64,000 bases of DNA, from NCBI GenBank assembly GCA_016794365.1, contig JAEUKB010000079.1, positions 124,001-188,000 of the forward strand, written 5' to 3'. The DNA comes from Myxococcales bacterium. GTDB taxonomy: Bacteria; Myxococcota_A; Polyangia; Palsa-1104; JAEUJZ01. The notes under the pieces were generated by a model that worked only from the letters and a program-made list of their open reading frames with translations, was not told the origin of the DNA and made no database searches. Of this stretch, positions 1 to 64,000 are shown piece after piece. A program made the position numbers and the translations under genes. Within the stretch, counting starts at the first letter, position 1. The number at the start of each line of letters is the position of its first letter.

Positions 1-1344
1 CACGGTTCCGTCGGTGATGGTGTCGTAATCGACGGTGATGCACAGCGGCGTGCCGATCTCATCTTGGCGACGGTAGCGCTTGCCGATGGCGGCACTCTCG
101 TCGTAATCGACAAAGAAGCGGCGCTTGAGGTCGTCGTAGATCTTGCGCGCACGCTCGGGATGACCGTCTTTGCGCATCAGCGGCAGGATCGCAGCCTTGA
201 TCGGGGCCAGCCGAGGATGCAGTCGCAGCACGACGCGGGTTTCGACCTTGCCGTTGGCATCGGGCGCATTGTCTTCGGCATACGCATCGCACAAAAAGGC
301 CAGCGTCGCGCGATCGGCTCCAGCGGCGGGCTCAATGACGTACGGGATGTAGCGCTGCTTCTTTTCGTCGTCGAAGTACGACAGCTTGCCTTTTTGGTAT
401 TCGGCATCTTCGGCAGCCAGCTCGACGCTCGATAGATCGCCGCCGTCCCACTTTCCGACGGTACGAATGCCGCGCTGGTGCTGACGGAGATCGAAGTCGG
501 TGCGGTTGGCGATGCCTTCCAGCTCACCCCAGCCGAACGGAAACAGGTATTCGATGTCGGTGGTGGCCTTCGAGTAGTGCGCGAGCTTGTCGTGATCGCG
601 CAGCCGAAGCTTGCCGTCGGACAGTCCGAGGTCGGTATACCAGCGCTTGCGGATTTCGACCCACTTTTTGAACCAATCGTCGTCGGTGCCGGGAACGCAG
701 AAGAACTCCATTTCCATCTGCTCGAACTCTCGCGAGCGGAAGGTGAAGTTGCGCGGGTTGATCTCGTTGCGGAACGACTTGCCAACCTGCGCGATGCCGA
801 AGGGAACCTTGACGCGCGTCGTCGAGATCACGTTGGCAAAGTTGGCAAAGATGCCTTGCGCCGTCTCGGGACGAAGGAAGGTCTTGGCCGATGAGTCGCT
901 GATTGGTCCAAGAAACGTCTCGAACATCAGGTTGAAGTTGCGCGGCTCGGTCAGGTCTGACGCACCGCAGTTCGTCGGGGACTTCGACGGCTTCTGACCG
1001 CAGATCGCTCCGTCCATGTCGTCGGCACGGAAGCGCTTTTTACAGGTCTTGCAGTCAATCATCGGGTCGGAAAAGCCATCGACGTGTCCCGACGACTTCC
1101 ACACCATCGGATGCATGAGGATCGCCGAGTCCAGCCCGACGACATCTTCGCGATCGTGAACCATCGCGCGCCACCACGCATCCTTGACGTTGCGCTTGAG
1201 CAGCACGCCCATCGGACCGTAGTCCCACGCACCGTTGATGCCGCCGTACAGCTCGGACGACTGAAAGATGAAGCCACGTCGCTTGGTGAGGGCGACGATC
1301 TTTTCCATCAAAGAAGAATTGCTTTCGGCGACGGTTGCGGTCAC
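1..1344 (-). CDS. glyS: Glycyl-tRNA synthetase, class II dimeric type (3' end off window)
   Basis: Charges tRNA-Gly with glycine in the cytoplasm. Read from a GTG at 1344, preceded by a GGAGAGAG ribosome site, the frame stays open to base 1 (448 codons), so only the last residues are missing. Visible motifs are the N-terminal segment KRRGFIFQSSELYGG-like, a CxxC zinc knuckle (DCKTCKKRF), class II motif 2 region RPETAQGIF followed by FGIAQVGKSFRNEI, and REFEQMEMEFF typical of the single-chain bacterial/eukaryotic-type GlyRS. The final visible residues (VDYDTITDGTV) match the anticodon-binding C-terminal domain. The frame lacks an ATG start, so it is easy to miss. It diverges from the kinase at 1596 across about 250 bases in which I see no further feature. 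Confidence 0.95.
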   Translation of the reverse strand, partial: MTATVAESNSSLMEKIVALTKRRGFIFQSSELYGGINGAWDYGPMGVLLKRNVKDAWWRAMVHDREDVVGLDSAILMHPMVWKSSGHVDGFSDPMIDCKTCKKRFRADDMDGAICGQKPSKSPTNCGASDLTEPRNFNLMFETFLGPISDSSAKTFLRPETAQGIFANFANVISTTRVKVPFGIAQVGKSFRNEINPRNFTFRSREFEQMEMEFFCVPGTDDDWFKKWVEIRKRWYTDLGLSDGKLRLRDHDKLAHYSKATTDIEYLFPFGWGELEGIANRTDFDLRQHQRGIRTVGKWDGGDLSSVELAAEDAEYQKGKLSYFDDEKKQRYIPYVIEPAAGADRATLAFLCDAYAEDNAPDANGKVETRVVLRLHPRLAPIKAAILPLMRKDGHPERARKIYDDLKRRFFVDYDESAAIGKRYRRQDEIGTPLCITVDYDTITDGTV

Positions 1345-1595
1345 GGGGTTCTCTCTCCTAGCAAGTGACGGAGTCGCGCGATTTTACACGGACGAAGCCG
1401 CGTCGCAATCCTGCAACCTGCTTCCCAATCCGCAGCCCAGTGATCACGAGGCCCGAAGCTGCGCGGCGCACCTACGTAGACCTTCCCAAGGTGGCTCGCG
1501 GCGCGTCCAAGTCCAAGTGTCGCAAACAAAAATAGGTATCTCAGCTAACAAGTGGGGACTTGCGAATTTGAACCGAGCATAAGAAGATCTACGCT

Positions 1596-3716
1596 GTGAT
1601 CTCTATCGGCTCCTCTGTAGGCAACTATAGAGTGGTCTCTAAGCTCGGCGCGGGAGCCATGGCCACCGTCTTTTTGGCGGAGCACCCGCGTATTAATAAA
1701 AAGGTCGCGATCAAGGTCATCAACCAAGACCTGGCCGCGAGCAAAGAAATGGTCAGCCGCTTCATGACGGAAGCACGAGCGGCGAGCCAGATCGGCCACG
1801 ACCACGTCGTCGATATCCTCGATTTTGGCCAGAGCCCCGAGGGCGAGAACTTCATGATCATGGAGTATCTCGAAGGGCAGACGATCTCGTCGCGGATTCG
1901 GGCAGCGGGGCAACTGGATGTCATGACGACGCTGCACATCGTGATGCAGATCGTCGATGCGCTACAAGCCGCCCACGCAAGAGGCGTGATCCACCGAGAT
2001 CTCAAGCCGGACAACATCTATCTGATTCGACGAGCGGGGACGGGCGATTACGTCAAGATCCTCGACTTTGGACTGGCGAAGCTGCTGTCGGGCACCGAGG
2101 GTCAGAACCACAAGACCTCGTCGGGATCGGTGCTGGGAACGCCGCACTACATGGCCCCCGAGCAGTGCGAAGGCAAGACCACGATCGACGGACGAGCGGA
2201 TCTCTACAGCGTCGGTTGCATCATGTATCAGATGCTGACCGGCGAGCTGCCCTTTCCCGGCGAAGGCTTTGCCGAGGTGCTGATCAAACATCTGTCGGAG
2301 CCTCCGCCGCTTTTGCGTGCGCGCGTTCCACAGTGTCCCGCGTCGGTCGAAAAGCTGATCCTGCACTGCCTGGCCAAAAGTCGCGATCATCGCTTTCAGA
2401 CGGCAGAAGAGCTGGCTTGGGCGATTCACGATCCAGAGTCGTGGTCGCTCCAGTTTGGCGACGATCTGCTGCGCATTGTGGGTCCGCTACCCGGTCGAGC
2501 CATGGCGATGCTGCCGCCGCAGATGCCGACGATGCATGCGAATGGCGTTCCGCCCGTGCTCACGGCAGCGGCGCAGCCCATCTCGCCGGTTTCGACGGTC
2601 AATCTGCCACCGCCGGTCAGCAGTCCAGCAGGCTTGGGCGCTGTCCCAAGTCCGTCGTCAGCAGGAGCCGTTTCCGCCGCACACCCGGTGCTACCCAATG
2701 CCGCAGCAACGCTTGCACCGACGGCGCTGCCGCCATCAGGACTCGCTGCACAACCCGGACAATCAGCGGTGCGACCAAGCCTGCCAGTGGTGATGCCACC
2801 GTCTGCACTCGATATTCCAGTCGTCGCTGGAGAGTCCGCCCAAGTCGCCGAGCTTCCGTCTGATGCCAGTCGCGCTGCACCACAAATGGCGACGCTGATC
2901 AGCGATCTGTCGTCGGCATCGCTGTCGGCACTGCTGCGACCACCGGGAAGCCAGCCGAGCCCAGCGGCAAACGCCTCGCGACCACCGTCGGTTCCGCCAT
3001 CGGGTCCAAGCGCTCCAAGCAGCGACGGACTTGTGCCGGAAGAGCTGGCACCGAGCGATGTCACCCCAGCCGCAGGACTTTCGGCCCAGCACAAGCCCGC
3101 AGGCGCCGCGTCCCAGCCAGGCATCGTACCGGGTCCAGCGAGCGGTCTGCATCCCGCAGCCCTGCCGCCACCGAGTCCAGCTTCGACGCCCAATGCCTCG
3201 CCAAGCCCGCTCGATAAGCTCAAGGCGCTGCCGCCGGTTCAGCGCATTTTGGCCCTGCCCGACAAGCAACGAACGATGGTCCTCGGTGGAATCGGTGGAG
3301 GGCTTGCGCTGCTGATGATCATCTTGGCGATCGTCATCGCGCTGCCGGGATCGGTGCGCATCGAGATCTCGTCTATACCGCCAGCGGCAGAGGTTGTCCG
3401 CGACGGAAAAGTGCTCGGAAAGACGCCGCTTCAGCTCAAGCTGTCGCAAGGGGAAAAAGCGCGGCTTGTGCTTCGCAAAGAAGGCTTCGAGGAAGTCGAG
3501 CGCGTGGTCTCGGCGTCCAATCAGACTGCGCTGAGCGTCGAGCTATCCGCCGAGACGACGACTCCGCAGCCGGACAAGCCAGCGACGGATCACACCAAGC
3601 CGGTTGAAACCACCAAGCCGGTCGAAGCCCCCAAGTCCGATCCGAGCAAAGCGCAGACGAAGGTGCCCGCGAAGAACGTCAAGAAGGGTCCGAAGAAAAA
3701 GCCAGCGATCTTCTAG
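1596..3716 (+). CDS. Membrane-anchored Ser/Thr protein kinase with PEGA domain
   Basis: A 706-residue Hanks-type kinase. Residues about 11-280 form the kinase domain: glycine loop GAGAMATV (18-25), catalytic Lys40 in VAIK, HRDLKPDN with Asp135 as catalytic base, DFG 157-159 and APE 187-189, so all key residues are present. A long Pro/Ala/Ser-rich linker (about 300-555) leads to one transmembrane helix (about 562-585), then a PEGA domain (IPPAAEVVRDGKVLGKTPL) and a Lys-rich tail. With the kinase in the cytoplasm, the PEGA domain would lie in the periplasm and may sense or bind the envelope. The start is a GTG at 1596. The substrate is unknown; such kinases are numerous in Myxococcota. Confidence 0.93.
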   Translation: MISIGSSVGNYRVVSKLGAGAMATVFLAEHPRINKKVAIKVINQDLAASKEMVSRFMTEARAASQIGHDHVVDILDFGQSPEGENFMIMEYLEGQTISSRIRAAGQLDVMTTLHIVMQIVDALQAAHARGVIHRDLKPDNIYLIRRAGTGDYVKILDFGLAKLLSGTEGQNHKTSSGSVLGTPHYMAPEQCEGKTTIDGRADLYSVGCIMYQMLTGELPFPGEGFAEVLIKHLSEPPPLLRARVPQCPASVEKLILHCLAKSRDHRFQTAEELAWAIHDPESWSLQFGDDLLRIVGPLPGRAMAMLPPQMPTMHANGVPPVLTAAAQPISPVSTVNLPPPVSSPAGLGAVPSPSSAGAVSAAHPVLPNAAATLAPTALPPSGLAAQPGQSAVRPSLPVVMPPSALDIPVVAGESAQVAELPSDASRAAPQMATLISDLSSASLSALLRPPGSQPSPAANASRPPSVPPSGPSAPSSDGLVPEELAPSDVTPAAGLSAQHKPAGAASQPGIVPGPASGLHPAALPPPSPASTPNASPSPLDKLKALPPVQRILALPDKQRTMVLGGIGGGLALLMIILAIVIALPGSVRIEISSIPPAAEVVRDGKVLGKTPLQLKLSQGEKARLVLRKEGFEEVERVVSASNQTALSVELSAETTTPQPDKPATDHTKPVETTKPVEAPKSDPSKAQTKVPAKNVKKGPKKKPAIF

Positions 3717-3852
3717 CGCTTGTCGCTGTCTCGCGACTGGCTTCAAAAAACCCGCGTCAGCCTCGATGCGCGCTCTTTTTATCTGGCACAAAATATAGTG
3801 CCGAAACAAACAAATTCACATGCTACAGTTTGGCGGTTTGGGAATTATCGAC

Positions 3853-4131
3853 ATGCGATCGATCTGGCACATGGATGGTCTTGCTCGCTCGGGAACTGCG
3901 CTCGGTGCAGCGCTCTTTTTGCTTGCGATCTTGGTGTACGCGACGACGACGATGGGAGCGACGGACGTTGGCTCGGTGCTACACGACGTAACGCCGATGC
4001 CCAGCGACTCTTCGGCAGCGCAGCCGTGGATCATCATCGGAGCAAGTGCAGTCGCAATCCTCATCGGTCTGGGAGTGACGCTCCTCGCCAGCCTGATCAC
4101 CCGACGCTCGCCGTCTCAGCCACCTCAATGA
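3853..4131 (+). CDS. Small two-helix membrane protein, unknown function
   Basis: About 92 residues with two hydrophobic helices (near residues 15-33 and 58-82) separated by a polar loop and ending in an Arg/Ser/Pro tail. I do not recognise a family. The stop overlaps the next start as ATGA at 4128-4131, which implies translational coupling to the DUF4383-like gene. No start has a strong ribosome site: an in-frame ATG at 3820 would add 11 residues, and the one at 3853 is preferred because of the upstream GGCGG stretch. The region just upstream (3760-3830) is locally AT-rich and probably holds the promoter. Confidence 0.6.
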   Translation: MRSIWHMDGLARSGTALGAALFLLAILVYATTTMGATDVGSVLHDVTPMPSDSSAAQPWIIIGASAVAILIGLGVTLLASLITRRSPSQPPQ

Positions 4132-4499
4132 AAAAACCGTTAAACAGCCTGCTGCTCACTGCCTTTGCGCCGATTTTGATCGTCGCTGGCATCTTGGGTT
4201 TTGTGACGCCACCCAGCCTGGCGCTGATGAGCGGAGCGACGCCCTACAACCTCTTTCACATCTTCTTTGGACTGGTTGGCGTCGGAGTGCTCGCGACCAA
4301 GCGCGTGTCGCTGGCCAAGCTGTTCAACATCGGCTTTGGCGCGATCGACCTGTACCAAGCCATAGCCAGCTTTGCCGGTCTGTTTCCGACGACGCTGTTT
4401 GCGTACAAGCGCGCCGATGATGTCCTGCACATCGTGCTCGGCCTGCTTCTCGTCGGAGTCGGTCTGTTTGCAGATCGCACTTCCGACGCAGCCAAGTAA
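4128..4499 (+). CDS. DUF4383-like four-helix membrane protein
   Basis: A 123-residue inner-membrane protein with four predicted transmembrane segments. The pattern YNLFHIFFGLVGV near residue 40 and VLHIVLGLLLVGVGL near residue 100 resembles DUF4383-type small membrane proteins, whose function is not known. The frame is open upstream to 3720, but the ATGA overlap with the preceding gene and the start of hydrophobic sequence place the start at 4128. It is convergent with the kinase at 4586; a 7-base stem (4516-4522 with 4530-4536) without a T run lies between them and could be a weak transcript end. Confidence 0.7.
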   Translation: MKKPLNSLLLTAFAPILIVAGILGFVTPPSLALMSGATPYNLFHIFFGLVGVGVLATKRVSLAKLFNIGFGAIDLYQAIASFAGLFPTTLFAYKRADDVLHIVLGLLLVGVGLFADRTSDAAK

Positions 4500-4585
4500 G
4501 CACTCTTTCGCGCTGGCTCACCCTCGCACGGTGAGCATCCACACGACACCAGCCAGACACAGGCTGCCAAACGGTCTGGCAGACG

Positions 4586-6187
4586 CTATGGCAGCGAAAC
4601 CCCGTTTTCTTTGCAGACCGACACCAGCTTCTTGCGATCTGTCGCAGCGACGCGATGAAAGGTTCCTTGCGCGGAAAAGCTACCCATTTTGCAGTGCGCA
4701 AACGTCATCTGTCGATACGCGCGTGCCGTCGGTTGGGTGAAGGTGGTCTGGTTCGCTAGCTCGATCGCTTTGGGAAAGTCTCCGTCGCGCAGCAGCTTTT
4801 CAACCCGATCGAGCTGATCTTTGATCGCAGGCGGTTCGCTGGCAGAAGTCGGAACGCTCGTCGCATGACGCGGACTGGAGCCGGTCGCTGGCTTGTCCGT
4901 TCCACTTGGCTTGTCCGTTCCGCTTGGCTTGTTCGGTCCGGTGCTGGCTGTCGCACTTGGCGTCGCTGGCTGAGCGCTCGGATTGATTGCCATGTTCGTG
5001 CCACTTGTCCCTGGTTCTGTCGTTTTTTCCGTCACAGCCGCATCAGGAACAGCCGCCGCACCAGCTTGCGCCGACGTGGCCACAAGCTTCGGTGTCGTCA
5101 CAGCTTGCGCACCAGCCTGCGAGCGCAGCTTCACCGACACCAGCACCGCACCGCTCACCGCCGCCACCGCCGCAAGCATCGTCAGTCCCAGCATCGGCAA
5201 CAGCGAGCGCTTCTGCATCGCCACCGTCATATCGCCTGCTGTCGTCGGACGAACCGAGCCTTTGCTGAGCGCGCGCGCATCCCGACAGTAGCCTTCACAG
5301 TCGGCCAGCGCCCGTTCCAGCGAGCCAATGTCGGGATAGCGCTGCGTCGGTTCTTTTTCGAGCAGTCGCATCACAATCCGCTGGAGCGGCTCCGGCACTT
5401 CCCGAGGCAGCGGCGGCGGCGGCTTGGTCAGATGACTCACCAGCACGCCCGTCACGGTATCGCTCACAAACGGCACCGTTCCCGTCAGCAGCTCATAGAG
5501 CACCACACCGACGGCATACTGATCGGCTCGCGCATCAACCTTGCTGCCACCTGCTTGCTCGGGTGCCATGTACGCTGGCGTTCCGATCACTGCGCCCGTC
5601 GCTGTCAGCGAAGCTCCGTTTTCGTCCCCAAGCTGCTTGGCAATCCCGAAGTCGAGCACCTTCAGATAGATCTGTCCCGTCGGAGAATAGCGCTGAAGCC
5701 GAATGTTCTGCGGCTTGATATCACGGTGAACGATGCCGTTTCGGTGCGCTTCCTCGAGCGCCGCTGAAAGCTGACGCACGATCCCGATCGCTCGCGCGGG
5801 CGCCATCGGTCCTTCGAGCGTCATCACATCGGTCAGCTCTTTTCCATCGACGAACTCCATCACCAAAAACGGCGTGCCTTCGTCGATGCCAAAGTCGAGC
5901 ACCTGCGCAATCCCCGGATGAAGCAGCTTGCTCAGCACCTGCGCTTCTCGCTGAAAGCGATCGTGCGAGTCTTTCGTCACCAAGATGTCGGAACGAATCA
6001 TCTTGATCGCGACGGTCTTGCCCAGCCCAAGCTGGATGCCGCGAAACACGATTCCCATCGCTCCTTGTCCAAGCTGCGCCTCGATTCGGTACTGCCCTTT
6101 GAGGACTTTTCCCACCATCGAGCCCGGCTGCGATCCACTGCGAACGCCCGGCTCGGGGAGCGTCTCACGCTGAGAGTCTGCTGGCAT
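4586..6187 (-). CDS. Membrane-anchored Ser/Thr protein kinase
   Basis: A 533-residue Hanks-type kinase. The kinase domain spans about 33-300, with glycine loop GQGAMGIV, Lys62 in VAIK, HRDIKPQN with Asp156, DFG 179-181 and APEQ near 209, so it looks active. One transmembrane helix follows near 333-354. The outer part is low-complexity Ala/Thr/Pro-rich sequence containing a short tandem repeat of KPSGTD, then a roughly 75-residue Cys-containing tail that looks like a truncated TPR-like segment (LRDGDFPKAIELANQTTF). A second in-frame Met at residue 24 is possible as a start. It diverges from the secreted protein gene at 6265. Confidence 0.92.
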   Translation of the reverse strand: MPADSQRETLPEPGVRSGSQPGSMVGKVLKGQYRIEAQLGQGAMGIVFRGIQLGLGKTVAIKMIRSDILVTKDSHDRFQREAQVLSKLLHPGIAQVLDFGIDEGTPFLVMEFVDGKELTDVMTLEGPMAPARAIGIVRQLSAALEEAHRNGIVHRDIKPQNIRLQRYSPTGQIYLKVLDFGIAKQLGDENGASLTATGAVIGTPAYMAPEQAGGSKVDARADQYAVGVVLYELLTGTVPFVSDTVTGVLVSHLTKPPPPLPREVPEPLQRIVMRLLEKEPTQRYPDIGSLERALADCEGYCRDARALSKGSVRPTTAGDMTVAMQKRSLLPMLGLTMLAAVAAVSGAVLVSVKLRSQAGAQAVTTPKLVATSAQAGAAAVPDAAVTEKTTEPGTSGTNMAINPSAQPATPSATASTGPNKPSGTDKPSGTDKPATGSSPRHATSVPTSASEPPAIKDQLDRVEKLLRDGDFPKAIELANQTTFTQPTARAYRQMTFAHCKMGSFSAQGTFHRVAATDRKKLVSVCKENGVSLP

Positions 6188-6264
6188 GTTAGACTACGGT
6201 ACTTCACGACGAGAAAATGCTCAACTGCTCGCTGCCATAGCAAGATCCGCTACCATCTTGGACA

Positions 6265-7056
6265 ATGCGCACAAACGTCACTGCGGCCCTTGCCTTGCTC
6301 TTGTGGTCCGGCTCTGCGCTGGCTGATGCTCCTCCCGAGATTCCAGCGGCCGATCGTCCCAAAACAACCATCTGCACCGACGGGAAAAATCACTACGTTG
6401 CGGTTGCTCCCGACGAAAGATTGATCATCGCTTTGTTCTATGGCGACGGCAAGCAGTGGTTCAAGGTTCCTCCCGAAGAGTCTGGCATGCTCAGCGGCGG
6501 CAACTTTTTGGAACCTCGCTTCATTGCTCCGACGAAAAACCCCAGCTTTCGCGGGCTCGACATGCGCGTCTATTCCGAAGTCGTCTACGACAAGGAAAAG
6601 GCCACCTGCGAGGTCTTCTGCGGCGAGCGCAAGACCACGCTCCAGATCCTACCGGCGGACAAAGCCAGCCAGCTTCTGTCTGTAGCCAAGTTCGTCGAAA
6701 ATCCGCGTCAGGTTGCGCCCTACGCACTCGCTCGCGACGATCGAGGAACCTATTACTACGTCGATCGCGGGGTCACGCCCGCGTCGCAGAAGCGCTTCCG
6801 ACTGTTTACTGGCCCGCGCGGCAACCTCAAGCTACAGCAGATGACCAACGTCGTGAGCGACAGCGAAGGCGATGTCTTTTCGACAAAGACCGGCAGCCTC
6901 AGGCTCATCCTCGACAAGAACGAGTCCACTTGGGTGGCTGGCGAAAAGCCGCGCGCGCTCAAGCTGGTGCCGGTCCATCAGAACCTGGGCCTGATCTATA
7001 ACGAGCTCGGCGTGTATGCGGGCCAGCGTCAGGGAACTCCGTGCGATGACCTGTAA
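6265..7056 (+). CDS. Secreted protein of unknown function, tandem paralogue 1
   Basis: A 263-residue protein with a clear Sec signal peptide (hydrophobic residues 7-20, cleavage after ALA, about residue 20). No known domain is recognised. It shares with the next gene a central block, RPYALARD-type then YYYVDRG, GPRGNLK, QQM, and GDVFSTKTGSLRL, and both end in GTPCDDL. Four Cys residues (one near 37, a pair in the CEVFCGE stretch near 114-117, one near the C terminus) could form disulfides in the periplasm. It overlaps the next gene by 11 bases, so the two are probably co-translated. Confidence 0.85.
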   Translation: MRTNVTAALALLLWSGSALADAPPEIPAADRPKTTICTDGKNHYVAVAPDERLIIALFYGDGKQWFKVPPEESGMLSGGNFLEPRFIAPTKNPSFRGLDMRVYSEVVYDKEKATCEVFCGERKTTLQILPADKASQLLSVAKFVENPRQVAPYALARDDRGTYYYVDRGVTPASQKRFRLFTGPRGNLKLQQMTNVVSDSEGDVFSTKTGSLRLILDKNESTWVAGEKPRALKLVPVHQNLGLIYNELGVYAGQRQGTPCDDL

Positions 7057-7855
7057 ATTCACTGCGGTTTCTGCGCTCGGTACAGCGCTCTGTGTTGGAC
7101 TGTGTGCGATCTCGGCTGCCTCTGCCGATGTGCCCACAACAGCCGTCGATGTCAGTGCGTATCGCGACAAGCTCACCGTGCTGAGCGACGGAAAAGGACA
7201 CTTCATTGCCGTCACTCCGATCGGAAACGACGAGCGCGCTGTCTTTTACGGCGACGGCAAGGTCTTTTATCAGCAGCGACTCGTCGGCATGAGCCGCAAC
7301 GGCGACAAGTGGGATCACGTCTTCATTGATCCACGCTTGCCCGTCGGAGGACGCGATGAAGGAACCGGCTTCCTAATCTTCGACGGCAAGCAGCATCGCG
7401 TCGAATGTGATAAGCGCGTAACCAACCTAAATCCCGTCGCTGAAGCCGAAGCCAAGACCGTGCTCAGCAGCGCGCAGTTTCTACGCAGCCCACGCAAGTT
7501 CCGTCCGTATGCTCTCGCTCGCGACGAGCGCGGCAGCTACTACTACGTCGATCGCGGCAATCATCCCGAAGACAAAGAGCGCTTTCGCGTCTTCGCCGGA
7601 CCCAAAGGCAACATGAAGCCGCAGCAGATGAAGAGCATCGCGAGCGATCCGTCGGGCGATGTCTTTTCGACCAAGACCGGAACGCTGCGGCTTGTGCTAA
7701 ACAAGGAACCGCAAGAGCTCAAGTGGATCTCCGGCAAAAAAACCATCGGTCTTGTGCGAGTCCCTCTCGACTTCAACACCATGATCGCCACCATCTACAA
7801 CGAGTTTGGGGTCTACACCGGCGAGCGTCTCGGCACGCCGTGCGACGACTTGTAG
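7046..7855 (+). CDS. Secreted protein of unknown function, tandem paralogue 2
   Basis: A 269-residue paralogue of the preceding gene, with a signal peptide ending near SAASA (about residue 24). Shared blocks include RPYALARDERGSYYYVDRG, PKGNMK, GDVFSTKTGTLRL and the C-terminal GTPCDDL. An in-frame ATG at 7016 lies 30 bases upstream, inside the previous gene, but the ATG at 7046 starts directly with a proper signal peptide. Two conserved Cys residues remain (near the middle, in VECDK, and in the final GTPCDDL). The pair arose by tandem duplication; the function is not known. Confidence 0.85.
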   Translation: MTCKFTAVSALGTALCVGLCAISAASADVPTTAVDVSAYRDKLTVLSDGKGHFIAVTPIGNDERAVFYGDGKVFYQQRLVGMSRNGDKWDHVFIDPRLPVGGRDEGTGFLIFDGKQHRVECDKRVTNLNPVAEAEAKTVLSSAQFLRSPRKFRPYALARDERGSYYYVDRGNHPEDKERFRVFAGPKGNMKPQQMKSIASDPSGDVFSTKTGTLRLVLNKEPQELKWISGKKTIGLVRVPLDFNTMIATIYNEFGVYTGERLGTPCDDL

Positions 7856-7892
7856 CGACGGCCCTTCCGCTTGTGCGGACGCAATTTGTGCC

Positions 7893-9224
7893 ATGACTGC
7901 TTCCGCCCGTCACAAAGAGCTGCGCATCACCGTCGAGCCAGCGCTTTCGTCTGTCGCTCCATCTGCGTGGGATGCATTGCTTGAACCCGACGACGCGCCG
8001 CTGCTCTCATGGGCCTATTTGCAAGGGCTGGAACAGACGGGCTGCGTCGGTGAGTCTTCGGGCTGGCTGCCGCTTCACCTCTTGGTCTATCAGCTCGACG
8101 ATCCACGCGACGAAGACGGACAGCTGATCGCCGCTGCGCCAGCCTATATCAAGCTAAACAGCGACGGAGAATGGGTCTGGGATGCCGAGTGGCCCGAGCT
8201 GACGCTCGCCTTTGGACAAGACTATTACCCGAAGCTGGTGCTGGCGGTTCCGTTCAATCCTGTGACGGGCGGACGACTGCTCACGCTTCCGACTTTGCCC
8301 GAAGAACAGCGACGAGATCTGCGGGCGCTCCTGCTGCGGGCGGCCCAAACACTCTGTCAGAGCGAAAACATCGGCTCGGCGCATATCCTGTTTCCACGCG
8401 GACCGGGCTTTCGTCAGCTATCCGATTCGTCCGGCGAAGGCAGCCAGCTTGATGTGCTTCCCGACGAAGGATTTTGGCCGCGACGACAGACGCAGTATCA
8501 CTTTCACAACCGAGGCTATCGCAGCTTTGCCGACTTTCTCGGGGATCTGCGCAGTCATCGTCGCAGCACCATCCGTCGCGAGCGCCGTCAGCTCAGCGAG
8601 TCAGGCATCACCGTCAGAACCTACTCGGGACTTGACGAGGTCTGCGGCACACCGACGCATCCCGAACAGTTCCGCTTCAACCGACGCGAGCTGGATCAGA
8701 TGTTCGATATGTACGTCGATACCTCGCAGCGCTACACCGGCGAGCCGCCGTATCTCAATCGCGCGTTTTTCCAGCTCTGTGCCGAGCGCTTGGGGGATCG
8801 ACTGGAGCTGGTGCTGGCGCACGATCGCGACGGACAGCTCCTGGCGGGAGCCTGGAACCTACGCGGCGATCACCGACGCTACGGACGATACTGGGGCGAG
8901 CGTCAATCCGTCCCGTTTCTGCACTTCGAGGTCTGTTTCTATCATCCGATCGAGCGCTGCATCAGCGACGGCTATCAAGCGTTTGAACCAGGCCACGGTG
9001 GCGATCAAAAGCTGCTGCGCGGCTTCCGTCCAAGCTTCACCTATAGCGGACACTGGTTTGCGCTCCCGTCGCTGCATCGAGTGGTTGGTCAGTATCTTCA
9101 CAAAGAAGCGGGCTTCATCGATTCGGTCCGAGGCTTTGAGCTACAGCGCTGTCCGCTCCGTGAGCCCTCACAAGAACAGGCCGTGCCATCGAATCAAAAG
9201 CCCCCAGGGCCACAGGATGAATAA
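7893..9224 (+). CDS. GNAT/FemAB-like N-acyltransferase (DUF482/COG3146-like)
   Basis: A 443-residue soluble protein. The pattern SWAYLQGLEQTGCVG near the N terminus, HFHNRGYRSFADFL and SHRRSTIRRER in the middle, and LAGAWNLRGDHRRYGRYWG then HFEVCFYHPIERCI and FEPGHGGDQKLLRGF near the C terminus are typical of the peptidogalycan/FemAB-like acyltransferase family (COG3146, PF04339). Family members have a tandem GNAT fold and are thought to acylate an amino group using an acyl donor; the substrate here is unknown. The start is at 7893 because the upstream in-frame codons overlap the previous gene and read as its shadow. Confidence 0.85.
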   Translation: MTASARHKELRITVEPALSSVAPSAWDALLEPDDAPLLSWAYLQGLEQTGCVGESSGWLPLHLLVYQLDDPRDEDGQLIAAAPAYIKLNSDGEWVWDAEWPELTLAFGQDYYPKLVLAVPFNPVTGGRLLTLPTLPEEQRRDLRALLLRAAQTLCQSENIGSAHILFPRGPGFRQLSDSSGEGSQLDVLPDEGFWPRRQTQYHFHNRGYRSFADFLGDLRSHRRSTIRRERRQLSESGITVRTYSGLDEVCGTPTHPEQFRFNRRELDQMFDMYVDTSQRYTGEPPYLNRAFFQLCAERLGDRLELVLAHDRDGQLLAGAWNLRGDHRRYGRYWGERQSVPFLHFEVCFYHPIERCISDGYQAFEPGHGGDQKLLRGFRPSFTYSGHWFALPSLHRVVGQYLHKEAGFIDSVRGFELQRCPLREPSQEQAVPSNQKPPGPQDE

Positions 9225-9426
9225 GCGTCGCGAATGCCGATTCAGCGACGATGACCGTCGCATTCGAGCGCAAGTCTCGAGCAAAGCGAATTTACATGGT
9301 TCTCAAAACATGGCGGACTACTTACAATTACGACAGCGTGCTTCACGATTGTGTAAGCCAGTCCGTATTTTGTCTGTCGGCCCTGGCCAGCTAGGGAGCC
9401 GGGGAGCCTAGGGAGAAAGAAACCAG

Positions 9427-10323
9427 ATGCCCAAGCAAATCCTGCTCGTCGAAGACAGCGTGACCATGCAGAAGGTTGTCCAGATCGCCTTCGCCAAGGA
9501 GGACTACCAGATCATCGCGGTTTCGAGCGCCGATGAAGCGCTGGCCCGCCTCCGCGAGGCTCGACCCGATGTTCTGGTGATCGACGCTGGCTTGACGGGG
9601 AAAAATGGCTACGACCTCACTGCCGCCGCTCGTGGAGAGGCAAACGGCAAGGACGTGCCAGTCCTGCTTCTGACCAGCAACTTCAACCCGTACGACGAAG
9701 CGCGAGGCCAGCGCTCCGGGGTGAACGCCAACCTGGTCAAGCCATTTGACACGCAGTCGGTGATCGACAAGGTCAATACGCTCATCAAGGGTGGCGCGAC
9801 GCAAGCTGCAGCGCCCGCGCCGACCCCGACTCCAGCGGTCAAGCCGCAGACGCCGGTTCAGCCGGTGGTTTCGGCTCCGCCGCCCGTCGCTCAGCCAGCG
9901 GCTCAGCTTGGCAATGCCAGCCTGCGTCCGCCCGCGCCGACCCCGACGCCCGCAGCCAAGCCCAAAGAGTCCGCCGCCGTCGCTGCGGTGGCGCCACCTG
10001 CTCAGACCGTTCGTCCCGAGCCCAGTGCCAATGAAGGAGCCCGTATGCCGGAACCCATTCGTGCTGCATCGTCGAGCGCCCAAGGCGCAGGCATTCCCAG
10101 CCAAGTCCCGCAGATGCCTCGTCCGTCGCTGATTCCTCGGGCAGCAGTCCCGGCACCCGTGCTGACCGCGCTTGAGAAGATCGCAGCGCGTGGTGCCGAA
10201 TACGAAGCCGTTGCTCGCCTGAGTGCCGAGACGATCGCCCAGATCGCTTGGGAAGTCGTTCCCGAGTTGGCAGAAATCATCCTCCGAGGCGAAGCAGACA
10301 AAGCCAAAGAGCGCCGCGCCTAG
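9427..10323 (+). CDS. Response regulator with receiver domain, Pro/Ala linker and conserved C-terminal helix region
   Basis: A 298-residue two-component receiver protein. Residues 1-120 form a CheY-like domain with acidic pair Glu9-Asp10, phosphoacceptor Asp53 in VLVIDAG, Thr83 and Lys105 in LVKPF. A Pro/Ala-rich linker (about 125-250) leads to a helical end containing IAWEVVPELAEIILRGEA. Similar C-terminal EVVPELAE segments occur on receiver proteins of Myxococcus and Geobacter; there is no DNA-binding domain, so output is probably by protein contact (FrzZ-like architecture). The ribosome site GGGAGAAAG lies just upstream of the ATG. No histidine kinase is nearby. The preceding 200 bases (9225-9426) are AT-rich and probably hold the promoter. 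Confidence 0.9.
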   Translation: MPKQILLVEDSVTMQKVVQIAFAKEDYQIIAVSSADEALARLREARPDVLVIDAGLTGKNGYDLTAAARGEANGKDVPVLLLTSNFNPYDEARGQRSGVNANLVKPFDTQSVIDKVNTLIKGGATQAAAPAPTPTPAVKPQTPVQPVVSAPPPVAQPAAQLGNASLRPPAPTPTPAAKPKESAAVAAVAPPAQTVRPEPSANEGARMPEPIRAASSSAQGAGIPSQVPQMPRPSLIPRAAVPAPVLTALEKIAARGAEYEAVARLSAETIAQIAWEVVPELAEIILRGEADKAKERRA

Positions 10324-10375
10324 TCTCACGGTCGGCTGGACCGGCCTGTGTCGAGAGAAGTCCCTCTTCCAAAGC

Positions 10376-10440
10376 CAAGTTGTCAGATCATCGTACAAAC
10401 GATGACAACTTGTTGACACAGGCAGCCCACTGAATAGAGT
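10376..10440 (+). promoter_or_regulatory. Candidate operator hairpin abutting a sigma70-like promoter
   Basis: Bases 10376-10385 and 10403-10412 are perfect inverted repeats of ten bases (CAAGTTGTCA and TGACAACTTG), and an inner 4-base stem (10391-10394 with 10399-10402) continues the hairpin after a 5-base bulge. Directly next to it is TTGACA at 10413-10418, then a 16-base spacer and TAGAGT at 10435-10440. The -35 hexamer touching a long dyad suggests a repressor or activator site. The promoter would serve the TraA/TraB-like gene. The alternative is a transcript end for the receiver gene, but no T run follows. Confidence 0.5.
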
Positions 10441-10616
10441 GCTAGAGTCTTTGTAAATTGCTTGTCTCATTTTACCCGGCGCTGACGAGTGCTAGGTGAG
10501 AGAGAGAGTTCATGTGGCCAAAGAATCGGACTGTTCCGCTCGCATGCTCCCCAGCTGGTTCAGCGGCCAATACAGAGGAATTGGAGTCCTCCCCGGAAAG
10601 CTATCGAGGTAAGCAG

Positions 10617-13600
10617 ATGCTCAAACGCTACTTATTAGCCCTCCCCGCATTGTGTTTCGCTGGGTTTATCCAGCCGGCACAGGCACAGGTCGTGATCAAT
10701 CCAGCGGACGCTGTTGCTCCGCCTCGGATGGATCCAGGCACAGGTGTCTGTGCTTCGACGATTCACCTGAAGTCCGGGTCGCTCAACACTCCTGAGGATG
10801 CCGCCGGTTACCTGGACAAGGAAAAGTCGGCCGACCCGAACATCGAAGACCGTGTCTCTCGCCGATTCACCACCATCAACCATCGCAACAGCGATCCCAA
10901 CACCCTCGGTGACTTCACCGGAGTCAAGTGGCCTGACGAGCTGCTGCCGTATTCGCAGAGCCCGATGGCGCAGCCTCCGGCTGATGACAACCGGATCGCG
11001 ATGCGCGTTCGTGGCTACTTCAACGTGCCCACGACGCTGGCCAACAAGACGATCGCCTTCGCCCTAAACTGCGACGACGTCTGCCAACTGAGCGTCGGAA
11101 AGAGCCGCGTGAAGCTCAAGCGGATCGCCAACGACGACGATCAGACCTCGCGCATCATCTATCCGATCAAGTTCACCCAAGCGGGCCTGTACCCCGTCGA
11201 GATCATCTACTTCCAAAACGGCGGCGTCGCGTATGCGGAATGGGCGCGTGCCGACATCGAAGTCAAGGAATGTGGTCGCGACATGGACGGCAACGTCATC
11301 GGCTGTACGGTGCCGCTGACGGATCCCTCGTACGCAGACAAGTTCAAGCTCATCGACAAGGCCGAAATGTACAGCGCCATCGTCGGTGAGAATGCTTCCT
11401 GCCAAGAGTGCGGTGCCCCCGGTCAGAACTGCTCGGCAGGCAACTACTGTGGCGACGGCCTGTGCCAGGCTTGCGATGTTCCCGATCACTGCGGTCCAAG
11501 CTGCATCGCCTGCCCGGCGAACGCTCGCATCTGCTCGACGGGACGCTGCGTGGAATGTACGGCGGATGACCAGTGCCCCGCTGGCCAGACCTGCGACATC
11601 CCGAACGGCAAGTGTACCGCACCGACGCCGTGCCGCGACAACAACGACTGCCCGAGCGGCAAGATCTGCGATCCCGAGCTCCAGATCTGCGTGACTCCGC
11701 CCAAGCCCTGCACCGATAGCACGATGTGCCCGGCTGGTCAGCAGTGCATCAACAACCTGTGCAAGACCCCGCCGAAGAAGTGCACCACGGATGCCGAGTG
11801 TGCATCGACGGAATATTGCGATACCAGCGTGGGCGAGTGCCGTCCCCGTCTGACCGATCGCTACGTCGGTGGTCAGGCTGGTTGCAGCGCGGGTCAAACC
11901 GGTGGCGGAAACGGCAGCAGTGGTCTGTGGCTGGGTGCTGCGGCTCTGCTGGGTCTGCTGGGCTTCGGTCTGCGTAGTCGTCTGCGCAACGCAAGCAGCC
12001 GTCGTGGTTCATCCACGGCGGCGGCCTTGCTACTTCCAGTTTTTTTTTTCGCGTTCGGAAGTAGTGCGTTCGCCCAGCAGCAGCAGCAATTCTCGATAAA
12101 CGCTCAGACTTTTCGTCCTGCCATTGGTCCGGAGAACATCTTCACCGTTGAAGGTTCCCGGACCCCCGGGCGTTGGGTTCCGATGGCCAACGCCGTGTTC
12201 GAGTGGGCCTACCGCCCGCTCCGCCTCCTCAACGATCGCGAAAGCATGACCGTCGCGGACACCGTGCCCAACATGGTGACGCTCCACCTGACGGGTGGCA
12301 TTGGTCTTACCAACTGGCTGTCGTTGGGCCTGGATCTCCCGATCGTAGTGTACCAGGGCTTTGACCGAAACACCCCGGTGCGCGACGTTCCAACCGGCAA
12401 GGAGCCGTCGCTGGCTGGTGTCGGCGATCTTCGCGTGGTCGGCAAAATCCGCATCCTGGACAACACCGTGAGCGGCTTCGGTCTGGCGTTCGTTCCCCAG
12501 ATCACCTTCCCGACCGGCGATGGCACCCAGTTTCGTGGCGATGACGCGTTCGGTTTCGAGCCACGCTTCGCCTTCGACTATCGCACCAAGGGTGGCTTCA
12601 TCGTCGCCCTGAACGCGAGCATCTTCCTCCGCACCGCTGAGCAGCAGGCCCGCAACGTCAAGGTCTCGTATGCCGGCGCTCGCTACGGACTCGGTGCCTA
12701 CCTGCCGCTGCCGATGAACTTTGGCCTGGCGGGCGAGCTCATCGGCTCCACCAGCTTCCTCAACGCGCAGGACATCTACTCGCCGCTCGAGCTGTACGCT
12801 GGCGCTCGCTGGACCCACAGCACGGGCATCACCGTCAACGTCGGTGGCGGCCCCGGTCTGACCCCGGTCGCTGGCTCGCCGCAGGTTCGTCTGTTCGCCA
12901 GCGTCGGCTACCTGCCGATGGCTCGCGCCAAGGAAGCGGTCAAGCCGAAGGTTGTTGATCTCGATCCGGATCGCGACGGTCTGATCGGCAAGTACGATCG
13001 CTGCCCGACGGAATACGGTCCGCCCGAAAACCAGGGCTGCCCGGATGTTGACACCGACAAGGATGGACTCGTCGATCGTCTGGATCAGTGCCCGAACGAG
13101 CCAGGTCCGAAGGAAAACAACGGCTGCCCGGACAAGGATCGCGATGGCGACGGCCTGCTCGATCGTCTGGATAGCTGCCCGGATCAGCCCGGTCCGCTCG
13201 AAAACAACGGCTGCCCGCTGCTCGACACCGACAAGGACGGCATCCCCGATAAGGATGACAAGTGCCCGTACGAGCCCGGTCCGAAGGAAACCAACGGCTG
13301 CCCGCCGCCTCGCAAGTTCATCAAGGTCGAGGAAGGCGAGATCAAGCTGCTGCAGCAGATCCTGTTTGCGACCAACAAGTGGGACATCAAGCCTGCGTCG
13401 TTCCCGCTGCTCGACGAAGTGGTCTCGGTGCTGAAGTCGCGCCAGACGATGACCGTCGATATCCAGGGTCACACCGACGAGCGTGGCAAGCTGCAGTGGA
13501 ACATCCAGCTGTCGAAGAACCGCGCCGAGGCTGTTCGTAAGTACCTGGTGGATCACGGCGTCGCTGGCGAGCGTCTGAAGTCGGAAGGCTTCGGCCCGAC

Positions 13601-13679
13601 CAAGCCGCTGTGTACCGAGAAGACGGCGTCCTGCTACGACAAGAACCGTCGCACGCAGTTCCTCGTCACGCACCAGTAG
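10617..13679 (+). CDS. TraA/TraB-like fusion: PA14-like/Cys-rich/MYXO-CTERM half joined to OmpA half
   Basis: A 1020-residue surface protein. Signal peptide 1-23 (AQA then Q). About 40-210 resembles a PA14/fibro-slime lectin domain (GDFTGVKWPD, FALNCDDVCQL, GLYPVEIIYFQNGGVAYAEW). A Cys-rich stalk of short CxxxxxCxxG-type repeats covers about 258-420. A MYXO-CTERM-like tag follows: Cys423 in AGCSAG, hydrophobic helix about 437-453, then RSRLRN. A second signal-like segment ends SAFA (residue 486) before QQQQQ. A beta-barrel-like region (about 500-780), four thrombospondin type 3 repeats (782-897) and an OmpA peptidoglycan-binding domain (GHTDERG, NRRT; 900-1020) complete it. The first half matches TraA, the second TraB of myxobacterial outer-membrane exchange. 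An in-frame ATG at 10512 also has a purine-rich leader, but 10617 begins the signal peptide. Confidence 0.82.
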   Translation: MLKRYLLALPALCFAGFIQPAQAQVVINPADAVAPPRMDPGTGVCASTIHLKSGSLNTPEDAAGYLDKEKSADPNIEDRVSRRFTTINHRNSDPNTLGDFTGVKWPDELLPYSQSPMAQPPADDNRIAMRVRGYFNVPTTLANKTIAFALNCDDVCQLSVGKSRVKLKRIANDDDQTSRIIYPIKFTQAGLYPVEIIYFQNGGVAYAEWARADIEVKECGRDMDGNVIGCTVPLTDPSYADKFKLIDKAEMYSAIVGENASCQECGAPGQNCSAGNYCGDGLCQACDVPDHCGPSCIACPANARICSTGRCVECTADDQCPAGQTCDIPNGKCTAPTPCRDNNDCPSGKICDPELQICVTPPKPCTDSTMCPAGQQCINNLCKTPPKKCTTDAECASTEYCDTSVGECRPRLTDRYVGGQAGCSAGQTGGGNGSSGLWLGAAALLGLLGFGLRSRLRNASSRRGSSTAAALLLPVFFFAFGSSAFAQQQQQFSINAQTFRPAIGPENIFTVEGSRTPGRWVPMANAVFEWAYRPLRLLNDRESMTVADTVPNMVTLHLTGGIGLTNWLSLGLDLPIVVYQGFDRNTPVRDVPTGKEPSLAGVGDLRVVGKIRILDNTVSGFGLAFVPQITFPTGDGTQFRGDDAFGFEPRFAFDYRTKGGFIVALNASIFLRTAEQQARNVKVSYAGARYGLGAYLPLPMNFGLAGELIGSTSFLNAQDIYSPLELYAGARWTHSTGITVNVGGGPGLTPVAGSPQVRLFASVGYLPMARAKEAVKPKVVDLDPDRDGLIGKYDRCPTEYGPPENQGCPDVDTDKDGLVDRLDQCPNEPGPKENNGCPDKDRDGDGLLDRLDSCPDQPGPLENNGCPLLDTDKDGIPDKDDKCPYEPGPKETNGCPPPRKFIKVEEGEIKLLQQILFATNKWDIKPASFPLLDEVVSVLKSRQTMTVDIQGHTDERGKLQWNIQLSKNRAEAVRKYLVDHGVAGERLKSEGFGPTKPLCTEKTASCYDKNRRTQFLVTHQ
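12040..12049 (+). other. Run of ten T at the TraA/TraB-like junction
   Basis: The run lies inside the second hydrophobic segment. With ten T the halves are fused. With eleven T (or +1 slippage) the first half stops at a TAG after eight further codons, and the second half becomes readable from a GTG at 12004 with its own short Arg-rich signal peptide (MVHPRRRPCYFQ then Phe-rich). With nine T the first half stops at a TAA about 20 codons on, and no start is available for the second half. Slippage, programmed control and sequencing error are all possible. Confidence 0.6.
12960..13310 (+). repeat. Thrombospondin type 3 repeats within the OmpA half
   Basis: Four tandem units of about 27-30 residues, each of the form DxDxDGxxDxxDxCPxxPGPxENNGCP. 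These Asp-rich Ca2+-binding repeats commonly link an OmpA barrel to the periplasmic OmpA domain. Confidence 0.9.
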
Positions 13680-13687
13680 CAAGCCTG

Positions 13688-13720
13688 GGTCCCGTCTCTG
13701 CGTGAGACGGGACCGCTTTT
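13688..13720 (+). terminator. Rho-independent terminator
   Basis: Perfect 11-base stem, 13688-13698 (GGTCCCGTCTC) with 13704-13714, a 5-base loop, then TTTT at 13717-13720. It sits 8 bases after the stop of the TraA/TraB-like gene and closes that transcript. Confidence 0.9.
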
Positions 13721-13859
13721 CCTCCCTCGTCTCTTTTCTTTCCCTCACATCAGAAATCGCACCGCACCGGACACGGTGACGGCATCGTCCATTGTGGTCT
13801 TGTGTAAGACCCCAGGTTGTGGCGATAGTTAGCGCCTGTTTCCCCCGAGGAGTGGAGCG

Positions 13860-14993
13860 ATGTCGTCAGGCACAGCGGCTTTGCCGATTGCGGAGCAGTC
13901 TCCCACGCTCACCACAGCCGATTTCGTCGATGACGCGCTGCTTGCTCGTTGCCGAGAGCTAGGCCTGACCGAGAGCACCCTGCGCGCCCTGCGTCACGGT
14001 CAGCTATCGAATGCTCAGCGAGCATCTGCGACGGTGCGTTCGGTGCTCGCGTTCGCGGCACTCAGCCGTGGCGATGGCGATCGCGCCGATGAGCTTCTCA
14101 CGAGCGGAAAGCCGGTCCGTAGCGTCGAAGAGCGACGGCTGTGGCTGGCGGCCAGCTTGTATCGCGCCTGTTGGCTGCCACCTTCTGCCGCAGCCAGCGA
14201 CGAGATCGCTCAGCTGACCCAAGCGCTGTCCAATGTCTCGACGGTGACCGACGTAGATCAACCTGTGCTAAGCGATCTGGCCCAGGGCTGTGCGGCCTTG
14301 GCGTTTGCGGAAGGTCTGCTCCGAGCATCCGACGTCGGTGCAGCGCGCCATCAGCTTGAGCTGGTCGCAAACGATGATCGTCAGCCGCGCGGCTTGGTCG
14401 TGGTCGCACGAATGCTCCTGTCGGCGATAGAGGTGGGCGTTGGACGCAGCGATCTGGCCCTGGGACACGTTCAGGTTGCGCTCCACGCGAGCGCCGGTCT
14501 GGGCTCTGAAGATCGCCTGCTGCGGCTCCTGCTCGTCGGGCTGTTGTTTGCGGAAAATCGACGGCTCGCGCGCGCGATGCTCGACGATGTGATCGCGGGT
14601 CGCTATGGAGCGATCTCTTCTGAACAAGGCACCGTCGCGCATCTGCTCCGTGTGCTGCGGCTGCTTGCCCATCACTGTCCGCTCACGCTTGAACATACCG
14701 TCGAGCTTCGTCGCGATCTGCGCTGGCTGCTCCGTCGCCACGCGAGCGCACTGTGGAGCCTGCTTATTGTCTCACTGTTGGCCAGCGCTTTGGTTTCTGC
14801 CGACGAGACGTGCGAAGCCTACGATGTCTTGGTTCAGTCCGCAGCGGAGCTTCGCTGTCGGCGCATGGATGGCGTAGCCGATCTGCTGGATCGACAGCTT
14901 GCGACGCTGCGCGGACAGCTTGGGCCCGATGGATTTGAGCCGCTCCTACGAGAAGCACAGCGACGGCGAAGGCTGCGTGCCAGCAAAGAATGA
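13860..14993 (+). CDS. Unknown helical protein, TPR-like
   Basis: A 377-residue protein rich in Leu, Ala and Arg, predicted almost wholly alpha-helical with paired helices that resemble degenerate TPR or HEAT units (for example LALGHVQVALHASAGLGSEDR). There is no signal peptide and no recognised catalytic motif. One hydrophobic stretch (WSLLIVSLLASALVSA, near 299-314) could be a buried helix or a single membrane pass. The ribosome site is GAGGAGTGGAG, 5 bases before the ATG. It begins a new unit after the terminator at 13688; a small 6-base dyad at 13796-13811 lies in the leader. Function not known. Confidence 0.72.
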   Translation: MSSGTAALPIAEQSPTLTTADFVDDALLARCRELGLTESTLRALRHGQLSNAQRASATVRSVLAFAALSRGDGDRADELLTSGKPVRSVEERRLWLAASLYRACWLPPSAAASDEIAQLTQALSNVSTVTDVDQPVLSDLAQGCAALAFAEGLLRASDVGAARHQLELVANDDRQPRGLVVVARMLLSAIEVGVGRSDLALGHVQVALHASAGLGSEDRLLRLLLVGLLFAENRRLARAMLDDVIAGRYGAISSEQGTVAHLLRVLRLLAHHCPLTLEHTVELRRDLRWLLRRHASALWSLLIVSLLASALVSADETCEAYDVLVQSAAELRCRRMDGVADLLDRQLATLRGQLGPDGFEPLLREAQRRRRLRASKE

Positions 14994-15072
14994 GCGGGCG
15001 CAAGCCCAATCTTTCGTGCTATAGAGGTCGGTCGATTGTTTCCACGAACCTCAGGAAGGAGCGCGATTCTCG

Positions 15073-15537
15073 ATGCACAAATCGTTGGCACTGCTGGCAG
15101 CTGGTTATTTGGCGCTGATCGGTGGCTCAGCACTGGCCCAAGAAGGTGAGCTTCCCCCGGCTCCGTACGACTTCCGTTCCATCGAGTGTGGTGAGCTAGA
15201 CAGCGACGCGGGTTATCGTCCGCTCCGTCCCAGCCACATCGCCGGCGAAGACACCGACATCTTGTGCAAAGTCACGGTGGCACTGTCCGACAAGAGCAAG
15301 GGTTCGCCCAAGCCGCACACCGTCAAGCTGACCGTGAGCCAAGGTTCCAAGGTGTCGTTTGAGCAGGTTCGCGATGCGCGAGTGCTGTCGCCCAGCTCGC
15401 GCGTGATCCTGTTTGTGATTCCGGCGGAAAAACTTCCGACCGAAGCGGGCAAAGTCACCATTCGTGCGGAGCTATCCAAGCCGGTGAACAAGCCCAGCTC
15501 GCAAGAAGTGACGTATACGTTGTCGTCGGAAGACTAG
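15073..15537 (+). CDS. Small secreted protein, unknown function
   Basis: A 154-residue protein with a Sec signal peptide (residues 1-22, ending ALA before QEGEL). The mature part has two Cys (IECGE and ILCKV) that could form a disulfide and is predicted to be a beta-rich domain (TVKLTVSQGSKVSFEQV, KVTIRAELSK), perhaps immunoglobulin-like. The ribosome site AGGAAGGAG lies upstream of the ATG. It is convergent with the RsbX-like gene. No family recognised. Confidence 0.75.
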   Translation: MHKSLALLAAGYLALIGGSALAQEGELPPAPYDFRSIECGELDSDAGYRPLRPSHIAGEDTDILCKVTVALSDKSKGSPKPHTVKLTVSQGSKVSFEQVRDARVLSPSSRVILFVIPAEKLPTEAGKVTIRAELSKPVNKPSSQEVTYTLSSED

Positions 15538-15549
15538 CTCGCGCTGCGA

Positions 15550-16551
15550 CTATCGGCTGGTGCTGAGCGCCAGCAAGGTCGCATCGTCAGAGCTTACGAC
15601 GAAGCTGGCAAAGAGCTGCGCCGCCAGCTCTTCGAGTGACTGTTGACGCTGAAATGGCAGCCGTAGCTGATTGCTCAGTCCGTCGGAAAAGAGCAAGAGC
15701 TGCGCGCCGGGGGGAAGCTGAAACTTTTCGATCCGTACGTCGAGCTTGCCGTGAAAGCTGCCTCGTCCGTGACCCAAGACAGCATCGGTGCCGCAGGGCG
15801 ACCAGACCCGGCCAGAGCTTTGATAGATTCCGACGCGAATGTTGCCGATGGTGGTGGCTGAAACGGTCTGCGTTCGCAGATCCAGCTCCACGATCCCGAG
15901 CGTCGCACCGCGTGTCGTCGCTGAATACTCATGCGCGGTCAGAACCGCATCTTCGATCCGCTCGGTCTGCGTCTGCTGAAGCCAACGAATGGCCACTTGC
16001 GCAGCTTCTCGGGCGGCTGGTCCGTGACCCAGACCATCGGCAACCGCCAAGCGCAGCAGCGATCCCCGACGAGCAACCAGCGCCATGTCACCGCACAGCG
16101 TCTCACGCGGGTGAGGCCGCTCGAGGTGAATCACTTGCAGCAGCGGCTCATCGCTCCAGCGATATCCGGTTCCTCGGACTCGCGACTGCGCAGTCATCGT
16201 CGAAACTGGCTCGGCCAGCTTGCTCAGCGTCGTCGGTCGCGTCTCTGCTTTGGGAAGCTTTAGGTTGCTACTCGTCCATTCGAGCGAGAGCACATCACCC
16301 AGCTTCGTCAGCGTCAGCGTCGTCGGTTCAACTTGCAGCCGTCGAACCCGCGCCAGCAGTTCGTCGAGCTGAGCCAAGATTCCCACGACTTTGTTGCGAT
16401 CCAAGCTGTGCTGCTGACAGAACGTCTTGACGGAGCTTGGTGCGGATGCGAAGTCGCTCGACTCAGCCAGTCGCAGCGTAACCTGCTCGCTGACCAGCTG
16501 GCGTACGTCGGTGGACGATGCCGACGGAGGCTGCGAGGGATCGGCGCTCAG
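15550..16551 (-). CDS. RsbX-like PP2C/SpoIIE-family phosphatase with degenerate N-terminal ATPase-like region
   Basis: The C-terminal part is a PP2C/SpoIIE-type Ser/Thr phosphatase: VADGLGHG, TIGNIRVG and LLLFSDGLS are the metal-binding and core motifs. In stressosome modules RsbX dephosphorylates RsbS and RsbR and resets the system. The usual bacterial start would be TTG at 16404 (284 residues), but the frame stays open and reads as coding to the rsbS stop, with a segment (LVSEQVTLRLAESSDF, then DRNKVVGILAQLDELLARV) like the N part of RsbW/RsbT ATPases. The only codon placed well behind GAGGAG in this stretch is CTG at 16551, giving 333 residues. The start is uncertain. Confidence 0.8.
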   Translation of the reverse strand: MSADPSQPPSASSTDVRQLVSEQVTLRLAESSDFASAPSSVKTFCQQHSLDRNKVVGILAQLDELLARVRRLQVEPTTLTLTKLGDVLSLEWTSSNLKLPKAETRPTTLSKLAEPVSTMTAQSRVRGTGYRWSDEPLLQVIHLERPHPRETLCGDMALVARRGSLLRLAVADGLGHGPAAREAAQVAIRWLQQTQTERIEDAVLTAHEYSATTRGATLGIVELDLRTQTVSATTIGNIRVGIYQSSGRVWSPCGTDAVLGHGRGSFHGKLDVRIEKFQLPPGAQLLLFSDGLSNQLRLPFQRQQSLEELAAQLFASFVVSSDDATLLALSTSR

Positions 16552-16553
16552 GA

Positions 16554-16922
16554 CTACTCCTCATCCGTGTCTTGCGTGGACAGCGCGGTCAGGGCCGATT
16601 CCAGGTCCAGCGCGGTCTCAAAGCCACCGGCGGAAAAGCCCATCTCCGTCAGCGTCATCGCGATCGCTGGTGTCATGCCCGACACGATCGTTCGCGTTCC
16701 CATCAGTCGCGCCATCTGCGCCGTGTGTACAAACGCTCGCGCCGTATAGGTATCCAAAATATTGAGCGCCGAGATATCGAGGACCAAGCCTCGCGCGCTC
16801 TTGCGCTCCAGCTCCTTCAAGATGTCGCTCTGGAGCTGCTCGACGAGAATGTCGTGAAGATCGGCTTGGATCGACACGAGCAATAGGTCTCGGATACGCA
16901 GGATCGGAATACGATCAATCAT
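16554..16922 (-). CDS. rsbS: RsbS-like STAS-domain antagonist
   Basis: A 122-residue STAS-domain protein. The stretch GLVLDISALNILDTYTARAF matches the phosphorylation loop of RsbS, where a Ser is the usual target; here Thr58 in LDTY occupies that place. RsbS forms the core of the stressosome and holds the RsbT kinase until it is phosphorylated. It lies between rsbT and the RsbX-like gene on the same strand; the downstream gene begins within a few bases of its stop. No RsbR partner is present in the window. Confidence 0.87.
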   Translation of the reverse strand: MIDRIPILRIRDLLLVSIQADLHDILVEQLQSDILKELERKSARGLVLDISALNILDTYTARAFVHTAQMARLMGTRTIVSGMTPAIAMTLTEMGFSAGGFETALDLESALTALSTQDTDEE

Positions 16923-17042
16923 CGGAATGCCTCTAGGAGCGTTGACCGATACCCGTCAACGGTAAGCCGCTTCATCGGAGCCAAGTCGCGCAGAGCCGCT
17001 CCACGAAGCGCATTTGTTGGGCAAGACCTCGACATGGGCTCC

Positions 17043-17687
17043 CTAGCGCATGTTCAGATAGAACACCGCACGAACGCGAGTGCCCTGCCCTGGCGCTGAC
17101 TGAACCGTGAACTCTTGCGCGATGTTTTTGACACCACGCAGACCCATTCCCAGGCCAGTCTTCGAGCGAAAGCCACCCGACAGAACCTTATCGATGTCAG
17201 GAATGCCGGGGCCGTTGTCGCGAGCCTCGATCGCAAGACCGATCTTGGCGTTTGTCACCACCGACAGTCGAATCTCGCCAACTTTTGCGTACATCACGAT
17301 GTTGCGCGCAAGCTCTGAGACGGCGGTTGCAACCTTGGTTCGTTCGACGGGACCGAAGCCCAGCTTCGCAGCCAGCGTAATCGCTGCCCGTCGCGCCAAG
17401 ACCAGCGAGGCCTCGTTATCGACGCGCATCTTATCGTCGCGTGGAACCAGTGACAGCACACCGCTCGTTGCCTGATCGAGCTTGGTCAAGATCGGCAGAA
17501 TGTTTTCTGTTCCTGCGAACAGCGAGATGTGGCGAACAATGCTCGCCGCCAGGTTTTCTATCTGCTCTCGATTTTGTAGCGAGAGAGACATGATTTCCTG
17601 ACGTAACCGCGGCGGAACGCTGACGTTGGCCTCTAGTGCGGCCACCAGCTTCGGCGGGATGTCCGAGTCGATCCTAGACCCCAGCAT
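17043..17687 (-). CDS. rsbT: RsbT-like Ser/Thr kinase (GHKL ATPase) with N-terminal extension
   Basis: A 214-residue anti-sigma-factor-type kinase. The ATP-binding GHKL fold is clear: N box with Glu125 and Asn129 (AVSELARNIVMYA), G1 box DNGPGI (157-162) and G2 box GLGMGL (178-183). RsbT is normally about 133 residues and phosphorylates RsbS and RsbR, then activates a downstream phosphatase. The first 75 or so residues here are extra: a helical region (LVAALEANV, REQIENLAASIVRHISLFAG) that could be an RsbR-like or dimerisation module. First gene of the rsbT-rsbS-rsbX unit; it diverges from comEC. Confidence 0.87.
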   Translation of the reverse strand: MLGSRIDSDIPPKLVAALEANVSVPPRLRQEIMSLSLQNREQIENLAASIVRHISLFAGTENILPILTKLDQATSGVLSLVPRDDKMRVDNEASLVLARRAAITLAAKLGFGPVERTKVATAVSELARNIVMYAKVGEIRLSVVTNAKIGLAIEARDNGPGIPDIDKVLSGGFRSKTGLGMGLRGVKNIAQEFTVQSAPGQGTRVRAVFYLNMR

Positions 17688-17771
17688 GCGTGTTTGGTCA
17701 GTGTATCACGCTCTTTCAATCGCAAGAATCATGGTTTTTACATCACGCTTTTTTAATCGCGCAACCACTTC

Positions 17772-20384
17772 ATGCGACAGCCGAAAACCGTCGCCATGCC
17801 AAAAGTCCTGCCGTTGTGCGCACTTAGCTATGGTCTATCGGTTTTGCTTGGAAGCTGGCTTGCGGTCTCATCAGCGCTGGCTGTGCGTCTGGTTGCGCTC
17901 ATGTGGATCGCGCTGGCGATCGCATGGTGGCAAGGCCGATCAAAGGGTGTGCTGATCCTACTGGGCTTCTGTGCGACGGGACTATGGGCCAGCGCGCAGC
18001 GTCCCGAGCCACCAAACCAAGCGAAGCTGCGATCCCTTCTGCACAGCGAACCGCGCGATGAGCCGCTGTGGATTTCCGCGCAAGTGCGCTTGCCAGCGTC
18101 GGCCACGTTCGCAGGCTTGCGCGTTCCGGTTGCGATCTTCGCAGTCCAGCGCAGCGATTCCGACGGCGGCTGTCTGGATCGAGCTTGGCCAGGCACGCTG
18201 TGGCTGCACGGCTCGCCGTCCCAGCACCCACTTCCTGGCGATCTGCTGCGCGTCAGAACGCACCTGCGCGTGACGGTAGAGTCACCCACCGAATCGCCAC
18301 ACCCAGCGCAGGACGATCCTCCGAGCGCTTCACCGATCGATCCATCGAGCGATTTGCCGATCGCTCCACCGAGCGATCTACCGAGCGATCCCGACAGCAG
18401 CGTGTTTGGATCGGCCAAGGCCAGCGCGATCGTCCTGTTTGAACCAAGCGCAGCGCAACCTTGCCAGCCGCAGCACAGCGATTCCTGGCTGCTCAGCATC
18501 CGTCGCTCGCTGGAACGTCTGCGCCTTCACTTTCGTCAGCAGATCGCCAGTGCCCCAGGATCACCGGAAGGCAAAGCCACGCTGATCGCGCTGTGCTTGG
18601 GCTATCGCGGAGAGCTTCTGACGCTCGATCGCAGTCGCCAGCAAGAAGGTCTACCGACGCTCTCTCTGCGATTTGTCGATGCTGGAGTGTCCCACATCTT
18701 GTCGGTGAGCGGGCTGCATCTGGCGCTGGTGGGCTGGCTGTGGTTTCGCGTGCTGTCTCGGCTGCTGTGCGGTCTGCCGTGGCTCGCACAACGGATGGCG
18801 ACACAGCGACTGGCTGCGCTGCTGGCCATGCCGGTGGTGGTCGCGTATACGCTGCTGACTGGATCGGAAGCTCCGACGGTGAGAGCGGCTTGCGTGCTGC
18901 TGCTCTGGCTGCTCGCGGTGGCTTGTGGTCGTCGCACAGATCTGGCCCACGGCCTGGCGCTCGCGGTGCTGTGGATGGGCTTGCCAACTCCAACCGGAGG
19001 CGCGCAGCGACTGCTTGAGCCAAGCTGGCTATTGTCCCTGGCTGCGACGCTCGGACTTGGCTATCTGCGTCCGCTGGATGTTCTGTGGCCCAGTCGCAGC
19101 GGGACCGAGCGGCACGCACGAAACCGGCTGCTCGTCGGGATGCGGAACATGCTCTCGGTAACACTCGGAGCGACGCTGGCGACCGCACCGCTGACCGCTT
19201 GGTGGTTTGGACGCTTTGTGGCGACAGGAATCTTGGCCAACTGCGTCGTCGTTCCAATCGGAGAGCTGCTGATCCTGCCGCTCTCTTTGCTCGGACTTGT
19301 CGTCGGATGGCCGCTGCCACTTCTTGGAACGCCGCTCGTCACGCTGTCGCTTCAGCTGACCGCGCTGTTTCTGTGGCTGACCGATCGCTTTGCCCAGCTT
19401 CCGCTTGCGTGGACCGTCCCAGCGCCACCGATCGCGTGGCTGCTGCTCTACTGCGTCGGGCTGACGCTGGCGATGCTTCGTCGCTCGCATGGCTACAGGC
19501 TCAGCTTGCTGGCTGTTGTGTTCTATCTGTTCGACTGGCAGCGACCGCACGATACGCTCCGGCTGAGCGCGCTTTCCGTCGGACAAGGTGATGGACTGCT
19601 GATCGAGCTTCCGACGCGAGCCGTGCTGGTCATTGATGCCGGTCCACGCAGCGAAGACGGCGTCGATGCCGGACTGTCCGTGATGGCTCCGACGCTGCGC
19701 AAGCGAGGCATTTCCCACATCGACTGGCTGCTCGTCACGCACGCGCATCCCGATCACAGCGGCGGCATCGAAGCGCTCCTGCGTGAGTTTTCCGTCGCAG
19801 AGCTGTGGCTGGAACCACTGCCCGCCCTTCCAACGGACGCCAGCCAGCATCACCGCAAAGAACGAGAAGCCGCCGAGCGCACGCTGGACCGTCTTCGTCA
19901 GCTTGCCGCACAAAAGAATACGCGCGTCGTGGCACCTCACTCGTTGTGGTCTGGTCCCGTCGAGCTATACACCTTGCCGTCCCCACATCCAGCGCTGGTT
20001 GGACTCAACGATGGCTCGGTGGTGACGCGACTTCGCTACGGTTCAAGCACGCTGCTGCTCACCGGAGACATCGAGTCCGCACGCGAACAGCAGCTTCTTT
20101 CTGGCCACGAAGCGCTGCGTGCCGACGTGTTGAAAGCGCCACATCACTGTAGCCGCACCAGTTCCAGCGAGCCGTTTGTCCAAGCCGTCGCGCCACGCCT
20201 GTTGATTTGCTCGGTCGGACGTCACAATCGCTTCGGTTTCCCGCACGCAGAGGTTGTCGCACGCTACAAAGCGCACGGTAGCCAGATCCTGCGCACCGAT
20301 CAGCTCGGCTCAGTTACCGTCGAGATCTCGCCTTCCGGTCGCCTCCGCGTGCTGCCAACCAACAAAGCGCGATTTTTCTTTTGA
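17772..20384 (+). CDS. comEC: ComEC/Rec2-type DNA internalisation protein
   Basis: An 870-residue inner-membrane protein for uptake of single-stranded DNA. The N part has two hydrophobic segments and a DUF4131/OB-like region. The competence domain has many membrane helices with VSHILSVSGLHLALVGW and GSEAPTVRAACVLLLW. The C-terminal metallo-beta-lactamase domain has LSVGQGDGLLIELP, then HAHPDH (VTHAHPDHSGG) and KAPHHCSRTSS. All hallmark motifs are present. An insert of Ser/Pro/Asp-rich repeats lies near residue 190. An in-frame ATG at 17796 is an alternative start. It suggests natural competence, though no other com gene is in the window. Confidence 0.93.
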   Translation: MRQPKTVAMPKVLPLCALSYGLSVLLGSWLAVSSALAVRLVALMWIALAIAWWQGRSKGVLILLGFCATGLWASAQRPEPPNQAKLRSLLHSEPRDEPLWISAQVRLPASATFAGLRVPVAIFAVQRSDSDGGCLDRAWPGTLWLHGSPSQHPLPGDLLRVRTHLRVTVESPTESPHPAQDDPPSASPIDPSSDLPIAPPSDLPSDPDSSVFGSAKASAIVLFEPSAAQPCQPQHSDSWLLSIRRSLERLRLHFRQQIASAPGSPEGKATLIALCLGYRGELLTLDRSRQQEGLPTLSLRFVDAGVSHILSVSGLHLALVGWLWFRVLSRLLCGLPWLAQRMATQRLAALLAMPVVVAYTLLTGSEAPTVRAACVLLLWLLAVACGRRTDLAHGLALAVLWMGLPTPTGGAQRLLEPSWLLSLAATLGLGYLRPLDVLWPSRSGTERHARNRLLVGMRNMLSVTLGATLATAPLTAWWFGRFVATGILANCVVVPIGELLILPLSLLGLVVGWPLPLLGTPLVTLSLQLTALFLWLTDRFAQLPLAWTVPAPPIAWLLLYCVGLTLAMLRRSHGYRLSLLAVVFYLFDWQRPHDTLRLSALSVGQGDGLLIELPTRAVLVIDAGPRSEDGVDAGLSVMAPTLRKRGISHIDWLLVTHAHPDHSGGIEALLREFSVAELWLEPLPALPTDASQHHRKEREAAERTLDRLRQLAAQKNTRVVAPHSLWSGPVELYTLPSPHPALVGLNDGSVVTRLRYGSSTLLLTGDIESAREQQLLSGHEALRADVLKAPHHCSRTSSSEPFVQAVAPRLLICSVGRHNRFGFPHAEVVARYKAHGSQILRTDQLGSVTVEISPSGRLRVLPTNKARFFF
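18332..18392 (+). repeat. Short tandem repeat coding a Pro/Ser/Asp linker in ComEC
   Basis: Imperfect 12-15 base units around CGAGCGAT recur four times (one with GATCGAT), encoding repeats of the type SDLPxxPPSDLPSDP. The insert expands the N-terminal loop and looks like slippage-driven growth. Confidence 0.6.
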
Positions 20385-20493
20385 TCCAGCGGACTTGCCC
20401 GTGATAGATCTTCGGCTCTCGTTTGGCTGACCCCGCATGTGGGGCAGAACCCGACTAAAATCCGGTCTACCTTAACTCTCTGGCAAAACGACC

Positions 20494-20682
20494 ATGGCAA
20501 ATCGTTGCGATCTATGTGACAAGGGCCGCCTCGTCGGCAACAAGGTCAGTCACTCGAACATCAAGACCAAGATGGTGCAGCGTCCCAACCTACAGCGTGT
20601 TCACGCGAAGGTGGGCGGTGTGACCCGTCGAATCCGAGTCTGCACTCGCTGTATCCGCAGCGGTGCCGTCGAAAAGGCTTAA
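20494..20682 (+). CDS. rpmB: 50S ribosomal protein bL28
   Basis: A 62-residue ribosomal protein with the bL28 signature NRCDLCDKGRLVGNKVSHS, then RPNLQRV and a second CTRCIRSG. Two CxxC pairs (residues near 5/8 and 51/54) form the zinc-binding C+ version. It sits in the 23S rRNA-rich part of the large subunit. It is followed by tRNA-Val. Confidence 0.97.
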   Translation: MANRCDLCDKGRLVGNKVSHSNIKTKMVQRPNLQRVHAKVGGVTRRIRVCTRCIRSGAVEKA

Positions 20683-20767
20683 AAGCCAGCCTAGCGTGCA
20701 GATTTTCTTTGCCTTCGCACAGAGTCTGCACTAGGTTTTCCAACCGTTCGCTTTGGCGAACACTTTC

Positions 20768-20839
20768 GGGCGTTTAACTCAGCGGTAGAGTGCAATCCTC
20801 ACACGGTTGAAGCCACTGGTTCAAGTCCAGTAACGCCCA
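20768..20839 (+). tRNA. tRNA-Val (anticodon CAC)
   Basis: A 72-base cloverleaf: acceptor stem 20768-20774 with 20832-20838 (GGGCGTT/AACGCCC, perfect), D arm, anticodon stem CAATC/GGTTG with loop CTCACAC (anticodon CAC, reads GUG), and T arm ACTGG TTCAAGT CCAGT. The variable loop has 5 bases. The 3' CCA is not encoded. Confidence 0.95.
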
Positions 20840-20846
20840 CAAATAG

Positions 20847-20877
20847 AAGCCAGCTAGCATCCCTAGCTGGCTTTTTT
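20847..20877 (+). terminator. Rho-independent terminator after tRNA-Val
   Basis: Stem of 11 bases, 20847-20857 (AAGCCAGCTAG) with 20863-20873, loop CATCC, then TTTT to 20877. Confidence 0.88.
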
Positions 20878-20950
20878 ATTGCCCAAACAGCGCATTCGCC
20901 TAAATTCTGAAGACAGCGTCACAGCCTCGGACCCTTGATACAATGCGGTC

Positions 20951-21589
20951 ATGATGGAGTGGCTGATGTTCCCAGGCGAGTTCACAGCGGAGCTTCCGCG
21001 ACGACTCGGCAAGGTCTGGAAAGGCTCGGCGCTGTGCTCGGTGCTGCGACTCGCCAAAGCGAATGTGGTGACCGTCGTCGAGCCGCTCGATGTGCGCGCC
21101 GTGCGCTCACCAAACTGGCCCGATGTGCTGTCGGACTGGAGCGACATCCACGAAGAGTCGCTGTTTCCTTCGCCGCTGCTGCCCGTCGCTGGAGAAGTGC
21201 TGTCAGAGTCAGGACCGGACGTGCTGTGTCTGTTTGCCGATCCCAGCCAGCCCGAGCGCGTCCGTGGCGGCATCGCGTTTTACGAACGCGGCGCACTGCG
21301 CGAGCTGGAACAAGTCGGTCGAGCCGCCGTGGCCTGGCAAAAAGGTCAGCCGCTCGGTCGCCCGCGCGTCACCGACTTTCGCTCGCAGCTCTTTTCGTTT
21401 GGGAAAAAGATGGCAGATACACGACGCGACGCCGATCTGTTCCAGCGAGCCGACGCAGCCCGAGCCATCACCGCTGAGATGGTGGTCGCACGCGCGCTCC
21501 TGAAAGTGCTGGATATTGATCCGCCGTCGCTGCCCGACTTGGCACAAGCGCTCGAACGAAGTGGCCGCGCCAAGCTGACGATGCAGTAG
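20951..21589 (+). CDS. Protein of unknown function
   Basis: A 212-residue soluble protein without signal peptide or membrane segment. It is mixed alpha/beta: an N-terminal region with strands (NVVTVVEPLDVRAV, PDVLCLFAD) and a helical C terminus (ADAARAITAEMVVARALLKVL). I recognise no domain. Two adjacent ATGs (20951, 20954) make the start uncertain by one residue. It stands alone after the tRNA terminator and converges with the small lipoprotein gene. Confidence 0.65.
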   Translation: MMEWLMFPGEFTAELPRRLGKVWKGSALCSVLRLAKANVVTVVEPLDVRAVRSPNWPDVLSDWSDIHEESLFPSPLLPVAGEVLSESGPDVLCLFADPSQPERVRGGIAFYERGALRELEQVGRAAVAWQKGQPLGRPRVTDFRSQLFSFGKKMADTRRDADLFQRADAARAITAEMVVARALLKVLDIDPPSLPDLAQALERSGRAKLTMQ

Positions 21590-21616
21590 CTACCGCTTCA
21601 TTCCACCGGACACGGC

Positions 21617-21856
21617 TTACTGATCGGTGCTGCTCAGATCCGCAGGCTTGTTCATGTCCACCACAGTGGTCGAGCTTCCTGGTGCCTTACAGAAGCCGCC
21701 CTGCGCGCGCGTGTTACCGGCCAGCTCGCAGTACAGACCTTCGCTACAGTCATCGTCGAGCTGACAGCGCTCACCCTCACCTTGCTTACACGAAGCCGTC
21801 ACGGTCAAAAACAACAGCGCGAAAAAGACTCCGCAGCGACGCAGCTTGGTCATCAT
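21617..21856 (-). CDS. Small Cys-rich lipoprotein
   Basis: A 79-residue protein with a lipoprotein signal (hydrophobic FFALLFLTVTA, then SC at about residue 23). The mature part has the pattern GERCQLDDDCSEGLYCEL and GFCKAP, typical of Dickkopf-like N-terminal Cys motifs seen in many small Myxococcota lipoproteins. The tail is Ser/Thr/Asp-rich. The function is unknown; probably anchored in the outer membrane. Confidence 0.7.
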   Translation of the reverse strand: MMTKLRRCGVFFALLFLTVTASCKQGEGERCQLDDDCSEGLYCELAGNTRAQGGFCKAPGSSTTVVDMNKPADLSSTDQ

Positions 21857-21998
21857 CCTAGGTTCTCTCTATGAGGCGATGGTTCCGCCGGTCGTCGGGA
21901 CAGATACCCTACCGGCAAGAGCCGTGTACATAGCACGAGCCTTGGCTTGTGTCGCACCCGTTTTCGTACCCTGGCGAGCCTTGGGTTAGCATGTGGCC

Positions 21999-22226
21999 AT
22001 GAATCGCTTGGTGTGGCTCCTCGGAGCCATTGCGTTTGCCTACTTTGCCGTCACAGTTCCGCTCGGAAAACGCACGCTGTGGGGACACATGGTGCGGATC
22101 GCCAAGACGCCGGAAGCACAGGATCTCGCCGACGGAGCGAAAGAGACCGCCCGTGATGTCGCGCGCAAAGCCCAAAAAGAGATCGACGATCAGCGACGGG
22201 AAAAGCCAGCCACGCAGAGCGAATAG
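21999..22226 (+). CDS. Small protein with one N-terminal membrane helix
   Basis: A 75-residue protein: one transmembrane helix (LVWLLGAIAFAYFAVTV, residues 4-20), then a highly charged helix (AQDLADGAKETARDVARKAQ, then KEIDDQRRE). A GTG at 21993, two codons earlier, is an alternative start. The charged helix resembles a short amphipathic or coiled-coil segment. No family recognised; it converges with the giant TPR gene. Confidence 0.55.
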   Translation: MNRLVWLLGAIAFAYFAVTVPLGKRTLWGHMVRIAKTPEAQDLADGAKETARDVARKAQKEIDDQRREKPATQSE

Positions 22227-22343
22227 CGCAGGCTGCGACCACGCGACATGTCGATTCTTGCGCGCACTGCGATCGAAGGATGGAAGCGAGGATCGCAGCG
22301 GACCGAGCCAGCGCCGCTGCGGTTTGTGTGACGAGATGAAGCG

Positions 22344-25300
22344 TTACGACTGACGGACGCGACCCATGGCGAGCAGCAGACCGGCGTGGTTCGGATCAAG
22401 CTCCAGACCGCGCTCGTACATACCGATGGCCTTCGGACCTTCGCCGAGCTTTTCGTGGATCTCGCCGAGGTGCTGATAGACATCGGCTCGCGTCACGCCC
22501 GAGTTCGGATCGAGGTTTTGCAGCAGCATCGAGCGATAGATTCGACGCGCTTTTTCCCAGTCCGACTGGTGCATGTACAGCCGACCGAGCGCAATCAGCG
22601 TCGGCAAGTGACCCGCATCAATGCTGTAGGCCGCGTTGTACTGCTCCAGCGCCTTCGCCAGCTCGCCTTCCTTTTCCGCAATCGAAGCCAGACGGAAGTG
22701 AATGCGCGCCAGATCCTTGCTGCGACGACCCTTGGCGGTGCGCTCGACGAGCGTCTTGTACAGCGGCAGCGCTTCCTTGGTGCGACCGGCGTTGTAGTAG
22801 ATCTCGGCGAGCGGCTCGACGACCTGGATATCGTCTGGAGCCAGCTTGTACGCGCGCTGAAGCACCGGCAGAGCACCCTCGGGCGACTTCAGCTCGTTTA
22901 CGTACAGTCGGCCCAGCTCGATGAGCAGCTCTTTTTGCTTGGCCACGTCGAGCGACTGCATCCGCTCCGCCCGAATTTCCAGCAGCGACGCCACGCGACG
23001 GAAGTCACCACGCGCACGAGCCTGCTTTTCCAGCGCTTCCGCGACTTCGACGTTGGTCGGATCGGCTTGGAGCGCCCGCTCGTAGTACGGCTCAGCGGCG
23101 GCTTCGCCCTGACGCTCAGCTTCCATTCGACCGAGCCGATAGTAAAGCTCTGCCATTTCCGCCGAGGTCTTGGCCAGTCGCACCGCTTTTTCGAGCGTCG
23201 CCTTGCAGCGCGCCCAGTCATGCTGCGACTCGTAGATCCGCGCCAGCGACATCAGCGCGCGGACATGGTTTGGATCGAGCTCCAGCACGCGCTCAAGCAG
23301 CTTCTTGGCCTGCTCGGGAGCCTGCACTTTGCCTTCCCAGATCTCCGCAGCGCGCAGCAGCAGCGAGATTTCCTCGTCGAGCTTGTTCAGCTTGTGCGAG
23401 GCATCAGCGTGACGAACCAGCACGTCCACCAGCTCGTACCACTTTTCACCCGCTTCGAGCAGCCGCTCCAAGTCCGCCTGCGCGTCGGGATCGCCCGGCT
23501 GAAGCTCCAGAACCTGCTGAAGGTGCGACACCGCATCGTCCACAGAGTCGAGCTTTTCGAGCGAGATCTGCGCCAGCTTGCGCAGCACCGCGATCTTGTC
23601 CTTCGTCGAGGGAACCGCCTTGAAGCGACGACCGAGGACTTCCTGCACTTGCGTCCAGTCTTCGCGACGAGCGTACAGCGACTCCAGCGCCGACAGCGCC
23701 TTGAGCGAGCCCGGCTGAATCTGAAGCAGCTCACGATAGACCTCGATCGCCTGCGCCGACTGATCCAGCTCTTCCGACAGCAGATCCGCGATCCGCGCCA
23801 GGATGTTGGCCTTGGCGTTGCCCGACAGAAGCCGCGACTGCGCCGTCAGAACCGACACCAGCTCCTCGAAGCGACGGCCTCGGTGATAAAGCTCTGCCAG
23901 CGACGACAGTGCTTTGCCATCCGTTTCATCCAGCTCGAGAATCTTCTTCCACGCTTCGACCGCCTTAAACTCGTCGGCCAGTGGTCCTTGATACAGCGCC
24001 GCAGCCTCGGTCAGAAGCACTTTGCGCGACGCAATGTTGTCTTCCAGACCCGCACGACGCAGCAGCATCTCGGCCAGCAGCGTCGAATCGCCACGCTGAC
24101 GATAGATTCGCTCCAGCGCCGCCAGGGCTTCGTGGTTGTCGCCTTCCAGATCGAGCACCGTCTGATAGCGCGTCTCGGCTCGCTGATCGTCGGACAGACG
24201 TTCCCAGATTCGCGCCGCACGCAGCCCAAGCGAGCGCTGCATCTCGGCAGCCATCCGACGACCACTGTCGCTCGACTTCATGCCAAACGTCACGCGATCG
24301 AGCACTTCTTCCAGCTTGAACGCCGCGTCGCTGTCACGACCGCAGCCTCGGGCCAGACGCTCCATCTCATCGGTCAGCCGCGTATCGTCGGGCATCTCGA
24401 TGAACGCCCGCGCCACCGCGTCGAAGGCTCGCGACGCATCGCTCAGCTCTTTTTCCGCCAGGTTGGCAATCCGCTCGAGCAGCGCCGCACGCTCTGGCTT
24501 GCCTTGCGTCACACCGACGCGAACTTCCAAAAGCTCGACGAGCTTGCCAAAGTCGCGCTCTTGCTCCGCCAGCGGCTCCAGCAGATCCAGGGCCGCCACC
24601 GCATGCGCCGGAGAGTTGATGAGACGCTCCACCGCCGCCCGTGCTGCTGCGTGCTGTGGATGACGCTCCAGCGACTTGCGGAACGCTTGCAGCGCACCGT
24701 CGAGGTCATAGAGCGATCCCGTCTTTAGCTCACCGAGTCGATACAGAAACTCTGCCTGTTCCGTCGGAGCATCCGCCACTTCCGCTTCCCGCTCGAGCAC
24801 TTCCGACAGCTCAGAGAGCGCGCCACTCTTGGTGAGCAGCCGATCGAGAGCCGTCAGCGCTTCCATTTCATCGCCGGGCAGCTCTCGCACGCGACGATAG
24901 CGCTCAATCGCTTTGCTTTCGTCGGACAGGTGCGTTTCGTACAGGCCCGCCAGCTTCAGCGCAAACACCCGCTGAACCTGGGGATCGCTCGCCGTTTCCA
25001 GTCGCTGCTCGAAGATCTGCGCCAGCTCGCCGTATTCACCACCGAGCCGCGCCAGACGCTCCAGCTCCTGCACAGCCTGCTCGTCGGAGCCATCCTCTGA
25101 CAGGATGCGACCCCACGTCGCAAACGCGCTGACTGCGTCGGACAGACCATTTTCCTGAAGCTCTGCGATCTGCGACAGGATGCGACGACGCTCGCTCGGA
25201 TCCGCAGCCGACGACAGCGACAGCTCCAAAAGCTCGATGAGCGGCTTCCACTCACTGTGCTTGCGATACAAAGGCTCCAGCACCGCCGCAGCCTGAGCGC

Positions 25301-28300
25301 GCGTCTCGGGCGACTGAACCAGCCGCTCCAGCGCCAGCTTGGCTTCTGCCTGCGTCGCCAGCACCGCCGCCTGCGCTCGCTTGCCCGACGGCTCGAAGGT
25401 CAGGATCTGCTCGTAGCGACGAATCGCCGCGTCGGATTCCTGAATCTTTTCTTCCGTCACCCGCGCCGCTTGCAGCCACAGGCTCAGACGCTCACCGACC
25501 TGATCGCTCGACTCTTTGAGCGACGCCAGCTTGTCGAGGATCTCCAGGTGATCCGCCCACTGGCTTTCCTTTTCGTACAGACGACCGAGGGCAACCAGCG
25601 CTTCGGTATCGCTCGGATTGCTCTCGAGCGCGCTCTTGTACGCACCCATCGCCTCGAACGAATCGCCGAGCTTTTCTTCGTACACCCGAGCCATCGCAAA
25701 GCGCAGATCGCGACGAACCGTGTCGCTGTCCGATTGCTCGATCTGCTGACCGTAGACCCAGGTTAGATCCCGCCACGCATCGCGACCTTCGTACAGCCGA
25801 CCGAGCGCAACCAGCGCGTTTCCGTCGTGATCATCGAGCGACAGCACCTGACGCCACGTCGCAATCGCTTTTTCCGGCGCGCCCAGCACTTTTTCATGCA
25901 GATCCGCCGCCAGATACAGCAGTCGCTTTTGCTCTTTTCCGTCGCTGACCAGCGTGAAGCGCTTTTCCAGCACCATCACCAGCTCGCTCGATCGTGCTTC
26001 CGCCGACAGCAGTCGTTCCAGGTTCTGCCACGCGCTGTCGTCTTCGTCGTGAACGCTCGTCACCTTGCGCCACGCATCGATCGCTTGGCTTCGATCCCCA
26101 AGCTGCTCGTCGTACATCCGCGCAATGCGAGCCCACACTCGAGCGACCAGCTCGAAGTCATACGAACCTTCGACGGCCTTTTCCAAGATCGAAACGAGCT
26201 GCGCAAAGCCCGAGGTCAGCCCAGCCAGACGGCACAGCTCCTCGAACAGCGGCTGCTCACGCGCTTCGCCTTCGCCCGCTTCTTCCAGCCACGCTCGCGA
26301 CAGCGCTTGGAACGCCGACTGCGGAGCCTGACCGCGCGACTCTTCAATCGTTGCAATCTCGCGCAGGATCTCGACGCGACGCAGCTTGTCTTCGACGAAC
26401 AGAAGCTGAACTTCCAGAAGCTGCGACAGCTTCTGCCACGCATCCTGACGACGATAGATCGGATCCAGGATCCGCGCCGTGCGATAACGCAGCGCTTCTC
26501 TCTCTGGCAGCGACGACAGAAGACGCTCCAGCGCCGTCAGTGCAGGCTCGGACTGCTCGTCTTTGCCCAGCACTTCTTCGTACGAATCGATCGCCTTCGG
26601 CAGCTCGTCGAGCTTTTCTTCATACAAGCCCGCAAGACGCAGCTTCAGCTCGCTCCACTTGCCAAGCTCCGCCGCGCCGCCACGCTCCGCACGCTCGATG
26701 CGACGGATGAGCAGCTCTGCCAGGTCTTGATAGCGCCCAAGCGTCGTGTACAGCCGATCGAGCGCCAGCGTCGCTTCCTCGTCTTCGCTGTCCAGATCCA
26801 GGATCTCGCGGAACGTCTCGATCGCTGCCGTCGGATCATCGAGTCGCTGTTCTTGCAGCGCCGACACCTTGAACAGCAGCGACTTTTTGCGATCCAGATC
26901 CAGCGTGTCGCGCACCGCGTCGCGATAGACCGAATACAGATCGTTCCAGCGCTCCGCCCGCGTCAGCATCGCTTCGAGCGGATGGAACGCGGCCATGTCT
27001 TCGGTATTTACGACGAGCAGCCGACGGTAGCACTCCTGCGCCTTCGACACCTGCGTAAGCCGCTGATCGTAGATATCCGCCGCCGTACGCAGCACATCGA
27101 TCGTCGCTGGCTCACTGTCCGCCGTCTGTTCATCGAGATAGCGCTGATACAGCTCCGCCAGACCTTGCCACGCCGACAGAACCCCCGCGAGCCGTGCCAG
27201 CTGATCGCGCGTCCAACCGTCGCCCGGCTGAAGCACAAACACCTTGCCGTACCACGCAAACGCTTGGCTTAGATCCGAGACTTTGTCCTCGTAAAGTGCC
27301 GCGATTGCCTTGGTAAACTCGATCCGCTTTTCACTGTCGTCAGCGGCGTACAGATGGATCTCGTGCGTACGAATCAGCTTCGCCCACGCACCGCGCGACT
27401 CGTAGATCGGCTTGAGCACCCACGCTGCCGTCACACGCTGATCCGCATCGTCGAGGAATCGCTCCAGCGCACCGATGGACGGCTCATGTTCCGCATCGAC
27501 GGTGAGCGCCAGACGATAGTTTTCGACCGCACGCTCGGGACTCTGTAGCTCTTCCTCGAACAGCACACCGAGCCGATAGCGCAGATCCACCACCTCGGAA
27601 TCCGAGCCCGCGTACTTGAGCCGACGCTCCAGCAGATCCGCCAGATCCGCCCAGCGCAGGCTGTTTTTGTACAGCCGCTCGAGCGAAGTCGCCGACTCCG
27701 CATCCGCCGGGAAGAGCGCAAGCACTTGCTCCAGCAGCGCGATCGCTTCACCCGGACGAGCCAGCTCACGCTCACACAGATCCGCCGCCAGGATCAGATA
27801 CTGACGACGCTGACCGTCATCGCGACGATCCTCTCGCTGCGCCAGCGTGGCCCGTCGCGCATAGATCTCCAGCAGCGACTCCAGCTCGCGACCTTCGGCG
27901 TAGATCTTTTCCAGCGCCTCGAGCGCCACCAAGTGATCGCTCACGTTGTCGAGCACGCGACGGTAATAGTCACGCGACACCTCGCGATCGCCGAGCGCAT
28001 ACGCTTCCTTCGCAATCTGTAGCAGCACCCGCTCTTGCACCCGCGTATCGAGGATTTGATCCGCGACCTCGCGATACAGCTCGATCAGATCGCGCTGCGC
28101 TTTGTGCGCTTCGACGTGTGCTTCGACCAGCTCCAGCAGTTCCGGCAGCTCTGTCTCGGCCACCGCCAGACGAACCGCTCGCGCCAGTGCTTCGAGTGCG
28201 CCACGCGGATCTCCGAGCGTAATCCGCAGCTCAGCCACCTTGCGCAGACGCACGATTCGCTCGTGAACATCAGCCAGGTATGTCGCAAACAGCTCGCTCA

Positions 28301-31300
28301 GTCGCTCCAGCGCGCGCAGATCGCCGTGCAGCGTGTAGATCGGCTCCAGAACTTCTGCCGCTCGCAGCCGCAGGCTATCGTCGTCGAGCATCCGCTCCAG
28401 ACCCTCACGGGCAATCGAGCTACGCGCGTCGTCGATCAGCACCTCACGATAGGCTTCCAGCGCCGCATCGTTGCGACGGAGCGCACCTTCCAAAAGCCCC
28501 GCCATCTTCAGCCGCAGCGTCACGCGATCCGTCACATCCAGCGTCAGCGGCAGTCGTCGCTCGAGCATATCGAGCAGGTTCGAGTGCTGCTCCGCCGCTT
28601 CATACAGCCGACCGAGCGCATCGATCGCCGGAACGTCCTCGGCGCGCTCGCTCAGGATCACACCGTACGCTGTGATGGCTTCGTCGCGATCGCCGAGCTT
28701 GACCTCGATCACTTCGGCAATCCGCCACAGCAGATCCCGACGCGTCTGGCTATCGCTTGCCAGATCCACCCGTCGTCGCAGGATGCCAATCAGATCCGTC
28801 CACTGCTCTTTGGCGACGTGCAGCGACTCCAGCGCATCCAGTGCCCGCACTTCCTGGGCATCACCGTCGAGAATCTCTCGATACGTCGCAATCGCTGCAT
28901 CGCTGTCCTCGAGCAGGCTCTGCTGAATTTCACCGATTCGGAACAGCAGCGACTTGCGCTCGTCGCCGTGCGACCACTCAGCCTGACGACGCAGCACGTC
29001 GATCAGATCGCGCCACTGTTCGGCCTGCTGATATAGTCGCGCCAGTGCCACCGCTGCCGGACGCGCCGTATCCAGCGACGTTGGATCAAGATCCAACAGC
29101 CGCTTCCAGGCATCCCGCGCCCGCTCTGCGTCGCTGAGCTTGTGATCGTACAGCTCTGCCGCACGACGCAGCAGCTCGCCCCGCAGCGCCAGGTTGTCCG
29201 AGTCCGTCGCGACAAACGCTTCTTCCCACGCCGCCGCCAGATCCTCGAAGCGACCCAGCGAGGTCGCCACCCGCTCGACGTTGCCGCGATGCTGCGGATC
29301 CGCCGGATCGAGTCGCAGCGCTTCACGATACGCACCCAGCGCACCGTCTGGTTTGCGCAGCTTTTCCTCGGTGATGCGCGCAATCCGCGACAAAAGCGCC
29401 GCCGCTTCGGGACTTCGCTCCATCGGCAGTGCTTCTCGCTGCACCGACAGAACCGCCACCAGCTTGGCAAAGTCTCCGTCTTGCTCAAACAGCGGCTCCA
29501 GCGTTCGCGCAATTCGCTGACGCAGGCCGTAGTTGTCCATCAAGCTCTCGAGCGTCCGACGAGCACCCTTGTGCTTGGGCTGCTCCGACAGAGCCTCTTC
29601 GAGAAGCTCGCACGCACCATCGGGATCATCGAGCCGCACCGCATGCAGCTCACCGCGACGGAAGCGCAGCTGCGCCCGATCGACCACCGAATCGACATGT
29701 GGCACCGCCCGCGCCAGCAAATCATCCAGCTCGCGCCAGCGCTCTGCCGTCGTGTGAAGCCGCTCAAGGGCCTTGAATGCACGCGTGTTCGACGGATCCA
29801 GCTCCAGGATCTCCGCGTAGTCACGCGACGCAGCCTCTTCGTCTTCCAGCACACCTTCGTCGAGATCACAGATCTGGAACAGCAGCTCTTTGCGATCGCT
29901 CGGCTCGACGGCCAAGTCCTTGCGACGCTCCAGCAGCCGACGCAGCTCTGGGAACCGCTCACCCGCGCGATAGATCTCTTCCAGCGCCCGCGCCGCCCCT
30001 TCGTGCGACTCGTCACTCTCGAGCACGCGAATGTACGCAGCTTCGGCCTTTTCGACCTCGTGCAGGTGCTCGCCATAAAGCTGACCCAAGTCCCAGGCCA
30101 GATCGCGCGCCAGCTGACTATCGCCCGCTCGACGAGCCGCCCGCTCTGCATCCTCGAGCAGCACTGCGACCGATTCCTGACGCTCCAGCGTCTCACCCAG
30201 CTCGATCAGCTCGTGACGGTTGTCGTGATCGTAGGGAACCCGCTCGAACAGCCGCGCCGCAAACTTGTAGGCGTTTTCGACATCGCCCAGCTTGCGAACC
30301 AGACCCGCGAGCCGCCGCAGAAGCTCCAGCTCTTCGGCTGCATCCACCGTCGCTGACAGCACGATTTCCAGCGCCGCTGCCAGCTTGCGCGTATCGTCCG
30401 CTCGCTCGTATGCCGGAACCAGCAGTCGCGCCACTTCGACGCGCACCGGATTCGACGGAACCAGGAACCGCTCCAGCGCAACCAGCGTCGGACGATGTCC
30501 CGCCGTTAGCTGAAGCACCTGACGATAGCGCTCCAGCGCTTTTTCCGGCTTGTCCAGATGCAGCTCATACAGCTCACCGAGCTGGAAGCTGATCATGATC
30601 TGCGTCTCGATGTCGCGCTCCGAGCGCTCGCTGCCCGACTGAGACTGCGCGATGTGCTGAAGCTGCGCTTCGAGCACTTCCGCCAGCGACTCCGAGTCAC
30701 CCGACTGCGTATAGATCTTTTCGAGCGCACGCAGCGCACGCATCGTCGTCGCCATCGACGCATTCGACGCCGATTCGGCCAAGATCCGACGGTACGTTGC
30801 CGCCGCTGCGCCACGATCGCTCAGCTTGTTTTCTTCGACGCTGGCCATTCGGAACAGCACATCGGTGCGCTTGCTCTGATCCGTCTGGCTCTCGACGCGC
30901 TTGCGATAGATGCCAAGCAGCTCGGGATACTTTTCCTGCGACTGGAAGATCTGCTCGAGCGCCGTCAGCGCTTCTTCGTCGAGCGGAATCTTCGCCAGCA
31001 CTTGTTCCCAATAGCCGCGCGCGTCGTCGAGACGATGCAGCTTTTGCTGCGTCCACTGACCGAGCAGCCGCAGACGAGCCAGCTTGTGCGTTCCGTCTTC
31101 GAGCTGCGTCACCTGACGCGCGTAGATCGAAACCAGCTCTTGCCAGGTGTCTGCTTCGCCCGCCAACCGTCGCAGCTCCGACTCCAGATGCTGCCGAGGC
31201 CGACTGTCCAGCGACTCCGCTTCCCGCAGCGCGTACGCCTTCGACAGCCACGAAAACGCCAGCGGCTTGGCCGACAGCTTCTGCTCAGCCAGCTCTGCGA

Positions 31301-33842
31301 TCTTGTGCATGTGCTGGATCTTTTCCGCGTCGCTCTGCGCGTGTCCCAGCAGCACTTCATACATCGCGAGCAGACGCGGCCACTTCTCCGTCGCCTGATA
31401 AATCGGCAGCAGCGCCGTCGCTGCGACCAAGTGCTGCGGCTCGACGACCAGCACCCGCTCAAACGCCTTCTGCGCCTTGTCCTGGCTCGCAAGCTGCGAC
31501 TTGGCCACCCGCGCCGCCCGCAGATACAGGTCAATTCGCGTCGCCGACTGCTCCGCACGCTCTGCCAGCGCCAGCAGCACTTCGTACAGCTCGTCCCACT
31601 GCGCCTGCTGACCGTACAGCCGCTCTAGCTCGTCGTACTGACCGGCCTGACCGTACAGCTCGCGCAGCGTTCGCATCGCTTTCTGATGCGTCGGCTGAAG
31701 CCGCACGATCTCGCGATAGACATCCACCGCCGGAGCCGCCGCCAGCAGCTTTTCCGCCAGCAGCGTGCCGATCTTTTCGAGCAGCGCCACCTGCGTCTTG
31801 ACATCTTTGCTGCGCGCCTTCTGACGGAGCAGCACCTCGATCAGCGCCGTGAAGCGCTTTTCTTTTTCGTACAGACCCGCCAGGGCCGTCAGCGCACCCT
31901 CGTCGTTTTCGTCGATCTCAAGCAGCCGGTTCCAGATGCCGATCGCTTCGATGCTGTCGCCCAGACGATCCTGCGCCAGCTTCGCCAGCTCCGTCAGTCG
32001 GCTCCGACGCTCTTTGATCCACGCATCACTGCTCGCCAGACGCTCGGGATGCGCTTCCAGCACGTCGAGCTGCCGACGCTCCAGATCCAGCAGCGATCGC
32101 CACGACCGCCGCTTGTTGTAGATGTCGCGCAGTCGCGTCACCGTCTCGGCATCGTCGGGATCGATCGCGTACAAGTCTTCCAGCGGCTTCACCGCCTGGT
32201 TGTGGTTGGAAAACTTGTCGATCCACAGCTGCGCCACCCGCTTGAGCAGCCGCGCCTGCTCCGCCCGCGAGTCCGGCGACTTCGCCAGCAGATCCGCCTT
32301 TCGCTGGAGCACGCCGATAAGGTCGTTCCAGCGCGCCATCGCCTCGTACTTTTGACCCAGCGCATCAAGCGCGCCCAGGTGTTCCGGCTTCAGCGCCAAG
32401 ATCGCCGTGTAGGTGTTGATCACCATCGCGTCGAGCTTCAGACGATCGCGATAGATCGCCACGACCTCCAGCAGCCGCTCGATCCGCTGATCCAGCTGCG
32501 CCGGATCGTCCTTCGACAGCGCCTCCGCCTGCTCTTTGAGCATCTCGAGCAGCGCGTTCCACTTTTCCGTCCGCGTATACAGTCGCTTGAGCGCGCCGCT
32601 CGCCTCTCCGTGACCCGGCTGAAGCTTGAGCACCGACTTCCAGATGTCGATCGCTTTGTCGAGCCCGCCCGGCGACGACTCCGCCACCTGCGCCATCTCG
32701 ATACCGAGCGCCAGACGACGGCCCGCGTCGTTTTCCACCTTCTGCGCCTGCGTCAGCACCGCGAGCAGCTTGCTCGAGTCATCCGCCGTCGGCTTGCCCG
32801 TGCCTTTGCCGCCGTAATACGAGCGATAAAAGTCGAGCATCTCAGGCTGCGCCGGATCCACCTTGCGCACGCGCTGGTAGTACTCGCTCGCCTGCTCGTA
32901 GTTTTTCAGCTTGTGGAAGTACAGCCGACCGATCTCGAGCACCGTCGGAAGCTCGCTCTCGGTACGCTGCCGAACCTTCAGCGCCTGCTCATACAGCTTG
33001 ATGAGCGACGCAAAGTCTTGCTTGTCGGTGTACAGCGTCACCAGCGCCGACAGAGCCCGCACGTTCGCCGGATCGATCTGGAGCGCCTTTTTGTGTGACT
33101 CCACCGCCGCGTCGTGGTTTTTAAGCTGCTTGCCATACAGATCGGCCAAGCTGAGCAGCGCCAGCACGCGATCTTCCTTCGTCGCTGCGCTCTCGGATCG
33201 CTGCTCCAGCGTCTTGATCAGCTCGGGCCACTTCTTCTGCGCCCGGAACAGTCGCTCCAGATGCAGCGACGCACGACGATTGCGCGGCTCGACTGACAGC
33301 GCCTTATACCAGTAGCTCTCGGCGTCGCCCGTCTCTTTGCTGTACTTGCCGTAATACTCGCCGATGCGCGTATACAGGTCGGTGGTCAGCTGCCGCTCCG
33401 TCGAGCGCTTGGCTTCATCGAGCCACTTTTGCACCACCTTCTGCCAGTTGCCCTTCACCGCCGAGAGCTGCTCGAGCGCATCTTGCGCTGATTCACTCTC
33501 GGCATCTGCCGCCAGCGCCGCTTGATACGCCGCTTCCGCCTGACTTTCCGACAGAAGCTCGTCGCAGCACACCCGGCCCTTTTCCACCAGGAGCTCTGCG
33601 CGCTCGCTCGCCACCGTCACCAGACCGGAATCGAGGAGAACATCACACAAGGCAAGCCACAGCTCTGCATCGCCGCGCTCGCGATAACGCTTTTGGGCCT
33701 CGCGCACCGCCGTCTTGGCCTGCGCTGCCGCTTCACTCGAAGACTGGGCCGCAACCTTCGCTACCGCCACAAGCCTCTCTCGGGCTTGAGCCTGCGTCGG
33801 GTCGCTATCCAAGGTCGCGAGTGCCTGCACGATATCTGTCAT
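22344..33842 (-). CDS. Giant tetratricopeptide-repeat protein (3832 residues)
   Basis: An exceptionally long soluble protein made of tandem helical repeats from end to end. Repeating double units of about 70-75 residues follow the pattern RIAELYEEKLGD-AIEAYREVLELDP-ALxALERLY-W-DLIEVLxRR, with strong conservation of Ala, Leu and a central Asp-Pro or Asp. That is about 50 double units, or roughly 100 TPR-like hairpins. There is no signal peptide, membrane segment or catalytic domain, so it should form a long superhelical scaffold in the cytoplasm. The frame is open from a TTG at 33905, but the ATG at 33842 is the better start. The Arg/Lys and Glu/Asp content is high. Confidence 0.9.
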   Translation of the reverse strand: MTDIVQALATLDSDPTQAQARERLVAVAKVAAQSSSEAAAQAKTAVREAQKRYRERGDAELWLALCDVLLDSGLVTVASERAELLVEKGRVCCDELLSESQAEAAYQAALAADAESESAQDALEQLSAVKGNWQKVVQKWLDEAKRSTERQLTTDLYTRIGEYYGKYSKETGDAESYWYKALSVEPRNRRASLHLERLFRAQKKWPELIKTLEQRSESAATKEDRVLALLSLADLYGKQLKNHDAAVESHKKALQIDPANVRALSALVTLYTDKQDFASLIKLYEQALKVRQRTESELPTVLEIGRLYFHKLKNYEQASEYYQRVRKVDPAQPEMLDFYRSYYGGKGTGKPTADDSSKLLAVLTQAQKVENDAGRRLALGIEMAQVAESSPGGLDKAIDIWKSVLKLQPGHGEASGALKRLYTRTEKWNALLEMLKEQAEALSKDDPAQLDQRIERLLEVVAIYRDRLKLDAMVINTYTAILALKPEHLGALDALGQKYEAMARWNDLIGVLQRKADLLAKSPDSRAEQARLLKRVAQLWIDKFSNHNQAVKPLEDLYAIDPDDAETVTRLRDIYNKRRSWRSLLDLERRQLDVLEAHPERLASSDAWIKERRSRLTELAKLAQDRLGDSIEAIGIWNRLLEIDENDEGALTALAGLYEKEKRFTALIEVLLRQKARSKDVKTQVALLEKIGTLLAEKLLAAAPAVDVYREIVRLQPTHQKAMRTLRELYGQAGQYDELERLYGQQAQWDELYEVLLALAERAEQSATRIDLYLRAARVAKSQLASQDKAQKAFERVLVVEPQHLVAATALLPIYQATEKWPRLLAMYEVLLGHAQSDAEKIQHMHKIAELAEQKLSAKPLAFSWLSKAYALREAESLDSRPRQHLESELRRLAGEADTWQELVSIYARQVTQLEDGTHKLARLRLLGQWTQQKLHRLDDARGYWEQVLAKIPLDEEALTALEQIFQSQEKYPELLGIYRKRVESQTDQSKRTDVLFRMASVEENKLSDRGAAAATYRRILAESASNASMATTMRALRALEKIYTQSGDSESLAEVLEAQLQHIAQSQSGSERSERDIETQIMISFQLGELYELHLDKPEKALERYRQVLQLTAGHRPTLVALERFLVPSNPVRVEVARLLVPAYERADDTRKLAAALEIVLSATVDAAEELELLRRLAGLVRKLGDVENAYKFAARLFERVPYDHDNRHELIELGETLERQESVAVLLEDAERAARRAGDSQLARDLAWDLGQLYGEHLHEVEKAEAAYIRVLESDESHEGAARALEEIYRAGERFPELRRLLERRKDLAVEPSDRKELLFQICDLDEGVLEDEEAASRDYAEILELDPSNTRAFKALERLHTTAERWRELDDLLARAVPHVDSVVDRAQLRFRRGELHAVRLDDPDGACELLEEALSEQPKHKGARRTLESLMDNYGLRQRIARTLEPLFEQDGDFAKLVAVLSVQREALPMERSPEAAALLSRIARITEEKLRKPDGALGAYREALRLDPADPQHRGNVERVATSLGRFEDLAAAWEEAFVATDSDNLALRGELLRRAAELYDHKLSDAERARDAWKRLLDLDPTSLDTARPAAVALARLYQQAEQWRDLIDVLRRQAEWSHGDERKSLLFRIGEIQQSLLEDSDAAIATYREILDGDAQEVRALDALESLHVAKEQWTDLIGILRRRVDLASDSQTRRDLLWRIAEVIEVKLGDRDEAITAYGVILSERAEDVPAIDALGRLYEAAEQHSNLLDMLERRLPLTLDVTDRVTLRLKMAGLLEGALRRNDAALEAYREVLIDDARSSIAREGLERMLDDDSLRLRAAEVLEPIYTLHGDLRALERLSELFATYLADVHERIVRLRKVAELRITLGDPRGALEALARAVRLAVAETELPELLELVEAHVEAHKAQRDLIELYREVADQILDTRVQERVLLQIAKEAYALGDREVSRDYYRRVLDNVSDHLVALEALEKIYAEGRELESLLEIYARRATLAQREDRRDDGQRRQYLILAADLCERELARPGEAIALLEQVLALFPADAESATSLERLYKNSLRWADLADLLERRLKYAGSDSEVVDLRYRLGVLFEEELQSPERAVENYRLALTVDAEHEPSIGALERFLDDADQRVTAAWVLKPIYESRGAWAKLIRTHEIHLYAADDSEKRIEFTKAIAALYEDKVSDLSQAFAWYGKVFVLQPGDGWTRDQLARLAGVLSAWQGLAELYQRYLDEQTADSEPATIDVLRTAADIYDQRLTQVSKAQECYRRLLVVNTEDMAAFHPLEAMLTRAERWNDLYSVYRDAVRDTLDLDRKKSLLFKVSALQEQRLDDPTAAIETFREILDLDSEDEEATLALDRLYTTLGRYQDLAELLIRRIERAERGGAAELGKWSELKLRLAGLYEEKLDELPKAIDSYEEVLGKDEQSEPALTALERLLSSLPEREALRYRTARILDPIYRRQDAWQKLSQLLEVQLLFVEDKLRRVEILREIATIEESRGQAPQSAFQALSRAWLEEAGEGEAREQPLFEELCRLAGLTSGFAQLVSILEKAVEGSYDFELVARVWARIARMYDEQLGDRSQAIDAWRKVTSVHDEDDSAWQNLERLLSAEARSSELVMVLEKRFTLVSDGKEQKRLLYLAADLHEKVLGAPEKAIATWRQVLSLDDHDGNALVALGRLYEGRDAWRDLTWVYGQQIEQSDSDTVRRDLRFAMARVYEEKLGDSFEAMGAYKSALESNPSDTEALVALGRLYEKESQWADHLEILDKLASLKESSDQVGERLSLWLQAARVTEEKIQESDAAIRRYEQILTFEPSGKRAQAAVLATQAEAKLALERLVQSPETRAQAAAVLEPLYRKHSEWKPLIELLELSLSSAADPSERRRILSQIAELQENGLSDAVSAFATWGRILSEDGSDEQAVQELERLARLGGEYGELAQIFEQRLETASDPQVQRVFALKLAGLYETHLSDESKAIERYRRVRELPGDEMEALTALDRLLTKSGALSELSEVLEREAEVADAPTEQAEFLYRLGELKTGSLYDLDGALQAFRKSLERHPQHAAARAAVERLINSPAHAVAALDLLEPLAEQERDFGKLVELLEVRVGVTQGKPERAALLERIANLAEKELSDASRAFDAVARAFIEMPDDTRLTDEMERLARGCGRDSDAAFKLEEVLDRVTFGMKSSDSGRRMAAEMQRSLGLRAARIWERLSDDQRAETRYQTVLDLEGDNHEALAALERIYRQRGDSTLLAEMLLRRAGLEDNIASRKVLLTEAAALYQGPLADEFKAVEAWKKILELDETDGKALSSLAELYHRGRRFEELVSVLTAQSRLLSGNAKANILARIADLLSEELDQSAQAIEVYRELLQIQPGSLKALSALESLYARREDWTQVQEVLGRRFKAVPSTKDKIAVLRKLAQISLEKLDSVDDAVSHLQQVLELQPGDPDAQADLERLLEAGEKWYELVDVLVRHADASHKLNKLDEEISLLLRAAEIWEGKVQAPEQAKKLLERVLELDPNHVRALMSLARIYESQHDWARCKATLEKAVRLAKTSAEMAELYYRLGRMEAERQGEAAAEPYYERALQADPTNVEVAEALEKQARARGDFRRVASLLEIRAERMQSLDVAKQKELLIELGRLYVNELKSPEGALPVLQRAYKLAPDDIQVVEPLAEIYYNAGRTKEALPLYKTLVERTAKGRRSKDLARIHFRLASIAEKEGELAKALEQYNAAYSIDAGHLPTLIALGRLYMHQSDWEKARRIYRSMLLQNLDPNSGVTRADVYQHLGEIHEKLGEGPKAIGMYERGLELDPNHAGLLLAMGRVRQS

Positions 33843-33883
33843 GGGTATGGGCCTTTTGCGTAGGTATCTTTTTGGACCGCACG

Positions 33884-33913
33884 ATTCTACCTCTTGCGCA
33901 GTCAATTAGACAA
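33884..33913 (-). promoter_or_regulatory. Possible promoter of the giant TPR gene
   Basis: On the minus strand TTGTCT (33908-33913) is followed by an 18-base spacer and TAGAAT (33884-33889), which would give a start near 33877 and a leader of about 35 bases to the ATG at 33842. It is a near-consensus pair in a locally AT-rich stretch, read by eye only. Confidence 0.35.
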
Positions 33914-34555
33914 GAAACTTGGCCGCGTCTACCTGCCAGAAACCAAACAAGAATTTGGCAAATTGCTCTCTTTATTCATGTGTTTTTCGGACCATGGAAA
34001 CATCCTGTCACCGGGCCTCTGTGTGTATTCAATTGGTCCAACCAAATCAAACCAGCCCGTGCTTCGACCAATAACTACGGACCGTTTCGGTAAGGTGGAT
34101 CGCCGCCCAAAATGACGAGAAACGCCGTCCAAGGCCGCTGCTTAAAATTTAGGCGCGGACAAGAAAGTGCCTGCAAATCAGCAGGTTCCGCGCTGTACAC
34201 ACACAGTTATTCACAGGTTGTCCATGATCCGATGTGGAGCGCTGTGCCGCCAGCTCGCACGCGCTCATCAAAGGTCAGCGCAGGCCGACAACGCACCGCA
34301 GCCAGCCACAATGTACGAACCCATCGCCTGCCATCCGCAGCCCTGCGCACAGGTGGTTATTTGCCAGACAATCGCGCTACATGAAGTCAACCTGCGCAAT
34401 CTTCATGACGCTGTAATCATATGTCTTTACGCATGCTGTGATGATACAAGCAGCGCGCTTCGACAATGCGGCTATGTGTGATGAAGCAGGATATGCGGGA
34501 AGCAAAACAGGAAGAGGAACGAAGACAATGCGCGGTGCGGAACCAGCACAAGCGA
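33914..34555. other. Gene-poor gap of about 640 bases with one DnaA-box match
   Basis: The stretch is more AT-rich than its surroundings and holds no open frame that reads like protein. One exact match to the DnaA-box consensus TTATNCACA, TTATTCACA at 34207-34215, lies in it. There is no cluster of boxes and no dnaA or gidA nearby, so an origin is not supported. It probably holds the promoter of the giant TPR gene and spacer DNA; an RNA gene cannot be excluded. Confidence 0.4.
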
Positions 34556-35674
34556 TTACGCGAAATAGCGAGGCGTGCTACCCAGCGCAAACCACGGACG
34601 AAGCTGCACCACCGACTGAAGCGACAGCGTACGCGCCGCCGGATCTTGGTTAAAGAAGTCCGACAGAAGCCCATACAGCTCCGGGTGATGGCTGCGCAGC
34701 CGCGCCGAGTCTTGGAAGAAGCTCTCGACGGACACCGCGAACAGCTCGGCTTCGTTCTTCAGTCCATACGGATTGAGAACCGAGTTGCCGTCGATGAGAC
34801 GATCCCGCTCGATCGCAAGCTGCTCGTGCCACTCTCGCTGCACACTCGGCGGGAGCAGCACCGGAACGCCCGTCGAGCGCCCTTGCTGACCCAGAAAGTC
34901 GAGGACGTGCGCAAACTCATGCAGTCCGACGTGAGACTGCGCAAACTGCGGCTGGCTCTGGAACAGCCCACTGCCATGCAGCCAGCTCTGCCGACGCGGA
35001 AAGCTCTGCTCGATCGCGGAAATCGCAAACAGGATCGGACCTTGCGCGTGAACCATTCCGATGGCGTGCGCGTTCTGCTCCATCGAGTACGTCTCCTCGG
35101 CAAACGAGGTCGGATAGACCACGATGTCGCGATCCGTCGGCAGCCGCCAGTCCGGTCGTCCGAGCAGCAGGATCGCCGCACTCGCCGCAATCAGCACGCG
35201 ATGCTCGTCGGTCAGCTTGACCTGCGCGGCGCGGTCATCCTGTTCCAGCCCGCCGAGCGCATAGATGCGCTGCTCCCCCAAAAACACCGCGATTTCCCCT
35301 TCAAAGCGGCGCTTTTCATCATCGGAGAGCTGCAAATACAGCGGCACGCGCTGACGCAAGATCTCGCGATATTCGTCGGGAAACGGTGCGGCCAGCAGCT
35401 TCTGACGAAGACGCTCTCGACGAGCAAAGATCAGATAATAGGCCGCGCCCACCATCATCCCGAGCGGAGCAGCGAACACCGGCATCCTTGGAATCGCCAA
35501 CAGCGCCACCAGCGCAGCCAGACCGACCAGCGACGACAAGATCCGATAGTCACGCAGCGCCGTGCTGCCATCGGGAGTCACCGGAAACAGCTTCGCAGAC
35601 CAGGCAGCCAGTAACGACTTGGGACGACGCTCCGACGACGCCCCGGTTGCATCGGACTTGTGCGAACTCGACAT
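34556..35674 (-). CDS. MtfA-like zinc metallopeptidase with N-terminal membrane helices
   Basis: A 372-residue member of the MtfA (M90) family. The zinc site is HEFAH (252-256) in GLHEFAHVLDFLG, and a downstream Glu in AVSVESFF (317) is the likely third ligand. MtfA in Escherichia coli is a peptidase that also binds the Mlc repressor, but the peptide substrate here is unknown. Unlike E. coli MtfA, this protein has two hydrophobic helices near 46-62 and 68-84, so it is probably membrane-tethered. The start is at the ATG at 35674. Confidence 0.88.
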   Translation of the reverse strand: MSSSHKSDATGASSERRPKSLLAAWSAKLFPVTPDGSTALRDYRILSSLVGLAALVALLAIPRMPVFAAPLGMMVGAAYYLIFARRERLRQKLLAAPFPDEYREILRQRVPLYLQLSDDEKRRFEGEIAVFLGEQRIYALGGLEQDDRAAQVKLTDEHRVLIAASAAILLLGRPDWRLPTDRDIVVYPTSFAEETYSMEQNAHAIGMVHAQGPILFAISAIEQSFPRRQSWLHGSGLFQSQPQFAQSHVGLHEFAHVLDFLGQQGRSTGVPVLLPPSVQREWHEQLAIERDRLIDGNSVLNPYGLKNEAELFAVSVESFFQDSARLRSHHPELYGLLSDFFNQDPAARTLSLQSVVQLRPWFALGSTPRYFA

Positions 35675-35771
35675 AAGGCCAATCTAAGCGCGCCCCAAGC
35701 TTCCGCAACGGCAGGTTTACAGCCTGCACACAAACCCTTCTACGGCCTACGAAATCAGCCCAGGACGCGAT

Positions 35772-36878
35772 CTAGTGCCCGCTGCGCTGATATTTGTTCA
35801 CCGCCGCCTGATGCTCTTCCAGCGTCACCGAGAACTGGTGCGTTCCATCATTGCGCGAGACAAAGTACAGGTACGGCGTCGTATCGGGCGCCAGCACCGC
35901 CGCCAGCGCAGCGCGACCCGGGTTGCTGATCGGCGCGGGCGGCAGGCCTTCGTGCGTATAGGTGTTGTACGGGTTGTCGGGATCTTGCAGGTGAATGCGT
36001 CGGATGCGACCTTGGAACTGCTGGCACGCTTCGCTCTTTTCGACGGGAACCGTACAGCCGTAAATGATCGTCGGGTCCGTCTCGAGTCGATGCGGCTTAA
36101 ACGTCGGCAGGCGCAAGCGATTCAGAAACACTCCGGCAATGCGAGGCCGCTCCTCGGGTCGCGCCGTCTCTTTTTCAACCAAGCTCGCCATGATGATGAT
36201 CTCGCGATCGCCGAACTTGTATTGACGGTTGAGCACGCGCAGACCCTCGAAATACTGCGTCTTTAGCTCGCCGAGCACCTTCTGCGTTCGCTTGACCAGT
36301 GCGGGCAGCACGCGCGTACACGGCACACCCGGCGGAAAACGATACGTATCGGGATACAGATATCCTTCGAGAGAACCGCCGCTCAGCCCGAGAGACAGCG
36401 CATAGCTTGGATCGCGCATCAGCCGCTCTGCCTCGGCGGCTTTGCAGATCCCCGCTTCTTCGAGGAGCTTTGCGATCTCCAGCATGTGCTTGCCTTCGGG
36501 AATCGTCACCGGCACTTCCGGCTCTCGAGCACCCGACAGCAGCGTATCCAAGATCTGACGCGGCGACATCCGGGCCGACAGCGAGTACGCACCCGCGCGA
36601 ATCTTCGACGCCACACCGCGCTCGCTCGCGTAGAAACGAAACCACTCTGGGTGATAAATGATGTCTTTGTCGGAAAGAAGCCGCGAGATCTCCGACAGGC
36701 TCATTCCTTTGATGATGACGATGCGCGTGTCGCCTGGACCTGACGCTGGGCCGGGTCGATCGGGATAGCGCAGCGCTTGCCAGACAAAGTGACCACCGAC
36801 ACCAACAGCGCCACCGACGGTCAAAAAAACCACCAGTGCGGCCAGTCGCTGTCGCGCCGCGAGGGACAGCCGACTCAT
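35772..36878 (-). CDS. mltG: Endolytic peptidoglycan transglycosylase MltG
   Basis: A 368-residue YceG-family enzyme that cleaves nascent glycan strands at the inner membrane and terminates glycan growth. One N-terminal membrane helix (about 8-36), then a LysM-like region and the catalytic domain with ASLVEKETARPEERPRI; Glu235 (first Glu of VEKE) corresponds to the catalytic residue of E. coli MltG. GVFLNRLRLP, LETDPTIIYG and YNTYTHEGLPPAPISNPG are further family signatures. The start overlaps the ruvX stop by one base (36878), the usual mltG-ruvX pairing. An upstream in-frame start at 36926 lies inside ruvX. Confidence 0.95.
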   Translation of the reverse strand: MSRLSLAARQRLAALVVFLTVGGAVGVGGHFVWQALRYPDRPGPASGPGDTRIVIIKGMSLSEISRLLSDKDIIYHPEWFRFYASERGVASKIRAGAYSLSARMSPRQILDTLLSGAREPEVPVTIPEGKHMLEIAKLLEEAGICKAAEAERLMRDPSYALSLGLSGGSLEGYLYPDTYRFPPGVPCTRVLPALVKRTQKVLGELKTQYFEGLRVLNRQYKFGDREIIIMASLVEKETARPEERPRIAGVFLNRLRLPTFKPHRLETDPTIIYGCTVPVEKSEACQQFQGRIRRIHLQDPDNPYNTYTHEGLPPAPISNPGRAALAAVLAPDTTPYLYFVSRNDGTHQFSVTLEEHQAAVNKYQRSGH

Positions 36879-37312
36879 TACAGCTCCTCCGACGAAAGCT
36901 GAATCGGGCGCTGTGCGTCCAGCCACGCTTGCAAGATCACCGCTGCTGCCAAGCGATCCACCACTTCCTTGCGTCGAGCCCTCGACAGATCCGCCTGAAG
37001 CAGCACGTCTTCGGCTTCCACCGTCGAAAAGCTCTCATCTTGATATTCAATCGTCAGACCCGCCGCCGCGAGCGCATCGCCCAAGACCCGCACCCGCTTG
37101 GCGCGATGACCTTCGTTGCCCTCGCAGTCATAGGGAAGCCCGACGACCACTTTCGAGACGATGTGCTTTTTACAAAGCTCCAGCACTGTCTCGACATCTT
37201 TGCGCGTTCCTCGTCGCATCAGCGTCTTTTGAGGATGCGCACACAGAAGCAATTCATCGCTCAGCGCGACGCCGATGGTCTTACTCCCCACATCTAGCCC
37301 GAGGATCCGCAC
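36878..37312 (-). CDS. ruvX: Holliday junction resolvase-like protein YqgF/RuvX
   Basis: About 144 residues, RNase H fold. The N terminus ILGLDVGSKTIGVALSD carries the first catalytic Asp; VVGLPYDCEGNEG and YQDESFSTVEAEDVLL follow, then the last Asp in VVDRLAAAVILQAWLD. Members process Holliday junctions or the 16S rRNA 5' end (YqgF). The longer start at 37393 would overlap the divergent methyltransferase start; the GTG at 37312 gives the usual length and is chosen. It forms one unit with mltG. Confidence 0.92.
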   Translation of the reverse strand: MRILGLDVGSKTIGVALSDELLLCAHPQKTLMRRGTRKDVETVLELCKKHIVSKVVVGLPYDCEGNEGHRAKRVRVLGDALAAAGLTIEYQDESFSTVEAEDVLLQADLSRARRKEVVDRLAAAVILQAWLDAQRPIQLSSEEL

Positions 37313-37385
37313 GCGGCGACCATGTACCGGCCTTTTCGGCTTCGTCAAGTTTCCACGCGCGCTTTCGCGAGGGCTGAAGTAGAAG

Positions 37386-38276
37386 ATGCGCATGATCGAA
37401 GAACATCAGTCAGCGCTCGCGCTCGGAACGAGTGACTACTATCGCGACGTCGAGCTGTACGATCACGACTTTCAAAGCCGACGCCACGACATCGCTTGGT
37501 ATCGACAGCTCGCGGCGGACATGGCGTCCGTCTATGAAAAGAGCCCACTTCGCGATCAGCCGCTTATCGAGCTGGGCTGTGGCTCGGGACGACTGCTCGT
37601 GCCGCTGTGTCGAGACAAGCATCGCGTCATCGGTGTCGATCTGTCGAAAGAGATGCTGATTCGCTGTCAGCAGCGCCTTTCCCACGTCGGAACCAAGGTC
37701 AGCGAGCGCGCGCAGCTGGTCCGCGCCGACTTCCGACAGCTTCCTCTCGATGTTCCGCCGAGTGAGCGCTTTCGTTTGATTCTCTGTCCTTTTGGCGGAA
37801 TGCAGCACCTGTACACCCGAGGCGATCTCGAGCGCTTTCTTTCTGAAGTGCGACGCTTGCTGCATCCCGACGGACTGTTCGCGTTTGATGTCGTGAATCC
37901 CGATCCGCAGTGGCTGGCGAAGAGCGGCGACAAGCGCTGGTCCAAGACCCGCTTCAAGCACCCTGTCACCGGCGAGCCCTTCATCTACAGCACCAGCCAC
38001 GACTACGATCCAGAGAGCCAAGTGCTGTTCATTCGTCTCTTTTATGAGCCCGATCTGGCGCGCTCTCGGAAGCTCGAGCGCGATCGTGCAGCCCAAAATC
38101 AGCCTTCGAGCCCGCCTCGAACCATCCAACTGACCCAGCGACAGCTCTATCCAGCCGAATTAGAAGCCCTTTTGCACTACAACGGCTTCACGCTGTGGCA
38201 TCGCTCAGGAGGCTTCGACGGACAGCCATTAAGCCCCGTCAGCGCAGAGCAGGTGATCTGCGCTCGCGTGCGCTGA
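37386..38276 (+). CDS. SAM-dependent methyltransferase (class I)
   Basis: A 296-residue Rossmann-fold methyltransferase: motif I LIELGCGSGRLLVPL (about 61-75), then VIGVDLSKEMLIRC and motif IV RLILCPFGGMQHL, and post-I FDVVNPDP. The C-terminal part has the extra beta region common to small-molecule methyltransferases. The substrate is not known. The first ATGs (37386, 37392) sit in the palindrome ATGCGCAT, which also contains a possible ruvX start, so the real start may be a little downstream. Confidence 0.85.
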   Translation: MRMIEEHQSALALGTSDYYRDVELYDHDFQSRRHDIAWYRQLAADMASVYEKSPLRDQPLIELGCGSGRLLVPLCRDKHRVIGVDLSKEMLIRCQQRLSHVGTKVSERAQLVRADFRQLPLDVPPSERFRLILCPFGGMQHLYTRGDLERFLSEVRRLLHPDGLFAFDVVNPDPQWLAKSGDKRWSKTRFKHPVTGEPFIYSTSHDYDPESQVLFIRLFYEPDLARSRKLERDRAAQNQPSSPPRTIQLTQRQLYPAELEALLHYNGFTLWHRSGGFDGQPLSPVSAEQVICARVR

Positions 38277-38418
38277 AGAAAAACCCGTCTGAATCGCCGA
38301 AAATCGCCGAATTTAGCCATTCCGACGGGAATACGGTTATCTCCGACGATAATTGACTTTCCCCCGAAGAGCAGCCAGTTGCGGCCGACGAAAAAAAGTG
38401 ATCCTTTCCGCACAAAAC

Positions 38419-38457
38419 GAATTGACAGCCTCGTCGAGCCTCAAATAGTGTCAATTC
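38419..38457 (+). promoter_or_regulatory. Promoter embedded in a 9-base inverted repeat
   Basis: TTGACA (38422-38427) and TAGTGT (38446-38451) are spaced by 18 bases and lie within perfect inverted repeats GAATTGACA (38419-38427) and TGTCAATTC (38449-38457). Transcription would start near 38458, about 33 bases before the ATG of the histone-like gene. A dimeric regulator covering both hexamers is plausible. Confidence 0.55.
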
Positions 38458-38490
38458 AAACCCAACCCCTCTGAGAGATGGAGGAAAGTA

Positions 38491-38904
38491 ATGGCCGAGA
38501 AAGTTGCGAAGCTAAACATCAAGCGTGAGAACGGTTACCTGTACTTCCTTCGGGGCACCGAAGTGTGGAAGACCCCGATGAAGCGTGCGGGTCAGGCCTC
38601 GCCAGCTGGCAAGGCTGAGAAGGTCGCCAACGGCAGCTTCAACCGTGAGGAAGGCTACCTGTACTTCCTCGACTCGCACGGTGATGTTTCGCGTGCGAAG
38701 CGTGCAGTGGGTGGTCAGAAGCGCAAGAAGACCAAGGCTGACGCCAAGAAGCCGGCTGCCAAGAAGGCCGCTCCGGCTGCCAAGAAGGCTGCTCCGGCTG
38801 CCAAGAAGGCTGCTCCGGCTGCGCCTGCCAAGAAGGCTCCGGCTGCGCCTGCCAAGAAGGCTCCGGCTGCGCCCGCCAAGAAGGCGCCCGCCAAGAAGAA
38901 GTAA
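38491..38904 (+). CDS. Lys/Ala-rich histone-like protein with duplicated GYLYFL module
   Basis: A 137-residue basic protein. Residues 1-70 contain two copies of a module: EKVAKLNIKRENGYLYFLRG and EKVANGSFNREEGYLYFLDS, each followed by a Lys/Arg turn. Residues 75-137 are an H1-like tail of repeated AAPAAKKA and APAKKAP units. The tail would bind DNA or RNA by charge; the GYLYFL module is an unnamed fold seen as short proteins in related bacteria. The gene has a strong ribosome site (GGAGGAAAG), a promoter in an inverted repeat and a terminator, so it is a highly expressed single-gene unit. Confidence 0.8.
   Translation: MAEKVAKLNIKRENGYLYFLRGTEVWKTPMKRAGQASPAGKAEKVANGSFNREEGYLYFLDSHGDVSRAKRAVGGQKRKKTKADAKKPAAKKAAPAAKKAAPAAKKAAPAAPAKKAPAAPAKKAPAAPAKKAPAKKK
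38755..38900 (+). repeat. Tandem repeats coding the H1-like Lys/Ala tail
   Basis: Units of 21-24 bases around GCTGCCAAGAAGGCTGC recur tandemly, then shift to units containing CCTGCCAAGAAGGC. They encode AAKKAAP and PAKKAPA repeats; the near-identical DNA implies recent expansion. Confidence 0.85.
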
Positions 38905-38930
38905 CTCGTCCAAACAAAGTAGTTCCTAAA

Positions 38931-38963
38931 GGGTCGGCTGCCATCGTGCAGTCGGCCCTTTTT
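38931..38963 (+). terminator. Rho-independent terminator
   Basis: Stem 38931-38941 with 38948-38958 (GGGTCGGCTGC against GCAGTCGGCCC, with G-T wobble pairs), a 6-base loop, then TTTTT to 38963. It lies 27 bases after the stop of the histone-like gene. Confidence 0.85.
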
Positions 38964-39009
38964 GTTTTTGGCGAGCTTGCGCTGCGCTTGCGACGTCGCA
39001 GAACCGAAG

Positions 39010-39402
39010 CTACGCAGGCGACTTGGGGATCACTTTTCCCGTCGTGGCATTTGACAGGTTGCGGTTTGGCGCAGCATCCACGCGTGAGCTGGCTTGCTTC
39101 GCGCTGCGCGGCATGGGCTCTCCGACGAAGCCAGGATCGCCTTCATACGCCGCTTCGCCAATCACCAGCGAGTTCAAAAACACCTCGCCACCCAGCTGGG
39201 CAATCTGGTTGCGCGTCTTGACTCGACCGCGCAGGCCCAGCGTGTCACCACCGTCAGACACAGCTCGCTCGACGTAAAACGCTTCGGTCAGACGGAACAT
39301 GCGACCAAGCTCGGGCAGCGTCATCTGGTTGCCTTCGATTTGGATGCGACCTTCCTCTGTCCACTGCTGCACACGCTTCTGGGAAACAAAGATCCGAGGC
39401 AC
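39010..39402 (-). CDS. Conserved small protein of unknown function
   Basis: A 130-residue soluble protein starting MPRIFVSQKRVQQW from a GTG at 39402 with the ribosome site CTAGGAG. It has a hydrophilic N-terminal part (TEEGRIQIEGNQMTLPELGRMF) and a middle region with GLRGRVKTRNQIAQLGGEV; the C terminus is Ala/Ser/Asn-rich and likely disordered. It reads like a conserved Myxococcota protein but I cannot assign a domain. It follows the YfhO-family gene by 24 bases on the same strand and is probably co-transcribed with it. Confidence 0.75.
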   Translation of the reverse strand: MPRIFVSQKRVQQWTEEGRIQIEGNQMTLPELGRMFRLTEAFYVERAVSDGGDTLGLRGRVKTRNQIAQLGGEVFLNSLVIGEAAYEGDPGFVGEPMPRSAKQASSRVDAAPNRNLSNATTGKVIPKSPA

Positions 39403-39426
39403 GACGACTCCTAGCAGTATTGGCGA

Positions 39427-41967
39427 TTATACATGAACCGTCTCGCGATCTTTGCGCACGCCGAAGTAGAGCAGCCCAAGCCAGCCGAGCAGCCCCAGCA
39501 GCGACAGCAAAGCGCCCACACGAAGCCCACGATCGCGATAGTGCAGCTCTATCCGATGCGATCCAGGCGACAGCGCCACACCGCGTAGCGCCAAGTTGAC
39601 CGGATACAGCGGCTGCTCTTGGCCATCGACGCGCACGAACCAGTCGGGATGATAGGCATCAGCAAGCACCAGCACACCCGGAGCCAGCGCCTCGGCGGAC
39701 AGCTCGATGTGATGACGCTGATACTCGACGATCTGGGCAGCCGAGTGCGCGCGTCCCTGATTTTCAACCGTCGGAGCCTGCGTACTCGCTGACGACTTGC
39801 TGGGCTGTCCGAGGATGATCTCTCGGTGCGGATCAAAGTCAGGCCGTGCAACGAGTGAAGCCTCGTCAGCCTGCGTCTTCGCCAGCTTCGCTTGATACGC
39901 CACAAACGCGCGCGGCATCACCTGGGTATTTTCAAACACCGCAAGCTGCGCATCCCAGTACGCCTCGAAGCGAGCGCTCGGCTTCGATCCTAGCTCGGGA
40001 CGGAAGCGCTGCACCCAGCGCGGTCCCGGCGAAGTCGTGCCAATCAGATAGCGCACATTCAGCATATCGACGAGCGGAGAGTCGAGCCGCCACAGCATCG
40101 CCGCCGCCAGGTCTTCTTTCAGTCGCTGATGCGGATACACCGTGCCGTGGTTGAGAATGTAGAGCAGGTGCGAATAGCGCCAGAGCTGAATCGAACCATA
40201 GCCGCTCGCGCTGGGCCGACCGATGGTTTCTCCGACGGCAAGCAAGCGAAACGGACCGCGCGGATCCGACACGAAGCGATCGTACAGCGGCGGCGAGTTT
40301 GGCAGCTTTACCGACGGACTCTGCTGTTCGAGCAGCCAGTTTACCGACGCAAAGCGCTCGGTTCCGTAGGCATAGTCCACCGGCTGCGGATGCAAGTAGC
40401 CTCGGTCGATCGGAAGCTGATCGGCGATCGTCAAAAGCGACAGCAGCACGAGCGGAATCGCGCCGGTCAGTCGTCCGAACAGCCGCAGCAAAAGCAGCGC
40501 ACAGACGAGCGTCACCGGCACCGTCGCATGGGCTTTGGCCTGAAGGGCAAGCTGCTTCGCCAGCGGAGCCACCGTCGCCAGCTTCACAAGCTGTCCGCGA
40601 TACAGCCAGCCACCGACGATCACCAGCAGCGCAACAAGCCCACCGAGGAGAAGCCGTCGCAGCGTCTGTTTGCGTGGACCCGAGAGCAGCAGCTCGGCAC
40701 CGAAGCTGCCCAAGATCGGCACCGTGATCACCAAAATCGACAGCGAGCGCGACGGACAGCGCAGCGCAGCGTAGAGCGGAAAGTAACGAAACAGCAGCTT
40801 ATGCAGCGGTCCACCGTCGCCCAGTGCAATCAGCAGCGACGCGATCGAAAGCAAAAGCAGCAGCGGTCGTTCCAAGCCAACCAAGCGATCGGACGCACGC
40901 TCAGGCTCGCTCGACGGAGAATCATGGCCGACTTTCCATCGCCACACGCCCAGCAGCGCGCCCGGAACAGCCAGCAGCAGCGACGCGACACCTTGGTAAT
41001 AGCCCGCGATCTCCCAGTGATTCCACTTGCCGACCCACGGCTCACCGCGCCACTCGCCGCGACCGAACAGATCGGGCATCACCAGCGTCTGCCAGTACTT
41101 CCAAACCGGCCACGCGTACGTCGAAGCAAAGTCGTAGTCGGTTCCGAGCGCTCGTCCCGTCAGCGGCATCTGCATCAGCGTCGGAAAGAGCGCAATCGCT
41201 CCGAACAGCGCACCGACGATCGCCGCCAGAGCCAAAGAGCCCGTCTGCATCAGCAGGTAACGAAGCCGATCTCTCGACGGTTTTTGCCAGGCAAACGTCA
41301 GCAGCCGTCCGACGGCATAGACGATCACGGGAAACAGCAAAAAATGTAGCAGCGAGTGCGCTCCCGCCAGCAGCAGCAGCCCCGAGCACAGCGCCGCAGC
41401 AGCCAGGCTCTTGCGCTGGTTCGTCTGAAGAAAGTGCTCGATCGACCACAGCAGCCACGGCAGCCACGCCACCGCCTGCACGAAGATGATGTGACGAATG
41501 CGCACCACCTGAAACGACGACAGGGCAAACGCGAGCGCACCAAACAGCGCCGCAGACCAGGAAATCCGTCGTCGCAACAGCCACAGCATCCCGAGCCCGC
41601 CGATCCACATGTGCAGCGCCGCCGATAGACCAAGACCGGCAGGCACTCCAGCGGCCATTCCCGAGGCTGGCTCTCCGCTACGCTGACCCAGATAAAACAG
41701 CACGTTGGGCGGATAAAAGTAGCCGTAGTACGGATCTGCCAGCAGCGGCCAGCCCGACATCGTTGTCGGTTCCCACGACGGGAGAGTACCCTCGGACAGC
41801 GCGCGCCGAAACGCCACCCGCGCCGGATAGTAGTTATCCGCCGCGTCGTCCATGTGATAGATCGCGCCGCCGAAAAGAACCTCGCGATGCAGGACACAGG
41901 TGCAGATCGTCAACATCAGCACCGAAAACAGCAGGGTAGAAATCGCAGAAGGCCGCCGAGTGCTCAT
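39427..41967 (-). CDS. YfhO-family multi-pass membrane protein
   Basis: About 846 residues: a dozen or so membrane helices with a conserved N-terminal pattern typical of YfhO (PF09586): FGGAIYHMDDAADNYYPAR, then LPSWEPTTMSGWPLLADPY, LLPWLLWSIEH-type and LRYLLMQTG stretches. The C-terminal 250 residues are soluble and extracytoplasmic, ending in a short tail after a final helix. In Gram-positive bacteria YfhO is linked to glycosylation of wall polymers; in Gram-negative bacteria the substrate is not known. The in-frame upstream ATG-like starts would overlap greA; 41967 is the start with a normal N-terminal helix. Confidence 0.88.
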   Translation of the reverse strand: MSTRRPSAISTLLFSVLMLTICTCVLHREVLFGGAIYHMDDAADNYYPARVAFRRALSEGTLPSWEPTTMSGWPLLADPYYGYFYPPNVLFYLGQRSGEPASGMAAGVPAGLGLSAALHMWIGGLGMLWLLRRRISWSAALFGALAFALSSFQVVRIRHIIFVQAVAWLPWLLWSIEHFLQTNQRKSLAAAALCSGLLLLAGAHSLLHFLLFPVIVYAVGRLLTFAWQKPSRDRLRYLLMQTGSLALAAIVGALFGAIALFPTLMQMPLTGRALGTDYDFASTYAWPVWKYWQTLVMPDLFGRGEWRGEPWVGKWNHWEIAGYYQGVASLLLAVPGALLGVWRWKVGHDSPSSEPERASDRLVGLERPLLLLLSIASLLIALGDGGPLHKLLFRYFPLYAALRCPSRSLSILVITVPILGSFGAELLLSGPRKQTLRRLLLGGLVALLVIVGGWLYRGQLVKLATVAPLAKQLALQAKAHATVPVTLVCALLLLRLFGRLTGAIPLVLLSLLTIADQLPIDRGYLHPQPVDYAYGTERFASVNWLLEQQSPSVKLPNSPPLYDRFVSDPRGPFRLLAVGETIGRPSASGYGSIQLWRYSHLLYILNHGTVYPHQRLKEDLAAAMLWRLDSPLVDMLNVRYLIGTTSPGPRWVQRFRPELGSKPSARFEAYWDAQLAVFENTQVMPRAFVAYQAKLAKTQADEASLVARPDFDPHREIILGQPSKSSASTQAPTVENQGRAHSAAQIVEYQRHHIELSAEALAPGVLVLADAYHPDWFVRVDGQEQPLYPVNLALRGVALSPGSHRIELHYRDRGLRVGALLSLLGLLGWLGLLYFGVRKDRETVHV

Positions 41968-42051
41968 AAGCGGTCGGCATCTTAAGCGACATTTGGGACG
42001 GTTTTTTGCCGCTTGCATCACTTGCACGGTCGCATGCATGCTCTGTCCCGC

Positions 42052-42537
42052 ATGGCTGACAAGTACCCAATGACCAAGAAGGGTCTTACGACGCTGAAGG
42101 ACGAGCTCAAGCACCGCAAAGAGGTCGAGCGCTTCAAGATCGTAAGAGCCATCGAAGAAGCCCGCGCGCACGGCGATCTATCGGAAAATGCCGAATACAG
42201 CGCCGCCAAAGAAGCCCAGTCGCACAACGAAGGCCGCATCAGCAAGCTGGAAGAGCTGATCGCTCTCGCTGATGTCATCGATCCCACGACGCTGTCCGGC
42301 AACAAAGTGGTGTTCGGTGCGACCGTCACCGTCGAAGACACCGACTCGGGAGAGCGCCAGACCTTCGCCATCGTCGGTGAGCACGAAGGTGACATCAAGT
42401 CCGGCAAGATGAGCCTGACGTCCCCTCTGGCCCGCGCCATGATTGGCCACCGCGTCGGAGAAACCGTCCAAGTCAAGACGCCACGCGGCAACCGCGAATA
42501 CGAGATCGTGACCGTGAAGTTCCTCGCCATCGAGTAG
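42052..42537 (+). CDS. greA: Transcription elongation factor GreA
   Basis: A 161-residue GreA: N-terminal coiled coil (YPMTKKGLTTLKDELKHRKE, then ARAHGDLSENAEYSAAKEAQ) and C-terminal FKBP-like domain with VVFGATVTVEDTDSGE and LARAMIGHRVGETVQVKTP. The Asp and Glu at the tip (GDLSENAEY) insert into the RNA polymerase secondary channel and stimulate cleavage of backtracked RNA. The ATG at 42052 is chosen over the upstream TTG. It diverges from the YfhO-family gene. Confidence 0.95.
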   Translation: MADKYPMTKKGLTTLKDELKHRKEVERFKIVRAIEEARAHGDLSENAEYSAAKEAQSHNEGRISKLEELIALADVIDPTTLSGNKVVFGATVTVEDTDSGERQTFAIVGEHEGDIKSGKMSLTSPLARAMIGHRVGETVQVKTPRGNREYEIVTVKFLAIE

Positions 42538-42551
42538 CCTCCACCAACCGA

Positions 42552-42698
42552 ATGAAGCCCGAAGACGCTCCGCTGCCTGCTCGAACCGTCGCGCTCGTTA
42601 CCGACGTGGGAATCGGGCTGGGCATCGCACTGCTCATCGTGACGCTGCTGCTGTTTGCGGGCGCAGAAGATCAAGGCTTCATTTACGTTGACTTTTGA
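42552..42698 (+). CDS. Very small membrane protein
   Basis: A 48-codon frame starting 14 bases after greA. It has one strongly hydrophobic helix (VGIGLGIALLIVTLLLFAG) flanked by an acidic/Pro N terminus and an aromatic C terminus (FIYVDF). No ribosome site is clear, but the start follows greA closely enough for translational coupling. It could be a genuine microprotein or chance; no family recognised. Confidence 0.45.
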   Translation: MKPEDAPLPARTVALVTDVGIGLGIALLIVTLLLFAGAEDQGFIYVDF

Positions 42699-42755
42699 GC
42701 GACTTTTGGCACAAAAACGTCCTTCATTCTCGACGAGAACCAGTTAGGAGAGTCC

Positions 42756-43925
42756 ATGTCTAGCTTCATCTTTACCTCGGAATCGGTGACCGAGGGACAT
42801 CCCGACAAGCTGTGCGATCAGGTTTCAGATGCAGTGCTCGACGCTGCGCTGGCGCAAGACCGAACTTCGCGCGTCGCTTGTGAGACGCTGACCAAGACCG
42901 GCTTTGTGCTACTCGCGGGTGAGATCACCACCAAAGCGGTCCTCGACTTTCCGACGATCGTCCGCAACACCGTCAAGGAGATCGGCTACTCCGACTCCAG
43001 CATGGGCTTTGACTACAAGACCTGCGGCGTCATGGTTGCCGTCGAGCAGCAGTCACCCGACATTGCGCTCGGCGTCGATGGTCACGGCGTCTACAATCCC
43101 GAAGAGCAAGGCGCTGGCGACCAAGGCATGATGTTTGGCTTCGCCTGCGACGACACCGAAGAGCTGATGCCGATGCCGATCTCGCTGTCGCACCGGCTGT
43201 CGCGTCGCCTGGCTGCGGTCCGTAAAAATGGCACCCTGCCCTTCCTGCGTCCCGACGGAAAATCGCAGGTTTCGGTGCGCTACGAACACAATCGACCCAT
43301 CGCTGTCGAGACGGTGGTTGTATCGAGCCAGCACGCACCGGATGTCGATCACAAGACGCTGACCGACGCGATCATCGAAGAGGTGGTTCGCAAAGAAATC
43401 CCGTCGCACCTGTTCGACAAAAACACGCGCTTTCTGATCAACCCGACGGGACGCTTCGTCGTCGGTGGTCCGATGGGTGACTCGGGTCTGACGGGTCGCA
43501 AGATCATCGTGGACACCTACGGCGGCTGGGGACGACACGGCGGCGGCGCGTTTTCGGGCAAAGATCCGAGCAAGGTCGATCGCTCGGCTTGTTACTACGC
43601 GCGCTACATCGCCAAAAACATCGTCGCTGCGGGTCTGGCCAGCCGCTGCGAAGTCCAGATCGCCTACGCAATCGGCGTTGCGGCTCCGGTCAGCATCCAC
43701 GTCACGACCTTTGGCACCGGCAAGGTCTCTGACGAGTCGCTCGAAAAGCTGATCCGCGCTCACTTCGACTGCCGTCCGGCGGCGCTCATCCGCGAGCTGG
43801 ATCTGCTGCGCCCGATCTATCAGCCGACCGCTGCCTACGGTCACTTTGGCCGCAGCGAGTCCACGTTCTCGTGGGAAAAGACCGACAAGGCTGCTGCGCT
43901 CAAGGAAGCGGCGAAGTCGCTCTAG
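42756..43925 (+). CDS. metK: S-adenosylmethionine synthetase
   Basis: A 389-residue enzyme making SAM from methionine and ATP in the cytoplasm. N-terminal [23 protein letters not shown]-binding [11 protein letters not shown]-loop-like [20 protein letters not shown] and C-terminal AYGHFG are all canonical, and the length fits the family. The ribosome site AGGAGAG precedes the ATG. No SAM riboswitch fits in the 57 bases upstream. SAM would feed the methyltransferase at 37386 and general metabolism. Confidence 0.97.
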
Positions 43926-43933
43926 CCTGCCTC

Positions 43934-43957
43934 GCTCCGTCGGAGTTCAGACGGAGC
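43934..43957 (+). other. Stem-loop after metK
   Basis: Perfect 8-base stem GCTCCGTC (43934-43941) with GACGGAGC (43950-43957). It lacks a T run, so it is a possible Rho-dependent or processing site rather than a clear terminator. Confidence 0.5.
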
Positions 43958-43989
43958 AGTATCCGTTCATCCTCACCGCTGCGTCGCTG

Positions 43990-44697
43990 TCACTTCGGTA
44001 CAATTCCCCGTAGCTGTACGTCCATCAGCTCTCGAAAGCTGGGATCTTTTTCCGTCGGCAGCGGCATCATTCCCGACGCCCAGCCGAGCAGCCTCATAAA
44101 GTAACACGCAAACAAGCTGCTCGCTGCCGTCTGAAGAGGCAGATCTGCACGCACCTCACCGCGCACTTGTCCGTCGCGCAGCAGCGCTGACAGCCGTGAC
44201 ATAAACGCAAAAGTGAGCGCGTTCACTCGATCCGCGTTCGTGCCGCGCGCGCCCGGCAGCGAGCTGATAAACGTCATCGCCAGCGTCGGAGACTGCTCGG
44301 CATACATTCGATACAGCACGCAGAACAGGTGAATGAGCTGATCACCGAGCGGCAGCTTCGTCGGCAGCGTCGCAAACGCGCGATCGGTCGCGTCGGCCAA
44401 GCGATCGTGCATCACCAAAAACAGCAGATCGACCTTGTCAGCGGCGTACAGAAACAGCGTGCCACTGGCCACTCCCGCGTGCGTCGCCACCTGTCGCGTC
44501 GTTGTTCGCTCAAAGCCCTGGGACAGAAACAGCTCAAAGGCCGCTTGGCGAATGCGATCGCGCTTTTCCAGCTTGTTGCGCTCTCGACGGCTGCGCTCTT
44601 CCTGATCCACTTCGTCCAGTCCGTTTGGAGGCGCAGCGCGACGCTTGGTTCGTCCCGGCTGCGAGCGAGTGCTGGCTGTTTTTTTGCTTGTGGTCAT
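43990..44697 (-). CDS. TetR/AcrR-family transcriptional regulator
   Basis: A 235-residue repressor. After a Lys/Arg/Glu-rich N terminus of about 45 residues it has the TetR helix-turn-helix: RDRIRQAAFELFLSQGFERT, then TTRQVATHAGVASGTLFLYA. The rest is a helical ligand and dimer domain. It diverges from the COQ4-like gene; the operator at 44770 is the likely site. The ligand may be lipid or a redox-active compound, by analogy with its neighbour, but that is inference. Confidence 0.9.
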   Translation of the reverse strand: MTTSKKTASTRSQPGRTKRRAAPPNGLDEVDQEERSRRERNKLEKRDRIRQAAFELFLSQGFERTTTRQVATHAGVASGTLFLYAADKVDLLFLVMHDRLADATDRAFATLPTKLPLGDQLIHLFCVLYRMYAEQSPTLAMTFISSLPGARGTNADRVNALTFAFMSRLSALLRDGQVRGEVRADLPLQTAASSLFACYFMRLLGWASGMMPLPTEKDPSFRELMDVQLRGIVPK

Positions 44698-44769
44698 TTT
44701 CTATTCCGCAGCGCTGGCTGCCAGTCTGAAGCTGTAGCGACTGATTTGACAGGACGCAAGCTTTGCAGT

Positions 44770-44793
44770 AAAAAATGACCATGCTCATTTTTT
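44770..44793. promoter_or_regulatory. TetR-type operator
   Basis: Perfect inverted repeat: AAAAAATGA (44770-44778) and TCATTTTTT (44785-44793) with a 6-base centre. It sits in the 120-base space between the divergent TetR and COQ4-like genes, 24 bases before the latter's ATG, a position expected to block both promoters. Confidence 0.75.
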
Positions 44794-44817
44794 GAGCCAG
44801 TGCGGAGGATGTAAGCC

Positions 44818-45438
44818 ATGACCATTGTGTACTACGACCCAGCGCTGACGATGCGCGAGGCTCGCGCTCAGTATTTCGCGGTGAACCAGTTTGGTCCCGA
44901 CGGTGGTTACAGTGATCCGTGGGTCAACTTCAAGCTCGGTCCGGTGCCGCTGCCATTTCCCAACAGTGCGTCGCGGGTACGAGCGCTGCGCTTTCACGAC
45001 ATGCATCACATCCTGACCGGCTACGACACAAACTTCGTCGGAGAGATCGAGATTGCCGCGTGGGAGTTGGCCGCAGGCTGTCACAACGAGCCGTTCGCAT
45101 GGTTTATCAACCTGGCGGGCATCGGTGCGTTTTTGTCGTCGCCCAAGCGAGTCTTTCGTGCGTTTGTGCGTGGTCTGCGCAGCCAGTCGCTGTACGGACA
45201 AGATGCCGATTCGCTGCTGTCGATGAAGGTTCACGAAGTGCGCGCCAAGCTGGCCGTGCCGCCAAGTGATCTCCCGGCGGCAACAAAAAGTGAGTGTGCT
45301 CAGTTTGTGATCGCAGTCAGCGCTGGCACCGTGGTCGGTCTGCTTGCGTTCTTGGTGTTTGTGCCACTTACGCCGATCGGGATCGTGGTGCTGAACCTGC
45401 GTCGTCGAGCCGCCGAAAAAGCAGCGCTCGCTACCTAG
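44818..45438 (+). CDS. COQ4-like protein with intact zinc motif and C-terminal membrane helix
   Basis: A 206-residue protein. HDMHHILTGYDTNFVGE carries the COQ4 signature HDxxHx11E: His60, Asp61, His64 and Glu76. In yeast COQ4 organises and acts in ubiquinone biosynthesis and binds zinc; bacterial homologues with the same motif are largely uncharacterised. A Trp-rich region before and an Ala-rich helical region after match the family. The C terminus ends in one strong membrane helix (VGLLAFLVFVPLTPIGIVV) that yeast COQ4 lacks. Ribosome site GGAGG. It is under the divergent TetR gene. Confidence 0.82.
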   Translation: MTIVYYDPALTMREARAQYFAVNQFGPDGGYSDPWVNFKLGPVPLPFPNSASRVRALRFHDMHHILTGYDTNFVGEIEIAAWELAAGCHNEPFAWFINLAGIGAFLSSPKRVFRAFVRGLRSQSLYGQDADSLLSMKVHEVRAKLAVPPSDLPAATKSECAQFVIAVSAGTVVGLLAFLVFVPLTPIGIVVLNLRRRAAEKAALAT

Positions 45439-45552
45439 CCATGTGTCCGTCGGAATCGAGGCCCCGACAAGGCCCGAAACTTTTGCTAGAGTGCCTGCCT
45501 CGCGGCGCACAGACCAAAGCCGCACGACTTTCGCAAAGAGGCAGATCGACCC

Positions 45553-46176
45553 ATGGCGCGCATTGTCACGCATGCAGAAGTAGCCCAAGTTCCCGACGGT
45601 GGAGAGCTAATCATTGAGCCCGGCGCAGAGCTGACGCCGCTGGCCAAAGAGCGCGCGACGGCGCGACGGATTCGGGTGGCGGTGGGCTCGCCCAGCGTCG
45701 GTGAAGACACCCTTCAGGTCGCGGCGCGCGTCGCAGAACAGATCCTGGTTCGGCTGGGCAAAACCGATGAGTCGGTGGTTGAAAAGGTCGCGAGCGAAGT
45801 GATGGCTGCTCTCGGCGGTGTGACGGCGGTCGAGTCAGCCCCAGGGCTGCCACCGAGTGCGGACTACTGCTCGACGTACCTGGAATCTGAGCGGAGCCGT
45901 GCGCGTCGCAAAGTGGTGATCACAGCGACGGGACAAAATCAAAAAGGCGTGGTGGCGAAGCTGACCGCGATCTTGGCGGATCTGGGCTGCGACATTCTCG
46001 ATATCTCGCAGACGCTCGTCGGAGACTATTTCACGATGCTGGTCATCGTCGATATGGCAGAAATGCAGGCCGATTTTGCGCAGCTCAAGTCGTCGCTCCA
46101 GCAAGCGGCGGCGTCGATGGGCTTTCACGTCATGCTGATGCACGAAGACCTCGTGCGATCGCTCCACCGCGTCTGA
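45553..46176 (+). CDS. ACT-domain protein with EutT-like N-terminal extension
   Basis: A 207-residue protein. Residues about 119-207 form an ACT domain ([20 protein letters not shown], then [19 protein letters not shown]), like the stand-alone UPF0237 ACT proteins. The first 50 residues ([19 protein letters not shown], then RRIRVAV) look like the start of EutT/PduO-type or EutQ-like proteins, and a helical linker joins them. UPF0237 ACT proteins usually sit next to UPF0210, as here (13 bases to the next gene). The role is unknown; a ligand-sensing regulator of the UPF0210 protein is a reasonable inference. Confidence 0.82.
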
Positions 46177-46189
46177 CGGGAGAATCGAC

Positions 46190-47569
46190 ATGATCTTCGA
46201 CTTGGAAGAGACGCGCGCCATCCTGCGAATGATCGAGACGGAGCACCTGGACATTCGCACCGTCACGCTCGGCATCAGCTTGCGCGGCTGCGCGACGACG
46301 GACATCACCGAAACCAGTCGCCGCGTCTACGAGCACATCATGCGCAGCGCCGAGCGCCTGGTTCCGATCGCCAAAGAAGTGAACGCAGCGTACGGCGTGC
46401 CGATCGTCAACAAGCGCATCGCGGTGACACCGATCGCGCTCGTGGGAGAACCGACGGGAGCCGCGAGCTATGTACCGCTCGCGCAGGCACTCGATCGCGC
46501 CGCCGAGGAGCTGGGCATCGACTACATCGCGGGCTTTTCGGCGCTGTGTGAAAAAGGAATGACGACGGGCGACTCGGTGCTGCTCGAGTCGATTCCCGAG
46601 GCGCTGGCGACGACGGGACGGGTCTGTAGCTCGATCAACGTGGCGACGACGCGCGCGGGCATCAACATGGATGCGATCGCGCTGATGGGTCATGTGATCC
46701 GAGCGCTGGCTCAAGCGACGGCGGATCGCGGCGGCATCGGCTGCGCAAAGCTGGTGACGTTTGCGAACATGCCCGAAGACAATCCCTTCGTCGCGGGAGC
46801 CAATCACGGCATCGGGGAAGGCGATCTGACGCTCAACGTCGGGGTCAGTGGTCCAGGCGTGGTGCTGTCGGCGCTGCGTCGGCTGCGTGAGTCGGGCCGA
46901 GCGATCAGCCTGACCGACGTGGCGGAGACGATCAAGCGGATGTCGTTCAAGGTCACGCGCGCCGGAGAGCTGATCGGTCAAGAAGTGGCGCGCAGGCTCG
47001 GTGGCAAGGTGCGGTTTGGGATCGTCGATCTGTCGCTGGCTCCGACGCCTGCGATGGGTGACAGCGTCGCGGAAATCCTGGAAATCCTGGGTCTTGAGCG
47101 CACGGGATGTCACGGCACGACAGCGGCGCTGGCGCTGCTCACCGACGCGGTCAAAAAAGGGGGCGCAATGGCAACGAGCAGCGTCGGTGGCCTGTCGGGA
47201 GCGTTCATCCCGGTGTCCGAAGATCACGACATGGTCGCGGCGGTCAAGTGTGGTGCGCTGTCGCTCGATAAGCTGGAAGCGATGACGGCGGTGTGCTCGG
47301 TCGGGCTGGACATGGTTGCGGTGCCGGGAGACACGTCGGCAGCCATGCTGTCGGCGATCATTGCCGACGAGATCTCGATTGGAACCTTTAACAACAAGAC
47401 CACGGCGGTGCGCATCATTCCGGTGCCAGGCAAAGGTCCGGGTGAGACGGTGGACTTTGGCGGGCTGCTCGGACAAGCGATCGTGATGCCGGTGTCAAAG
47501 TATCAGCCCGACGGGTTCATCAGCCTGGGCGGACGCATTCCAGCGCCGGTCATCTCGCTGCGAAACTAG
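46190..47569 (+). CDS. UPF0210 (DUF711/PFL-like) family protein
   Basis: A 459-residue member of UPF0210. Signature stretches: [54 protein letters not shown] and the Gly-rich [11 protein letters not shown]-type region, then [20 protein letters not shown]. The family was related to pyruvate formate lyase folds by structure but has no assigned reaction. It follows the ACT protein gene by 13 bases with GGGAG as ribosome site. It is convergent with the FHA kinase gene. Confidence 0.9.
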
Positions 47570-47603
47570 GTTCAGCTTCCGTCGCTGACGGTCGCTTCAG
47601 GCG

Positions 47604-50600
47604 TCAGCCAAGACACAGACACAGCGCGTACCACAGCGGCTGCTTGGCTGACTTGGTGTACAGCACCGTCAGACGACGCAGCGGACCTGCCGAGCGCACC
47701 GAGATGCCCAGCTCTGCGACGGATACTTCCAGCACACTGCGTCCGGTCGCGCTTTCCTGACTGGCATAGCCAATGTGAGCGACGGACGATCGACGGTGTC
47801 CAAGATCGAACTGCCCTTGCTTTTCCGTCGCGAGCAGCGTCAGACAGTTGAGTCGTGTGCTCGGCTCGCGGACATCGTGATACAGGCTCGGACGATCGCG
47901 GCCTCGGCCTGGCTCGGTCAGCTCAAGCTGGATGGTTTCGCCACTGAGGAGCAGCGACAGCTCGGCGGGCAGCGCATCTGGCGGCTCGACGAGATGAAGC
48001 GGCAACACCGACGGCTGCTGTCCAGCCAAAAGCGGCAAGGTCCGCAGGCTGATCTCTGCGCCGCTCGGCAGACGCTGACGCAGCGACTCTCCCGACGACG
48101 GAACCATTAGCTGGGACGAACGCGGCAGCGCCGTATCGGGAACCTTGGCCGCAGACGAGCTTCCGACGAGCGCGATCAGCTCTTCAGCACGCAGTCGCTG
48201 TGCAGGATCGGGACGCAGCGCAGCCAAGATCGCGTTTTCAATGTGCGGAGGAACGCCTCGCTGCGGCGGCAAGCGCGGAACTCCCCGTCGAGAACGCAGC
48301 GCTTGGGTCAGCACTTGCAGATCGCCACCGAGCATCTCGTAGGCCAGCACTCCGACGGAAAATACATCGCTTTTGTGGCTCTGTGGTGCGCCGCTATAGC
48401 ACTCGGGGGCCAGGTACGGATCCAGCAGCAGCGGCCTTTCCATTCCCGGCGGAAACAGCGGCTCAGCGAGGATCAGCTCCAGACAGAAGTCGAGCAGCAC
48501 CGGCGCATCGGTCGCAAGACACAGGCCAATGCTCGACGGACGAATCGCGCCGTGAACGAAGGACGGATCGCGCCGATTCAGCTCGGTCAGCGACGCAAAC
48601 AAGCGCTCAACCAGGCTTAGGCGCTCTGCCGTCGAGAGCTGTCCGATGGTGGGCAGACGACGTTCCCACAGCGGCATGACCACAAAGCTAGCGCCGCTTC
48701 CGTCGGGATCACTGGCATCTCGGACATCGACCGTTCCGACGGTGATCATCGGCAAGAGGAACTTGTCATCGGCCTTGGGCGCGCGCGCATCCACAAACGC
48801 AGCGAGCTTGGACTTTGCCGTCGCAGACAGCGGCGCAAGCTTGGGACCACGACCACAGACGGCGACCGCGACGTGACCGCCTCGTAAGCTGCCTGCATCG
48901 CGGGATTTCTGTTCGCCCGGTCCGTCACTGAGCAGCTCTGCTTGATAGTACAGCTTGGGAAACTGTGAATCCCTTTTGGGCCCCGAGCCAATGAAGCGCA
49001 GCAGTCGATAGCGATCACCCAGCACCGAGCCAGCCAGGCGGTGCGGCTCGTCGGCCAGCGGTGAGAGCAGCGCCAGGTTGGTCCGTCCCGAGCCTGGGCT
49101 TCGTCGCGGATCGACGGTCCACAGCGGAACGCCATCGCTGGGACGAGCCACTTGCGGCAGCTCTCCCGAGCGAAAGACCCGATCTTGCGACTTGGATGTG
49201 CTGGGCAGTGCGTCAGACGATCGACCCGAGGCTGGACGCGCTCCGGCAGGACCAAATGACTCGTCGGCCAGCGCTTCTTCATCGACAAACTCTGACGAGC
49301 GATCGTCGCGTTTACGGCCATACAGCGCTTTGGGCACTTCGTGGAGCAGCGACGGTGGCGCGGCTTGCAGGTGAATCCCGCGCTCTAGCAAAAAGCGACC
49401 GATCGCACCGATGCTGGAAAATCGCCCGCCCGCTTCTTCGACAACCTTATCGAGGTCTTGGCACAGCTCCGCCGCGCTGGCGTAGCGTTCCTGAAGAGGC
49501 CGCGCGAGCGCTTTGTGAACCACCGACGCAAGCAGCGGCGAGGCCTGCGGACACACCTTGTGCAGCGGTGTAATGTCGCCGCGCACAATGGCGTAGAAGG
49601 TCGCTGCGGTGTCATCTCGTGCGAACAGGGGCTGACCGCTACACATCTCGTACAAGACCACACCCAGGGCAAACACGTCCGAGCGCGCATCGAGCGGCTG
49701 AAGCATGATCTGCTCGGGCGACATGTACGCTGGCTTACCTTGTAAACCTTCTTCTTTGCGCAGCAGTCGGGTGTCGGCGCGAGCGACTCCGAAGTCGATG
49801 ACCTTGACCAGACCTTCGGGCAGGACCATCAGGTTCGACGGACTGACATCGCGGTGTACGACGTTGAGCAGCCGTCCGTTGCTGTCACGAAGCTGGTGCG
49901 CAGCATGCAGTCCGGCACACGACTGAGCAATGATGGCGGCAGCCAGGTCGGGAGGCATCGTCTCTCCTCGACGGAGAAACTGACCAATCAAGCTGGCGAC
50001 GGTGACACCTCGCAGGTATTCCATCGCCAAGAACAGCACGCCGTCTTGCTCACCGACATCGAAGATCTTGACGACGTTGTGATGATTGATCTCGGACGCG
50101 ATGCGCGCTTCGTCGAGAAACATCGCAGAGGCATCGACGATTTCAAACATCTCGGGCTGAATCAGCTTGAGCGCGACGGGACGAAACAGACCGCCAAGGC
50201 CCGTCTGACGAGCCAAAAAGACCTCGGCCATGCCACCGCCGCCGAGTCGTCCAGTGAGCAGATAGCGACCAAACGGCAGCGCGGTACCGATGCCAATCAG
50301 ACAGCGCGGCGAAGTCGCTGGTGGCCCGAGAGAGACTTCGACGGTGCCAGTCGCTGCAATCGCAAGCTGCGTCACCTTCTGTCCCGTCGATAAGTCGTAC
50401 ACTCCAGCGGTAGAGCCCTGATCGGAAAGTAGATAGCTGTCGTCGATCTGACGGGAAATCACGGCATGCTGACGAGAGACAACCGCGTCGGGAATCAGCA
50501 CATCTGCCGAGGGATGACGACCGATACGAACCTCGGCTGCGTCGAAGAATAGCTGCTGCTCGCCGGCCCTTCCGCCGCTGAGGATGCGGACTTCAAGAAC

Positions 50601-50618
50601 CGTCTTCGCCTTGCTCAT
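47604..50618 (-). CDS. FHA-domain Ser/Thr kinase fused to a pseudokinase-like domain
   Basis: A 1004-residue cytoplasmic signalling protein without membrane segments. FHA domain about 8-105 (RIGRHPSADVLI, SRQHAVI), which binds phosphothreonine. Kinase 1 about 118-395: GGGGMAEV loop, Lys151, HRDVSPSN (Asp257), DFG 275-277, MSPEQ near 299; it looks active. After a Ser/Arg/Pro linker a second kinase-like domain runs about 534-830: GDRYRLLRFIGSG, but HGA replaces HRD (689-691) and DFC replaces DFG (710-712), while LAPE and SDVFSVGVLAYEM are kept, so it is probably a pseudokinase. A last 175 residues are beta-rich and unassigned. It diverges from the second giant TPR gene. Confidence 0.92.
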   Translation of the reverse strand: MSKAKTVLEVRILSGGRAGEQQLFFDAAEVRIGRHPSADVLIPDAVVSRQHAVISRQIDDSYLLSDQGSTAGVYDLSTGQKVTQLAIAATGTVEVSLGPPATSPRCLIGIGTALPFGRYLLTGRLGGGGMAEVFLARQTGLGGLFRPVALKLIQPEMFEIVDASAMFLDEARIASEINHHNVVKIFDVGEQDGVLFLAMEYLRGVTVASLIGQFLRRGETMPPDLAAAIIAQSCAGLHAAHQLRDSNGRLLNVVHRDVSPSNLMVLPEGLVKVIDFGVARADTRLLRKEEGLQGKPAYMSPEQIMLQPLDARSDVFALGVVLYEMCSGQPLFARDDTAATFYAIVRGDITPLHKVCPQASPLLASVVHKALARPLQERYASAAELCQDLDKVVEEAGGRFSSIGAIGRFLLERGIHLQAAPPSLLHEVPKALYGRKRDDRSSEFVDEEALADESFGPAGARPASGRSSDALPSTSKSQDRVFRSGELPQVARPSDGVPLWTVDPRRSPGSGRTNLALLSPLADEPHRLAGSVLGDRYRLLRFIGSGPKRDSQFPKLYYQAELLSDGPGEQKSRDAGSLRGGHVAVAVCGRGPKLAPLSATAKSKLAAFVDARAPKADDKFLLPMITVGTVDVRDASDPDGSGASFVVMPLWERRLPTIGQLSTAERLSLVERLFASLTELNRRDPSFVHGAIRPSSIGLCLATDAPVLLDFCLELILAEPLFPPGMERPLLLDPYLAPECYSGAPQSHKSDVFSVGVLAYEMLGGDLQVLTQALRSRRGVPRLPPQRGVPPHIENAILAALRPDPAQRLRAEELIALVGSSSAAKVPDTALPRSSQLMVPSSGESLRQRLPSGAEISLRTLPLLAGQQPSVLPLHLVEPPDALPAELSLLLSGETIQLELTEPGRGRDRPSLYHDVREPSTRLNCLTLLATEKQGQFDLGHRRSSVAHIGYASQESATGRSVLEVSVAELGISVRSAGPLRRLTVLYTKSAKQPLWYALCLCLG

Positions 50619-50889
50619 GACACGTCATCTCTCGCTTGTGCTTCGACTGAAGGTTCGCCCACACGAAACGCTCGGCAGTGTAGGCAAGACCACAGAGCCA
50701 GCGCAAGGACTCGAACGTAGCCCAAGCAGCATGCCGCGAGAAGGTGCGTAGGAAAAGCGCAAAGAAGCACAGCGAGTTGGGCCCTGTTTCGGGCAAGTCC
50801 TGATGGAAAAAGGACTTTGTGGGCTACGAAAAAAATCCGTGGTACGGTAAACGGGCGGCAGTCCCGACCCTGCCGACAGAGTGTGGTCC

Positions 50890-53800
50890 ATGGCCGAACG
50901 AAAAGATCTGCCCGCATCCCCAATTTCCGACGCTGAGGCGCTGCTTACTCGTGCCAAAAACCAGCGCGGAGTGGAAGCCGCCGAAACGCTACGTCGCGCC
51001 GCCGAGAAGTTCCGTGCGCATGGCGACGTGGAACAAGCGTTTACGTCCTATGAACGAGCGCTGGCTGAGCTGGCGGATCAGATTGGCTCTCCGCCGGTGG
51101 CCAAGCTGGGCGCGTCGCTGGAGTTCGAGCTGGGCAAGCTGTGCGAAGAAGACCTGGGCCGGTTTGAGCAAGCGCTGCTGCACTATCAGCAGGCGTTTAA
51201 GCTGCGACCGGACTTTTTGGAACCTCTTCGTCGCGGACGCATCATTTATCAGTCGCTCGGGGACATGGACATGGTGGCGCGGCTGATTGAGCTGCACCTG
51301 GCCAATCTCGTCGCGGGCGAGGCCCAGCAAGGCGTCGAGCTGGCGCTGGAGCTTGGGCACCTGAAGCTGCGACTGCATGATCCAGCGGGTGCCGTCGAAG
51401 TGCTGCGTAGCGCGCTGCGGATGCACAACGAGCTGAGTGAAGACACGGAAGTGCCCGAGCAGCTCTTATCGACGCTGGCTGAGTCGTATATGTCGCCGGA
51501 CTATCAGCCGGGCATCAGCGAAAAAGAACAGGCGCGACGCAACGCCAGCGACATCTTTTTGGGCCTGGCCAAGCGGTTTCTCGACGAAGAGCTGCTGGGT
51601 ATTTTGGAAAAGCTGCGGCAAGCGGAAGAAGAAGAAGGAAACTCTTCGCCGCTGTCCGTCGAGAGTTTGCTGAAGAGCAAAGACAAGCCGCTCGGGGAAC
51701 AAGACAAAAAAGCGCTGAGCTTTTTGAAGCGAGCGCTCGAAGCGGACATTCGCAACGTCACGGCGGCGGTGCTGGTCGAAGCGCTGTACCTGCGGACTCC
51801 TTCCGCGACGGGAATTCCGGAGCTGATCAAGCTGTATCGCAGCGGGGCGCGGGTGACTCGTCGGGGACCGAAGCTGCTGAAGCTGTACGAACAGACGGGA
51901 AGTCCAGACTATCAAGCGGTGGCGGATGCGTGCCGAGCGGGCCTCGACGCGGTCAGCTCGATGGATGAGTGGCACGAGACGCGGCAAGTGCTGGTCGATG
52001 TGCTGAAAAAAGCCAGCGATCAGCTGGGGCTCGGTCAGCTTCGGGAAGAAGACGCGCTCGAAGCGGCGCTGCCCGAAGAGCGCGCCGAGCTGATGATGGA
52101 AGCCGCCGACTATTACAACCGAGGCGGTGACACCGAGCGCTACATTGCGTGCCTAAAGCAAGCATTTCACGAGCTGCCGCTGCACAGCGAAGCGTTTCGG
52201 AAGCTGTCGGACTATTACAAGAGCCGTCGCGACTTCATCGGGCTGGCGGTGATCCAAGAAAACCGCATGGCTGCGCAGTTCGAGACGGCGCGACTCGATC
52301 TACAGAGCTATGCCAAGCAGCTCGAAGATCTGGGTGAGCTGTACGAAAAGAAGCTGCAAGACGTGGTGTCAGCGGCGGCGATTTGGCGACGGATTGATGA
52401 GCTTCTTCCGTCGCTGCGCTCGCAGAGTGAGCGAAAGCGTCTGGGCCAGCGTCTGACGCGAACCGAGCTACAGATCAACGAGCTGATCGTCGAGCTGGAG
52501 CGAATGGAGCCCGACGATGTGACGCGCGTGGAATATCTGCGACGGCTCGGGCAGCTGTATCGCGAGATTCACGAGCCAAAGCATGCAGCGACGGTGCTCG
52601 AGCAGCTGTTGCAGCTTACGCCGGGTGACTTGCCGTCGATCAAAGTGCTGATCGAGCTGGCCGAGCAGAGCGGTGACACATCACAGCAGCTTGAGCTTTT
52701 GCGACAGCAAGCGGGCCTGGCCAATGACAAGGCGGAGCGGCTCGGGATTTTGCGACGGATGATGACGCTGTGTGATCAGCGGCTGCTGCGTCGCGATGAA
52801 CAGTTCGACGGACAAGACAGCATCGAGATGATGGTCTGGGTCTGTCGCAGCCTGCTCGCGGAGCTGCCGTCAGATCGCGATGCGCTCAAGCGCCTGGCGG
52901 ATGCGCTTCAGCTCGTCGGAAGCAAGAACGAGCTGCTGGAAGTGCTGGAGTCGTATCTCAAGGTTGCACCGACGCCGCGTGAAAAGCTGACGCTGCATCG
53001 ACGGATTGCCAAGATTGCGGAAGACTGTGGGGATCTGACGCGCTCGGTGTCGCATCTGGAGCGCGCGGTACGCATCTGTCCGCCCGGTCCCGAAGCAGAA
53101 GAAGTGCTGTGCGAGCTGGCGCGCGTCTACGGCGGACAAGGTCGGCTGGAGCTGGCTGTATCGACGCTGGAGCTGGTGCAAAAGCAGAGCAGTCGCAGCG
53201 GTCCCGAGCTTCATCGGCTGCTCGGACGACTGACGCTGCAAGCGGACGATCCGCAGCTTCTCGATAAGAGCCTGCGTGCGTTCCGGGATGTGCTTGTGCG
53301 TCTTCCGACGGACAGCGAGGCGCTGGCAGCGCTGCAAAAGATTCATCGAACACGCGGCGAGTGGAAAGAGCTGGAGCAGGTTCTCCGCAAGCAGCTGGAG
53401 CCGATGGACCCGCCGCTGCCACCGAGAGAGCGTCTGTCGCTGGCTCTCGATCTGGCGGAAGTGCTCGGGCAGCACATGGGAAGTCCTCGTCAGGCGGCAG
53501 AGCTGCTGGAAAAAGTGCAAGCCGAGACGCCCGTGGTGGATCTGCGTGTTCACCGTCACTTGCGCGGTCTGTACGAAGAGCTGGGCGACGTGCGAGCGGC
53601 GGTTTCGTGTGAAGAGCGCGAGCTACTACTGACCGAAGATCCGGTGGCTCGTATCGAGCGAGCGATCGAGATTGCGCGTCTGTGGCAGTCTCGCGGCAAA
53701 GATCCCGGTCGCGCGTATCTGTCGTATGAGCGCGCGGTGCGGATGGCACCTGAGCTGCCTCCCGATGGCGTCGAGAGAGCAGCGGTTCGTCGTCTGATCA

Positions 53801-56800
53801 CGCAAGCGCTCGAAGCGATGAGCCAGATGTCGGCGCAGCGCGGACGCTGGGACGATGTCGTCGGGATTGGACAGCAGCGACTGAACATTGCCGTCGAGCA
53901 AGATGAAGCGCTGCAAGCTGCGGCGATCCTCGTCGAGATGGCGCAAGTCTACGAGGAAAAGCTGGGTCAGCCGATCGATGGCTTCGCGCTGCGCATTCAA
54001 GCGTTTGAGCTGGCACCGGACCTGATGTCGATCGAGCAGCTCGCCAGCATCGCGGAAAAGTACGGTCAGTGGAAGCCGCTCAGCGATCTGCATGTTCAGC
54101 GCGTCGAGAGAGCGCTGGCTGCCAAGATCGATGTGCCGCTCGATTCTGCGCTGGCTGCGTCGGAGATTTTGGAACAGAAGCTCGCCGATCCGATTCAAGC
54201 GTTCCGTCTGCTGAAAAAATCCCTGCCGATTACGGTCAGTGCAGCGATGGCAGCGACGGACAAGCGCAGTCCACAAGGACGTCTTCTGTCGGAAATGGAT
54301 CGCGTCGTGCGCGCGCTGCACAAAAAAGGCGGCGAACAGAGCAGCGAGCTGGCGCTGGAATCGGTGTCTTTGGCGCGCGAGCTGGCACACTTGTATCACT
54401 CGCTCGTCGATGAGCTGGTGCGCATGACCGATGCTGGCATCGAAGAAACAGCGCTGCGCATTCACAAGCTGCTCGGGGAATCGGCGAAGGTGCGAGAGCA
54501 AGTGCTGTTCGATCCGGCGGGCGCGCTGGGTGAACGACTTCATGCATTTACCGTCGGTGGAGAGCGCGATCACAGCGAAGACTTGGTGGCGGATGAAGTG
54601 TTCGCAGAGACGATCGCAGAGATTCATCGTCTGGCACTGCTCAGCGGTCAGATCAAAGAAGCAGTCGCCGTCGATATGCGTCGGCAAGATCGTGCGCAGA
54701 GCGATCAGCGACGGCAGCAAGTGGCGTGTGAGAGCGCGGGCTGGCTCGACGACTTTGGCAACGATCCGCAGCGGGCGCTCAAAGCGTGCATCAAAGCGCT
54801 GGGTCTGTGTAGCGAAGGCAGCGACGCACAAGCCGAGATGCGCGGACGCTTGTTCCGCATCGGTCAGAAGCTTGGGCTCCTCGCGTGGGACGAAGTGGTG
54901 CGGGCCGAGCGAGCGCTGGTGGCAAGTCAGCCGAAGCTGCTCCGTCAGAGAATGCTGTATCTTGCGTCGCTGTGGCAGCAAGGTGCGTCGGATTCGGTGC
55001 GCGCGATCGATGCGGCGGGTCAAGCGCTGCGGATGACCTATTTCCCAGCGGGCGTTCCGACGAGCAGCAAGTCCGCGCAGCCTCTGTCAGAGCTTCTGAC
55101 ACCACAGCTTACGCCGGAGCTTGTCGCTGAGCAGCAGCACATTCGCAGCGTCATCGACGCAATCTTGCGAGCGGCGCAAGGGGAAGCCGAGCCAGCGGCG
55201 AAGCTCGTGACGGTGCTCGACAACCTGGCCAATCAGCTCACGGAAGCGGGCGCACCGCAGTGGGCAGCCAAGGTGATGATCGACGCGGCGCAGGCGGACG
55301 AAAAGCGCGGACGCTTCGGTCAGGCCGAGCGACGGTATCAAGAAGCGCTCAAGCAGAGCGAGGTTGCCGACGAAGCGATGTCGGGTCTAGAGCGCGTCTA
55401 TCGGCAACAGCGACGGCTGGCGGATCTGGCGACGCTGCTCGAAAAGCGACGTGCGCTGCTCAGCGACACCGCGCTGCTCAAGCTGCTCATCGAGCTTGCC
55501 GAGGTCTATCGCGAGATCAACAAGTATCAGCTCGCGCTTAACGCGCTTCAGCAGGCGGTGGCCATTGATGACAGCGACGCGGGACCACACCTGTCGATGG
55601 CCAAGCTGTTCGAGGCGCAGAAGTCGTTTACGCGAGCCATCGAGTCGTATCGCAGCGGTGCGCAGCGCTCGCTGTCGGCGGTGGAGTCAGCCAAGGCGCT
55701 GCTCGTAGCGGCGGATCTGCTCGAGCGCAAGCTCAATGAGTCCGACGAAGCGCTGACGCTATCGCTGCAAGCGCTGCGCAAGACGCTCGGCGCGCAAGGT
55801 CTTCGGCTGCAAAACGGAGAGACGATTCCCACAGGTGATCCGCTGCGCGAACAGCGCGATGCAGCCTGGAACACCGTCGAGCGACTGCTGACCAAGCTTC
55901 AGCGCCAAGACGAAATCGACGGACTTGTGACGGAGCGGCTGGCGGTGACAACCAGCGCGCTGTCTGACGAACGACAAGCACTGCTTCAGCGTCAGTACGA
56001 GCTATGCAAGCAGAAGCTGCAAACGCCCAGTGAAACGACGCCACGCGACGGAGAAGAACCCTCGCAAGGCACGACAGAGCTGCGCGACAAGCTGCTTGGA
56101 CTACTCGAAGAGCTGAGCCAGCTTCGACCGAGCGACGACGCACTGCTCGCGGAGCAGCAGAGCCTTCTGCTTGGCAAGCAAGAGCTGGCGAAGGCCCGCG
56201 CGATTGCCGCCAAGCGCCTACAGCTGCTGGAACATTCCGACGGAGAATCGACGAAGCGATCCGAGCTGGCGCTGCACGTCGCGCGACTCGATATCGAGCT
56301 GGGACGATTTCCCGAGGCAGAAGCAGCGCTCGAACAGCTTCTTCGGGATACGCCAGGCTCGGCAGAGGCGGTCAAGGCGCTGGTCGATCTGCATCAGCGC
56401 AACGGCAATCACACTGGGCTCGTCGCTGCACTTCAGCGTCTGTCGTCTCAGCAAAGCGATCTGGAAGCAGCGGTCGCAGCACTTCGTCAGGCCGCGCAGA
56501 TCACGCTCGCAGCACAAGAAGATCTCGACGGAGCCAAGCGACTTCTTCACGAAGCGCTGACGAGAGTTGATGCAGCTCCGACGGTGACTCCGGCCCAGAA
56601 AGCGCTGGTTCGACGGGCGCTTGGTAACGTGCTGGTGCCGCTGTTTGAGCTGGCGCAGCGCGAAGGTCGCGACGACGAAGCACAGTCTCTGGCGCAGCGA
56701 GCGATCCACGAAGCAGAGCTTGTCGGAAGTCGCGCTGCCGAGCTGCAAGTTCACCTGGGCCACAAGGCGCTGTCCGAAGGAAAGACCAACGAAGCGATTC

Positions 56801-59121
56801 GCTTCTACGACGCAGCGCTGGCAGCATCACCGGGACTGCTGGAACCGACGCTGTCACTACTGGAGCTTCTGTCGTCGAGCGGCGATCATGCACGGATCGA
56901 TCAGCTCATCGAGTCAGCTCTTACGGCAGCGGTGACGACCAACTCGCTGCTGCCGGACATCGAAAAAGCGCGTCTGCTGCGAACCCAAGCGCAAGCGCGT
57001 CAGGTGCTGGGACATCTCGACGGAACTCTGACGGCGCTCAAAGAAGCCGAGCGACTGGTGCCCGGTACGCTGTCGGACAAGCTGTGGCTCGGAGAGACAG
57101 CGTTTGCGCAGCAAGACTTCGAGACGGCGCTTCAGCACCTGGGCGCGCTGATCCAGCTGATCGAGCAAAAAGATGCGCTTCCGACGCTGCTCACGCTCGA
57201 AAAGCTCAGCGATTCGCTCGATGCGGCGGGTCAAGCGGCGCAGGCGCTCGGTAAGCTCGACGAAGCGCGCACGCTGTGGCAAGCGGTCTTGCAGCTTGTG
57301 CCAGAACATCGCGCAGCGACGGAGCACTATCTGGATCTGCTGCTGCTTGGAAAAGATCCGCAGGATGCAGAGCAAGCGCTGACGATGCTGATCCAGCGCG
57401 CCAGCCAAGCAGCCAGCGTCGGACAAACCCAAGCTGCACGACGAGACTATCAGCGCGCAGCAACCCTAGCCGCGAGCCAGCTTGGGGAAAGTCTGCGCGC
57501 GCAGGGACTGCTAAAAGAAGCGCTCGCGCTGCTGCCGCCGCTTGGGGAAGACAGTGACGACGCACTGCGTCATGAATGGAGCACGCTGCTCGCGTCGCTG
57601 TACGACAGCGCAGAGCAGCTTGGCGAGCTGTCCGATGCGCGCGGTTATGCCGAGCGCTTGGCCGAGCTGGCCGAGACGAGCAAAGGTCAGAGCGCCTGGC
57701 ACAAGCGCGCCTCTCAGTGTGCGCTGCGAGGCGGAGACAGCGCGGGAGCCAAGAACCTGCTGCTATCGGCCCTTCACAAGACCCCGGCGCAGCTTGGTCT
57801 GATTGGCGAATACCTAGAGCTTGCCAGCGACGAAGAAGCGAGTGAAAAGCTACCGCAGCTTCTGCACAGCGCGGGCGCAACACAGAGCAGCGCGACGACG
57901 CCGCGTGGACCCGAGTGGAACAGCCAGCTCAAGGATCTGTGGACACGCGCAGCGACGATTCACAGCAAAGTCGGTGCTGGTGACTTGGCTGCCGAAGCGT
58001 ACGAGCGCGCTCTGTCGGTGCTGCCCGATCTCGATCCCGTCGAAGCGCTTAGCCTGCGTCGCGCGATTCTCGATGTGCTGCCCGAGGGTGAGCTGGATCG
58101 CGCACGCGGACACTTGCATGCGCTGCTTTCGGCTTCGCCCAAAGACACCGCGCTGCTCGGGAAGCTTCAGTCGGTGGAAGAGCGCGCGGGCAACAAAGGT
58201 GCGTCGTGGCGACTTCAGCAGCTTCTGCATCTGTACGATGACAGCCTGCCGGTTCCGCCTCCGCCGTCGCTGCCGCCCAAAGATGTCAAGCTCGACGATG
58301 GCGAACATGCCAAGCTGGCCGATTCCGACGCACGCGCGATTGCCGAGCTACTGGCCGCGCTGTGGGAAGGCGTGTATGCGCTCAAGGCTCCGACGCTGGA
58401 TGCGCTGGGCGTGCAAGGCACCGATCGACTGCAAGGCAACGAGACATCTGCCGACGAGCTGGCTCGGGCCTTTGCGCTGAGCAGTCGGGTGCTCGGAAAT
58501 CAGCGCGCCGGTCTGTATCGGCCCGCTGGTCACACGCTGGCGCAGCCTCGGATCCTTGCAAAGCCCCCGACGGCAGTGATTGCGTCCCCACAGCTTGCTA
58601 AGCGTCCCGTCGGTGAGCTACTGTTCCTGGTCGCGCGCTCCGTCGAAGGTCTGCGGCCCGAGTACATCCTTCCGCTGTCGATGCCCGCGTCGGAGCTGGC
58701 CAAGCTGGGTCAGCTTGCGGTGAAAGCGTTCGGTCCGCAAAAGACGCCAAAGCTTCCCGACGATGTCTCGACGTGGAAACGCGAGCTACCGTATCGAGCG
58801 AGCAAGCGTCTCCAGGATCTGCTGCGCGATCAGGCCGAGCTAGATGCCTCGGCACACGGTCATCGCGTCGCAATTCGGCGCGCACTTCAGCGAGCAGCGC
58901 TGCTCGTGTCGGGCGATCTGCTCGCGGCGCGCAGCGTACTGTTTGGCATCGACGTGCCAGCCTCGCAAGACCCGAGCAGCGCACAAGGTGGCTATTATCT
59001 GCGACTTGGCGAAGGAGAGCTGTCCGCGCAAGCCGAAGCCGAAGCCGATCTCGCCGATCTGTGCGCGTTCTTTATCGCTCCGCACAACGCCGCGCTGTTT
59101 GATCGGCTCCATCCTCGTTAG
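50890..59121 (+). CDS. Giant tetratricopeptide-repeat protein (2743 residues)
   Basis: The second very long TPR protein: tandem helical repeats of the RLGQLYREIHEPKHAATVLE type, then LIKLYRSGARV and AEVYREINKYQLALNALQQA, from the start to about residue 2450. The repeats are more varied than in the 22-34 kb protein, with a spaced Asp/Ala pattern. The last 250 residues are not TPR: VARSVEGLRPEYILPLSM, a Trp/Lys-rich segment and a Ala/Glu-rich end, an unassigned domain. No signal peptide or membrane helix. It diverges from the FHA kinase across 271 bases that must carry both promoters, so it may be a scaffold or substrate of that kinase. A GTG at 50881 would add three residues. Confidence 0.9.
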   Translation: MAERKDLPASPISDAEALLTRAKNQRGVEAAETLRRAAEKFRAHGDVEQAFTSYERALAELADQIGSPPVAKLGASLEFELGKLCEEDLGRFEQALLHYQQAFKLRPDFLEPLRRGRIIYQSLGDMDMVARLIELHLANLVAGEAQQGVELALELGHLKLRLHDPAGAVEVLRSALRMHNELSEDTEVPEQLLSTLAESYMSPDYQPGISEKEQARRNASDIFLGLAKRFLDEELLGILEKLRQAEEEEGNSSPLSVESLLKSKDKPLGEQDKKALSFLKRALEADIRNVTAAVLVEALYLRTPSATGIPELIKLYRSGARVTRRGPKLLKLYEQTGSPDYQAVADACRAGLDAVSSMDEWHETRQVLVDVLKKASDQLGLGQLREEDALEAALPEERAELMMEAADYYNRGGDTERYIACLKQAFHELPLHSEAFRKLSDYYKSRRDFIGLAVIQENRMAAQFETARLDLQSYAKQLEDLGELYEKKLQDVVSAAAIWRRIDELLPSLRSQSERKRLGQRLTRTELQINELIVELERMEPDDVTRVEYLRRLGQLYREIHEPKHAATVLEQLLQLTPGDLPSIKVLIELAEQSGDTSQQLELLRQQAGLANDKAERLGILRRMMTLCDQRLLRRDEQFDGQDSIEMMVWVCRSLLAELPSDRDALKRLADALQLVGSKNELLEVLESYLKVAPTPREKLTLHRRIAKIAEDCGDLTRSVSHLERAVRICPPGPEAEEVLCELARVYGGQGRLELAVSTLELVQKQSSRSGPELHRLLGRLTLQADDPQLLDKSLRAFRDVLVRLPTDSEALAALQKIHRTRGEWKELEQVLRKQLEPMDPPLPPRERLSLALDLAEVLGQHMGSPRQAAELLEKVQAETPVVDLRVHRHLRGLYEELGDVRAAVSCEERELLLTEDPVARIERAIEIARLWQSRGKDPGRAYLSYERAVRMAPELPPDGVERAAVRRLITQALEAMSQMSAQRGRWDDVVGIGQQRLNIAVEQDEALQAAAILVEMAQVYEEKLGQPIDGFALRIQAFELAPDLMSIEQLASIAEKYGQWKPLSDLHVQRVERALAAKIDVPLDSALAASEILEQKLADPIQAFRLLKKSLPITVSAAMAATDKRSPQGRLLSEMDRVVRALHKKGGEQSSELALESVSLARELAHLYHSLVDELVRMTDAGIEETALRIHKLLGESAKVREQVLFDPAGALGERLHAFTVGGERDHSEDLVADEVFAETIAEIHRLALLSGQIKEAVAVDMRRQDRAQSDQRRQQVACESAGWLDDFGNDPQRALKACIKALGLCSEGSDAQAEMRGRLFRIGQKLGLLAWDEVVRAERALVASQPKLLRQRMLYLASLWQQGASDSVRAIDAAGQALRMTYFPAGVPTSSKSAQPLSELLTPQLTPELVAEQQHIRSVIDAILRAAQGEAEPAAKLVTVLDNLANQLTEAGAPQWAAKVMIDAAQADEKRGRFGQAERRYQEALKQSEVADEAMSGLERVYRQQRRLADLATLLEKRRALLSDTALLKLLIELAEVYREINKYQLALNALQQAVAIDDSDAGPHLSMAKLFEAQKSFTRAIESYRSGAQRSLSAVESAKALLVAADLLERKLNESDEALTLSLQALRKTLGAQGLRLQNGETIPTGDPLREQRDAAWNTVERLLTKLQRQDEIDGLVTERLAVTTSALSDERQALLQRQYELCKQKLQTPSETTPRDGEEPSQGTTELRDKLLGLLEELSQLRPSDDALLAEQQSLLLGKQELAKARAIAAKRLQLLEHSDGESTKRSELALHVARLDIELGRFPEAEAALEQLLRDTPGSAEAVKALVDLHQRNGNHTGLVAALQRLSSQQSDLEAAVAALRQAAQITLAAQEDLDGAKRLLHEALTRVDAAPTVTPAQKALVRRALGNVLVPLFELAQREGRDDEAQSLAQRAIHEAELVGSRAAELQVHLGHKALSEGKTNEAIRFYDAALAASPGLLEPTLSLLELLSSSGDHARIDQLIESALTAAVTTNSLLPDIEKARLLRTQAQARQVLGHLDGTLTALKEAERLVPGTLSDKLWLGETAFAQQDFETALQHLGALIQLIEQKDALPTLLTLEKLSDSLDAAGQAAQALGKLDEARTLWQAVLQLVPEHRAATEHYLDLLLLGKDPQDAEQALTMLIQRASQAASVGQTQAARRDYQRAATLAASQLGESLRAQGLLKEALALLPPLGEDSDDALRHEWSTLLASLYDSAEQLGELSDARGYAERLAELAETSKGQSAWHKRASQCALRGGDSAGAKNLLLSALHKTPAQLGLIGEYLELASDEEASEKLPQLLHSAGATQSSATTPRGPEWNSQLKDLWTRAATIHSKVGAGDLAAEAYERALSVLPDLDPVEALSLRRAILDVLPEGELDRARGHLHALLSASPKDTALLGKLQSVEERAGNKGASWRLQQLLHLYDDSLPVPPPPSLPPKDVKLDDGEHAKLADSDARAIAELLAALWEGVYALKAPTLDALGVQGTDRLQGNETSADELARAFALSSRVLGNQRAGLYRPAGHTLAQPRILAKPPTAVIASPQLAKRPVGELLFLVARSVEGLRPEYILPLSMPASELAKLGQLAVKAFGPQKTPKLPDDVSTWKRELPYRASKRLQDLLRDQAELDASAHGHRVAIRRALQRAALLVSGDLLAARSVLFGIDVPASQDPSSAQGGYYLRLGEGELSAQAEAEADLADLCAFFIAPHNAALFDRLHPR

Positions 59122-59190
59122 CGCCAAATCGACGCCCGCAGCCCGCCGGGTTGTGTATCCTCGCCAGCAGACACAGCCAGGAAGTCACCC

Positions 59191-59802
59191 GTGCGAACCT
59201 CTGCCAACATCAGCGCTCTGTCCGTGTTTTCTCGTCTTTTGCTGGGACTCAGCGTCAGCCTGTTTGTCCTGTCGGGCTGTCGCGAGCTAGACGAAACCGG
59301 CGCGCCCATCCGTGATGCCGGACTCGATCTCGCGACAATCAGCGACGGAAGCCTGCGCGACGGTAGCGCCACGGACCTTGTCAGCCCCGATCTGTCCTGG
59401 CCCGCACCGATGCCACCACCGGCTAGCTGCTACCAGCGCTCGTCGGGCGTCACCGGCATTCAAGTGGTGCTGCGCGTCGATCAGTACATGGGCGTCAAGA
59501 CCGGCAGAAACGGCCCGCACGAGATCGTCCACGGCACCATCATCAACACGCCATGGGTCTACAAGTCGTCGATCGTCGATACCTCCAACGTCGAGGTCGC
59601 GATGAACATCCAGACCGCCACCGACATGACGGGCTTGCCCAAAGAAATCCCAGTGCGAACCGGCGAACGACTGGAGCTAGAAGGCGAGTACATTCCCAAA
59701 GCGACCGCCAACGCCACGACGGCACTCGGACCCGCTGCCGTCATCCACTTCACCCACGATCCGTGCGGCTACGCGGTCATCGGCGGCGTCAAGTATCGAT
59801 AA
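59191..59802 (+). CDS. Lipoprotein with DUF3465-like domain
   Basis: A 203-residue lipoprotein: signal peptide with hydrophobic LLGLSVSLFVLSG and lipobox LSGC at about residue 30. A Pro/Ser/Asp-rich spacer leads to a domain (about 90-203) with RNGPHEIVHGTIINTPWVY and GERLELEGEYIPKA, then GPAAVIHFTHDPCGYAVIGG, that resembles DUF3465, a small beta domain of unknown role found in secreted proteins. It ends close to the convergent cytochrome lipoprotein gene. Anchored in the outer membrane by inference. Confidence 0.82.
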   Translation: MRTSANISALSVFSRLLLGLSVSLFVLSGCRELDETGAPIRDAGLDLATISDGSLRDGSATDLVSPDLSWPAPMPPPASCYQRSSGVTGIQVVLRVDQYMGVKTGRNGPHEIVHGTIINTPWVYKSSIVDTSNVEVAMNIQTATDMTGLPKEIPVRTGERLELEGEYIPKATANATTALGPAAVIHFTHDPCGYAVIGGVKYR

Positions 59803-59821
59803 AGCGCGCGCTCGTCGGTCG

Positions 59822-60997
59822 TTACGGAACCGTATCCAGCCAGGCCGACACTGCCGTCAGCTCATCCTGCGTCAGCGAGCCCGCACCTTTGGGCGGCATC
59901 GGCGACGGAGTCATCTCGACCACCCGCTTGCGCATCGCATCTTTGCGCGCCACCCACGACTTGTACGTCGATAGATCCATGTTCGCGCTGCCACCTGGCA
60001 TGTGACACAGGCTGCACAAGCGCGTAAACACCGGCTGCACTGTGTTTTTCCACTGATCTTCCGACGCACCGCCGCCCGTGTCTTCGCCAAAGCGCTGGAG
60101 CGTGCCTTGCGACAGCACCCAGACATCTCCCGTCGAGGAAGCCAGCAGCTTGCCGTCGCTCGGAATCTTCCCCGCCGCCGCTCTGCGTACTTCCGCTTCG
60201 TCGAGCACCGCCAGCGTGTCCCCGATCTGCACCCACACCACACCGCTCGATAGAACCAGCCCACGAATCGGCGCGTCCGACGACATATAGAGCTTGGTCA
60301 GCGAATCACCCGACTCTCGATACAGCGAGTCTTCCGTCGCCACCACCAGCCGTCCCGCCGTATCGATCAGCGTCGCCACCGGCGCACCGACCCCATATCG
60401 CGCCAGGTTGCCGCTGCGCGTATCGAACGTCACCACCGCGCCATCGACCACGCCAGAGACGCGACTGCTACCGCCGCTGATCTGCGAGATCGCCACCGGA
60501 TAGCGCGTCACCTTGGCTCCGTCTGACACCGCGAGCTGCGAGCCCAGCGCAAAGGCCGTCCGTGTCGTCGGATCCGCCGCAACCAGCTCGGTCACACTGT
60601 CATTTTGAAGCCCGTAGCGATCGGACACATCTTCCATCTGCGAGCGATCGCGCAGCCGACGGACTTTGCCATTTCCGTCGATGCCAACCAGCCACGATCC
60701 GGCCAGATTTCCCGCTGGAATCACCGTCGCAGACTTCCAGCTCTGCACAGAAGAATCGGTATACAGCGGCAGCCCAGCGGTAAAGACCATCGCGCCCAGG
60801 CTCGAAAACACCACCGTGTCTTCGTTCAGGTCCGCGACGGCAAACACTGTACCCGTCGGCACCGACTTGGCGTTCCACGACACGGTCTTTAGCTGAAGCG
60901 CTTGTTCGCCTAGCAGGGAATCCGCCCCCGACTGACAAGCACCGAGAAGCAAGGCACAGACAGACAGCACGCGGGTCCAGTTCAGCTCTGACAACAT
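59822..60997 (-). CDS. Lipoprotein with c-type heme motif and propeller-like N-terminal part
   Basis: About 391 residues. Lipobox LGAC near residue 21, so a lipidated periplasmic or outer-membrane protein. Residues 30-310 are beta-rich with short repeated strands (VVFSSLGAMVFT, VRRLRDRSQMEDV, AVSDGAKVTRYP), which suggests a beta-propeller. The C-terminal 80 residues hold one CxxCH heme-binding motif (CSLCH) and a distal Met (PSPMPPKG), the pattern of a small class I cytochrome c. It may pass electrons or sense redox at the envelope. Start taken at 60997 because the upstream codons lack a signal. Confidence 0.85.
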   Translation of the reverse strand: MLSELNWTRVLSVCALLLGACQSGADSLLGEQALQLKTVSWNAKSVPTGTVFAVADLNEDTVVFSSLGAMVFTAGLPLYTDSSVQSWKSATVIPAGNLAGSWLVGIDGNGKVRRLRDRSQMEDVSDRYGLQNDSVTELVAADPTTRTAFALGSQLAVSDGAKVTRYPVAISQISGGSSRVSGVVDGAVVTFDTRSGNLARYGVGAPVATLIDTAGRLVVATEDSLYRESGDSLTKLYMSSDAPIRGLVLSSGVVWVQIGDTLAVLDEAEVRRAAAGKIPSDGKLLASSTGDVWVLSQGTLQRFGEDTGGGASEDQWKNTVQPVFTRLCSLCHMPGGSANMDLSTYKSWVARKDAMRKRVVEMTPSPMPPKGAGSLTQDELTAVSAWLDTVP

Positions 60998-61108
60998 GAC
61001 ACCATCATTTGCTACCCGGCTGTGGTGAGTCAACCGACGATCCAGCGCGCTTCCCGTCGCTCAGCTAACTCACGAAAGCGTCGCTGGAATTCGCGCTGAA
61101 TCACCCAG

Positions 61109-62032
61109 CTACTTGTAGATATCCATGATGTCTTCCAGCAGCTTTTTGCCCTGCGCAAACGGACGCTGGAACGAGTTGCGACCGATGATCGATCCGTAGC
61201 CTCCACCGTCGCGGATCGCACGAACGTCATCCAGCACAGCCGCGTCGCTGTCTTTGGTTTCTCCGCCGGAAAAGATGATGATTCGCCTGCCGTTGAACGT
61301 GCAGCTCACGACATGACGAACGCGCTCGGTCAGCGTCGCTCGCGGTGGCTTGTGCGCGTCGTAGACCTTCTGCGCTTCGGCTTGCTCGATCCGATCCTTG
61401 GGCAGCTTCACCTTGATGATGTGCGAGCCCAGCTGCGCCGCGATGTGCGCCGCGTAGGCCGCCACGTCGAGCGAAGTCTCGCCATCCTTCGACAGGTTCG
61501 TGCCACGCGGATAGCTCCACGTCACGACGACCAGACCCGCAGCCTTGGCTTCTTCGGTCAGATCGCGAAGCTGCCGATACATCTCGTTGCGCGACGACGA
61601 GCCCGGATAAATCGTAAAGCCAATGCCGACACAGCCAAGTCGCAGCGCTTCCTTCACCGATCCGGTCAGCGCCGAGCACGGCTCCAGCTTCGACAGCGAG
61701 TCACTGTTGTTGAGCTTCAAAATAAGCGGAACCTGACCCGCAAACTTGGCCGCGCCCGCTTCCAAAAACCCAAGTGGCGCCGCGTACGCCGCACAGCCTG
61801 ACTCGATCGCCAGCCGGAAGTGATAGTCCGGGTCCATCGCGTCCGGGTTCATGCCAAAGCTGCGATAAGGACCGTGCTCAAAGCCCTGATCGACCGGCAG
61901 GATCACCATCCGACCCGTGCCCGCCAAGCGTCCGTGCATCAACAGGCGCGCCAAGTTGGTCAGGGTTCCAGGGTTATCCGACGAATAGTAGGACAGGATC
62001 TCTTTTACGCGATCGGTAACAGCCAGGGTCAT
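61109..62032 (-). CDS. Fructose-bisphosphate aldolase, archaeal-type class I (DhnA family)
   Basis: A 307-residue aldolase of the DhnA/FbaB type, which splits fructose 1,6-bisphosphate through a Schiff-base lysine in glycolysis. ILPVDQGFEHGP near residue 45, SLSKLEPCSALTG, TWSYPRGTNLSKDGETSLD and HIIKVKLPKD (the Schiff-base Lys) then IFSGGETKDSDAAV and GYGSIIGRNSFQRPF are diagnostic. A strong ribosome site AAAGGAG precedes the ATG. Divergent from the ATP synthase operon. A long upstream open extension to 62239 has no support. Confidence 0.93.
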   Translation of the reverse strand: MTLAVTDRVKEILSYYSSDNPGTLTNLARLLMHGRLAGTGRMVILPVDQGFEHGPYRSFGMNPDAMDPDYHFRLAIESGCAAYAAPLGFLEAGAAKFAGQVPLILKLNNSDSLSKLEPCSALTGSVKEALRLGCVGIGFTIYPGSSSRNEMYRQLRDLTEEAKAAGLVVVTWSYPRGTNLSKDGETSLDVAAYAAHIAAQLGSHIIKVKLPKDRIEQAEAQKVYDAHKPPRATLTERVRHVVSCTFNGRRIIIFSGGETKDSDAAVLDDVRAIRDGGGYGSIIGRNSFQRPFAQGKKLLEDIMDIYK

Positions 62033-62216
62033 AAGGGACTCCTTTGGGTGCAAATCGGAAGGGACTGGTGCGCAGGCTCGCCAAAGAAAGCGCCGACGCG
62101 CGGAGAGCATGCCCCACAGCCCCCACTGCTGACAAGGCTCGGCAAAAGGGGAAAACGGTTGCTGAAGTCGCAGCCTGTGTGGTAAGCAGCGGCGCGCAAG
62201 TCCCAAGGAGGCAGCG

Positions 62217-62450
62217 ATCAGCGACAACAAACAGAGCATGTGGCTTCAGGCAGCCAGCCTGAGCTATCTCGGCATTTTCTTTGGCGTTTCTCTCGTCATC
62301 GGAGCTGCCATTGGCTCTTTTCTTGATCGAAAATGGGGCACGCATCCGTACCTGATGATGGTCGGTGTCGTCCTCGGGATCGCGACCGGATTTAACGAAC
62401 TGTGGCGACTTGCCAAGCGCTACCAAAACAAGCTGAAGCAGAAATCGTGA
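62217..62450 (+). CDS. atpZ: ATP synthase-associated membrane protein AtpZ (likely AUC start)
   Basis: About 77 residues with two membrane helices: SLSYLGIFFGVSLVIGAAIG and PYLMMVGVVLGIATGFNELW, and the DRKWGTHP loop of the AtpZ/AtpI-gene1 family (PF09527), which helps assemble the c ring or carries Mg2+/Ca2+. The first ATG is at 62238, but the only good ribosome site is AAGGAGG at 62205-62211, 26 bases away. Five bases after it lies ATC at 62217, in frame, giving SDNKQS before MWLQ, as in typical family N termini. A non-AUG (ATC) start is therefore likely. It is the first gene of the atp operon here. Confidence 0.8.
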   Translation: MSDNKQSMWLQAASLSYLGIFFGVSLVIGAAIGSFLDRKWGTHPYLMMVGVVLGIATGFNELWRLAKRYQNKLKQKS

Positions 62451-62857
62451 ACCAGCCTTCCGTGACAGAGAGCCGTGGCGCTCACCTTCGGGCCATCGAG
62501 AAAATCTCCCTTGTGTTGGGCGTACTTCTTGTTGCGGTCGCGATGGCGGGTTTTGCGCTGAAGACCCAGCTCTCTTTGTCCTACGGTGTGCTGCTCAGCC
62601 TCTTGAACGCGCGCGCGATTCGCTTCTTTGGGGATCGCTTGGCCAAGCTTCAGTCCGTCGGTCTGCTCGTCGTGCTGTTTCAGCTCAAGCTGTTCTTCAT
62701 CGGTGCGCTGATCTATCTGGGCCTCAAGCTGTTTTCTCTCGACGGTGTCGGCCTGTGCGTCGGCCTGTCGATTCTGCCGCTCGCGATCGTCGTGCGAGCC
62801 GTACAGTGGGGAATGTCTGCTCCCAATTCCAACGGAGAAGTAGTGAGCAATGGGTGA
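62447..62857 (+). CDS. atpI: ATP synthase subunit I
   Basis: About 136 residues with four predicted membrane helices (LVLGVLLVAVAMAGFAL, SYGVLLSLLNA, LLVVLFQLKLFFIGALIYL, VGLCVGLSILPLAIVV). Starts at GTG 62447, overlapping the atpZ stop as GTGA; the frame is open further upstream but that would lie inside atpZ. AtpI acts in c-ring assembly. It overlaps atpB by 8 bases. Confidence 0.85.
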   Translation: MNQPSVTESRGAHLRAIEKISLVLGVLLVAVAMAGFALKTQLSLSYGVLLSLLNARAIRFFGDRLAKLQSVGLLVVLFQLKLFFIGALIYLGLKLFSLDGVGLCVGLSILPLAIVVRAVQWGMSAPNSNGEVVSNG

Positions 62858-63689
62858 GGAATCCACCTGGTTTGATTTTTTGCCTGGGCTGGCCAACTTG
62901 GTCGCTTGGGCGAAGCAATATCTCGGACGAGAAGATCCGTCGCAGGGCTTCTTTTTCCAAGGCGGACCGTTCGTCGAGTCGCACTTCAACCTCACGCACG
63001 TCTTTTCGGCGCTGCTCGTCTTTGCGTTTGTTGCCTTCGGCGCGATGAGCTTTTCGTCGGCGATGCGCAAAGGTGGCGATGACGCGATTGTGCCGCCGCC
63101 GCAGTTTTCGCTGCGCAACCTGTTTGAGGTTCTCGGCGACGCGCTGTGGAACCTGACCTGCAACATCATGGGTGAGTCGAACGGTCGCAAGTACCTGCCG
63201 CTCATCGGAACGCTGGCTTGCTTCATCTTCTTTAGCAACCTGCTGTCGCTGATTCCTGGCATGGTTCCACCGACGGCAACGCTCAAGACCAACGTCGCGC
63301 TTGCGCTGACCGTGTTTGTCATCACGCACGTCGAAGGCATCCGCGCGCAAGGCATCGTCTCGTACCTCAAGCACTTCGCGGGCCCGATCTGGTGGCTGGC
63401 CTGGATCATGATCCCGATCGAGATCATCGGTCACCTGGCTCGTCCGCTGTCGCTGTCGATGCGTCTGATGGGGAACATGGTGTCGGACCACAAGGTCGTC
63501 GGCGTGTTCTTCTTCTTGGTGCCGCTGCTCGTGCCGGTGCCGTTCCTGATCCTCGGAACCTTGGTCGCGATCATCCAAACGCTGGTGTTCTGTCTGTTGT
63601 CGATGGTCTACATCAACATGGCCGTCGCCACCCACGATCACGACGACCACGGGCACGAGGAGCACGGCGAGCACGCTCACGCGCACTAA
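62850..63689 (+). CDS. atpB: ATP synthase F0 subunit a
   Basis: A 279-residue proton-channel subunit with about six membrane helices. The essential Arg lies in LSLSMRLMGNMVSD, and the second conserved region is VAIIQTLVFCLLSMVYINMAV. Conserved Gly and Asn residues flank them. The N-terminal 75 residues are a soluble, periplasmic-type leader with HFNLTHVF. The C terminus is a very His-rich tail (HDHDDHGHEEHGEHAHAH), possibly metal-binding. Ribosome site GGAG; 8-base overlap with atpI. Confidence 0.95.
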   Translation: MGEESTWFDFLPGLANLVAWAKQYLGREDPSQGFFFQGGPFVESHFNLTHVFSALLVFAFVAFGAMSFSSAMRKGGDDAIVPPPQFSLRNLFEVLGDALWNLTCNIMGESNGRKYLPLIGTLACFIFFSNLLSLIPGMVPPTATLKTNVALALTVFVITHVEGIRAQGIVSYLKHFAGPIWWLAWIMIPIEIIGHLARPLSLSMRLMGNMVSDHKVVGVFFFLVPLLVPVPFLILGTLVAIIQTLVFCLLSMVYINMAVATHDHDDHGHEEHGEHAHAH

Positions 63690-63695
63690 CCCACA

Positions 63696-63715
63696 CCCGG
63701 CACACGGCTGCCGGG
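63696..63715 (+). other. Intercistronic hairpin between atpB and atpE
   Basis: A 6-base stem CCCGGC (63696-63701) with GCCGGG (63710-63715) and an 8-base loop. It is in the 122-base gap before the subunit c gene; without a T run it more likely stabilises or processes RNA than terminates it. The high molar need for subunit c fits such a site. Confidence 0.35.
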
Positions 63716-63811
63716 CGACCCCGTTTCCTATCTGGGAATGGGAAGATTGATTCACAAACGCAAGACCGTTAAAGAAAACCAAACGCTGTTTTTTCAGGAG
63801 GAACTCGAAAC

Positions 63812-64000
63812 ATGACCACCAAGCTCTCCAAGTACATGCTCGCGGCGATGGCTGCGCTCGTGACCCTGATGGCTACCTCGGCTGCTTACGCTCAGGCGGC
63901 TTCGCCGGAAGTTGCCAAGGCGGAAAATTCCCGCTGGTACGCGATTGCTGCGGCGCTCGGCCTCGGCATTGCGGCATTCGGTGGCGCGCTCGGCCAGGGC
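63812..64000 (+). CDS. atpE: ATP synthase F0 subunit c precursor with signal peptide (3' end off window)
   Basis: The first 63 codons are in the window. A strong ribosome site AGGAGGAAC precedes the ATG at 63812. Residues 1-28 form a signal peptide (TTKLSKYMLAAMAALVTLMA, then SAAYAQ), which is typical for subunit c in several deltaproteobacterial lineages. After about 15 residues (EVAKAENSRWY) the first membrane helix starts, AIAAALGLGIAAFGGALGQG, the N-terminal helix of the c-ring hairpin. The proton-binding Asp/Glu would be in the second helix beyond the window. Confidence 0.9.
   Translation, partial: MTTKLSKYMLAAMAALVTLMATSAAYAQAASPEVAKAENSRWYAIAAALGLGIAAFGGALGQG

Follow-up and report, generated by a model that had tools for sequence, protein, structure and literature searches.

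A small family of Myxococcota proteins that combine a predicted active PknB-like kinase with a conserved, apparently inactivated second kinase domain

Main finding

A protein of 1004 amino acids, encoded in a 64,000-nucleotide stretch of the genome of an uncultured Myxococcales bacterium (hereinafter, the window), joins on one chain an FHA domain, a PknB-type Ser/Thr kinase domain (K1), a disordered linker, a second kinase-like domain (D2) and a beta-rich C-terminal domain (CTD) of about 150 amino acids (Table 1). The sequence of D2 and its homologs bears the signature of a conserved pseudokinase, in which the fold is retained and the chemistry is gone. A small family of relatives shows the same layout and, given this conservation, the dead half of the protein is probably a regulatory or docking part and not debris. 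A Pfam search with the whole protein detected the FHA domain and the Pkinase domain, the latter in two stretches. None of the 19-residue windows resembles a strong membrane helix (the best mean hydropathy, 1.78, lies within D2), and the protein is therefore most likely soluble and cytoplasmic.

Table 1. Domains and diagnostic motifs of the kinase-pseudokinase protein, with coordinates in the window
Feature	Residues	Coordinates	Strand	Basis or remark
Whole gene, FHA - active kinase - pseudokinase - CTD	1004 aa	47604..50618	(-)	ORF with ATG start
FHA domain	~5-108	50295..50606	(-)	Pfam FHA, E 1.6e-10
Ser/Thr kinase domain K1, predicted active	112-395	49434..50285	(-)	Pkinase, E 4.8e-42; PknB match; all catalytic residues
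K1 C-terminal tail	396-430	49329..49433	(-)	Alignment; also in single-kinase CTD proteins
Linker	431-527	49038..49328	(-)	Predicted disordered
Predicted pseudokinase domain D2	528-835	48114..49037	(-)	Profile, Pfam, AlphaFold2/Foldseek; catalytic residues lost
VAIK lysine position in D2	Ala586	48861..48863	(-)	A/V/M/H/R in nine homologs, never Lys
HRD position in D2	HGA 689-691	48546..48554	(-)	Asp absent in 9/9 homologs
DFG position in D2	DFC 710-712	48483..48491	(-)	Asp in 5/9 homologs, Gly in 0/9
Beta-rich CTD	853-1004	47607..48062	(-)	Strands in model; unnamed

A complete and a disrupted kinase domain

The closest relative of K1 in the PDB is PknB (E 3.5e-39 by sequence; TM 0.87 by target). 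The initial annotation, made from the DNA sequence alone, had credited the first kinase with every catalytic residue, and the full set can indeed be read from the sequence, namely, the G-loop (125-133), the VALK lysine (K151), the glutamate of helix alphaC (E170), HRD (255-257), N262, DFG (275-277) and SPE (300-302), with K151, E170, D257, N262 and D275 invariant across the family. Judging from these motifs, K1 is a Hanks-type (PknB-like) Ser/Thr kinase with a complete active site and is predicted to be active. The P+1 loop has the sequence GKPAY in place of GT, and in the alignment of the family there is no conserved threonine in the activation loop. In one paralog (L026), the DFG motif of K1 is replaced by DLG.

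In Pfam, the second domain is a weak kinase match: when D2 was searched alone, it matched PK_Tyr_Ser-Thr at 24.0 bits, against a cut-off of 23.1, and Pkinase at E 1.4e-5, below the cut-off. A profile of nine D2 and CTD sequences retrieved PknA and PknB from among the PDB chains at E-values from 1.7e-16 to 5e-15, in alignments that begin close to strand beta3 and reach helix alphaI. The AlphaFold2 model of D2, built from a seven-sequence alignment, has a mean pLDDT of 79 and displays strands and helices in the kinase order; in a Foldseek search with this model, the top 50 matches were all kinases (best E 2.3e-10, TM up to 0.72 by target). Thus, by profile and by model, D2 is predicted to be a real kinase fold, with matches far beyond chance. 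A chance match or a misread frame was considered and is rejected by the profile and fold matches. The assignment of the second region to the kinase fold in the initial annotation, which had suggested structural modelling as a check, accordingly stands, the model having yielded this fold and not another one. The motifs quoted there are all in place as well (GDRYRLL at 534, the HGA and DFC triplets, APE at 737-739 and SDVFSVGV at 750).

The disruption of the active site in D2 goes beyond the HRD and DFG replacements listed initially, because the VAIK lysine is lost, too. Over the nine homologs, the lysine position is occupied by A, A, A, V, M, H, R, A and V; the HRD triplet by HGA, HGS, HGA, HGG, HGN, HGG, HGQ, HGA and CSG, with a VHG motif in eight of the nine; and the DFG triplet by DFC in three sequences and by GLS, DFH, GHS, GIH, GVS and DFL in the rest, so that its aspartate is lost in four. 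The G-loop consensus is absent in all nine homologs. The residues that shape the fold are, by comparison, well preserved, the structural aspartate of helix alphaF and the arginine of helix alphaI in every homolog and APE in seven. With neither the VAIK lysine nor the HRD aspartate, D2 cannot, on the evidence of its sequence, operate by the canonical phosphotransfer mechanism, and the original claim of a dead second kinase domain is supported across the family. Because the DFG aspartate is kept in five of the nine homologs, D2 may, nevertheless, bind nucleotide or metal weakly.

The accessory domains

The CTD, which did not figure in the initial annotation and was recognized in the follow-up analysis, shows beta strands in the AlphaFold2 model and has no relatives in Pfam or in the PDB by sequence. 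It does occur in proteins of other Polyangia families, directly behind single active kinases (L036, L038-L041, L044, L075 and L076), which identifies it as a putative kinase accessory domain that is found also without D2. In the tree, several of these single kinases fall together with K1 in a group (SH-aLRT 99) to which other kinases belong, too, and they share the C-terminal tail of K1, the K1 profile extending into the tail of L036 and L038-L040. The CTD appears, then, to be an unnamed accessory domain of kinases that is distributed over several Polyangia families.

The FHA domain contains the GR and SRQH motifs (G33-R34 and S48-R49-Q50-H51), including Arg34, Ser48 and His51, and in the xNG motif alanine replaces the usual asparagine (STAG 69-72). 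In the paralog L026 (2996-5836; on G003:C191), the arginine, serine and histidine of the phosphothreonine site are all lost, and in L056, the homolog from another class of Myxococcota, the FHA domain is missing.

Distribution and evolution of the family

The K1-D2-CTD layout was found in nine proteins from six genomes, which represent one uncultured family of Polyangia and a single genome of another class of the phylum. The search with the D2-CTD profile covered 318 genomes of the class Polyangia and 57 genomes of that other class, and the nine members, all of which are included in the model, scored at least 485 bits, with a clear gap to the next best score of 113. The named records among the members are metagenome assemblies of uncultured Myxococcales, and several of the genomes are fragmentary. 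Orthologs with 90% and 80% identity and with the same neighbors on both sides are present in two congeneric genomes; one of these genomes (G002) encodes two more paralogs, another genome (G003) encodes two paralogs, and the genome from the other class (G336) encodes an 831-aa version. The hypothesis of a single-species oddity or pseudogene was rejected given the orthologs with conserved synteny and the paralogs in other genera. The one homolog in the genome G004, of the same family of Polyangia, has a disrupted K1 frame (L057, 4797-7817; on G004:C53): K1 is distributed over different reading frames, with the break near HRD, which could be an assembly error or a sign of a decaying copy.

Across four genera and two classes, the reading frame of D2 is kept, and the order of the domains is always K1-D2-CTD. 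In the phylogenetic tree, D2 forms a single clade, on long branches, separate from K1 and from the other kinases (SH-aLRT 100), which points to one lasting pseudokinase lineage and not to repeated decay. This separate placement does not support an origin of D2 by recent intragenic duplication of K1, although the branches are long. Among the congeneric orthologs, dN/dS values (NG86) are 0.04-0.055 for K1, 0.16-0.19 for FHA, 0.18-0.22 for D2 and 0.10-0.21 for the CTD. K1 is under strong purifying selection, and D2, with a value three to five times that of K1 and similar to those of FHA and the CTD, is constrained as well, at the level of the accessory parts. This is the pattern that one would expect if the parts around a fixed catalyst were specific to their partners. 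Since the CTD elsewhere sits directly behind single active kinases, D2 resembles an inserted module, and the simplest history would be that an older kinase-tail-CTD protein gained D2; given the long branches of D2, we infer this history only with caution.

Possible functions of the inactivated domain

The interpretation that we favor, while regarding its chances as even, is that of an FHA-containing cytoplasmic Ser/Thr kinase with a noncatalytic regulatory or adaptor C-terminal half that consists of D2 and the CTD. Under this scheme, K1 would be the catalyst, and D2 with the CTD would form a docking platform, tethered by the flexible linker, that binds a partner, a substrate or a ligand and either brings it to K1 or passes its state to K1. 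In those members that keep the binding residues, the FHA domain could add a phosphothreonine-dependent contact; any control of D2 over K1 would be exerted by contact, not by catalysis. This reading is suggested by the loss of the catalytic residues of D2 in nine homologs in which the fold residues remain, and by the coherence of D2 as one clade that is subject to purifying selection and matches the kinase fold, followed by a kinase accessory domain and preceded by a flexible linker. Noncatalytic bacterial kinase domains that act as recruiters have precedents in the pseudokinase tail of MviN, with FhaA, and in EssB/YukC (PMC12599244). Against it, we count the neighborhood, which gives no pathway, the DFG aspartate in five homologs, and the pTM of 0.44 of the full-length model.

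The initial annotation compared the layout with that of JAKs, with an active domain under the control of a dead one, and this comparison holds only loosely. An active and a dead kinase domain do share one chain, invariably so in this family, and pseudokinase control in cis is known from the eukaryotic JAK/TYK2 (cited in PMC12599244), so D2 may regulate K1, this being one among several options. A JAK-like mechanism in which D2 docks on K1 and inhibits or activates it, K1 being released once the CTD or FHA has bound a signal, nevertheless appears doubtful to us. The order of the domains is reversed, and between them lies a disordered linker of about 90 residues, with pLDDT below 50 over residues 435-520 of the full-length model; in this model the relative positions of the domains are not fixed, and no contact between K1 and D2 is predicted with confidence. 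Nor does the contrast between a nearly invariant K1 and a diverging D2 hint at an interface that is tightly co-conserved. We are similarly hesitant about a variant of this idea, namely, a kinase-pseudokinase chain that arose in bacteria independently of JAKs and plant tandem kinases, and in which D2 allosterically switches K1 via a ligand or partner bound to the hitherto undescribed CTD. A further proposal from the same source, that FHA binds phosphothreonine made by K1 on the same chain, in an autoregulatory loop, would be compatible with D2 being either an adaptor or an in-cis regulator, and the three binding residues and the shared chain speak for it; we consider it unlikely, in view of the alanine in the xNG motif. 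Together with the degenerate FHA domain of L026, its absence from L056 and the lack of a family-wide threonine in the activation loop of K1, this replacement implies that such self-reading, a putative function at best, cannot be common to the whole family.

Two other explanations take D2 out of the regulatory role. If it were what is left of a second kinase, drifting and tolerated as a spacer in front of the CTD, one would expect the faster change compared to K1 and the long branches that are indeed observed, and the disrupted K1 of the G004 homolog could be seen in the same light; yet the purifying selection on D2 (dN/dS of about 0.2), the fold-determining residues in all nine homologs and the intact D2 frame across four genera and two classes make this quite improbable. 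Alternatively, D2 might bind nucleotide with an altered activity, after the manner of SelO (AMPylation) or SidJ (glutamylation), for which one could invoke the DFG aspartate in five homologs and the VHG motif in eight, SelO having an HG-type catalytic loop (table in PMC12599244). However, SelO and SidJ retain the lysine and the DFG aspartate (PMC12599244), whereas in D2 the lysine and the G-loop consensus are missing throughout and the aspartate, too, is lost in four homologs, so that we assign a very low probability to this explanation.

Relation to known kinases and pseudokinases

JAKs carry their pseudokinase (JH2) in front of the kinase (JH1). Like JAK/TYK2, the protein described here combines an active with a dead kinase domain in a single chain; it differs in the reversed order, the Ser/Thr and not Tyr type, the lack of FERM and SH2 domains and the long disordered linker; there is no sign of common descent of the two arrangements, and the comparison holds only loosely. 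FHA-containing kinases of the Hanks/PknB type, such as Pseudomonas aeruginosa PpkA (PMC6213207) and myxobacterial kinases, likewise carry FHA and an active kinase on one chain, but here a dead second kinase fold and the unnamed CTD come after the kinase. In Mycobacterium tuberculosis, MviN (ActPs3), in which all three catalytic motifs are lost, is a bacterial pseudokinase tied, through FhaA, to recognition of phosphothreonine by FHA (PMC12599244); there is, however, no active kinase on the MviN chain, a separate kinase, PknB, phosphorylating it and a separate FHA protein binding it. The plant protein WTK1/Yr15 (PMC6170490) is a tandem kinase and pseudokinase on one chain, without FHA or CTD, and the resemblance is one of layout only.

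Of the described families of bacterial Ser/Thr kinases, seven, among them those named ActPs1-3, GLW, CP1, DYD and DLHK, are composed entirely or for the most part of pseudokinases, few of them with a known function (PMC12599244). The 1004-aa protein has neither of the companion domains given for CP1 (COG3899) and ActPs3 (MviN). In the open-access literature, we found no tandem kinase-pseudokinase proteins of prokaryotes. Little work has been done on bacterial pseudokinases, and a recent review of the families (PMC12599244) mentions neither tandem or dual kinases nor a combination of active and dead kinase domains in a single chain. With its intact kinase, its second kinase dead in every member and the CTD common to all, this small and clean family allows a direct test of whether in-cis control by a pseudokinase arose in bacteria as well.

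Two kinase domains on a chain are not in themselves new here, since the same genome encodes a tandem active-active kinase; the dead second domain and the CTD are the unusual part. That protein (L055, G000:C5:41000-45500; 923 aa) contains two complete kinase domains, with HRDVSPPN and HRDLKPEN; its 1068-aa homolog (L078, in G099) comes from another family, and the two form a separate family of tandem kinases. These proteins, like the one described here, have two kinase folds per chain, but both domains possess HRD and DFG, and there is no CTD.

Genomic context

The neighbors of the kinase-pseudokinase gene encode MetK, TetR, ACT and DUF711 proteins and a giant TPR protein. Because this set is housekeeping-like and the gene order is kept only within the genus, the neighborhood points to no pathway. 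A role as a defense-system kinase was considered and rejected: the PADLOC and MAD6 matches are kinase-domain matches, and the neighbors are not defense genes. The divergent neighbor, at 50893-59121 (+) of the window, codes for the TPR-repeat protein of 2740 aa, with 92% and 82% identity in the congeneric genomes; about 260 bp of intergenic DNA lie between it and the kinase-pseudokinase gene. Two more Hanks-type kinase domains are encoded in the window, at 1626-2408 (+) in a 714-aa frame and at 5336-6091 (-) in a 535-aa frame, and in the source genome over 150 kinase matches were counted across 6.7 Mb.
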